DNA of 35,075 bases from positions 1 to 35,075 of IMG/VR virus record IMGVR_UViG_3300025301_000050; one strand, written 5' to 3'. The notes below the pieces were generated by a model, which was given only the letters and a program-made list of their open reading frames with translations, did not search any database and was not told where the DNA came from. Origin of the DNA: a virus. The position numbers and the translations under genes are program-made. This document shows positions 1-35,075 of the stretch, one piece after another (the first letter of the stretch is position 1; every line of letters starts with the position of its first letter).

Positions 1-18
1 TTGTTGTTCATGATTCAT
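1..18 (-). CDS. Start of an unknown leftward gene (partial)
   Basis: On the minus strand an AAGGAG ribosome binding site (25-30) lies six bases before an ATG at 18-16, and the reading begins M-N-H-E-Q-Q before the window ends. It starts just after the TGA of the gene at 31-351, matching the close packing of the left arm. Only six codons are visible, so no function can be given. A second ATG at 11-9 in another frame is less well spaced from the ribosome binding site. Confidence 0.5.
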
Positions 19-30
19 GCTATACTCCTT

Positions 31-351
31 TCAGTCCCACAGGTTAGTAAAATTATCGGCTACCCATTGCATAGCCTTCTGCACTCTCTCAAAATGCTTT
101 CCCTCTGCCATATCACAGAAAATATCATCTGATTCTTTCCAAGCAACATAGTCTCTCAAGGCCATAGCAGTATCAGCCAATTCATACTTCCAGTTTCTAA
201 ACTGTCTATCAAACTCTCCCTCATTGTCATTAAGGTGAGGCCATCCATGTGTATTCTCTGCAAGAAACTGCAATCTTATGGCAAGCCACTTAGCCAAACT
301 GATGTCTAGGTTGATGCAGTCTTTTCCGATAGGGTCATCCATCCACTTCAT
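31..351 (-). CDS. Hypothetical protein, 106 aa
   Basis: I do not recognise this protein. It is a small soluble acidic protein rich in Trp and aromatic residues, with no membrane segment, signal peptide or cysteine cluster, and it probably folds as mostly helix. The ATG at 351 directly follows the TAG of the upstream gene (352-615). An AAGGAGG site at 359-365, inside that gene's last codons, sets the start, so the two are probably translationally coupled. It is one of a series of small leftward genes that look like early or accessory phage genes. Function unknown. Confidence 0.8.
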   Translation of the reverse strand: MKWMDDPIGKDCINLDISLAKWLAIRLQFLAENTHGWPHLNDNEGEFDRQFRNWKYELADTAMALRDYVAWKESDDIFCDMAEGKHFERVQKAMQWVADNFTNLWD

Positions 352-615
352 CTATAGTCCTCCTTCATTCCAATCTTTTAAGGCTTTATGTTTATAGGTT
401 TCTACTTCTTTATCTCTCCCAAAATCTATCAATGCTAGTCCTAAAGTCATAGCCTCCTTTCTTGTTAGTTGTACTGACTGATAATTTAGTATGGTATCTG
501 CCTCAACCCTACTATTATTCTGTGTGATTTGAATACAAGAGCGTTTAGTATCTCCGCCCCAATACCTAACCAATCCTATAGATGGTATTCTTTTTAGTTC
601 TATATCAGTAGCCAT
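352..615 (-). CDS. Hypothetical protein, 87 aa
   Basis: The product is unknown. The C-terminal half holds an L-T-R-K-E-A-x-x-L-G-L-A-L stretch of the sort seen in many short phage proteins, which often read as a helix following a beta-rich part (here with I-Q-I-T-Q-N and Y-W-G-G). The start is set by AAAGGAGAAG just before the ATG at 615. The gene lies downstream of a strong intrinsic terminator (651-683) with only 35 bp between, so it needs either read-through or a promoter overlapping the terminator. It abuts the gene at 31-351. Confidence 0.82.
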   Translation of the reverse strand: MATDIELKRIPSIGLVRYWGGDTKRSCIQITQNNSRVEADTILNYQSVQLTRKEAMTLGLALIDFGRDKEVETYKHKALKDWNEGGL

Positions 616-650
616 TTACTTCTCCTTTCCTTATGACATTTATTAAGAAC

Positions 651-683
651 AAAAAAAATGGTACTAGAATTAACTAGTACCAT
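651..683 (-). terminator. Strong intrinsic terminator for leftward transcription
   Basis: Read on the minus strand, a perfect 10-bp stem (ATGGTACTAG, 683-674, with its complement at 667-658) and a 6-base loop are followed at once by eight T (657-651). This is the classic Rho-independent layout. It lies 17 bases after the stop of the gene at 701-937. On the plus strand the hairpin follows the A-tract and would not terminate. Because two or more leftward genes lie beyond it, it is probably a partial stop that grades their expression. Confidence 0.85.
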
Positions 684-700
684 CTATAGTTTAGTGAGGA

Positions 701-937
701 TTAAATTAGATATTCTTTTCTAATTTCTATAAAAGAAAAGTCTGTCCTTTTACTGTCCTCAAAGTGACGGGTAACAATCCAGCTTGTCGCCTTGGCAATT
801 GCTAAGTTGACACTATCCTCATTAAAATCTTTTTGCTCATGGACGTTTCCATATAATCTAACTCTGGCGACTACACTTCCATCATCCTGTCCGACTATGG
901 CACTATTGCCTATCGTGTCTTCAATTTTAAATTTCAT
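701..937 (-). CDS. Hypothetical protein, 78 aa
   Basis: I do not recognise this family. The protein is short, soluble and alternates hydrophobic and polar residues in a way that suggests a small beta sheet followed by a helix (near N-L-A-I-A-K-A-T-S-W). No cysteine, membrane segment or catalytic motif is visible. AAAGGAG lies eight bases before the ATG at 937, a strong start. It ends just before the terminator at 651-683 and so is the last gene before that stop. A single half of the 17-bp palindrome described elsewhere (TTTAGTGA) occurs at 690-697 beside its end, which may be chance. Confidence 0.8.
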   Translation of the reverse strand: MKFKIEDTIGNSAIVGQDDGSVVARVRLYGNVHEQKDFNEDSVNLAIAKATSWIVTRHFEDSKRTDFSFIEIRKEYLI

Positions 938-975
938 AGACTGTTCTCCTTTTTTTAATTATTAAGTATACTCTC

Positions 976-1233
976 CTATCTATGTATACCCCATCTCTTA
1001 GGGCTAGTCTCTCTCTTAGGTTCATATCTTATACGAGTATGATAAGGTGTGCAAGACTTATCTAATATTGTCTCCCACTCATACGACATAAGCTTACTCA
1101 TACATTCAAAAAAAGTACCGCTCATTTTAAACTTGTAGGTACTCATCTCATACTCATTAGGATTTATTTTTATAAATGTGCCTAGCAATCTCTTATCGAG
1201 TAGCATCTTATCACCTACTCTTTCAATTTTCAT
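976..1233 (-). CDS. Hypothetical protein, 85 aa
   Basis: The product is unknown. It is basic, starts M-K-I-E-R-V-G-D-K-M-L and contains a Y-K-F-K-M-S-G-T-F-F-E-C core, possibly a small beta domain. I chose the ATG at 1233 because a GAGAGGAG ribosome binding site (1241-1248) sits seven bases upstream. A longer reading from a GTG at 1272 would place its first codons inside the 17-bp palindrome at 1261-1277 and is less likely. The palindrome would therefore lie about 28 bp upstream of the start, a natural place for an operator. Confidence 0.78.
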   Translation of the reverse strand: MKIERVGDKMLLDKRLLGTFIKINPNEYEMSTYKFKMSGTFFECMSKLMSYEWETILDKSCTPYHTRIRYEPKRETSPKRWGIHR

Positions 1234-1260
1234 ACTCATTCTCCTCTCACTCATACTTTC

Positions 1261-1277
1261 ATTTAGTGTCACTAAAT
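1261..1277. promoter_or_regulatory. 17-bp perfect palindrome, copy 1
   Basis: ATTTAGTGTCACTAAAT is a perfect palindrome with 8-bp arms around one central base. It recurs exactly (apart from the orientation of the central base) at 1942-1958 and 2385-2401. It lies just upstream of the ribosome binding site of the leftward gene ending at 1233. A further half-site CACTAAAC follows at 1283-1290. Size, symmetry and position suggest the binding site of a dimeric regulator, inferred from sequence alone. Confidence 0.75.
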
Positions 1278-1307
1278 GGAAACACTAAACGAAAATACAG
1301 GCAAGCG

Positions 1308-1335
1308 GAAACCCTCCCCGAATTGAGAGGGTTTC
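1308..1335 (-). terminator. Hairpin between leftward genes, possible terminator
   Basis: GAAACCCTC (1308-1316) and GAGGGTTTC (1327-1335) form a perfect 9-bp stem with a 10-base loop, 25 bp beyond the stop of the gene ending at 1360. On the minus strand the stem is followed by a mixed stretch with a short TTTT only later, so termination may be weak. It could instead act as an RNA processing or protective hairpin. It separates the 180-aa gene from the downstream copy-1 palindrome. Confidence 0.5.
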
Positions 1336-1359
1336 GTTTATCTGATAAATTAGGTTAGG

Positions 1360-1902
1360 CTAGGCGTTTTCTAGTCTATCGGTAATTGATTTTAGAGTTA
1401 TAACCAATGCGGCAACTTCTTCTGCATTATCCTCAATTGATTTAGCAGCCTTTACGATTTCTTTAACTTGACTTTTTATGTCAACCAATTTGTCAACTTT
1501 CTTCCCGCCTTCTACTACTTTCTGCCAATTGATTGCATTAACAAAACGTAAACCATTATCTTCATATGCCTTGGCTTGGCTAAACATGACAGAAACTACC
1601 GAAGGAGCCGTGCAACCCTTACCGAAATTATGAATAACTTGTTTACCGGTAGTTGCGTCCTCTTCCTTGTAATTCCATTTGTTCGCCTCAAAAATGGCTA
1701 CCTTAACAGTTGATAATGAAACGTTTGCACGTTCCATATCCTGCAATTCTGTTAGTGCTTCCAACATTAAACCTTTTTTAGCTTTATTGGCGTCTTTTGA
1801 AATATTTGCTTCGTCAGCCAATTGATCGACAATGTAAGTGAACTTGTCATTCAGATCGAATGTGAAAGTAGTTTCGGAAGTAATTTCAGTGTTATCTAGC
1901 AT
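1360..1902 (-). CDS. Hypothetical protein, 180 aa, first leftward gene
   Basis: I do not recognise this protein. It is soluble and looks largely helical: an acidic Thr-rich N terminus (about residues 1-20), a mixed middle with N-K-W-N-Y-K-E-E-D and H-N-F-G-K-G, and a long Lys- and Val-rich helical C-terminal third (about 120-180) that could form a coiled coil. No helix-turn-helix, catalytic or zinc motif is evident. The start at 1902 is backed by TAGGAG ten bases upstream. Being first in the leftward series, next to the control region and downstream of palindrome copy 2, it is probably expressed early; a regulatory role is possible but not shown. Confidence 0.85.
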   Translation of the reverse strand: MLDNTEITSETTFTFDLNDKFTYIVDQLADEANISKDANKAKKGLMLEALTELQDMERANVSLSTVKVAIFEANKWNYKEEDATTGKQVIHNFGKGCTAPSVVSVMFSQAKAYEDNGLRFVNAINWQKVVEGGKKVDKLVDIKSQVKEIVKAAKSIEDNAEEVAALVITLKSITDRLENA

Positions 1903-1941
1903 TTTGATAAACTCCTAAAAGCCTTCCATCTAATGCCTTCT

Positions 1942-1958
1942 ATTTAGTGTCACTAAAT
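1942..1958. promoter_or_regulatory. 17-bp perfect palindrome, copy 2
   Basis: This is a second exact copy of ATTTAGTGTCACTAAAT, about 40 bp upstream of the start codon of the leftward 180-aa gene. Read leftward it has the same central base as copy 1. Its position fits an operator overlapping or flanking that gene's promoter, though I could not assign convincing -35 and -10 boxes there. Confidence 0.75.
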
Positions 1959-2270
1959 GAAAGGCGGGTTGTGGGCAGTTCTCGGTTTGTTCTATTTTGC
2001 CCGTTTGTGTGTTCTTTAGTAAAGACAGATTGACACATATTTATTAACAAGTAGTTAACAAATATTAATTATTTTCGCTACCATATAAAGATTAATAAAT
2101 AGTTAAGATATTGTAATCGTCAAATTGTATGCAAGAACCATGCCAAGAATGCCAAAAAAGGCTAAATCTGCGAGATTAATTTTTAGGTAGTAGAGTACCG
2201 AAAAACGCTAAAACGCACCAGTGACGCTTAAAATGGCGTACAGAGCATGTTGCCAGTTTGTTCTCTTTTG

Positions 2271-2286
2271 TTGCGAATAGTTCGCA
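2271..2286. repeat. TGCGAA inverted repeat
   Basis: TGCGAA (2272-2277), three bases, then TTCGCA (2281-2286) form a perfect 6-bp inverted repeat. The same TTCGCAA word ends each of three motifs downstream (2326-2332, 2364-2370, 2416-2422), so this is probably a paired version of the same recognition element. Confidence 0.6.
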
Positions 2287-2311
2287 TCTAGGACGATTTC
2301 AAATAGGGATT

Positions 2312-2474
2312 GATAGTGATAATCATTCGCAACTAGAAATATTGAGAATAATAATGAGAATCATTCGCAATTGGGATACCTCCTATTTAGTGACACTAAA
2401 TGGTAATGAGAATCATTCGCAATAAGGTATCTGTTTTCCAAAATATCCTAAATGAGAATGAGTATCAATTGCAT
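2312..2474 (+). repeat. Four spaced iteron-like, Fur-box-like motifs
   Basis: Copies of a 15-base motif start at 2318 (GATAATCATTCGCAA), 2356 and 2408 (both GAGAATCATTCGCAA) and 2460 (GAGTATCAATTGCAT, diverged). Start spacings are 38, 52 and 52 bp; 52 bp is about five helical turns. With upstream bases, copy A (2312-2330) matches 16 of 19 positions of the E. coli Fur consensus GATAATGATAATCATTATC, copies B and C match 15, and D about 13. However, the conserved trailing TCGCAA is not part of a Fur box, so the repeats may be sites for another protein or replication iterons. Confidence 0.7.
2385..2401. promoter_or_regulatory. 17-bp perfect palindrome, copy 3, opposite orientation
   Basis: ATTTAGTGACACTAAAT is the third perfect copy, lying between the second and third Fur-box-like motifs. 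Its central base is A on the plus strand, whereas copies 1 and 2 have A on the minus strand. Each copy thus has the same orientation relative to the genes it faces: rightward for this one, leftward for the others. That supports a shared operator acting on both arms. Confidence 0.72.
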
Positions 2475-2635
2475 CCGGCCTAAAAAATCTGTGGCTCCGG
2501 CTAGTCATCATTATATTAGGAAGCTCATATAAAATTAGCAAAATACATGGGTCTAAAATTCTACCAATGTCGGCCTACTTAAGTACTAATTATATTATAC
2601 TTTAGTATATTTTATTATTTTTTTTATTTTAGTAC

Positions 2636-2664
2636 TTGTGTAATTAGATATTATAGTGTATAAT
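2636..2664 (+). promoter_or_regulatory. Promoter of the rightward arm
   Basis: TTGTGT (2636-2641), a 17-bp spacer and a perfect TATAAT (2659-2664) form a sigma70-type promoter in very AT-rich DNA. The expected transcript start, about seven bases downstream, falls on the terminase ATG at 2671, so the mRNA would be nearly leaderless. The same arrangement precedes the genes at 4266 and 9776. AGTACT cores at 2582, 2631 and 2665 surround it. Confidence 0.7.
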
Positions 2665-2670
2665 AGTACT

Positions 2671-4209
2671 ATGTATAATTTAGAAGAAAATTTATTAGAG
2701 TCTTTTATAAACCTTAAGGGACTCCTCTCACAAAAAGTAGAACAACAATCTAAATCAGACTTCCTTACGTTTGTCCGACTGATGGCTCCTTCCCTTGTGT
2801 CTGACTTCATGATGGGTAATCACATTAAATTAATCTCTAATAAACTTAAGGATCTTGAAGAAGGAAAAATAAAAAGACTAATGGTCTTCCTACCTCCTCG
2901 TTCCTCTAAGTCAGTCATCTGTTCTAAATTATTTCCTGCATGGTATATAGGTAGAAATCCCACTCATGAAATACTAACTGTATCTCACAGTGATCAGTTG
3001 TCTTCTGACTTCGGCAGGTCTGTCAGAGATGTCGTCAACACAGAAGACTTCAATAAAATATTCAGAGGTGTCCAACTCAGGAGTGATGTCAGGGCAGCAG
3101 GTAAATGGAAGACGAACCAAGGCGGTACTTACTATGCTGCTGGTGTCAGATCACAGATAGCAGGTCGAGGAGCGCACATAGCTATCCTAGATGACGTAAT
3201 GTCTGAAGAAGATGCCTTCTCTGATGCAGGTAGAAGGTATATTAAAGAATGGTATCCAGCAGGATTAAGAACAAGACTTATGCCGAATGGATCTATCGTC
3301 ATTATCAATACCAGATTTCACTACGATGATCTTTGTGGATGGCTCCTGAAACAACAGGAAGACATGAGCGAGTATGAGACAACTCCTTGGGAAGTTATAA
3401 AGATACCTGCATGGCTTGATGAAAAGGCAGCAGACTTACTGGAATTACCTGTAGGAGGAAGTTACTTCCCTGAATGGAAACCAGATAAAGTCTTGCAAAC
3501 AGATGAGAACGAAATAAAAGCAAGTAACGGAAGCCGCTACTGGAACTCTCTCTACATGCAAGATCCCACTCCTGAAGAAGGAGGATTAATAAAAAAGAGA
3601 TGGATACAGTTCTGGGAAGAAGATAACCCTCCTAACTGTGATTTTCTAATACAAACTTATGATACTGCCTTCTCTACCAGAACGACAGCAGACTTCAGTG
3701 TGATCCAGACATGGGGTATCTTCAATATGTATGATCAGGATGAACAAGGCTATGAAAGTTTTGTTCCCCAACTAATACTACTAGGAAATATCAAGGGAAG
3801 ATTTGAATATCCTGAACTTAGAAGGCTTGCACAGAAACTCTACAACGACCACAGACCTGATGTCTGTATGGTAGAGAAGAAAGCCAGTGGGCAATCTCTG
3901 ATACAGGACATGAGGAGAGCAGGACTGCCAGTAATGGAATATAATCCTGACAGAGACAAAGTTGCCAGAGTATATGCAGCTTCACCTATTATGGAAGCAG
4001 GGCGTGTCTGGATACCAAAGGGAAAGAAGTGGTCTGATGATCTGGTAGAAGAACTTATCAGATTTCCCAATGCTGCTCATGATGATCAGGTAGACGCAAT
4101 GACAATGGCAATCCACTACATGAAGGAGTCTTGGCACTTAACCCATCCTGATGATCCTGAGTGGGAAGATGAACCAAGATCAGAAAAAAATACATATTGG
4201 ACATTTTAA
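2671..4209 (+). CDS. terL: Terminase large subunit
   Basis: This is the DNA-packaging motor and nuclease that cuts concatemeric phage DNA and pumps it through the portal. From the ATG at 2671 the protein is 512 aa. A Walker A-like P-P-R-S-S-K-S is at residues 75-81 and Walker B A-I-L-D-D around 171-175. An RNase H-like nuclease half follows, with D331 in Y-D-T-A-F-S, E402 in V-E-K-K and the D-D-Q-V-D motif at 471-475. Both halves and the key acidic residues are intact. There is no Shine-Dalgarno site; a GTG at 2656 would add five residues but overlaps the promoter -10 box. No small terminase subunit is recognisable next to it. Confidence 0.95.
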   Translation: MYNLEENLLESFINLKGLLSQKVEQQSKSDFLTFVRLMAPSLVSDFMMGNHIKLISNKLKDLEEGKIKRLMVFLPPRSSKSVICSKLFPAWYIGRNPTHEILTVSHSDQLSSDFGRSVRDVVNTEDFNKIFRGVQLRSDVRAAGKWKTNQGGTYYAAGVRSQIAGRGAHIAILDDVMSEEDAFSDAGRRYIKEWYPAGLRTRLMPNGSIVIINTRFHYDDLCGWLLKQQEDMSEYETTPWEVIKIPAWLDEKAADLLELPVGGSYFPEWKPDKVLQTDENEIKASNGSRYWNSLYMQDPTPEEGGLIKKRWIQFWEEDNPPNCDFLIQTYDTAFSTRTTADFSVIQTWGIFNMYDQDEQGYESFVPQLILLGNIKGRFEYPELRRLAQKLYNDHRPDVCMVEKKASGQSLIQDMRRAGLPVMEYNPDRDKVARVYAASPIMEAGRVWIPKGKKWSDDLVEELIRFPNAAHDDQVDAMTMAIHYMKESWHLTHPDDPEWEDEPRSEKNTYWTF

Positions 4210-4210
4210 C

Positions 4211-4239
4211 TTGTGAAATAGTTAATTTTATGTTATAAT
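4211..4239 (+). promoter_or_regulatory. Promoter upstream of the 690-aa gene
   Basis: TTGTGA (4211-4216), 17 bp and TATAAT (4234-4239), preceded by TG one base before the -10 (extended -10), form a strong sigma70-type promoter in the 56-bp gap after the terminase. The stretch around 4217-4240 is almost identical to that at 9709-9732, including the GTTAATTTTATG spacer. Confidence 0.8.
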
Positions 4240-4265
4240 AGTGTAGGGACTAAAAGGGGAATAAT

Positions 4266-6338
4266 ATGGTAGCATCATCACTATTTAAATTAGCTGGTCG
4301 GATAGCATCTAGAATGGCTGATAGATCAGTTGACTCTGGTCTTCCCAGAATTGAAAAGCTATTTGGAACACCTCCCAGAACTCCCTTTCCAACCACAGTA
4401 GAAAAAATTGCTTTTGGTGACGAAGCCTTCGCTAGAGGTCCGTATGAGTTTGGAGGACCGCCAAAAAAATATACAGGACCAATGGAAGAAGTAGACGAAG
4501 TAATACTAGATGCTCCTCTTAGCAGATCTGAAAGAGATTACTTTGCAGGTTTGTCCAGAGAGCAACGTCCCGGTATAGGTCATAATAGACCGCCTGTAGA
4601 AGAAGTTATTGATACAGAAGACATTTTAAAAAGAACAAGAAAATTTTATCCCGAAGCTAGAATTGAGGAAGGAACACTTCAATATAATACTCATAATTAT
4701 TGGGATAAGAATTTAGAATATAATGCACTTAGGAAAAGTCCTAAAGAAACTAGTACACATGCTGATCTTGCTTATCAACTTGAAGCAGCAGGAGATAATT
4801 TAAGAGAACTTACAAAAGGTAGACCCGAACATCCTATATCTGGAAACAAGGGTTATATAGTAGAGAAAATAAATAGGCTTGAACGATCAGCAAAAAATAG
4901 GCATCCAGACGATGCATTTGGAAATCGTGAAAAATTATCTAAAGATGATAAAATAAAATTAGACAAAATAAGAGAAGATGCTAGTAAAATTCCTGTTTAT
5001 TCAGAAGAGACAAAACTAGCTAAAGCTATTATCATGAATGTAATCGAGAATCGTCCTGATTCTTTACTTAAAAACATAAAAAAATATAGAGATATAATGG
5101 GATTACCAGATATAGTAGAACCATTTAAACATGGTGGTGGTCTTTCCAGTATTAATAAACCTATTACTATAAATGGACAAGAACACAATCTAGCATGGAT
5201 CAGACCAGATGAAGCTTCTGCTCTGAAAGCTATGGGTGGTAGTGGTAAGAAGGTAGGTGGTATCCCTGCTTATTTTGATGCTTGGAGTATGGGAGAAACT
5301 CCTACTCCTGAAGAAGTATATTCTGTACCAGAACCTGAGACTGCGGCTGATGTCGAGCAATTTATGGAAACTTATGAACAGCCTACTGCAAAAGACTATG
5401 CTGATCTTCCAGAGGCATACACCTATAAAGCAGATATAGAAAAAAGGGATCAAGATGATTTTTGGAATAGACCTTCTGATGATCCTACCGAATACCAAAA
5501 AATATATGACAGACCCGAATTAGATATATATAAGACTAAATTAATCGAGAGATTAGGTGTACCGGGAATGGAATCTTATATGAAAGGATTAGGAACATCT
5601 GGACTTAGGCAGATGGTAGATAAGTTTCATACAGGATATGATTTCGGTGGTCCTATGGGTACAATGGAAGGACTAACAAGAAATATAGCATTAGACTATG
5701 CAAGTAAATTAGGACTTAAAAAATTATCAAAAGAGCTTAAAGAATTAAAAGAAAGAAAGTTATCAGATGAAGAGTTGGAGAAAGAAAAAGAAAATATTTT
5801 ATCACGATACCAAGGTATAGCTGATGATCTTGGTGGAAAATTTATTCCACAAAAAGAGTTTAAAGGAATGTATGGAGATTTTGATAAAACATTAGAAAAG
5901 TCTGGTTTAAAAGGTACACTCGCTGGAACAGCTTTAGATTTTTTTAAACCGGGCTCACTTTTAGATAAAGGTATTTCAGCAGGATTAAATGCTTTAACTA
6001 AAGCTTTTGGAGTTGTAGGAGAATTTACAACTCCAGAAGGAAAAACTTTCCGGGTAATGGATGACGGAACTTTAGTTGAACCAGATATGCCTCCTGATCC
6101 TAGTAGTGTAGATGAGGGTACTGTAGAAGTTGATAAAACAGTAGAAGCTGTAGTAGCTCCAACTTCTGAAACAGTAGCAGAAGTAGAAGCAGGACCAATG
6201 GAGACATTTCAAGCAGGTTTAGAATCAATAGAAAGTAATGAAGGAATTAAGAACAGTATACAAATATTAATGGATCAATATGGAATTTCAGAAGGCGAAG
6301 CAAGAGTAATGCTTGGCTTAGATGTTAATATAGCATAG
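4266..6338 (+). CDS. Unknown 690-aa protein between terminase and portal
   Basis: I cannot assign a function. The N-terminal 110 residues are Pro/Gly-rich and likely disordered, ending in G-I-G-H-N-R-P-P near 103-110, a motif I recall from phage proteins of Alphaproteobacteria. Residues about 289-345 hold K-H-G-G-G-L-S-S-I-N-K-P-I-T-I-N-G and a W-I-R-P-D-E-A segment with glycine turns. A Lys/Glu-rich helical stretch lies around 480-515 and an acidic Val/Glu/Thr-rich tail closes the protein. There is no signal peptide or membrane helix. AAGGGGAATAAT precedes the ATG, and the gene has its own promoter (4211-4239). Position suggests a virion or head-assembly protein. Confidence 0.85.
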   Translation: MVASSLFKLAGRIASRMADRSVDSGLPRIEKLFGTPPRTPFPTTVEKIAFGDEAFARGPYEFGGPPKKYTGPMEEVDEVILDAPLSRSERDYFAGLSREQRPGIGHNRPPVEEVIDTEDILKRTRKFYPEARIEEGTLQYNTHNYWDKNLEYNALRKSPKETSTHADLAYQLEAAGDNLRELTKGRPEHPISGNKGYIVEKINRLERSAKNRHPDDAFGNREKLSKDDKIKLDKIREDASKIPVYSEETKLAKAIIMNVIENRPDSLLKNIKKYRDIMGLPDIVEPFKHGGGLSSINKPITINGQEHNLAWIRPDEASALKAMGGSGKKVGGIPAYFDAWSMGETPTPEEVYSVPEPETAADVEQFMETYEQPTAKDYADLPEAYTYKADIEKRDQDDFWNRPSDDPTEYQKIYDRPELDIYKTKLIERLGVPGMESYMKGLGTSGLRQMVDKFHTGYDFGGPMGTMEGLTRNIALDYASKLGLKKLSKELKELKERKLSDEELEKEKENILSRYQGIADDLGGKFIPQKEFKGMYGDFDKTLEKSGLKGTLAGTALDFFKPGSLLDKGISAGLNALTKAFGVVGEFTTPEGKTFRVMDDGTLVEPDMPPDPSSVDEGTVEVDKTVEAVVAPTSETVAEVEAGPMETFQAGLESIESNEGIKNSIQILMDQYGISEGEARVMLGLDVNIA

Positions 6339-6346
6339 GATAAGAT

Positions 6347-8887
6347 ATGGCAACAGAAAGAAATCCCTTCGATAAAATACCACAGGAAGTATCTAATGTA
6401 GTTCCTATGGCTCCAGCCGAACAAACTGATATAGATGCTACGTTTGAAGTAGCAGATGATGGTGGAGTTATAGTTGATTTTGCAAGTGAAGATATAGTTA
6501 TGGAGCCTTCCGAAAGTATTGCAGAATGGTATGGTGATTTATGTGAGACACTTGATGAAAATGAATTATATGAAATATCGAGTGATGTAATAGAAAACTA
6601 TCAGGCAGATAAAGATTCAAGAGGTGAATGGGAGTCTATGTTTGAAAGAGGTTTTGAATTACTAGGACTTAAACTTCAACCGGGATCAGAACCTTTTGAA
6701 GGAGCCTGTACAGCCGTACATCCACTTCTGATTGAGTCGGCAGTTAAGTTTCAGTCTAAAGCTTCAGGAGAACTCTTTCCTAGTTCTGGCCCTGTCAAAG
6801 CTAACATTATGGGTAAGCATACACCCGAAAAACAAATGCAAGCTAATCGGGTACAGAACTTTATGAACTATCAGTTGACTGAGCAGATGCCAGAATATTT
6901 TGATGAGTTTGAAAGAATGCTGTTCCATCTTCCTCTGATAGGATCTGCTTTCAAAAAGATATACTATGATTCAACTTTGAAACGTCCTGTCTCAGAGTTT
7001 ATACCGATAGATCAGTTCTATGTATCTTACTTCGCAACTGATCTTAGGAATGCAGATAGATATACCCATGTTATTTATCGTAGTCCTGTAGAAATAGAAA
7101 GAGATATAAGAGCAGGAGTTTACAAAGACGTAGAACTACCTGAACCTAATCAGACAAATATAACATCCTTTACAGCAAAGATGGATACAATACTAGGTAT
7201 ATCTCCTAGTTCAGATAAAGATCCCCAATATATATTACTTGAGCAACACTGTTATCTGGATATAGAAGGTAAAGATCAGTCATTGCCTTATATCGTAACA
7301 GTAGAAGAACAAAGTAGAATAGTATTAAGTATTCGCAGGAACTATGAACAAGATGATCCTAATATGGAAAAGAGAAGTCACTTTGTTCATTACAGGTTTG
7401 TACCCGGATTTGGTTTTTATGGATTGGGCTTGATACACTTCCTTGGTAATTTAACAATGAGTGCAACCGCTGCAATGAGATCCCTGATTGATGCAGGACA
7501 ATTTGCTAATTTACCCGGAGGTTTCAAGGCTAAGGGAATTAGAATCGTTGGTGACAATGAACCTATTTCCCCCGGTGAGTTCAAGGAGGTTGAAGCAACT
7601 GGAGTAGATCTTGCAAAGGCTATTATTCCTCTCCCCTATAAAGAGCCTTCCTCTACTCTATTCCAGATGTTACAATTTGTAGCTTCTGCTGGTCAGAAGT
7701 TTGCAGACAGTACAGAGCAGATTGTTTCTGATGCTGCCTCCTATGGACCCGTTGGAACAACGATGGCCCTCCTTGAAGCCAGTAGCAAGTTCTTCACAGC
7801 TATTCATAAACGAATACATAAATCTCAGAGAGATGAGTTTAGAGTTCTTGCCAAAATAGATTATGATTATCTTCCAGAAGAATATCCTTATGATGTTCCT
7901 TTTGAAGACCGTAGTATATTTAAAAATGATTTTGATGGCAGAGTAGATATTGTTCCTGTATCAGATCCTAACATACCTAGCAATGCCCATCGTATGATGA
8001 TGGCTAATATGGCTATGCAAATGGCACAGCAATCACCTCCCGGTATGTTTAATCTGGAAGCCCTGAACAGAACAATTCTTAATGCAGCAAATATGCCTAA
8101 CCTTGAAGAAATTCTACCTCCCAAGATAAAACCGAAGCCTATGGACCCGGTTTCTGATATAATGGCTGCTACAAAGGGAATACCCATAGCAGCCTTTCCG
8201 GGGCAGAACCATGATGCTCACATTCAAACTAAGATGGCATATCTACAAGATCCTGCCAATGGTGCTAATCCTATTATGCAAAGAATACGTCCTATTATAG
8301 AAGCTAATATACAAGAACATTCTGTCCTCAAATATCAAGAACAAATGAATGGAGTAGCACAAGGAATATTAGAACAGGCTGGACCAGAGCAAGCACAAAA
8401 TCCTGCTGTAGTTGAAATGGCTATGGCTCAAGCTGCTCAACAGGTAATGAATGCTAATCAGGCTATGGGCATGGCTCAGTCTCCAGAACAACAGTTAGTA
8501 GCTCTTGAACAAGCTAAAGTAGAATTAGAGAAACAAAAGCTACAATCTGATACAATGGTACAAGCTGCTGAAATGGAACTCAAGAATAAAAAACTTGAGC
8601 TTGATGAAAACGAACAATTAATAGATATGCTTAAAGATGGTGCAACTGAAAACTTTAAGAAAGAAAAAGCAGAACTTGATAGAGAATCTAAAAAAGAATT
8701 AAAGTCTTTAGAAATTCTTGGCAAGATTGGAATAGAAGAAGCTAAAATAAATTCTCAAGATGAACGTGCTAAAGAAAAAATTATGAAAGAAATTTTAGAA
8801 CAAAATAAAAAAGATAAAAGAGATCTAGATATGAAAGGTCTTGAAGCCTTAGTTAAATTAGCAATAGAAAAATCTAAAGAGGAGTAG
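6347..8887 (+). CDS. Portal protein
   Basis: This forms the dodecameric ring through which DNA enters and leaves the head and to which the tail attaches. The 846-aa protein has the sequence style of large podovirus portals: W-E-S-M-F-E-R-G-F-E-L-L-G-L-K around residue 97, a charged region with A-V-H-P-L-L-I-E-S-A-V-K-F and R-P-V-S-E-F-I-P-I-D-Q-F-Y-V, a central G-F-G-F-Y-G-L-G-L-I-H turn, and a long C-terminal coiled coil (about 690-846) rich in Glu, Lys, Gln and Met, which may form a barrel. Its place after terminase and before scaffold and capsid fits. It starts nine bases after the previous stop and has no frameshift. Confidence 0.92.
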   Translation: MATERNPFDKIPQEVSNVVPMAPAEQTDIDATFEVADDGGVIVDFASEDIVMEPSESIAEWYGDLCETLDENELYEISSDVIENYQADKDSRGEWESMFERGFELLGLKLQPGSEPFEGACTAVHPLLIESAVKFQSKASGELFPSSGPVKANIMGKHTPEKQMQANRVQNFMNYQLTEQMPEYFDEFERMLFHLPLIGSAFKKIYYDSTLKRPVSEFIPIDQFYVSYFATDLRNADRYTHVIYRSPVEIERDIRAGVYKDVELPEPNQTNITSFTAKMDTILGISPSSDKDPQYILLEQHCYLDIEGKDQSLPYIVTVEEQSRIVLSIRRNYEQDDPNMEKRSHFVHYRFVPGFGFYGLGLIHFLGNLTMSATAAMRSLIDAGQFANLPGGFKAKGIRIVGDNEPISPGEFKEVEATGVDLAKAIIPLPYKEPSSTLFQMLQFVASAGQKFADSTEQIVSDAASYGPVGTTMALLEASSKFFTAIHKRIHKSQRDEFRVLAKIDYDYLPEEYPYDVPFEDRSIFKNDFDGRVDIVPVSDPNIPSNAHRMMMANMAMQMAQQSPPGMFNLEALNRTILNAANMPNLEEILPPKIKPKPMDPVSDIMAATKGIPIAAFPGQNHDAHIQTKMAYLQDPANGANPIMQRIRPIIEANIQEHSVLKYQEQMNGVAQGILEQAGPEQAQNPAVVEMAMAQAAQQVMNANQAMGMAQSPEQQLVALEQAKVELEKQKLQSDTMVQAAEMELKNKKLELDENEQLIDMLKDGATENFKKEKAELDRESKKELKSLEILGKIGIEEAKINSQDERAKEKIMKEILEQNKKDKRDLDMKGLEALVKLAIEKSKEE

Positions 8888-8891
8888 TAAA

Positions 8892-9089
8892 ATGGAGAAG
8901 ACAATAAAGATTCCAGAGATGAAGAAAGGTAAAGGCTATATTAGTTATAATAAAACAAGCTCTGATAAACCAGTAACTTATGGAGATCCTTTCAAAAGTG
9001 ATTGTATCGGAGATTGGGAAATGGTAGCTGACCTTAATGAGTGGGGTTATGATGAATTTAAATTTCCAAATCCTAAAAAAGGTAAATAA
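8892..9089 (+). CDS. Hypothetical protein, 65 aa
   Basis: This is a small Lys- and aromatic-rich protein of unknown function. Clear features are a K-K-G-K-G-Y-I-S-Y-N-K N-terminal part and a D-W-E-M-V-A-D-L-N-E-W-G-Y-D-E-F-K-F segment near residues 43-60. A strong GAGGAG site overlapping the end of the portal gene sets the start, four bases after the portal stop. Its last codons and stop lie within a predicted hairpin that covers the next gene's start, so the two are probably translationally coupled. Confidence 0.8.
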   Translation: MEKTIKIPEMKKGKGYISYNKTSSDKPVTYGDPFKSDCIGDWEMVADLNEWGYDEFKFPNPKKGK

Positions 9090-9108
9090 ACTTACCTTAT
9101 GGAAATTT
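9060..9108 (+). promoter_or_regulatory. Nested hairpin over a stop-start junction
   Basis: AAATTTCC (9060-9067) pairs with GGAAATTT (9101-9108), and inside it AAGGTAA (9079-9085) pairs with TTACCTT (9092-9098). The loop contains the TAA (9087-9089) of the upstream gene, and the ATG (9099) of the next gene sits between the two right arms. The only Shine-Dalgarno-like bases (AAGG) are in the inner stem. This looks like a structure that lets the 64-aa gene be translated mainly when a ribosome finishes the gene before it. Confidence 0.55.
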
Positions 9109-9293
9109 GGGATGAGGTGATTCAGGAGTTTAATGATGAGATTCAAAAACTCAGAATTACATTAGCCAGTGGGAATGCTGAAGATTATGCACATTACAGA
9201 CAGCTTGTAGGTTCAATACAAGGTCTGGAATGGGCCAGAGGTAATCTCACTGAAATTATTAAAAAACGAACATATGGAGATAATGAGGAGTAA
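9099..9293 (+). CDS. Small conserved-type phage protein, 64 aa
   Basis: This short acidic helical protein has the pattern Y-R-Q-L-V-G-S-I-Q-G-L-E-W-A in its middle. I recall this pattern from 60-90 aa proteins encoded near the portal in many podoviruses; their role is not known to me. It probably forms a two-helix hairpin. The ATG at 9099 lacks an accessible Shine-Dalgarno site and appears coupled to the upstream gene through the hairpin at 9060-9108. Its GAGGAG-TAA end supplies the ribosome binding site of the GroES-like gene. Confidence 0.78.
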   Translation: MEIWDEVIQEFNDEIQKLRITLASGNAEDYAHYRQLVGSIQGLEWARGNLTEIIKKRTYGDNEE

Positions 9294-9294
9294 A

Positions 9295-9717
9295 ATGCAA
9301 CAAGTACAAATGGGTAAAGCAGTTAAAAATAATCTATGGATTACAGATCCAGAAGAAGTAGACGATCCAGAAGTACTACCTGAATTACCGGGATTTCATG
9401 TACTGGTACGTCCAGTATCTGTTAAGAGCCAAACAAAAGGTGGTATTCTTTTACCAGACTCAACAAAGGATGATATATCATACCTTACGACTGTAGGTAA
9501 AGTCCTATCTCTTGGTGATTTAGCTTATCTGGATAAAGATAAGTTTCCTGCTGGAGCATGGTGTAGTATAGGAGATTATGTGTGTTACGGTAAACATGCG
9601 GGTACAAAGCTTTTTTATAAAGGTGTAAGATTAATTTTACTGTTTGATGATCAAATTACCATGAGAGTTGAAGATCCAAAAGATCTAGATCCTACATTTA
9701 ATTTGGGAAATCGTTAA
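9295..9717 (+). CDS. GroES-like co-chaperonin
   Basis: A 140-aa protein with a GroES-type beta-barrel: L-P-G-F-H-V-L-V-R-P-V near residue 30, a mobile-loop region with K-G-G-I-L-L-P (the I-L-L resembling the hydrophobic tripeptide by which GroES docks on GroEL), T-V-G-K-V-L-S-L-G, then G-D-Y-V-C-Y-G-K-H-A-G-T-K and the closing L-I-L-L-F-D-D-Q-I strands. Host GroES is about 97 aa; this one has roughly 25-30 extra residues at the N terminus and a short acidic tail. Like T4 gp31, it would cap host GroEL during folding of capsid protein. The start at 9295 follows GAGGAG; an in-frame ATG at 9274 overlaps the previous gene and is less likely. No GroEL is in the window. Confidence 0.9.
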   Translation: MQQVQMGKAVKNNLWITDPEEVDDPEVLPELPGFHVLVRPVSVKSQTKGGILLPDSTKDDISYLTTVGKVLSLGDLAYLDKDKFPAGAWCSIGDYVCYGKHAGTKLFYKGVRLILLFDDQITMRVEDPKDLDPTFNLGNR

Positions 9718-9731
9718 TTTTATGGTATAAT
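9703..9731 (+). promoter_or_regulatory. Promoter upstream of the scaffold gene
   Basis: TTGGGA (9703-9708), 17 bp and TATAAT (9726-9731) with a TG extended -10 lie across the end of the GroES-like gene. The -35 box is within the coding end. The spacer matches that of the promoter at 4211-4239 nearly base for base. The 44-base leader to the next ATG includes CGTTG/CAACG (9747-9751 and 9762-9766), a small hairpin just before the GGAGG site. Confidence 0.78.
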
Positions 9732-9775
9732 ATAGTTACGTTAAATCGTTGAACTCGTAGACAACGGAGGTTATA

Positions 9776-10684
9776 ATGAATGAAGAAAAAGAAGAATGGG
9801 GAAATATAGAAATCCCGAATGAAGAGCAGAAAGAAATTGAATTTGAAATAGAAGAGGAAGCTGAACCAGAACAAAAGGCAGAACCTCAGAAAGAAGAGAA
9901 GCCACCAGAGTTAGATGGTATCGAAACAAAGGGTGCTGAAAAAAGAATAAGACAATTAATAAGACAAAGAAAAGAAAGAGATGAACAGATTACTGCTCTC
10001 ATCCAAAAAAATGAGGAACTTTCAGGAAGCCTCAGAACAAAAGATAAGGAAGTAACTCAAGTTAATAAATTAAGTCTTGATGCTTCTGAGAAACAATTAA
10101 CTGATAAACTTGAGCTTGCCAGAACAGTTTATATGGAAGCTTTTGAAGAAGGAGAAAAAGAAAAGCTTTTAAAAGCACAAGAGATGTTGAATGAGGCACA
10201 GACAGATCTGAAGGCAGTATCTTCTGCTAAACGAAATTATGAAGAAATAGAAGAAGTTGCTCCAGTACAACCTCAACATCAACCTCTTCCTCAACAAACT
10301 ACTGATCCTAGAGCCGAAGAATGGGCTTCAAAGAATAGTTGGTTTGGACAGGATAATATAAAGACTGCTGCTGCATTGGCTATAGATGCAGAACTTAAAA
10401 GCGAAGGATATGATCCTACTGACAATGATTTTTATCAGGAAATTGATAATAGATTAAATAAGGCTTTCAATCAAGAAAGTCAGGAACGTGTGCAGGAAAA
10501 TCCGTCAACACCTGCTCAAGTAGTATCGGGGGCTTCACGTTTGTCTCCATCCAATTCTAGTAAAGTTAAACTATCTAAAGAAGATGTAAGACTTGCACAG
10601 AAATGGAATATACCACTTGAACAGTATGCTGCCGAAAAGCTGAAGGTTTCAGATGCTGATGGCAACTATACTAATATCACTTAA
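9776..10684 (+). CDS. Scaffolding protein (predicted)
   Basis: The 302-aa protein is strongly acidic at the N terminus (Glu-rich to about residue 45), then has a charged helical R-Q-L-I-R-Q-R-K-E-R-D-E-Q-I segment and coiled-coil stretches to about 160. A Gln/Pro linker (about 163-180) and a C-terminal part with W-A-S-K-N-S-W-F-G and a final basic-acidic helix follow. This composition and its place before the major capsid gene are typical of phage scaffolds, which guide head assembly and then leave or are degraded. It has its own promoter and a GGAGG site. Scaffolds share little sequence, so the call rests on composition and position. Confidence 0.82.
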   Translation: MNEEKEEWGNIEIPNEEQKEIEFEIEEEAEPEQKAEPQKEEKPPELDGIETKGAEKRIRQLIRQRKERDEQITALIQKNEELSGSLRTKDKEVTQVNKLSLDASEKQLTDKLELARTVYMEAFEEGEKEKLLKAQEMLNEAQTDLKAVSSAKRNYEEIEEVAPVQPQHQPLPQQTTDPRAEEWASKNSWFGQDNIKTAAALAIDAELKSEGYDPTDNDFYQEIDNRLNKAFNQESQERVQENPSTPAQVVSGASRLSPSNSSKVKLSKEDVRLAQKWNIPLEQYAAEKLKVSDADGNYTNIT

Positions 10685-10701
10685 ACGTGGAGGAATGAAA
10701 T

Positions 10702-11193
10702 ATGACAACACGAAATGAAACACGTAGTAATACTAATCGGGAAGCTAAAACAAGAGAAGAAGAATATGTCTTTGAGGAGCCAGATGCCCTTTCTGTACCA
10801 GATTCGGTACAAGCAAGATTTGACGCAGAGGATATGTCTTTACGTTGGATACGCATATCTGTAAAAGGACAAGATGACATCACTAATGTTGGTAAGAACC
10901 AGCAACAGGGATGGGTCTTCGTAACTCCTGATGAAGTTCCTGAAATGGCAATTACATCCTTCGTAAGGGAAGATGGTCGTTACCAAGGTGCAGTCTGTCG
11001 TGGAGATGTAGCTTTGGCTAAGAAACCAACTGCCAAGGTAAAGGCCAGACAGAAATTCTATGAGAAGAAGGCCAATGATATGATGGATGCAGTTAATGCA
11101 CAACTAATGAAAAGCTCTGATTCTCGTATGCCAATTTCTAATTCAAGTAAATCAGTAACAACCAGAGGTCGGCAACCTTCTTTTCAAGACTAG
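10702..11193 (+). CDS. Hypothetical protein, 163 aa, capsid region
   Basis: I do not know this family by name. The N terminus is charged and disordered, followed by a compact region with M-S-L-R-W-I-R-I, G-W-V-F-V-T-P-D-E-V-P-E and C-R-G-D-V-A-L-A (about residues 50-110), then a Lys-rich helix (A-K-V-K-A-R-Q-K-F-Y-E-K-K) and a Ser-rich tail. Similar small proteins occur between scaffold and capsid genes of marine podoviruses, so a capsid-associated or head-completion role is likely. It is preceded by GGAGG and starts 17 bases after the scaffold stop. Confidence 0.83.
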   Translation: MTTRNETRSNTNREAKTREEEYVFEEPDALSVPDSVQARFDAEDMSLRWIRISVKGQDDITNVGKNQQQGWVFVTPDEVPEMAITSFVREDGRYQGAVCRGDVALAKKPTAKVKARQKFYEKKANDMMDAVNAQLMKSSDSRMPISNSSKSVTTRGRQPSFQD

Positions 11194-11222
11194 TCGATCT
11201 CTAAACTATAAGGAGATGAAAC

Positions 11223-11837
11223 ATGTCTACTACAAAAGCATTTCGTGGCTTCATCCCTGCTCGTATGAAAGGTGGTGCTTATAATAATGAGGCAGTGACG
11301 GATATGATCACACTAACCTCAACAGGACAAGCACAAACTCCTAGTAATAGTATTTTTACTGGTGATCCAGTAGTATTACCGGGAGCTAACTTTACAACTA
11401 TATCTCCGTATATAGCAGCAACTCTTAAACCTTCAGGGGTTTTTATGGGTTGTCAGTATGTGGAAAATGGAGAGCAAAAGTTCTCCCGGTATTGGCCGGG
11501 TGGGACGAGTGCCACAGACGTTAAATTTTTTGTAATAACAAATCCTGATCAGACTTATTACATCCAATGTTCTTTATCTTTATCGGCTGCTGAAGCTGCT
11601 ATTGTAAAGAACTACACAGCTACAGTTAGTTCTACTGCCTCTTCAGGTAGTACTGTTACTGGACAATCAAGCTATTACTTGCTTGCTGCTAGTGGTGCAG
11701 AAACTGAACTAGCTTGCCGTGTAATTGGTCGTGCTAAGTTTCCTGATGAGGGCAATGACGATGCATACCCAATCGTAGAGGTCTGGTTGAATACACACCG
11801 TGATCGTTACGTGACGGCTACGGCATCTACGGCTTAA
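11223..11837 (+). CDS. Putative virion structural protein, 204 aa
   Basis: This protein lies directly before the major capsid gene. It is rich in Thr, Ser, Gly and Ala with many short beta-like stretches, such as F-R-G-F-I-P-A-R, G-D-P-V-V-L-P-G and Y-Y-I-Q-C-S-L-S-L-S, and a conserved-looking end with P-I-V-E-V-W-L-N-T-H. Composition and position suggest a capsid decoration or accessory head protein, beta-rich and probably abundant, but the family is not recognised with certainty. An AAGGAGATG site supports the ATG. It is followed after 15 bases by the capsid gene. Confidence 0.82.
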   Translation: MSTTKAFRGFIPARMKGGAYNNEAVTDMITLTSTGQAQTPSNSIFTGDPVVLPGANFTTISPYIAATLKPSGVFMGCQYVENGEQKFSRYWPGGTSATDVKFFVITNPDQTYYIQCSLSLSAAEAAIVKNYTATVSSTASSGSTVTGQSSYYLLAASGAETELACRVIGRAKFPDEGNDDAYPIVEVWLNTHRDRYVTATASTA

Positions 11838-11852
11838 TAGGAGGGATTAATC

Positions 11853-12773
11853 ATGGCTATAAATAGAGCTAGTATTAGCAAAGAACTCCTTCCGGGCCTA
11901 AATGCCATATTCGGAATGGAGTATGGAGAGGTAAATAATGAATTAGAACCTCTCTATGAAATTGAAAACTCAGATCGTGCATTTGAAGAAGAAGTACTTT
12001 TCACCAGCTTTGGTTCAGCACCAACGAAAGGTGAAGGGGCTGCTGTTTCGTATGATGATGCTCAGGAAAGCTACACAGCACGTTATACTGCTGAAACTGT
12101 AGCATTGGCTTTTGCCGTAACTGAAGAAGCAATGGAAGATAATCTTTATGATACCTTTGCTAAACTTCGGGCTAAAGGTCTAGCCAGAGCAATGGCTAAT
12201 ACGAAACAAGTTAAAGCTGCTAATGTTTTCAACAATGGTTTCAGTGATACTATTGGTGATGGACAGGCTTTCTTTTCAGGTTCACATCCAACTGTAGGTG
12301 ATGGTAATCAGAGCAACTTAATTGCTGCATCTGATCTATCTGAAGCTACACTTGAAACTGCATTAACCAATGTACAGAAGATCAAAGATGATCGAGGTAT
12401 CCTAATTGGTGCAAGTGCTGTTTCTCTGCATATTCCTGTAGACTCATGGGCAATTGCAGATCGTATTTTATCTAGCCCCGGCAACACTCAAACGAGTCAA
12501 GCTGCTGCTAATCCAAATACGAATGCAATTAATGCTACTCGTCACTTGGGTATGCTACCTGACGGCTATCATATCAACCGAAGGTTCTCTGATACAACTT
12601 CTTGGTTTATCAAGACTGACGTACCAAACGGAACTAAAATGTTTGTACGTTCACCTCTTCAAACTAAGATGGAACCTGACTTTGATACTGGTAATCTTCG
12701 ATTTAAGGCAAGGGAACGATATAGTTTCGGTGTCTCAGATTGGAGAGGATGGTTCGGTAGTCAAGGATCATAA
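11853..12773 (+). CDS. Major capsid protein
   Basis: The 306-aa protein is of the HK97-fold type resembling the Mu gpT-like group. Signs are the N-terminal L-L-P-G-L-N-A-I-F-G, a middle A-L-A-F-A-V-T-E-E-A-M-E-D-N-L-Y helix pair, the F-F-S-G-S-H-P-T-V-G segment (about residue 140), and the C-terminal stretch M-E-P-D-F-D-T-G-N-L-R-F-K-A-R-E-R-Y-S-F-G-V, the most typical part. It forms the icosahedral shell and is probably a client of the phage GroES-like protein with host GroEL. TAGGAGG precedes the start. A stable hairpin follows the gene. Confidence 0.93.
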   Translation: MAINRASISKELLPGLNAIFGMEYGEVNNELEPLYEIENSDRAFEEEVLFTSFGSAPTKGEGAAVSYDDAQESYTARYTAETVALAFAVTEEAMEDNLYDTFAKLRAKGLARAMANTKQVKAANVFNNGFSDTIGDGQAFFSGSHPTVGDGNQSNLIAASDLSEATLETALTNVQKIKDDRGILIGASAVSLHIPVDSWAIADRILSSPGNTQTSQAAANPNTNAINATRHLGMLPDGYHINRRFSDTTSWFIKTDVPNGTKMFVRSPLQTKMEPDFDTGNLRFKARERYSFGVSDWRGWFGSQGS

Positions 12774-12784
12774 GTCTAACTGTG

Positions 12785-12808
12785 GGGAAGTGGCTCTAGT
12801 CACTTCCC
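12785..12808 (+). terminator. Hairpin after the capsid gene
   Basis: GGGAAGTG (12785-12792) pairs perfectly with CACTTCCC (12801-12808); a G-U and a C-G pair extend the stem to about ten pairs with a TCTA loop. No T-run follows, so it is unlikely to be a full terminator. It more likely protects the 3' end of the capsid message or reduces transcription into the genes downstream, as hairpins after phage capsid genes often do. Confidence 0.6.
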
Positions 12809-12828
12809 TACTACTATAAGGAGCAGAT

Positions 12829-13194
12829 ATGACTACAAACGTAAAAGTAGCACAAAATGTAAGTAGTGATGGAGCAATCATAACAGGCTTTCGTTATATT
12901 GATACCAACACAACTTTAGGAGATGAGGGAACTGGTTCTGATCCTTCTCCATCTACAACCCGTGTTCTTGCTATTCATACTTATTCAACTCTTGCAGGTG
13001 AGATTGTTCTGTCAGGATCAAAACAGATTACAAATAAATCAGCTAAAGGAACAGCTATTCGTTACCGTGTAGGAGCAACTGATTCTAATGATCAGTATAT
13101 AGGAGATATGGGAGTAGGAGTTTTTGGTATTGTTAGTGTAGCCACTTCTGGAACAGGAACGATGGCTCCAACAATTACATTGTATCTAGGCTAA
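12829..13194 (+). CDS. Hypothetical structural protein, 121 aa
   Basis: This beta-rich protein has many Thr, Ser and Gly and no helix-forming stretches, charged clusters or membrane segments. It carries S-D-G-A-I-I-T-G-F-R-Y-I-D at about residues 12-24 and a hydrophobic end, T-I-T-L-Y-L-G. Position between the capsid and the adaptor candidate suggests a head decoration or completion protein. I do not recognise a family. AAGGAG lies just upstream of the ATG, downstream of the hairpin at 12785-12808. Confidence 0.8.
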   Translation: MTTNVKVAQNVSSDGAIITGFRYIDTNTTLGDEGTGSDPSPSTTRVLAIHTYSTLAGEIVLSGSKQITNKSAKGTAIRYRVGATDSNDQYIGDMGVGVFGIVSVATSGTGTMAPTITLYLG

Positions 13195-13196
13195 CA

Positions 13197-13877
13197 ATGC
13201 CTAATTTTGCATATTTAAAAACAGATTTAATTAATACGACTGAGAACGACTCTACTGAATTTTCCTCTCAAGTTTCGGCTTTTGTAAAGAAAACAGAATT
13301 TCGTATGGTTAAAGATCTGGATGACTCTGGACTAGATGAGTATACTAATATATCGGTATCATCTGGCAATGCTGGTACTGTGTCTTTAAATGATAGAGTT
13401 CGTATTGTTCGTAATGTAAACTTTAAGGTAAGTACAGGGACAACTGTAACAAACTTACTTCAAAGAACAGTAGAGTATGTTAATGATTACTGGCCTGTTA
13501 GTGCATCTACAGGTACACCTAGATACTATACAAGAAAAAATAATTCTAGTATTAAGATAGTACCCACACCAGTTTCAGCACTTACAGTAGAAATACAATC
13601 ACAATCTCAGCCACTACCTCTAGCTTCTGCTACAGGTACAAGTGTAACAACCCAAAATTATTTTAGTGATTATTGTTATCAAGCTCTCTTTGCAGGATGC
13701 ATGGTAGAAGCTACAATGTATATGAAAGATTGGAATACACTTCCAGTATGGCAGAACGAATATCAAACAGCTATAGCAACATTACGTAATCAGGCTAGAA
13801 GGACTCGACAGGATGATATGGCAGTTGCAGCTTCTCCTGCTGGCGGTCCCGATACAATCACTCAAGGGGCAAGTTAA
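13197..13877 (+). CDS. Head-tail adaptor candidate, 226 aa
   Basis: The layout is that of phage adaptor (connector) proteins that bind beneath the portal: an N-terminal helical part (about 1-50) with F-V-K-K-T-E-F-R-M-V-K-D-L, a beta-rich central domain (about 55-150) with I-K-I-V-P-T-P and V-E-I-Q-S-Q-S-Q-P-L-P, and a C-terminal helical bundle with Y-C-Y-Q-A-L-F-A-G-C-M-V-E-A-T and W-Q-N-E-Y-Q-T-A-I. This is the arrangement of the adaptor proteins described for podoviruses such as SU10. The assignment is by pattern. The gene starts two bases after the preceding stop, with weak Shine-Dalgarno support, so coupling is likely. Confidence 0.75.
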   Translation: MPNFAYLKTDLINTTENDSTEFSSQVSAFVKKTEFRMVKDLDDSGLDEYTNISVSSGNAGTVSLNDRVRIVRNVNFKVSTGTTVTNLLQRTVEYVNDYWPVSASTGTPRYYTRKNNSSIKIVPTPVSALTVEIQSQSQPLPLASATGTSVTTQNYFSDYCYQALFAGCMVEATMYMKDWNTLPVWQNEYQTAIATLRNQARRTRQDDMAVAASPAGGPDTITQGAS

Positions 13878-14140
13878 TGGTTAATAGAGCTAGTATTAGA
13901 CAAGAGATTATGAAGCCGGGATTAAAAAAAGGCGGTAGAATTAAAAAGAAAAAGAAATTAAATATTAAGAAGGCTATTAAAAAACCGGGATCATTACGTA
14001 AGTCTCTAGGTATTAAGAAGGGAAAGACTATCCCTAAGTCAGTTTTAAATAAGGCAGCTAAAGCTCCCGGTAAATTAGGACAAAGAGCTAGGTTTGCCAA
14101 GAAATTAAAGAAATTAAGATCAAAGAAAAGGAGAGGTTAA
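13877..14140 (+). CDS. Extremely basic 87-aa protein
   Basis: About 35 of 87 residues are Lys or Arg and there is a single Glu, so the protein must carry a very high positive charge. It has a G-G-R-I-K-K-K-K-K-L run, K-K-P-G turns and a terminal R-S-K-K-R-R-G. It resembles DNA-compacting tails more than an enzyme. It overlaps the previous stop by one base (TAATG) and sits within the virion gene order, so it may be an internal head protein that neutralises DNA. Function is inferred from charge only. Confidence 0.82.
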   Translation: MVNRASIRQEIMKPGLKKGGRIKKKKKLNIKKAIKKPGSLRKSLGIKKGKTIPKSVLNKAAKAPGKLGQRARFAKKLKKLRSKKRRG

Positions 14141-14141
14141 A

Positions 14142-14351
14142 ATGGGATTAGGACCACATACATTATTAAAGTATCCACCAGATCTGAAAAAGATACTAGG
14201 TAAGCCTACAGGTCAAGGATATGGTGCAGCTAGAAAGGGACCAGATGTTGTAGGTCCACCACAGGATGTTGTTGTTGAGGAGGATTATGAACAAGGAAAA
14301 GCTTTTAAAATAGATACCTCTGATAAAGACAGTACATATGGGGAGGCTTAA
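14142..14351 (+). CDS. Hypothetical protein, 69 aa
   Basis: This small protein is rich in Gly and Pro (G-L-G-P-H-T-L-L-K-Y-P-P at the start; G-P-D-V-V-G-P-P in the middle) and has an acidic C-terminal third. It looks disordered and contrasts in charge with its very basic neighbours, so it could pair with them. AAGGAGAGG precedes the ATG one base after the previous stop. No family recognised. Confidence 0.75.
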   Translation: MGLGPHTLLKYPPDLKKILGKPTGQGYGAARKGPDVVGPPQDVVVEEDYEQGKAFKIDTSDKDSTYGEA

Positions 14352-14353
14352 TT

Positions 14354-15859
14354 ATGTCAGTACGACCACCTACTTCACAAAGAAAAACAGGACAATTTAG
14401 TTCTAGGGCTGAAAAAATAAAAGCTCTCAAAGAACGATCAAGGAAATTAAATCCTTTATCTCCTACCAGAAAAAAAATAATGCAGCAGATAAAAAAGTTA
14501 GAGGCAGCATCTAAACCAGTGCCTAAAAAATTTACATATACTGGAAAAAAAATAGGAGATAAGAAGACAAAAACAGGACAATTTAAAGAAAAAACTCCTA
14601 AAGTTAAAACTCCTCTCTTTAAATTAAAGGATGATCCAAGTAAAAGATTAAGAGAAAAAAGATTAGCTGAAGAAAAAGCTAACAGAGAAAAAGTTAGATT
14701 AGCTAAAGGAAGAAAGGCTTCTGAGAAATTACAAGATATTCCTCCTATTAAAAAAGTAGACAGAGGTAAACCCGGAAGAACTATAGGAAAGCAAGTAGGA
14801 AAAAGTAGAACAGCAGTAAAGGGAAAAGTTGATCCATTAGCTGTTAAAGATAAGTCTATGACTAAAAAGAAAATATCACCTGTAGATAAATCTCCTAAAA
14901 CCTATGGAGGTAAATTTACTACTAAAACTAAACCAAAAATAGTAGCTGCTAAAAAGAAACCTAAGAATAGATTAGAGATACTTAAAGAGAGAAGTAAAAC
15001 AACATCTACTCAAAAAACAGATTATATAAATCCTAGAGATCCAAAAAGACTAGAAAAAATACAAAAAAGAAAATTAGGTAGAACAGCAGTAAGTGATATG
15101 CTGAAGGCAAGGCAAGCAAAACCTACTAGTAAAGATATTACGTCTGGTAGAGATGCAGAGGCAAAGAGAAAGGCAGCTAAAGCTAAACAACAAGCAAGTC
15201 GTGCTAAAACACGTACTGGAACATTTAAAGATCTTTATAAAGGTCAAAAAGATAAAAGACCTGCTACAGCAGTATCTAAAGCTAGAACATTTAAAGATCC
15301 TTATAAAGATCAGAAAGATAGAAAACTTGGTACAGCAGTACCTGTAAGGAAAAAGGTAGTTAAAAAGGCAGTTAAACAGAAAGTTCCTTCTAAATTAATA
15401 ACAACACCTAAAACTAAAACATTTACAGATCCTTATAAAGATCAGAAAGATAGAAAACTTGGTACAGCAGTACCTGTTAAAACACCTGTAAGTAAAGTAG
15501 TACCAAAAAAACCTATGGGTAAGGCTATGTCAGATAGACCTGAAGGCCGGAGTCAAAGAAAAGATTACGACCACTTTCTTAAAAGTAGAGGTGGTATAGA
15601 AGGATTTCAGTTTAATTTATTTGGTAAAAATAAAACAGTTGCAGAAGCAAGTAAAGCAGCTAAAGAAGCTTATGATGAAGAACAACGGGATCGTAAAAAA
15701 ATATCACAACAGGATTTCTATCAGTACGGAGAAGGCCGAAGATCTCAACTTAAAAAAGGTGGTATGGTTAAAAGAAATAAAGGTGGGGCTGTAAGAGGCG
15801 TAGGTCAGGCTCTTAGAGGATTTGGTAATAATTCTAGATATTCTAATAAAATGTATTAG
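14354..15859 (+). CDS. Lys-rich repeat protein, 501 aa
   Basis: The protein is low-complexity, Lys/Arg/Thr-rich, and almost certainly disordered over its first 400 residues, without recognisable catalytic motifs. A unit T-F-K-D-P-Y-K-D-Q-K-D-R-K-L-G-T-A-V-P occurs twice nearly exactly and once more diverged (about residues 289-375). The C terminus (about 465-501) is different: K-K-G-G-M-V-K-R-N-K-G-G, then a Gly-rich stretch ending Y-S-N-K-M-Y, a motif I recall at the ends of several marine phage virion proteins. It may be packaged with DNA or bind RNA or DNA in the head; that is inference. GGGAGG precedes the ATG. Confidence 0.85.
   Translation: MSVRPPTSQRKTGQFSSRAEKIKALKERSRKLNPLSPTRKKIMQQIKKLEAASKPVPKKFTYTGKKIGDKKTKTGQFKEKTPKVKTPLFKLKDDPSKRLREKRLAEEKANREKVRLAKGRKASEKLQDIPPIKKVDRGKPGRTIGKQVGKSRTAVKGKVDPLAVKDKSMTKKKISPVDKSPKTYGGKFTTKTKPKIVAAKKKPKNRLEILKERSKTTSTQKTDYINPRDPKRLEKIQKRKLGRTAVSDMLKARQAKPTSKDITSGRDAEAKRKAAKAKQQASRAKTRTGTFKDLYKGQKDKRPATAVSKARTFKDPYKDQKDRKLGTAVPVRKKVVKKAVKQKVPSKLITTPKTKTFTDPYKDQKDRKLGTAVPVKTPVSKVVPKKPMGKAMSDRPEGRSQRKDYDHFLKSRGGIEGFQFNLFGKNKTVAEASKAAKEAYDEEQRDRKKISQQDFYQYGEGRRSQLKKGGMVKRNKGGAVRGVGQALRGFGNNSRYSNKMY
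15296..15477 (+). repeat. Two exact 50-bp direct repeats
   Basis: Bases 15296-15345 and 15428-15477 are identical over 50 bp, starting GATCCTTATAAAG, and lie 132 bp apart (44 codons, in frame) inside the Lys-rich gene. Seven further bases match just to the left after one mismatch. A third, diverged copy is around 15221-15275. Identity at the DNA level implies recent duplication or ongoing recombination, and repeat number could change in frame. Confidence 0.85.
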
Positions 15860-15870
15860 GGAGGATTAAG

Positions 15871-16170
15871 ATGGCAGGAATGACAAGAGTGGGACTTTAT
15901 CCAGCAGAAATGGCAAGGGCTGGTACAATGTCCGAAGAAGATCGTCTTCGTTATATGAAGAAGGGTGGTAAAATCGGAAAGAAAAAGAAAAAGAAACAAG
16001 GATATAAAGCCCGTAAAGATGAATCGATTGCGATGAGAGTCAAGAAGAAACGAACCAAGAAACAACTCAAGGCAAGTCGAGATGAATCCTACGGTAAGTG
16101 GGGTAAAGGTAAAGGTAAAGGAAAGATCAATCGTTCTGGAGATGCTTTAGTTGCTGCTCAATACGATTAA
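15871..16170 (+). CDS. Basic 99-aa protein with GG-Lys motif
   Basis: An N-terminal M-A-G-M-T-R-V-G-L-Y-P-A-E-M-A-R segment is followed by Y-M-K-K-G-G-K-I-G-K-K-K-K-K-K and two copies of an R-D-E-S motif (A-R-K-D-E-S and S-R-D-E-S), then a G-K-G-K-G-K-G-K run. The K-K-G-G element is shared with the end of the 501-aa protein before it. Such proteins occur in the structural regions of marine phages; their role is unknown to me. Charge suggests nucleic acid binding. GGGAGG precedes the start. Confidence 0.82.
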   Translation: MAGMTRVGLYPAEMARAGTMSEEDRLRYMKKGGKIGKKKKKKQGYKARKDESIAMRVKKKRTKKQLKASRDESYGKWGKGKGKGKINRSGDALVAAQYD

Positions 16171-16354
16171 TAAAGAACTTTATGAGAAGTCTGTACGAGA
16201 AGGTTTTGATGATTATTCATTAATAGATTATAGTATTCCTAAAGTTAATCGAGAAAACTATAAAACTTTTAATGAATATTTTCAAGATCTTTCTAATTAT
16301 ATTTATGTAAAATATAGGTATACTTATGGTAGTAAATATAAGAAAAATAAATGA
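16151..16354 (+). CDS. Hypothetical protein, 67 aa, TTG start
   Basis: The frame is open from a TTG at 16151, which is preceded by GGAG at 16138-16141. No ATG occurs in frame, so the start is either this TTG or another non-ATG codon such as ATT further in. The product is rich in Tyr and Asn with Y-I-Y-V-K-Y-R-Y-T-Y near the end and has no known domain. It overlaps the previous gene by 20 bases and shares an ATGA junction with the next. Its reality rests on that packing and on a clean frame. Confidence 0.55.
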   Translation: MLLNTINKELYEKSVREGFDDYSLIDYSIPKVNRENYKTFNEYFQDLSNYIYVKYRYTYGSKYKKNK

Positions 16355-16494
16355 CCAATGAATGTATACATTGTGAGCATCCTTGTCACTGTGATATGAT
16401 GTGTTCTTTTCATGATGGTGAAGATATGTGTAAATGTGATGAATGTAATTGCAGACCCTCCGATTGGGGAGAACCGACAATAGATATGGAGTAA
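16351..16494 (+). CDS. Cys-rich 47-aa protein (zinc-binding candidate)
   Basis: An ATGA overlap with the previous gene begins a 47-codon frame ending in TAA. It has nine Cys (residues 5, 8, 12, 14, 18, 27, 29, 32, 34) and four His (7, 10, 13, 21). The C-x-x-C-x-x-x-C-x-C pattern followed by C-x-C-x-x-C-x-C would suit two metal sites, or a reduced cytosolic disulfide-free zinc knuckle. The end is acidic (E-P-T-I-D-M-E). GGAG close to its stop serves the next gene. No family is recognised. It may act as a small regulator or adaptor through zinc-dependent contacts, but this is a guess. Confidence 0.72.
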   Translation: MTNECIHCEHPCHCDMMCSFHDGEDMCKCDECNCRPSDWGEPTIDME

Positions 16495-16498
16495 AAAT

Positions 16499-16699
16499 AT
16501 GATCATGAATTTTAAACATTTAAGAGATGTAAAATTAAATTATATGAGACATTTAATATTTACATGGGTTGAAAGTATAAGAGGAACACTGGTCATGATT
16601 GGATTAATTATACATGGAGTATTTCCTTTTATTTTACCGAATATGTTTTCTTCTTATATAAAAGGGGCTGATATAAGAATTAAAAAGATAGGAACATAA
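16499..16699 (+). CDS. Small membrane protein, DUF6356-like
   Basis: The 66-aa protein has the pattern N-F-K-H-L-x-x-V-K-x-x-Y-x-x-H at its start and a single hydrophobic segment (about residues 27-48) with a G-L-I-I-H-G-V-F-P-F core, followed by a short basic tail. This resembles small proteins annotated as DUF6356 in marine phages, as I remember that family; the role is unknown. It is probably inserted in the inner membrane. GGAG lies seven bases before the ATG at 16499. Function in infection is not established. Confidence 0.7.
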   Translation: MIMNFKHLRDVKLNYMRHLIFTWVESIRGTLVMIGLIIHGVFPFILPNMFSSYIKGADIRIKKIGT

Positions 16700-17376
16700 T
16701 GGCAGTATCAGGCACATATAATTTTAATCTGGATATAGATGAAGTAATCCAAGAAGCTATGGAAATGATTGGGGGTGAAGATACTCTTGGTCATGAGCCA
16801 GCTTCAGCCAGACGTTCTATCAATCTTATGTTAAGAGATTGGCAGAATAGGGGTATACTTCTCTGGACTACCAGTACTACGGCTGTAACAGTAGTTGCTT
16901 CGACTACTGCATACGATCTGGCAAGCAGTACGATTAATGCTCTTGAAGTTGTTATCAGTAGAGATAATACAGATGTTAAACTAACTCGTATTACTCCTGA
17001 AGAGTACTTGATTATTCCTGCCAAGACACAAACAGGTAAACCTAATCAGTATAGTGTTAGAAGGAAAAGAGATAATCCAGTAATGTCTGTATGGCCGATA
17101 CCAGATAATTCTACAGATATTTTAAAAATAGAAATAGTTAAAGAAGTTGAAGATACAAATAAATCTGCTGATCAAAATGCAGATGTACCAAAAAGATTTT
17201 TACCAGCATTAACTTGTGGATTAGCTTACTATATGTCTATGAAAAGACCTCTGGTAGCCGACACAAAAATTGCTATGTTGAAAACAAACTATGAGGAAAA
17301 GTTAGGAAGAGCTATGGAAGAAGATAGAGAAAGAGCCAGTATCTATCTATTGCCTCGTCTAACTTTTTATAATTAA
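16699..17376 (+). CDS. Second adaptor or head-completion candidate, 225 aa
   Basis: The N-terminal helical segment (about 12-55) contains I-D-E-V-I-Q-E-A-M-E-M-I-G-G and A-R-R-S-I-N-L-M-L-R-D-W-Q-N-R-G, typical of tail-adaptor or head-completion proteins of podoviruses. A beta-rich middle (about 60-135) with W-P-I-P-D and a C-terminal helical region (Y-E-E-K-L-G-R-A-M-E-E-D-R-E-R) follow. It probably binds between portal and tail; the exact P22 or T7 equivalent cannot be told by eye. The start overlaps the previous TAA (TAATG). Confidence 0.78.
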   Translation: MAVSGTYNFNLDIDEVIQEAMEMIGGEDTLGHEPASARRSINLMLRDWQNRGILLWTTSTTAVTVVASTTAYDLASSTINALEVVISRDNTDVKLTRITPEEYLIIPAKTQTGKPNQYSVRRKRDNPVMSVWPIPDNSTDILKIEIVKEVEDTNKSADQNADVPKRFLPALTCGLAYYMSMKRPLVADTKIAMLKTNYEEKLGRAMEEDRERASIYLLPRLTFYN

Positions 17377-17699
17377 TGGCTACACAAAGGAATGCTCTAG
17401 CTCAATGTGATATCTGTGGTTTTGTATATCCACATAGAGTAATGAGATTAAATAGTTATGGATTAGTGGTATGTCCACAGGATTTTGAAGGTCAATTTGA
17501 TTTAAAAAATAACCCTCAAAATAAAGTACCAAGAGTAAAAGATAACCCTGCTATTAGAAATCCTAGACCTGATACAGGTGGTAGAGGAACTACATGGGAT
17601 AAGACTGTTACATGGATAACAGTAAATCCTACAACTCTGGCAGAAACAAGACATACAACACAGTATGATGATGCTAACAAAAGTTGGGATGCAATATGA
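17376..17699 (+). CDS. Zinc-ribbon-like phage protein, 107 aa
   Basis: The N-terminal part reads C-D-I-C-G-F-V-Y-P with the next cysteine at 33 in V-V-C-P-Q-D-F-E, giving C11, C14 and C33, with H20 or D35 as possible further ligands. This layout is common in short proteins of phage structural modules. The rest is Pro- and Asn-rich, including G-G-R-G-T-T-W and a final T-T-Q-Y-D-D-A. It may help attach tail parts. Start and stop are coupled to both neighbours (TAATG and ATGA). Confidence 0.8.
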   Translation: MATQRNALAQCDICGFVYPHRVMRLNSYGLVVCPQDFEGQFDLKNNPQNKVPRVKDNPAIRNPRPDTGGRGTTWDKTVTWITVNPTTLAETRHTTQYDDANKSWDAI

Positions 17700-20122
17700 C
17701 AGACTTAACAGGAAAATTAATATCAGATACCTATAAGCAGTTACTACAGATTAATGCCAGTACAACAAATACTGGAGTAAAAACTTCAATAACAAACGTA
17801 CAATCAGGGGATGGAACAGCTAGTGCTTTAAATATTGGGACATCGGCAGTACAAGTTTCAGGTACTTTTAGAGTACATGGACATGCTAGTGTAAGTGGAA
17901 GTTTACTTGTAAGAGATAAAGTTTGTGCAAGTTCTTTTTTTGGAGATGGTTCTAATCTTACTGGTATTACAGCTTCTGTTGGTGGAGATATATCAGTCAG
18001 TCATGCTATAATAGGTGGAACCTTATCTGTAATAGGAAATGCAGTATTTGAATCTAATGTAACTGTAAGTGGTACATTTGATGTGGCAGGTAATACAAGT
18101 ATAGGAGGAACATTAACAGCTACTGGTGCTACTCAATTAGGTTCTACCGTAACGGTAGTAGGTAAGGGAGTATTTGAGGGAGATGTTTCGGTTAGTGGAG
18201 ATCTTGATGTAGCTACTAATGCTTCAGTAGGTGGAACATTGGCAGTAACAGGAGCTAGTACATTTACAGCTAAGTCAGAATTTAAGAATGATGTATCAGT
18301 AAGTGGAAGACTTGATGTAGCTACTTCTGCTTGTATTGGAGGTATTGCCAAGTTTAGAGATGATGTATCTGTAAGTGGAAATCTTAATGTAGTCGGAAAT
18401 GTAACAGCTAATAAGTTTTATGGAGATGGCTCTGAACTAACAAATGTTGAAGCAGAACTAGGGATAGCTACAAATATTTCAGTATCGGGATTTATACATG
18501 CAGGTGGAAGTGTATCAGTATCTGGACCATTTAATGTTGTAGGAGCAGCTACATTTCAAAGTGGAGCTTCTGTAAGTAGTTTTGTAAATGTAAATGGTAC
18601 TTTAACTGTAGCAGGAGCAACTTCTCTAGCATCTACTCTTAGTGTAGGAAGTGCAGCTAACTTTCTAAGTACAGTTACAATAGCAAGTCATGCTAGTATT
18701 GGAGGTAATTTAAGTGTAGGAGGAGCTACTAATCTAGGATCTACTGTTACTGTAGCTGGTGCAGCTATTTTTGAAGACAGTGTATCAGTTAGTGGTAATG
18801 TGGATATGGCAGGGAATGTCTCTGTAGGAGGAACTGCACAGATAACTGGTAATGCAAACTTCGATGGAGATGTATCTGTATCTGGTGATGTATCTATAGG
18901 TACTAATCTCTTTGTGGGTGGTACTGTAACGATTGTAGGTAATACAACTATGACAGGAGATCTAGGTGTAGGAGGTGCTGTAAGAGTTAGTACAAATGCT
19001 TCTGTAGGTGGTACTCTGGATGTAGGTGGTAATGTTTCTATAGGAGGAAATGTAACTGTTAAGGGAGATGTACATGTAAGTAGTAAAGTATGTGCTTCTG
19101 CTTTCTTTGGAGATGGTTCTAATATTACAAATGTTCCTATTGATATAACAGGAAATATATCTGTTAATAATGCTACAATTGGTGGAAATTTATTTGTAGG
19201 AGGAACAGTAACGGTAGCAGGAATTGGTATATTTGAAACTGATGTGTCTATTTCGGGAGATTTAGATGTAGCTACTAATGCTTCCATAGGTGGTACTTTT
19301 ACTGCCACAGGGGCTGCTCAATTAGGATCTACAGTAACAGTTGTAGGTAAGGCTGTATTTGAAGGTGATGTATCAGTTAGTGGAGATATAGATGTGGCTA
19401 CAAATGCATCTATAGGAGGTACTCTAACAGCTACAGGAGCTACTCAGTTAGGTTCAACAGTTACAGTAGTTGGTATTGCTATATTTGAAAGTGATGTTTC
19501 TGTATCTGGTGATCTTGATGTAGCTACTAATGTTTCAGTAGGAGGTACTTTCCAAGCAACAGGGAATGCAAACTTTGATGGTGATGTTTCTGTAAGTGGA
19601 GATGTTTCTATAGGAACTAATCTTTATGTTGGTGGTACAGTTACGATTGTAGGTAATACAACTCTAACAGGTAACTTTGCAGTAGGTGGTACTACTACTA
19701 TAACAGGTAATTCAGGATTTTTAGGTACAATTAGAGTAAGTGGTAATACTTCTCTTGAAGGTCAGTTACAACTAACTGAGTCAGCAGCAGCAGCCGTACA
19801 TACAACGGCTATTAATGGTATAACTTCTGTTTCTCTTAATTTTGGTACAGCACAAAACTTTCTGACTACGGTTACAGCAGCACATACAATGGCTAGACCT
19901 ACTAATGCTAGAGTAGGTCAAGTAGGTAGTGTCTTCTTTGTACAGTCAGGAGGAAGTGGGACTCTAGCTTGGAATGCTGCTTGGAAGTTTCCAGCAGCTA
20001 CAGATCCAACCTTTTCTACTTCTAATGGAGCCGTAGATAGACTTGATTATATTGTTGCTTCTATTTCAAGTGACAATACAGGTGAAAATATACAAGCAAT
20101 TTTATCACAGGAATATGGATAA
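17696..20122 (+). CDS. Repetitive tail fibre protein
   Basis: From the ATG at 17696 the protein is 808 aa and is built of imperfect 20-25 residue units with the pattern x-V-S-V-S-G-x-x-x-V-x-x-x-x-S-V-G-G-T-L, suggesting a long beta-helix or trimeric fibre. Three F-x-G-D-G-S-x-L-T segments (near 84, 242 and 472) interrupt it, a motif frequent in marine phage fibres. The last about 110 residues form a distinct C-terminal domain with G-Q-V-G-S-V-F-F-V-Q-S-G-G and N-A-A-W-K-F-P, related to the end of the fibre at 24068. The likely role is host binding. The ATGA overlap fixes the start. Confidence 0.9.
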   Translation: MTDLTGKLISDTYKQLLQINASTTNTGVKTSITNVQSGDGTASALNIGTSAVQVSGTFRVHGHASVSGSLLVRDKVCASSFFGDGSNLTGITASVGGDISVSHAIIGGTLSVIGNAVFESNVTVSGTFDVAGNTSIGGTLTATGATQLGSTVTVVGKGVFEGDVSVSGDLDVATNASVGGTLAVTGASTFTAKSEFKNDVSVSGRLDVATSACIGGIAKFRDDVSVSGNLNVVGNVTANKFYGDGSELTNVEAELGIATNISVSGFIHAGGSVSVSGPFNVVGAATFQSGASVSSFVNVNGTLTVAGATSLASTLSVGSAANFLSTVTIASHASIGGNLSVGGATNLGSTVTVAGAAIFEDSVSVSGNVDMAGNVSVGGTAQITGNANFDGDVSVSGDVSIGTNLFVGGTVTIVGNTTMTGDLGVGGAVRVSTNASVGGTLDVGGNVSIGGNVTVKGDVHVSSKVCASAFFGDGSNITNVPIDITGNISVNNATIGGNLFVGGTVTVAGIGIFETDVSISGDLDVATNASIGGTFTATGAAQLGSTVTVVGKAVFEGDVSVSGDIDVATNASIGGTLTATGATQLGSTVTVVGIAIFESDVSVSGDLDVATNVSVGGTFQATGNANFDGDVSVSGDVSIGTNLYVGGTVTIVGNTTLTGNFAVGGTTTITGNSGFLGTIRVSGNTSLEGQLQLTESAAAAVHTTAINGITSVSLNFGTAQNFLTTVTAAHTMARPTNARVGQVGSVFFVQSGGSGTLAWNAAWKFPAATDPTFSTSNGAVDRLDYIVASISSDNTGENIQAILSQEYG
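18848..19663 (+). repeat. Repeats in the fibre gene conserved at protein level
   Basis: The 34-codon blocks at 18848-18949 and 19562-19663 encode proteins identical except for one F/Y change, yet twelve codons differ silently. A roughly 50-residue unit with T-A-T-G-A-T-Q-L-G-S-T-V-T-V-V-G occurs three times, at about 18105, 19280 and 19410. The DNA thus diverged while the protein sequence was kept. Confidence 0.75.
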
Positions 20123-21291
20123 TGGTTTTTCAAAATAATTTATTAATGGGTGCTGCTTCAACAACAGGAGGAACGACTGGTGGTCAACTTTGGACATGGG
20201 GCATGGGTTTTAATGGCCGGTTAGCAGATGGAACTACAACTAATAAGTCTTCCCCTGTTCAGGTTGGTTCTGATGAAGATTGGGTAAGTATTTCTACACA
20301 TGGTTCTAATGGTATTGGGGGTGCTACGAGAACAGATGGTACTATTTGGGCATGGGGTAGAGGTCGTTATGGTGGATTGGGGCAGGGATCTGTAGAAAAC
20401 AAATCCTCTCCCACACAAATTGGTTCTGATACGGATTGGTTCCAAATACAGCAAGGGAATGATACTAGTTATGGTTTAAAGACTGACGGAACATTATATT
20501 TTTGTGGAAGAAATGATAAGGGACAAGGCGCACAGGGTGATTCGGAGAATGTTTATTCTTCCATGACTCAAATCGGTTCCTTAACTGATTGGAAGGGAAG
20601 TGTAACGCAAGACGATATAAACGGTGGCTTTAATACTATGGCAATCGCCACTAATAGTGCATTTTTTATTAAATCGGATGGTACATTATGGACATGGGGT
20701 AATAACGCAACAGGACAACTAGGTCAAGGTGATGAAACTTCTCGTTCTTCACCTGTTCAAATTGGCTCAGATACAGACTGGAAATGGGTGAGTGCAACGT
20801 CTTATCATGTATTTGCAGAACGAACTGATGGTTCTATCTGGGGATGGGGGTATAATAAAGACGGTCAATTAGGTCTTGGAACTTCTGGATCTTTAAACAA
20901 TAAAAGTTCCCCTGTACAACTAGGATCAATCACGGATTATAAACATTTTGGTGCTGGACATCTCACTACTACTCTCATAAAGGCTGACGGAACTCTTTGG
21001 CTATGTGGAGAAAATAGTTATGGCCAATTAGGTCTTGGAGACACAACAGACCGTTCTTCACCTGTTCAGGTTGGCTCTGATACGGATTGGCATAGATGTT
21101 TGCCGGGAGAATTCATGAATGGTGCTACTAAAACAGACGGTTCTATCTGGGTATGGGGGGGTAATGATTCTGGAAATTTAGGTATTGGAGACACAACAAA
21201 CCGTTCTTCACCTGTTCAGATTGGTTCAGATACGGATTGGGGGAATAATAGGGGTGGTAGTGCTTATTCCAGTAATATTAGAGGACTTTGA
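20122..21291 (+). CDS. Seven-repeat RCC1-like beta-propeller
   Basis: After a short Gly/Thr-rich N terminus the 389-aa protein holds seven repeats of about 50 residues. Each has a L-W-x-W-G or I-W-x-W-G strand, a G-Q-L-G-x-G turn and a S-S-P-V-Q-I-G-S-D-T-D-W signature. Repeats 3 and 6 have C-G in place of W-G. Seven is the number that closes an RCC1-type propeller. No signal peptide or catalytic domain is attached. Sitting between a fibre gene and a glycan-enzyme gene suggests a virion-tip binding module or a host-surface partner. In eukaryotes RCC1 proteins are exchange factors; that function should not be assumed here. Start by TAATG overlap. Confidence 0.9.
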   Translation: MVFQNNLLMGAASTTGGTTGGQLWTWGMGFNGRLADGTTTNKSSPVQVGSDEDWVSISTHGSNGIGGATRTDGTIWAWGRGRYGGLGQGSVENKSSPTQIGSDTDWFQIQQGNDTSYGLKTDGTLYFCGRNDKGQGAQGDSENVYSSMTQIGSLTDWKGSVTQDDINGGFNTMAIATNSAFFIKSDGTLWTWGNNATGQLGQGDETSRSSPVQIGSDTDWKWVSATSYHVFAERTDGSIWGWGYNKDGQLGLGTSGSLNNKSSPVQLGSITDYKHFGAGHLTTTLIKADGTLWLCGENSYGQLGLGDTTDRSSPVQVGSDTDWHRCLPGEFMNGATKTDGSIWVWGGNDSGNLGIGDTTNRSSPVQIGSDTDWGNNRGGSAYSSNIRGL

Positions 21292-21297
21292 TAACAT

Positions 21298-23022
21298 ATG
21301 TATTTTTTAACAGGCTTTCCTCGTTCTGGTTCGACACTTTTAAAGTGTTTACTGAATCAACGCCCTGATACTTATGCAAGTAATACCAGTAATCTGTCTG
21401 ATATGATAGAAGCATTTGATCATTTGTGGAAAACAAATTCAGCAAGTCCAGTAGGATCAACTGATGGTTTAAGTCAAGAAGAGTGTATTAAACTCCTACA
21501 GCATCAACGATATGCTAATATAGATAAACCTATAATTTTTGATAAATCTAGAGGATGGCCGAATATTATTGAGTTAATGAAAAAGGTACAGGATACAATA
21601 AAGATTGTAGCAACAGTACGTCCTGTTAATGAATGTATAGCTTCAGCAATGAAGATATTTAATCCCGATACTCTTCAAGGAAGTAAGGTAGATACTACAT
21701 TAAAAATATGGTTAGAAACTATACTTGATACTTATACAAGCATAAGAATAAGTTATGAAAAATATCCCGATAACTTTTTGTTAATTGAGTATTCTGATTT
21801 AGTTAGCAACACTCAAGATCAAATGGATCGTATTTCTGATTTTATCGGTGTAAAGAAATTTGATCACGATCTTAATAATGTTCCTCCTTCTAATGAAGAA
21901 GATAGGATTTGGGGAATAAAAGATCTTCACAAAGTTCGATCAAAAGTACAGGCAGAGAAATATAATGCCCAAGAACTTATCGGTGATCATCTTTGGAAGC
22001 AGTATGAAGGTGGTGAGTTTTGGAACGATAAACCAGAGCCAAAAAGAGATAATTTATTAGACTTACAACTAGAGGCGGGGTTACGTGGAGATTTTAAAAA
22101 AGGTTGGGAAATTGCCCAACAATTGCAAAAGAAACAGCCAGACAATCACAGGGCTAATTTTAATCGTGGATGGTATTTGCTTCGTCAGGGGAAATTATTT
22201 GAAGGTCATAACCTTCTTGATTATGGAAGAATGAATAATGTTTTCGGTAATCGTCACATAGGAAGTGCTAAACCTATATGGAATGGTGAAGAAGGAACGG
22301 TTCTTTTAAATTTAGAAGGAGGTCTTGGTGATCAGATTAACAGTTACCGTTGGGCTTTTGATTTACAGGATCGTGGAAATCGTGTGGTAATTTCCTGTTC
22401 TTCAGAGATTGGTTCTATCTTTGCAAAAGATTTTATTGTTGTTGAAAGTAAGGCTGCTTGTAGTGTGTATCATGATTACTGGATTCCTTCGATGTCGGCT
22501 ACTGTTCCTTTTAAATATGAGTATAAAGACTTAAAGGGAACTCCATATATTAAACGTACTGCTGATCCTATACCCGGAAGAATAGGTGTGAGATGGAGTG
22601 GTAATCCACAGTTTGAACACGAACAGCACAGATTTTTCCCTCCTGACTTAATGTTTGATGCTGTAAAAGGACATAATTGTATTTCTTTGCAAAGAGATAA
22701 AGATGCAGATTTAAGACCAACATGGATGAAACAAGCTCCTTTACAAAACTGGGAGATGACTAGAACAGCAATTAGTGAGTGTGAATTAGTAATAAGTTCG
22801 TGTACAAGTATAGCTCATCTTTCTGCTGCAATGGGAATAGAAACGTGGATCGTAGTTCCTGTTTTATCTTATTATCTGTGGGCATTACCGGGTAATAAAT
22901 CACCCTATTATGATAGTGTTACGTTATTTAGACAGAAGGAGTATGGGTCTTGGGAACATCCATTTTCCGAAATTAAGGAGAAGTTAAAATGCAATACGCA
23001 TATGTTGAAAATGGCAGCATAG
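21298..23022 (+). CDS. Sulfotransferase-TPR-glycosyltransferase fusion
   Basis: 574 aa in three parts. Residues 1-215 are a sulfotransferase: the PAPS-binding loop G-F-P-R-S-G-S-T-L-L (6-15), R108 and S116 in the 3'-phosphate motif, and a C-terminal Y-S-D-L-V plus I-S-D-F-I-G-V. Residues 250-315 read as TPR helices (R-G-D-F-K-K-G-W, D-N-H-R-A-N-F-N-R-G-W). Residues 330-560 resemble a GT9/heptosyltransferase-type enzyme: E-G-G-L-G-D (340-345), G-V-R-W-S-G-N-P (430-437) and S-S-C-T-S-I-A-H-L (500-508), with Cys where D-T is usual in GT9. It may add and sulfate sugars on host or virion glycans. The acceptor is unknown. Confidence 0.85.
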   Translation: MYFLTGFPRSGSTLLKCLLNQRPDTYASNTSNLSDMIEAFDHLWKTNSASPVGSTDGLSQEECIKLLQHQRYANIDKPIIFDKSRGWPNIIELMKKVQDTIKIVATVRPVNECIASAMKIFNPDTLQGSKVDTTLKIWLETILDTYTSIRISYEKYPDNFLLIEYSDLVSNTQDQMDRISDFIGVKKFDHDLNNVPPSNEEDRIWGIKDLHKVRSKVQAEKYNAQELIGDHLWKQYEGGEFWNDKPEPKRDNLLDLQLEAGLRGDFKKGWEIAQQLQKKQPDNHRANFNRGWYLLRQGKLFEGHNLLDYGRMNNVFGNRHIGSAKPIWNGEEGTVLLNLEGGLGDQINSYRWAFDLQDRGNRVVISCSSEIGSIFAKDFIVVESKAACSVYHDYWIPSMSATVPFKYEYKDLKGTPYIKRTADPIPGRIGVRWSGNPQFEHEQHRFFPPDLMFDAVKGHNCISLQRDKDADLRPTWMKQAPLQNWEMTRTAISECELVISSCTSIAHLSAAMGIETWIVVPVLSYYLWALPGNKSPYYDSVTLFRQKEYGSWEHPFSEIKEKLKCNTHMLKMAA

Positions 23023-23225
23023 GTTATATTGGAGAATTATCAAAAATATTTAAAGAAAGTAATAAGTTTCTAAAAACTCTTGAATGGTTTCCAGCAACTA
23101 TAATTAAGGAATCCCCAGTTACTAGGAAAGCTAAAGAGAATGAAGTAACGTATATAGTAGAAACTTCAGATAAAGTTATTATTATTCAAAGAGTTTGTAA
23201 ACAGGAGAAGACGAATGATCTATAA
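22989..23225 (+). CDS. Hypothetical protein, 78 aa
   Basis: This small protein begins M-Q-Y-A-Y-V-E-N-G-S-I-G-Y and has an L-E-W-F-P-A-T-I element, like short proteins that accompany tail fibre assembly genes in marine phages. A strong AAGGAG eight bases before the ATG supports a start 34 bases inside the end of the fusion gene. It probably works with the protein at 23215, whose start it overlaps by 11 bases. Function uncertain. Confidence 0.75.
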   Translation: MQYAYVENGSIGYIGELSKIFKESNKFLKTLEWFPATIIKESPVTRKAKENEVTYIVETSDKVIIIQRVCKQEKTNDL

Positions 23226-23712
23226 ATATAAAACTACCCGTATATATCCGGGTAAGGGATGGAGGGACGATGAGGGGGTTCAGTATCCTAAAAACTGGAA
23301 TATCTGGTCTGCTGATGAAAAAGCTGAGAGGGGTGTAACAGAGATTAAGGAAGATACTCCACCAGATGGCAGGTTATATGATTGGGAAATGGATGATAAT
23401 GGAAAAGTCACATCTACTGCTAAGTCTATGTCCTTTCTTAAAGCAGACATAAAAAAACAAATTGATAGTAATCAACTTACACGTTTAAGTGAAAGTGATT
23501 GGGCTATTATTCGTAAGGCTGATAAAGGAACGGCTGTTCCAACAAACATTCAGACATGGCGTGATGCAATTCGTACTAAAGCTACAGAGATGGAAACTGC
23601 TGTTAATGCCTGTTCTAGTGTAGATGAAATAGCTGATTTATGGGTTGTACATAACGATGATGGTTCTGTTAAATCAGGTATTCTTTACGTATGGCCTGAA
23701 TTGGAGGAGTAA
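23215..23712 (+). CDS. Tail fibre assembly-like protein
   Basis: The 165-aa protein has a charged Tyr/Trp-rich N-terminal half and a C-terminal segment with L-S-E-S-D-W-A-I-I-R-K-A-D-K-G and V-P-T-N-I-Q-T-W-R-D-A-I-R (about residues 91-122). This is the typical end of tail-fibre assembly or chaperone proteins, which help fold or attach fibres. It sits between fibre genes, as expected. The region after the motif (D-L-W-V-V-H-N-D-D-G) differs from the usual form. The identity of the fibre it serves is not known. Confidence 0.78.
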   Translation: MIYKYKTTRIYPGKGWRDDEGVQYPKNWNIWSADEKAERGVTEIKEDTPPDGRLYDWEMDDNGKVTSTAKSMSFLKADIKKQIDSNQLTRLSESDWAIIRKADKGTAVPTNIQTWRDAIRTKATEMETAVNACSSVDEIADLWVVHNDDGSVKSGILYVWPELEE

Positions 23713-24062
23713 TGTTTAAAAAAATATTAATTTCTAGTATCTTACTTTTTTTTATTTCTGGATCTATCCATGCTCAAAAGAAAAAGCCTGAATTAATTTT
23801 AGGAACTATAATGACAACTTTACCTGCTCATTGTGCTACAACAAAAGAGATGGTAAAAGTATTTAAAAATGATCAAATAGTATTTACAGGAATTGTAGAT
23901 CAATCTAATGTATTTAAAATATATTTAAAAAAGGAAGGGATTTGGACATCTATGCTTTCTAATGTATCAGGTATATCTTGTATTTATTTTTCAGGAATAC
24001 CGGGAATGTTAGAATCTCCAAAATCTCTTAAAAAGAATACAAGATTAAGGATATGGGAGTAA
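23712..24062 (+). CDS. Secreted or periplasmic protein, 116 aa
   Basis: A clear signal peptide begins the protein: K-K then a hydrophobic core to about residue 16, with a likely cleavage site after S-I-H-A (about residue 21). The mature part of about 95 residues has two cysteines (residues 41 and 89), which could form a disulfide in the periplasm, and several beta-like stretches. No lipobox is present. A phage gene for an exported protein among fibre genes could affect the cell envelope, for example superinfection exclusion or lysis timing; the role is unproven. GGAGGAG precedes the ATG. Confidence 0.8.
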   Translation: MFKKILISSILLFFISGSIHAQKKKPELILGTIMTTLPAHCATTKEMVKVFKNDQIVFTGIVDQSNVFKIYLKKEGIWTSMLSNVSGISCIYFSGIPGMLESPKSLKKNTRLRIWE

Positions 24063-24067
24063 GATAA

Positions 24068-24997
24068 ATGGCTAGTTCATATACAACAAATCTACGTTTA
24101 ACAAAACAAGGAGATGGAGACAATCCAAATACATGGGGTGATGTTCTCAATAATGTAATGAGCCTTGTTGATCAAGCTGTTGCTTCTTATACAACTGTTT
24201 CTATTGGATCTGCTGCTACCGTTACTCTTACAGAAAATCAGGGAAGTAGTGATCAATCCAGATCTGCTATCCTAGAATTTAAAGGAACAGTAGGAGGAGC
24301 TAATACTTCTATTATTGTTCTAATACCTAATTCACCTAAAACATATGTCATTAGAAATGTAGTCTCAGCTAATACAACAGCTACTGATGCAGTTGTTTTA
24401 AGAGTAGCAGGTAATACAGGAGTAACAGTAGGAAGTGGAAATGGTTATTATATAACAAATGGAACATCTGTCTTTTCTGTAATTGGTGATACAGGTACAG
24501 CAGCTTCTAGAAATGTAGGAGTTTGTGCTACAGAAATTCCAGATACTTCTCTTGCTGATATAAGATATGTTCCTACCTCTGTATCAAGTACGATTGTAGC
24601 TGATAAACATTTTACAGCTTCTGTTGTTTTTACCAGTACGGTAAGAATAGATGGAATACTTTCAGTATCAGGTCCAGTAAAATCATTTATTACGACACTT
24701 ACAGATGCAGCTTCTATTGCAGTATCAATGAATACAGGTAATAACTTTTTAGTAACTCTGGGTGGTAATAGAACACTAGCTGCTCCTTCTAATGCTACGG
24801 CAGGACAAACAGGAAGTATCTATGTAATACAGGATGCTACTGGAGGAAGAACTCTTAGCTATAATGCTGTATGGAAATTTGTAAGTGGATCTGCACCTGC
24901 TGCTACTTCTACCAGTGGGGCAGCAGATATGATAGTCTATAATGCTAGAAGTGCTACTACAATTGATGCTGTAATGCTCAAAGATTTTAAGAGATAA
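24068..24997 (+). CDS. Tail fibre protein, 309 aa
   Basis: It starts with S-S-Y-T-T-N-L-R-L-T-K-Q-G-D-G-D-N-P-N-T-W-G, a motif typical of the virion-attachment end of marine phage fibres. The middle is beta-rich with V-G-S-G-N-G-Y-Y-I-T-N-G and C-A-T-E-I-P-D-T-S-L-A-D-I-R-Y. The last about 100 residues resemble the end of the fibre at 17696 (G-Q-T-G-S-I-Y-V-I-Q, N-A-V-W-K-F, S-T-S-G-A-A-D). A second receptor-binding fibre or a capping fibre is likely. It begins six bases after the secreted-protein stop. Confidence 0.85.
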   Translation: MASSYTTNLRLTKQGDGDNPNTWGDVLNNVMSLVDQAVASYTTVSIGSAATVTLTENQGSSDQSRSAILEFKGTVGGANTSIIVLIPNSPKTYVIRNVVSANTTATDAVVLRVAGNTGVTVGSGNGYYITNGTSVFSVIGDTGTAASRNVGVCATEIPDTSLADIRYVPTSVSSTIVADKHFTASVVFTSTVRIDGILSVSGPVKSFITTLTDAASIAVSMNTGNNFLVTLGGNRTLAAPSNATAGQTGSIYVIQDATGGRTLSYNAVWKFVSGSAPAATSTSGAADMIVYNARSATTIDAVMLKDFKR

Positions 24998-25000
24998 TAA

Positions 25001-27151
25001 ATGACTTCTCAACTAGCAAAATTTGATTTTCAGCAAGGGTTTAATAGAGAAACTACCCAATATGCTGAAGAAGGCAAGTGGTTTGATGGGAACCGTGTCA
25101 GGTTTCGGGCTGGAAAACCAGAGAATACCAGAGGATATGAAACAAAAGTATCTACTGCATTTGATGGTTCTGCCAGAGATCTCGTAACATGGAGAGATAA
25201 TAGCAATAAAAAGAGAGCTATCTTTGCTACACCAGATAAAGTTTATGAACATGATGGAGATCAAATAACAGATATAACTCCGATTGCAACTCTTGTTACA
25301 TTAGCTAATGTATTTGGAACAACTGCTGGATCTACTAGGGTATGCTGTTCAGATGGTTCACATGGAAGAGAAGTAGGAGATTGGATTTTATTTACATCTG
25401 CTGCTACATTTGGAAGTAATGTAAGTATACAAGGAAATATATATCAAATTACTTCTGTTATAAATGTAAATTCATTTACAATATCTATTTCAAATGATGC
25501 AGGAGCTACTTCTACACAAGCAGGATCTGCAACCTTTAATTATTATATTGCTACAGGAGCTTCTGTAGCATCTCAAGGAGTAGGATATGGAGCTTCTGAT
25601 TATAATGCAGCAGAGCCTACATCAGTGGGTCTTAGCAAGATTACAGCTACTGGTGGTTCTCCACTTGTCACTGTTTCTTGTGATGCTGCTCATGGTGGTG
25701 TTGCTAATGATTTTATCGTATTTCAAAATACTTCCATAGATTCCGTAGCAGCTACAATAGGAGGTAATTTAAATCTTACCAAGCCAGCAGCAGGAGGGCC
25801 ACAATTTACAATTGTTTCAATAAATAGTACACAAGTAATTGTTAGTGCTGCTGCTAATGCAAGTGCAAGTGGAGATGTAACATCTTCTATTAATATGACT
25901 GCTTTAATTTATCCACAGACGGCAGGAGGGGGATCAGGAAGAGCATGGAATGAAGCAGCTTCAGCAGATTCTCTTGATCTTGCTCTTGATATAGCTCAAT
26001 GGAGTATGGATCTGTGGGGTGAGAATGTATTGTTAAACCGAAGAGGAAGTAATATGTATTACTTTATTACCCAAGCTTCGACTTCTCCTGTAAGAGCTAC
26101 AACAGTTACAACATCTCCTATTAGTGTAAACTCTTTGATTGTCTCTCCAAACGATAGACATGTTGTTGCATTGGGAGCTAATGAATTTAGTCCTACTGCT
26201 ACTGTAAGTGGTACATTTAATCCTATGTTGGTTAGATGGTCAGATCAGGGAGACAGATCTAATTGGGTTCCTTCAGTAAGTTCTACAGCAGGGGAAGTTG
26301 TTCTTACAGATGGAACTAAGATAGTAGGAGCAGTACGATCAAAGAATGCTATTAATATATGGACAGATAACTCTTTATGGCTGATGGAATTTGCTGGTCC
26401 TCCTTTTACATTTAAGTTTCAACAGGCAGGAACAAACTGTGGAATGATAGGACCACATGCAGGTATAGATTATAATGGTATAACCTATTGGATGGGCTTT
26501 GATAACTTTTATGCCAATACAGGACAGGTAGAAGTACTGGATTGCACAGTAAGAAGGTTTGTCTTTGATAAACTTAATACAACTTATTATGATAAAGTTT
26601 ATGCAGGAATTAATTCAGAGTTTAAAGAAATAATATGGTTATTTGTTTCTAATGATGCAACAGAATGTGACAGCTATGTAGTCTTTTCTCCTGAAGAAAA
26701 TTATTGGGTATATGGAGATACATTCTTTACAACATTTAAAGATAGAGAAGTTTTTGGAAATACAATAACTACTGGAGCTACAACGACAGGAAACTTTTTA
26801 TTTAATAATGAACCAGCAGATGTCTTTACAGGAGATGGTGCAACATTAACTTCTTTTGTAGAGTCTGCTGACTTTGATATAGATGATGGTAATGCTATCA
26901 TGTTTATGAATAAGATAATACCAGACTTTGATTTAAGTACTGGTAAGATTAAATTACATCTTGTTTCTAAACAATATCCAGAAAGTAGTGAGTCTATTAC
27001 AAAAGAGTTTGATATAACAAATACAACACAAAAGGTTAATCTTAGAGCTAGAGGAAGGCAAGCAAAGGTAAGGGTATCTTGTGACTCTAATAATGCTAGT
27101 TGGAGATGGGGATCTATCCGATTAGGAGTACAGGGAGATGGGGGAAGATAA
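25001..27151 (+). CDS. Tail hub/knob structural protein, 716 aa
   Basis: The N terminus has W-F-D-G-N-R-V-R-F-R-A-G-K-P-E-N-T-R-G-Y, a signature of long podovirus tail proteins with repeated beta-strands, like the P22 gp10 hub as I recall such groups. The rest carries many N-x-W-x-D, W-x-L and G-x-T-Y-W-M-G segments, consistent with a beta-propeller-like tail component. An inserted Thr/Ser-rich part is at about residues 95-300. It would form the tail end that carries fibres. It starts three bases after the fibre stop and ends in TAATG with the next gene. Function by pattern only. Confidence 0.8.
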   Translation: MTSQLAKFDFQQGFNRETTQYAEEGKWFDGNRVRFRAGKPENTRGYETKVSTAFDGSARDLVTWRDNSNKKRAIFATPDKVYEHDGDQITDITPIATLVTLANVFGTTAGSTRVCCSDGSHGREVGDWILFTSAATFGSNVSIQGNIYQITSVINVNSFTISISNDAGATSTQAGSATFNYYIATGASVASQGVGYGASDYNAAEPTSVGLSKITATGGSPLVTVSCDAAHGGVANDFIVFQNTSIDSVAATIGGNLNLTKPAAGGPQFTIVSINSTQVIVSAAANASASGDVTSSINMTALIYPQTAGGGSGRAWNEAASADSLDLALDIAQWSMDLWGENVLLNRRGSNMYYFITQASTSPVRATTVTTSPISVNSLIVSPNDRHVVALGANEFSPTATVSGTFNPMLVRWSDQGDRSNWVPSVSSTAGEVVLTDGTKIVGAVRSKNAINIWTDNSLWLMEFAGPPFTFKFQQAGTNCGMIGPHAGIDYNGITYWMGFDNFYANTGQVEVLDCTVRRFVFDKLNTTYYDKVYAGINSEFKEIIWLFVSNDATECDSYVVFSPEENYWVYGDTFFTTFKDREVFGNTITTGATTTGNFLFNNEPADVFTGDGATLTSFVESADFDIDDGNAIMFMNKIIPDFDLSTGKIKLHLVSKQYPESSESITKEFDITNTTQKVNLRARGRQAKVRVSCDSNNASWRWGSIRLGVQGDGGR

Positions 27152-27426
27152 TGGCAAGATACCCAACTCTACCAATGTATCTAACAAACGAAGAAATTAA
27201 AACTATGTATAAGGAAGTTCAGAGATGGGGATCAATGTTGATTAATGAACTTGATAGTAGAGACTTAGAATTAAGGAATACACCATCTACCAATATTTTT
27301 AGTGTGGTAACAATAACAAGTATAGGTCGTCCCAGAAAGGGAGATATATCTTACTCAGCCAGTAGTGGTAAATTTAGAGGTTATGTTAGTGTTGGATCGG
27401 AAACATCTTGGCAGGATTTAAATTAA
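27151..27426 (+). CDS. Small virion-type protein, 91 aa
   Basis: The ATG at 27151 overlaps the previous TAA (TAATG); a longer frame from 27100 would overlap the upstream gene and is not preferred. The N-terminal half is helical with Y-L-T-N-E-E-I-K-T-M-Y-K-E, the C-terminal half beta-like with R-P-R-K-G-D-I-S-Y-S-A-S-S-G-K-F-R-G-Y, a sequence style seen in small marine phage tail proteins. It may cap or complete the hub. I do not know a defined family. Confidence 0.78.
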   Translation: MARYPTLPMYLTNEEIKTMYKEVQRWGSMLINELDSRDLELRNTPSTNIFSVVTITSIGRPRKGDISYSASSGKFRGYVSVGSETSWQDLN

Positions 27427-27656
27427 TGAAAACAATGGCAGAACATTTTGGTATAGTAAACAATGAAACTTTATTTGGTATCTATAATAAAGGGATGGTA
27501 GTGCGAGATGATATGTATTCTATGCAACAAAAAATACCACAACAATTTGGGAATCAGCAGAAACTAGTGTATAATTATAACAATCAAAATAACTTTGATA
27601 CCCAAGGTGATATTAGTAACTTTACATCTAGACAAATGGGGAATCAATATGAATAG
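27426..27656 (+). CDS. Hypothetical protein, 76 aa
   Basis: Starting at the TAATG overlap (27426), the protein has a short helical start with A-E-H-F-G-I-V and a Gln- and Asn-rich C-terminal half (about residues 42-76) likely to be disordered. No domain is recognised. It is part of a run of tightly coupled small genes before the ejection proteins. The next gene begins inside its final codons. Confidence 0.72.
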   Translation: MKTMAEHFGIVNNETLFGIYNKGMVVRDDMYSMQQKIPQQFGNQQKLVYNYNNQNNFDTQGDISNFTSRQMGNQYE

Positions 27657-28470
27657 AGGTGCTAATATACCAGTATTTCAGCCAGTACAGACTGTTCCTA
27701 ATAAGGTACAAGGTGCTTTAGATCATAGGAAAATAGCTCAAACACCTAATCTTGGAGATGATTTAAGATATATAAAAGATCGAAGAGAACAAAATCCTTC
27801 GCAACAAGTAGCTGGTAATTTTATAGATGATGTAATTAAGGGATTACGTAGAGATAATCCTACAGATTTTATGACAAGAGGAATACGAGGAATACAAGAT
27901 TTTCAACATAGGAATCGAGAGGATCTTCAAAGACCTAGAGAAGAAGTTGTAGAAGGAGAAGAAATTGTAGGAAGCATGTCACCTGATGAGAAAATAGAGC
28001 ATGGTGAACAAGTAATAAAACTGATAGCAATGGAAAATTTACTTGGACGGGCTTTAGGACCAAATGCAGAAAAGGAAATAAGTAATGTTTCTAAAGATCT
28101 ATTAGGTGTATCAACAGAAGATCCATCTATAATTGAAAAAATTCCATCAGCCCAAGGTGGTTTAATAGGCATGGCACTTGGAGGAAAATTTGAAGGCAGA
28201 GTTAGAGGAGATGGGCATGGTATGCAGGATAATGTCTTTATGCCTATAAAGGAAGAGGGAGAACAAGTAGCTACATTAGCAGTCAGTCCAAAGGAATACG
28301 TAGTTGATGCACACACTATGTCTGCTATTGGTAATGGTAATGCAGATAAAGGAGCAGATGTAATGGATAATGTAGTAGAACATATTAGAGAAAAAGCCTA
28401 TGGCACAGACCAACAACCAAATCAAATAGATGGTCTTGCTGCTCTTAGGCCAATGATAGAAAGGGTATAA
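27649..28470 (+). CDS. Virion protein with GG-x-V/D motifs, 273 aa
   Basis: The ATG at 27649 overlaps the previous gene by eight bases. The N-terminal two thirds are charged and mostly helical. The C-terminal third contains G-G-K-F-E-G-R-V-R-G-D-G-H-G-M-Q-D, L-A-V-S-P-K-E-Y-V-V-D-A and G-N-A-D-K-G-A-D-V-M. This is the segment typical of marine phage proteins found near tail or ejection genes, where the Ser-Pro-Gly-Glu-Tyr-Val element recurs. Its function is not known; a role in the virion or genome ejection is likely by position. Confidence 0.78.
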   Translation: MNRGANIPVFQPVQTVPNKVQGALDHRKIAQTPNLGDDLRYIKDRREQNPSQQVAGNFIDDVIKGLRRDNPTDFMTRGIRGIQDFQHRNREDLQRPREEVVEGEEIVGSMSPDEKIEHGEQVIKLIAMENLLGRALGPNAEKEISNVSKDLLGVSTEDPSIIEKIPSAQGGLIGMALGGKFEGRVRGDGHGMQDNVFMPIKEEGEQVATLAVSPKEYVVDAHTMSAIGNGNADKGADVMDNVVEHIREKAYGTDQQPNQIDGLAALRPMIERV

Positions 28471-28472
28471 AG

Positions 28473-30788
28473 ATGGGTTTTTTATCTTCATTATTTGGAA
28501 CAAAAAGAAGTAGTTCACCAAGTTCAACTGTTGTTCAATCAAGTAAATTACCAGAAGAAATAGCTCCTTTTGTTAAGGAGATCCTTGGTGAGGCACAACA
28601 GTTATATAAAGGAGAATTAGCTAGAGGTTATCAACCATATACAGGTGCAACTATAGCTCCTTTGACTCCTGATCAAGAAGCTGCTCTGACAGGACTTGCA
28701 GGATTACCCGGAACTACAACACCTTTCCTTGAGAAGGCTACAGAAATTTATGAGACAGGTGGAGAAAGATTTACACCTGAGATTGCCGAAGAGTTTATGT
28801 CTCCGTATCAAAGAGCAGTAACTGACATTGAGAAGAGAGAAGCTCAAAGACAATTTGAAAGAAATATTATGCCTAGATTTGAGGCTGAAGCTGTAGGGGC
28901 TGGTGGTCTTACAGGTCTTGGTACAAGAGCAGGAGTAGAAGCAGCAGAACTTCAGAGAGGACAATCACAACTTCTATCTGATATAGAAGCTAAAGGATTG
29001 CAGAAAGCTTATGATGATGCCAGAAAAGGATTTGAACAACAAAAGCTTAGAGAACGAGGCATGGCAGCAGATCTGTCTGGACTAGGTACTCAGGCTTTAA
29101 CAAGTAGAATATCAGAATTAGGAGCGCAAAAGGCAGCAGGAGAAGAGAGACAGGCATTAGGCCAATCTGCTTTGGATGAAGCTTATTATAAATTTTTAGA
29201 GAAACAGCAATTCCCTCAAGAAACATTAGCACAGTATTCAGGAACTGTTTATGGTAATCCTCTGGCTAAAACATTTGATACAACTGACGTTACAAGTAGG
29301 CCACAACCTAGTACAGGACAGTCTCTCTTAAGTCTAGGTCTTTCAGGTCTTGGTATGTTTGGTATGGGAAGAGGAAATATTTATGGGGGAGGTTTCCCTA
29401 TTAGAACCGCAGGAGGTGGATCTATAGGAAGACTATCAGATAAAAATCTGGGTAAGTATATGAGAGAAGGTTCTGGTGCTATCTCTGCTGGTGATAGAGA
29501 TCAATTAATGAGAATGTATAAGAGTGGTTTGTCTGGACTCCCTGTGATAAGAAGGCAAATGGGTTCAATAGGAACAGATCCTGAAGCTTTTGGAGAGCCT
29601 ATTAATTGGAGAGAAGTTGATCGTACTATAGGAAAATATGCTGGTCCTCCTGCAAGATATATTAATAAAATACTTACAGACTTAGCAGGTGCGCCTGTTG
29701 ATGTTGCAACTCAAGTATTAAATAAATTAGGAATAACTAGTATAGCTCCTTCACAAGCAATAGGAGGAAGTCAAAGTATTAAAAGAGGAATGAAAAATGT
29801 ATTAGGATCAGAAGTACTTCCTCCTCCAACTACAGAAGAAATAATGGCTACTTCTTCTAGACAACCTGATTTAGAAGTTGATGTAACTACAATAGAAGGT
29901 GTTGAACCTCCCGGTACAGTACCTACAAAAGACGATATTTTGAAATTGAAAATGGAAGAAGCTAAACAAGATACAGATAAAGAAAAAAAAGTAGGAGTAG
30001 TTGAACAAGCAGATATGTTACTCACAGAACCTAAGAAACCAGATACTACTAAAAAGGATGACGTAAGTGGTTTTGGATTTATTAGTAGTATGATAGAAAA
30101 TAATACTAAATTTCAAAAAATGATTGATGAAGGAATAACATCAGTAAACGACTTACAAGATCAATTAAAAGAGGCTATAGGTCAAGATAAGAAAACCAGA
30201 AAAGATTCCAGAACAAAAAGAAATGAACTTGCTTTCTGGAAAAGTTTACTTATAGCTGGAGAAGCTGTTGGTTCAGCAGATCCTTCTCAAGGTTTTCTAG
30301 CTGCTGCTGCTAAAGGTGCGTCTGCTGGAGGAAAATCTTTAGTAGAAGCACGTATGAAATTAGCAAAGGAAGCTGAAGGAGATGGTCAAAGAGCTATTGA
30401 TGCAGCTAAAACTTTACTGGCTGTAGAGACTGCTGATATTAAATTACAACAAGCTGCATTAGGAGTAGAAGGAAATCTTCTTACAGCAATGGCGAATTGG
30501 ACTAAGGCAAATAAAATAAAAACAAATCCACAAACATTAACTGCTGCTGTAAGATACATTAATGATACAGTTAATCAAACTTTTAAATCTGCTACTGATG
30601 CTAGAAAAGGAGAATTTAGAAAATTATTATCAGCACATGTATTAGCTAATATAAATAATAAAGAGGAGTGGGCTAAGTACAGTATACCGGGAAGAGATAG
30701 AGCCTTCTCAGGTAATCCTAATATATCAGCTACTGATGCAATTAACCAAGTAAAAAGAGGTTTAACTGTAAGCGATACAAACAAATAA
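28473..30788 (+). CDS. Internal virion/ejection protein, 771 aa
   Basis: After a short N-terminal M-G-F-L-S-S-L-F-G segment, residues about 100-270 hold E-F-M-S-P-Y-Q-R-A-V-T-D-I-E and E-A-V-G-A-G-G-L-T-G-L-G-T-R-A, plus helical Ala/Gln/Arg-rich stretches. These are typical of proteins released into the host with DNA in podoviruses. A Gly-rich middle (about 295-315) and a charged helical C-terminal half with Thr/Lys-rich linker follow. No transglycosylase motif is seen. The second half with A-N-W-T-K-A-N is probably helical. AAAGGG precedes the ATG. Confidence 0.8.
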   Translation: MGFLSSLFGTKRSSSPSSTVVQSSKLPEEIAPFVKEILGEAQQLYKGELARGYQPYTGATIAPLTPDQEAALTGLAGLPGTTTPFLEKATEIYETGGERFTPEIAEEFMSPYQRAVTDIEKREAQRQFERNIMPRFEAEAVGAGGLTGLGTRAGVEAAELQRGQSQLLSDIEAKGLQKAYDDARKGFEQQKLRERGMAADLSGLGTQALTSRISELGAQKAAGEERQALGQSALDEAYYKFLEKQQFPQETLAQYSGTVYGNPLAKTFDTTDVTSRPQPSTGQSLLSLGLSGLGMFGMGRGNIYGGGFPIRTAGGGSIGRLSDKNLGKYMREGSGAISAGDRDQLMRMYKSGLSGLPVIRRQMGSIGTDPEAFGEPINWREVDRTIGKYAGPPARYINKILTDLAGAPVDVATQVLNKLGITSIAPSQAIGGSQSIKRGMKNVLGSEVLPPPTTEEIMATSSRQPDLEVDVTTIEGVEPPGTVPTKDDILKLKMEEAKQDTDKEKKVGVVEQADMLLTEPKKPDTTKKDDVSGFGFISSMIENNTKFQKMIDEGITSVNDLQDQLKEAIGQDKKTRKDSRTKRNELAFWKSLLIAGEAVGSADPSQGFLAAAAKGASAGGKSLVEARMKLAKEAEGDGQRAIDAAKTLLAVETADIKLQQAALGVEGNLLTAMANWTKANKIKTNPQTLTAAVRYINDTVNQTFKSATDARKGEFRKLLSAHVLANINNKEEWAKYSIPGRDRAFSGNPNISATDAINQVKRGLTVSDTNK

Positions 30789-30798
30789 GGATAACACT

Positions 30799-33700
30799 GT
30801 GGTAAAAACAGCAGCATATCAGTCGCAGTCTTATCAGGATACTCTTACTGAAATAGATGAGTACTTTGCTGGTCAGGGTATAGATAACCCGACTAAGGAA
30901 ATGGTAGATATCTTTATTGAATATAAAGATTATGATCCTGAACAATTCAGACAGCAATATACAGAGTATGAAAAAGATATTGAGAGTGGAGGTGATGCTA
31001 CTCAAGGTGGTACTTGGGTATCTAGAGTTCCGGGCAGGGCTGTAGGAGAACTTGCTAGAGGTATCTATGATGTAGGAGAAACTTTTCTTCCTGAAGGAGT
31101 AATGGAAACAGTTGATAGTACTATTGAAAGCATAGCAGAAGAAATGCCTGATTCTGTAAAAACAGAATTAACAGAATTCTTTGATCCTTTTCATGGAGAT
31201 GGTCTTGGAGGAACTGTAGAATATGGAGCAGGTTATATAGCTCCTATGGTTGCTAGTGGCTTGGGGATAGTAAAGGGTATAACCTTGGGAGCTAAAGCTT
31301 TAAATATTCCTAAATTAGCTATACCATTAGCCAGAAAAGAATTTAGTGCAAAAGAATTAAAAAAATTAGAGTTGCCAAAAGAATGGACTAAACCTGCTTG
31401 GCCTTTAAAATCTTCACCTATTAAGCCAAAGGCTGGAAAATTAAAACTTGAACATTCTGCAAAAGAAATAAATTTAGGTAAACCAATAAAGTTAGCTACT
31501 GGTTATGCAGCAGGTGTTACTCTTGTTGAAGATCCAGAAGAAAATCTTGTTAATTATCTTGTAGAAACATTTCCAGAAACACTTGATTTCTTAGAACCTC
31601 TTGCCATTAATCCTGAAGACGAGAAATCGAAACAATATCTTGATGCTTTCCTAAATAATTTAATAGGATTGGAAGCTCCATTTGCTGCTTTTTATTTAAG
31701 GGCTGGCTCACCTACTGCTACAGCATTAGCTAAAGCTGCCAATCGTATGGAGAAATCAGCCTTGGTTAATTCTGAACATAAGGTATCTTCTCTTATGGAT
31801 AAGATTAGAGTTCCTTTTAGAAACTTTACATCACGTAGAGGAACCGATGAAGATACTTTAGCATCCGTAATAAGAAATAGTCAAGCAGGTACATCAGCTT
31901 TAACTATTGTTAATGCTTTGAATAAAACTCTTAAAGAGAGTATGAAACAAACTTTTGGACGAGATGTAGGTCAACGTAATCTTGAACTTGTCAATAAAGC
32001 ATTAGGTGGAGAGAAGAAAGCTCTTGATGAATTAGCTAAGACAGTTAATCCAAAGACAGGACAAGCTGATGTATTGAATACAGTTCAAGAAATGAGAACG
32101 ATGATAGATGATTTGTCTGGAGATATATCAAAGAATTTAAATCCCGGTTCTTTACAAGCAACTATAGATAAGAACATAGGAGTTTATCTTAATAGATCTT
32201 ATAGAGCTTTTGATGATCCTACATGGAAAGGCATAGATGAAATAGATCCTGCAACTCTTGAGAAAGCAAGACAATATTTACTTAAGAAACAAAAGATACC
32301 TCCTCAAGATGTAGAAGCTGTATTAAAATATCTTGCTGGTGGAATGAAAGATAAAGGAGCCATCAATTTTCAGAAGTATGATAAATTTTTAAACAAATTA
32401 GCAGAAGCTCAGATAAGAGGAACAAGTCCTCTCAGTGGTAAGAGAAATATAGCACCTCAAATTAGAAATTTATGGGGCCAATACAGAGATCCGTTTAAAA
32501 GTTTTGGAAATACTTTTGAAAAACTTTCAGTTATAAAAGCGGAACAACAATTTCTCAGAGAGATAGCCAGTAACTTAAAAAAAAGAGGGCTTGCCTCTAC
32601 AGTAAAGGGAACAGGAGAAAGTTTAGAGAAGGTAGGACTAGATAGAATATCTAATCTGGGTAAGTTTGCTGCTGATAATATGGATAATCCATTGAAGGGT
32701 TTATATGCAGACAAAGCCTACACTGATATGATACAGAATGGGCTGGAAATTATGAAACCCAGTGGACCTATAATGAGACAGTGGATTAAAATGAAAGCTA
32801 TGTCTCAAATATCTAAAACTGTTTTGTCTCCTGCCACACATGCTCGTAATGTTATGGGTAATAATATTATGCTGGTAGCTAATGGTATGTTACCTATTGG
32901 TAAGAATGCAGGTAAGTTTATATCTAATCGTGTTCTTAAACTGAATGATAGAAAATTTGCTGAAGAGGTAGCAGAACTACGAAGGCTTGGCGTTTTAGAT
33001 AGTGATGTGAAGGCAGGTGTTATTAGATCAAATCTAGAAGATTGGGCTAAATTTGCCAATGAAGGTAGAAGTCATACAAGAATCGATAATATTTTAGAGA
33101 GAGCCAGAAGAGGAGCTAGAAAAAAGTTTGATCCTGTATTTCAATTATATAGAGATGAAGACAATCTATATAAAATGTTACACTTTAATAAAACAAAACA
33201 ATATCTGAAGAAGGCTTATCCTAAGATATCTGAAAATGAATTGATGGAGTTAGCAGCTAGAAGAACTAGGGATCTAATGCCTAACTATAATCTGGTTAAT
33301 AATGCTCTTAAGGGTTTAAGGAGATGGCCTGTTGGTGACTTCCTTTCTTTCCCTGCTGAGATGGTAAGAACAAGTAAAAATCTAGCTAAGTATACTATTA
33401 AGGATATTATGTCTGGTAATTCTACATTAAGAAATGCTGGTCTTAAAAGATTAGCAGGTATGTCTACTGTAGGACTAGGTGCAGATATAGCTGTAAATCA
33501 ATCAATGAATGTATTTGGAATATCTGAAGATCAGAGGAAAGCTATCGATGAATCAGGACCAGATTATGAAAAGTTTGTTCCTAAAATTTTTACAAGTCCC
33601 ATCAATAGAGATAAGAGTGACAGGATAGGTGTGGACTATATAAGTCTTGGTCCTATAGATCCATATGAGTATGTAAAGTTTTTTGCCAGAGCTGCTAACG

Positions 33701-34524
33701 AAGCTGTAGTAGGTGGACTTGATCCTGATAGGGATGTAGATTGGAATCAATTATCTATTGCTGCTTTTGATAAAGTTCTAGGTCCATTTGTTAGTCCATC
33801 TATGATTACAGAAGCTGCATTAAAATTATATAAAGGAGAATGGGATACGATGGCTCCCGGTTCAATGGAACAAGCACTAGGATATGCATTCGATCCCTTT
33901 AAGCCGGGGTTTTTTCCTCTTCTGGAAAAGAGAAGGCAATTTGAAAGAAGTAATGAAGCCAGAAAAGAAAGAGGATTAGGGCCAATAGGTAAGTATGGTA
34001 ATACCTTAACAGAGAAACAAACAGATTTATTACCTAACCTTATTGGTTTAGGACAAAGAAGAAGAGACATAACATTTGGAATGTATAATAAATTATACAG
34101 ACAAGGTAAAGCAGTTGAAGGAAGTAAGAGAGCTTTTCGTAACTCTCCTTCTTATAAAGATCAAACTTTAACAGGTCCAGAAAATGCTGAACAATTACTA
34201 GATGATTACACAACCTCTCAAGAATTTAAAATAAGAGAAGTTAAAAGATTAAAGAGATTAGTAGAAGCTTTTAATATATTAACTCCTGAAGGAGGAACAC
34301 TATCTCAAGAAGATTTCTTTAGAGGAATTACTAAAGATGAACAAAAAGAAGATCCTTCTCAATTAATTGACTTACTATATAAAGTTATGTCTAATGAATT
34401 TGAACCTGATGACTTAACTGATAATGATATGTTATATCTTCGGACTCTAGGAAAAGATTTAGATTTAAATAAACTCTATCAGATACGTGATCAACTTATA
34501 AATACTAAAATATCGAGAGACTAA
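30799..34524 (+). CDS. Giant internal virion/ejection protein, 1241 aa
   Basis: The largest gene in the window starts at a GTG (30799) with AAGGA about nine bases upstream. The protein has alternating helical and linker regions, an L-S-P-A-T-H-A-R-N-V-M-G-N-N segment near residue 676 and a region with R-R-W-P-V-G-D-F-L-S-F-P-A-E-M-V near 840. I recall such elements from very large phage internal proteins. No peptidoglycan hydrolase active site is evident to me. It likely enters the cell or spans the envelope during DNA delivery. There is no signal peptide. Confidence 0.8.
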   Translation: MVKTAAYQSQSYQDTLTEIDEYFAGQGIDNPTKEMVDIFIEYKDYDPEQFRQQYTEYEKDIESGGDATQGGTWVSRVPGRAVGELARGIYDVGETFLPEGVMETVDSTIESIAEEMPDSVKTELTEFFDPFHGDGLGGTVEYGAGYIAPMVASGLGIVKGITLGAKALNIPKLAIPLARKEFSAKELKKLELPKEWTKPAWPLKSSPIKPKAGKLKLEHSAKEINLGKPIKLATGYAAGVTLVEDPEENLVNYLVETFPETLDFLEPLAINPEDEKSKQYLDAFLNNLIGLEAPFAAFYLRAGSPTATALAKAANRMEKSALVNSEHKVSSLMDKIRVPFRNFTSRRGTDEDTLASVIRNSQAGTSALTIVNALNKTLKESMKQTFGRDVGQRNLELVNKALGGEKKALDELAKTVNPKTGQADVLNTVQEMRTMIDDLSGDISKNLNPGSLQATIDKNIGVYLNRSYRAFDDPTWKGIDEIDPATLEKARQYLLKKQKIPPQDVEAVLKYLAGGMKDKGAINFQKYDKFLNKLAEAQIRGTSPLSGKRNIAPQIRNLWGQYRDPFKSFGNTFEKLSVIKAEQQFLREIASNLKKRGLASTVKGTGESLEKVGLDRISNLGKFAADNMDNPLKGLYADKAYTDMIQNGLEIMKPSGPIMRQWIKMKAMSQISKTVLSPATHARNVMGNNIMLVANGMLPIGKNAGKFISNRVLKLNDRKFAEEVAELRRLGVLDSDVKAGVIRSNLEDWAKFANEGRSHTRIDNILERARRGARKKFDPVFQLYRDEDNLYKMLHFNKTKQYLKKAYPKISENELMELAARRTRDLMPNYNLVNNALKGLRRWPVGDFLSFPAEMVRTSKNLAKYTIKDIMSGNSTLRNAGLKRLAGMSTVGLGADIAVNQSMNVFGISEDQRKAIDESGPDYEKFVPKIFTSPINRDKSDRIGVDYISLGPIDPYEYVKFFARAANEAVVGGLDPDRDVDWNQLSIAAFDKVLGPFVSPSMITEAALKLYKGEWDTMAPGSMEQALGYAFDPFKPGFFPLLEKRRQFERSNEARKERGLGPIGKYGNTLTEKQTDLLPNLIGLGQRRRDITFGMYNKLYRQGKAVEGSKRAFRNSPSYKDQTLTGPENAEQLLDDYTTSQEFKIREVKRLKRLVEAFNILTPEGGTLSQEDFFRGITKDEQKEDPSQLIDLLYKVMSNEFEPDDLTDNDMLYLRTLGKDLDLNKLYQIRDQLINTKISRD

Positions 34525-34886
34525 TGCTGGAGCTTGGACCTAGAGAACTTCTGACTTTTGGAGTAGTAGTTACAGGAATAGCTACTACATGGGGAGTCCT
34601 GAAAGCTACGATTAAATCTATTACGGCAACTCTGGAGGATGTTAGAGAAGATGTAGCTGGTCTTAACCAACGGTTAGATAAGGTAGAGGCAAGACAAGCT
34701 GTTGCTCTGTCTTCTATTGATGTCATGGCAAAGGACATACTATCTCCCCAGATTCTGAAGGAAAGATCTGAAAGAGATGGAGCTATTGAAATGAGACTAA
34801 CAGCTATGGAAAAAGATCTGGATCGGTTTCATCGAATGCATAATGGAACACATCCTAATACAACTAGAACAAAGGAAAAAGAATAA
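34524..34886 (+). CDS. Holin-like protein, 120 aa
   Basis: One hydrophobic segment (about residues 9-26, L-T-F-G-V-V-V-T-G-I-A-T) is followed by a long amphipathic coiled coil with heptad-like Leu/Val/Ala (about 30-105) and a polar tail. A single membrane segment plus coiled coil directly before an endolysin fits a holin or a holin-associated protein, which would time release of the endolysin; a spanin is less likely because no lipobox is seen. The start overlaps the previous stop (TAATG). Confidence 0.65.
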   Translation: MLELGPRELLTFGVVVTGIATTWGVLKATIKSITATLEDVREDVAGLNQRLDKVEARQAVALSSIDVMAKDILSPQILKERSERDGAIEMRLTAMEKDLDRFHRMHNGTHPNTTRTKEKE

Positions 34887-35075
34887 TGTGGGAATACTTT
34901 TCTGTAGACGAACTTAAATGTAAAGGTACAGATGAATGTGAAATGGATGAAAGGTTTATGAAAAAGCTGGAAGCTCTTCGTCATGAGTTCAATGAACCAA
35001 TGATTGTAAGTTCAGGTTATAGACATGAATCCTATAACCAAGTTATTGGAGGAGCTAAAAATTCTCCTCACCTCT
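34886..35075 (+). CDS. M15-type peptidase endolysin (partial)
   Basis: The first 63 residues match the Peptidase M15 family (D-Ala-D-Ala carboxypeptidase-like): F-S-V-D-E-L-K-C near the start, L-E-A-L-R-H-E-F, S-S-G-Y-R (42-46) and V-I-G-G-A-K-N-S-P-H (53-62). H62 is probably the first zinc ligand of the S-x-H-x-x-G-x-A-x-D motif, whose remainder is outside the window. It should cleave peptidoglycan peptide stems at lysis. It begins by TAATG overlap with the holin-like gene. Confidence 0.88.
   Translation, partial: MWEYFSVDELKCKGTDECEMDERFMKKLEALRHEFNEPMIVSSGYRHESYNQVIGGAKNSPHL

Follow-up and report, generated by a model that had tools for sequence, protein, structure and literature searches.

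A Phage-Encoded Sulfotransferase-TPR-Glycosyltransferase Fusion Paired with an RCC1-Repeat Gene: A Candidate Enzyme for Decoration of the Phage's Own Fibre

Overview and Genomic Context

The analyzed window, a 35,075-bp stretch of viral DNA (IMG/VR record IMGVR_UViG_3300025301_000050), encodes a 574-aa fusion of a PAPS sulfotransferase, TPR-like helices, and a glycosyltransferase (GT). In related phages, the fusion gene almost always stands directly after a gene for an RCC1-repeat propeller, which suggests that many uncultured aquatic phages decorate their own host-recognition protein. We consider the fusion to be a dedicated writer that would glycosylate and sulfate the phage's own RCC1 fibre protein, with a probability of roughly 0.6. 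This reading rests on the domain anatomy, the motifs, purifying selection, the RCC1 pairing, the loss of the sulfotransferase domain in some lineages, and cofactor genes in relatives.

The source was recognized as a tailed phage by matches to TerL, portal, major head, and ejection proteins; its portal is 39-43% identical to those of the pelagiphages HTVC027P/HTVC023P and the roseophages CRP-901/902. The fusion ORF starts with ATG and occupies positions 21298-23022 of the plus strand, which also carries the neighbouring genes named here. Its placement among fibre genes, as the original prediction had it, was confirmed. The RCC1 gene (20122-21291), absent from that prediction and recognized here by Pfam, lies immediately upstream. 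It is preceded by a tail-fibre-like gene (17684-20122; an 812-aa ORF with a bactofilin-like part and internal repeats), and a tail-fibre-assembly-like gene (23215-23712; weak PHROG 4912 match, E 0.001) directly follows the fusion. The equivalent of the latter gene in a related locus, L056, was identified as Phage_tail_APC (E 3.8e-17). The internal direct repeats of the 17684-20122 gene measure about 370 and 261 bp, with 70-75% identity. A 501-aa gene of the structural region (14354-15859) had no Pfam or PHROG match.

Domain Organization of the Fusion Protein

The sulfotransferase-TPR-glycosyltransferase architecture proposed originally for positions 21298-23022 was borne out by Pfam, AlphaFold2, and Foldseek, and the quoted motifs (PRSGSTLL, R108...S116, EGGLGD, and SSCTSIAH) were all found in the 574-aa protein. 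The predicted enzyme consists of a PAPS sulfotransferase domain (residues 1-245; 21298-22032), two TPR-like helical hairpins (residues 253-310; 22054-22227), and a GT-B glycosyltransferase domain (residues about 320-574; 22255-23019). In the AlphaFold2 model (mean pLDDT 85), two confident domains are connected by a flexible join at about residues 246-249. A profile search part by part, as had been proposed, placed the sulfotransferase above the Pfam cut-off, and the GT part, having no library match, was recognized by its fold.

The sulfotransferase domain was assigned from Pfam (PF13469/PF00685), PDB profile matches, and its fold. Sulfotransfer_3 matched residues 3-186 with an E value of 4.8e-17 and 63.4 bits (curated Pfam cut-off, 27 bits), the family profile retrieved PDB sulfotransferases at E 1e-14 to 1e-12, and the closest solved fold was TPST1/2 (Foldseek E 6.5e-8). 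The domain contains a 5'-PSB motif, P8-R-S-G-S-T13 (21319-21336), and a 3'-PB motif, R108...S116 (21619-21645). The domain junction, G-G-E-F-W-N-D-K-P-E-P (residues 238-248; 22009-22041), was delimited by alignment of fusions and is nearly invariant across those of the window's group. The TPR part, four helices in the AlphaFold2 model, forms two hairpins without a long array, and the family profile matched TPR structures. No match of its own was obtained for the GT part in Pfam, PHROG, or NCBIfam, and the GT-domain profile retrieved only TPR proteins among PDB sequences. Foldseek matches of the GT part ranged from E 3e-5 to 7e-4 and included SPY (3e-5), TibC (2e-4), the GT9 structure 3tov (5e-4), and OGT. 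Alignment of the fusions defined two motifs in this domain, E340-G-G-L-G-D345 (22315-22332) and S501-C-T-S-I-A-H507 (22798-22818).

Conservation, Distribution, and History of the Fusion

Among 28 aligned fusions, K83, R108, E340, G342, G344, and D345 were invariant, and R9, S10, G11, S12, T13, S116, S501, C502, T503, A506, and H507 were at least 90% conserved. The residues P8, R9, S12, R108, and S116 were also invariant in 14 divergent phage sulfotransferases. RCC1-linked GTs have SCT or SCS at the position where the unlinked GT of L042 has VDT. Pairwise dN/dS values between fusions were 0.07-0.15, which indicates strong purifying selection on the enzyme and, together with the conserved motifs, rules out a degenerate protein.

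Relatives in IMG/VR numbered 43 by single-sequence scan and 430 by profile scan. Full-length fusions with 41-71% identity occur in dozens of contigs, and 61 of 85 lineages (GT domains, 90% dereplication) are fused. Both objections anticipated in the original prediction thus fell away: the catalytic residues are conserved in relatives, and an assembly chimera is ruled out by the recurrence of the full-length fusion in dozens of contigs that are independent of each other. The survey of viral and bacterial genomes that had been suggested there found the fusion to be recurrent in the viral contigs of IMG/VR; the bacterial genome collection yielded one match, L044, a Patescibacteria contig that carries the gene at its end. 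The full fusion was found in 0 of 379 other Patescibacteria genomes and an ST-GT fusion in 0 of 72,556 plasmid records, which argues against a bacterial origin; in phyla besides Patescibacteria, the search covered close relatives of the fusion. The L044 gene (1646-5695 of the locus; DCXN01000003.1, bin UBA2135) encodes a 1350-aa chain of sulfotransferase, TPR-GT, methyltransferase, TPR, and OGT/N-glucosyltransferase-like parts. It is located downstream of an RCC1 gene on a contig with bacterial genes and may represent a prophage, a bacterial copy, or a mis-join.

In the GT tree, every fused protein fell into one clade, within which GT-only proteins were nested at L062, at L034, and as a five-row clade. 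The simplest history is therefore a single gain of the sulfotransferase domain followed by at least three losses. In L163, the sulfotransferase and GT are neighbouring ORFs, i.e., a split gene. Judged from these sequences, RCC1 has the GT lineage as its conserved partner, and since the sulfotransferase was repeatedly lost and the GT retained, the sugar is probably the core modification and sulfate an optional second one.

Pairing with the RCC1 Gene

In the fusion-seeded loci, RCC1 was located directly upstream on the same strand for 60 of 62 fusion genes (median gap, 0 bp), and the RCC1-seeded search recovered the same pair (36 of 37 fusions directly after RCC1). After dereplication at 90%, RCC1 was immediately upstream of the fusion in 57 of 58 lineages, two additional fusions being situated at a contig end; the corresponding number for GT-only genes was 18 of 24. 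Seen from the RCC1 side, a sulfotransferase or GT gene was directly adjacent in 56 of 77 loci and at most four genes away in 6 more. Genes were called on the loci with a simple greedy procedure. Both search sets comprise the best-ranked matches by similarity, so these adjacency rates hold for this family rather than for all phage RCC1 genes. Reference phages, a source independent of IMG/VR, gave a consistent picture: RCC1 genes of this type were present in 15 of 50,697 records, and three of the four distinct GT carriers had one nearby (P about 8e-11). Clostridioides and Brevibacillus phages have their RCC1 genes in records without a GT match; hence, the pairing belongs to this family and not to RCC1 generally.

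In the window, the RCC1 stop codon (21289-21291) is separated from the fusion ATG (21298) by 6 bp. A Shine-Dalgarno-like GAGGA, read from the sequence, lies within the 3' end of the RCC1 gene (21281-21285, plus strand), and this arrangement suggests co-translation of the two genes. A promoter scan remained below shuffle expectation. Distances of fusion and RCC1 proteins were correlated (Mantel-type, rho 0.38, p 0.001), less strongly than those of the sulfotransferase and GT parts (0.60), by a measure that does not separate coevolution from shared ancestry. In the open-access literature searched, no report was found of this pairing with a phage RCC1 gene or of both writers fused in one chain.

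The RCC1 Protein as a Putative Fibre Component

The 389-aa product of the RCC1 gene (20122-21291; Pfam RCC1, E 7.6e-53) is the proposed acceptor and fibre or adhesin protein. Its AlphaFold2 model (pLDDT 84.7, pTM 0.85) has the predicted seven-bladed RCC1 repeat fold, with Foldseek matches to UVR8/RCC1 down to E 1e-33, and begins with a disordered, low-confidence tail (residues 1-18; 20122-20175). The N-terminus of relatives reads M-P-N-x-R-x-G-M-M-G-A-A-G or similar; its style resembles that of glycine-rich fibre proteins, and the tail is a possible virion anchor. The RCC1 proteins of L116 and L082 carry IPT/TIG or Ig-like domains as fusions. In comparison with the sister phage L039, RCC1 is 73-80% identical (dN/dS 0.59), while the preceding fibre gene is about 100% and the sulfotransferase 88-99% identical. 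In L062, where the sulfotransferase domain is missing, most downstream genes are 93-99% identical to those of the window, against 39% for the RCC1 protein. Hypervariability, the fibre-locus setting, and the domain fusions are marks of an exposed recognition protein, and we infer from the gene position and the fusions that RCC1 is present in virions. When RCC1 was considered for conserved acceptor sites, S-S-P-V-Q repeats were noted; because bacterial RCC1 proteins commonly have repeats of this kind, they are not claimed as acceptor sites.

Cofactor Genes in Related Loci

An APS kinase gene (PF01583, E 2.9e-17; PAPSS1, E 4.9e-12) was detected in 23 loci (not dereplicated). Every one of these contains RCC1, and 19 contain the sulfotransferase. 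The product of APS kinase, PAPS, is the sulfotransferase donor. Ten loci (not dereplicated) contain an HldE-type heptose-1-phosphate adenylyltransferase (TIGR02199, E 1e-48), whose score of 164.9 bits falls below the curated equivalog cut-off of 181.5. ADP-heptose, the HldE product, is the donor for GT9 heptosyltransferases and TibC. By their sequence, the HldE-like neighbours probably supply ADP-heptose, which by analogy suggests this compound as the donor of the GT domain. APS kinase, HldE, and GT25 genes were absent from the 35-kb window fragment; consequently, this phage would need PAPS and sugar from the host, or genes located beyond the fragment.

Comparison with Known Systems

Heptosyltransferase TibC modifies an adhesin, and genes for such enzymes often adjoin the gene of their autotransporter (PMC4358343). 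The phage GT shares with TibC/AAH (the BAHT family) a GT-B fold match and the ADP-heptose precedent (PMC4358343). The TibC/AAH genes adjoin that of the modified adhesin; the phage-borne fusion adjoins RCC1, for which the adhesin role and the modification are proposed, so that its acceptor would be the RCC1 propeller. TibC/AAH proteins have an N-terminal beta-barrel, where the fusion has TPR helices and a sulfotransferase, and a four-cysteine iron finger, whereas the phage GT alignment contains no four conserved cysteines. Membership in BAHT is ruled out because the barrel and the iron finger are missing. In Caulobacter FlmG, the TPR part binds flagellin and the GT glycosylates it (PMC7591256). 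The fusion has the same layout, with TPR N-terminal to GT-B, and is likened to FlmG by domain layout only; FlmG acts in the cytoplasm on a structural protein of the cell surface (PMC7591256), and a comparable action is proposed for the phage enzyme. FlmG, in contrast to the phage fusion, has no sulfotransferase, and its acceptor is flagellin. Bacterial proteins annotated as 'tetratricopeptide repeat-containing glycosyltransferase family protein' are homologous over fusion residues 250-570 (26-28% identity, E to 1e-23) and were without a sulfotransferase fusion in the 72,556 plasmid records.

TPST1/2, the nearest solved fold to the sulfotransferase domain, is also significant by profile, but the TPST catalytic Glu (G-E-E-T-R segment) is replaced by T30 in a gapless alignment to TPST1. 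The absence of this residue leaves tyrosine sulfation unsupported, and identity with TPST was rejected. Standalone cyanophage sulfotransferases (S-SKS1, S-SCSM1, and S-SRM01; PHROG 27463) are homologous to the sulfotransferase domain but have no GT fusion, and S-SRM01 is the only one of the three in which the gene comes after RCC1. Pairs of an adhesin and a dedicated glycosyltransferase are an established arrangement, but the original description as a new surface-modification system can reasonably be kept for the combination.

Proposed Mechanism and Alternative Explanations

The best reading by analogy is that the phage pair would work like AIDA-I/AAH, TibA/TibC, and flagellin/FlmG. During infection, newly made RCC1 protein would be docked inside the cell by the TPR hairpins, by analogy with FlmG (PMC7591256), and the GT-B domain would transfer a sugar to it, most likely heptose from ADP-heptose if TibC and GT9 enzymes are a guide. 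The sulfotransferase, in which the cofactor motifs are present, would then move sulfate from PAPS to that sugar or to a hydroxyl of the RCC1 protein, and the modified propeller would be built into the virion fibre. We infer the docking, the acceptor, the sugar, and the order of steps; the benefit may lie in host binding, stability, or shielding.

The original prediction had left two targets side by side, the phage's own fibre and host surface glycans closed to other phages. The former is favoured, since the fusion is nearly inseparable from the adjacent RCC1 gene, and receptor closure is the less likely. If the enzyme modified host LPS or capsule during infection and blocked superinfection, RCC1 would be a mere fibre neighbour. 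The typical target of GT9 heptosyltransferases is indeed LPS, and related loci carry extra sugar genes, such as GT25 (26 loci, not dereplicated) and a dTDP-glucose dehydratase-like gene. Yet a near-obligate order of RCC1 and enzyme across diverse phages is unexpected for an LPS modifier, two isolates also place a TPR-GT beside RCC1, and TPR and GT-B proteins of known function (FlmG, OGT, and SPY) act on proteins, so we regard this explanation as unlikely. RCC1 propellers are frequent protein-protein scaffolds, and further fibre proteins adjoin the pair; RCC1 might accordingly be the activator or substrate adaptor of an enzyme whose acceptor is some other protein of the virion, such as the adjacent fibre. 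This appears quite unlikely, as RCC1 is hypervariable and the enzyme conserved, which is more in keeping with an exposed recognition protein than with an enzyme subunit, and RCC1 copies outnumber enzyme copies in many loci.

Least probable is that an accessory metabolic gene acting on a small molecule has hitch-hiked in a variable fibre locus. The S-SKS1 and S-SCSM1 sulfotransferases have no annotated RCC1 neighbour, and phage sulfotransferases have been classed as auxiliary metabolic genes or as having an unclear function (PMC10580990, PMC12285232). Such hitch-hiking is at odds with the direct adjacency of the two genes on one strand in almost all lineages, with the several fusion partners that occupy a single position, and with strong purifying selection. 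Under the self-decoration reading, the RCC1 pairing gives at least part of the phage sulfotransferases a concrete, testable role, namely the placement of sulfate and sugar on a recognition protein. If this is true, virions bear sulfated glycoprotein fibres, and phage host range has a chemical layer invisible to sequence-based prediction. Direct tests are possible with the cultured phages S-SRM01 and BUCT-ZZ01, the latter for the glycosylation part only.

Modular Relatives of the Locus

In cultured cyanophage S-SRM01, the functions are split into RCC1-TPR.GT and RCC1-sulfotransferase pairs, each enzyme gene following RCC1 immediately, and the RCC1 genes adjoin long-tail-fibre genes. The cultured phage BUCT-ZZ01 (host Synechococcus elongatus PCC 7942) has the order tail fibre, hypothetical gene, RCC1, and GT-methyltransferase. 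Its enzyme gene (L094:6920-8635), right after RCC1, encodes a TPR-GT with a methyltransferase-like C-terminus, for which the match is weak. In both S-SRM01 and marine virus AG-345-E08, the enzymes have separate genes, between which RCC1 genes and 2OG oxygenases are interspersed. In AG-345-E08 (L096:7398-20653), three RCC1 genes alternate with several 2OG-Fe(II) oxygenases, a TPR-GT, a sulfotransferase, and a GT25-like gene, and by its gene content this island looks like a hydroxylation-glycosylation-sulfation set.

A broader reading, which we put forward tentatively as possible, is that aquatic tailed phages possess a modular island for the post-translational modification of the RCC1 propeller fibres that they themselves encode. 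Writers that can be combined with one another (glycosyltransferase, sulfotransferase, methyltransferase, 2OG-Fe(II) hydroxylase, and GT25), together with suppliers of PAPS and ADP-heptose, would build sulfated glycoprotein adhesins on the virion. Host recognition would then be tuned by the choice of enzymes as well as by the RCC1 sequence.

Several further gene arrangements were observed. At a contig edge (L043:1-897), a sulfotransferase C-terminus with the GGEFWNDKPEP end is joined to a 2OG-Fe(II) oxygenase (PF13759) in place of a GT. Three loci (L138:10649-11488, L084:8309-9136, and L010:10053-10826) encode a fusion of APS-kinase-like and NMN-adenylyltransferase-like parts (GRWQPWHxGH ... 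SATxIR). This fusion may be a new PAPS-synthetase-like protein, although another identity is also conceivable. In L108 (1310-9330), seven complete tandem RCC1 genes with a partial one upstream are followed by an APS kinase gene, and the array includes a glycine-rich fibre gene with a similar N-terminus.
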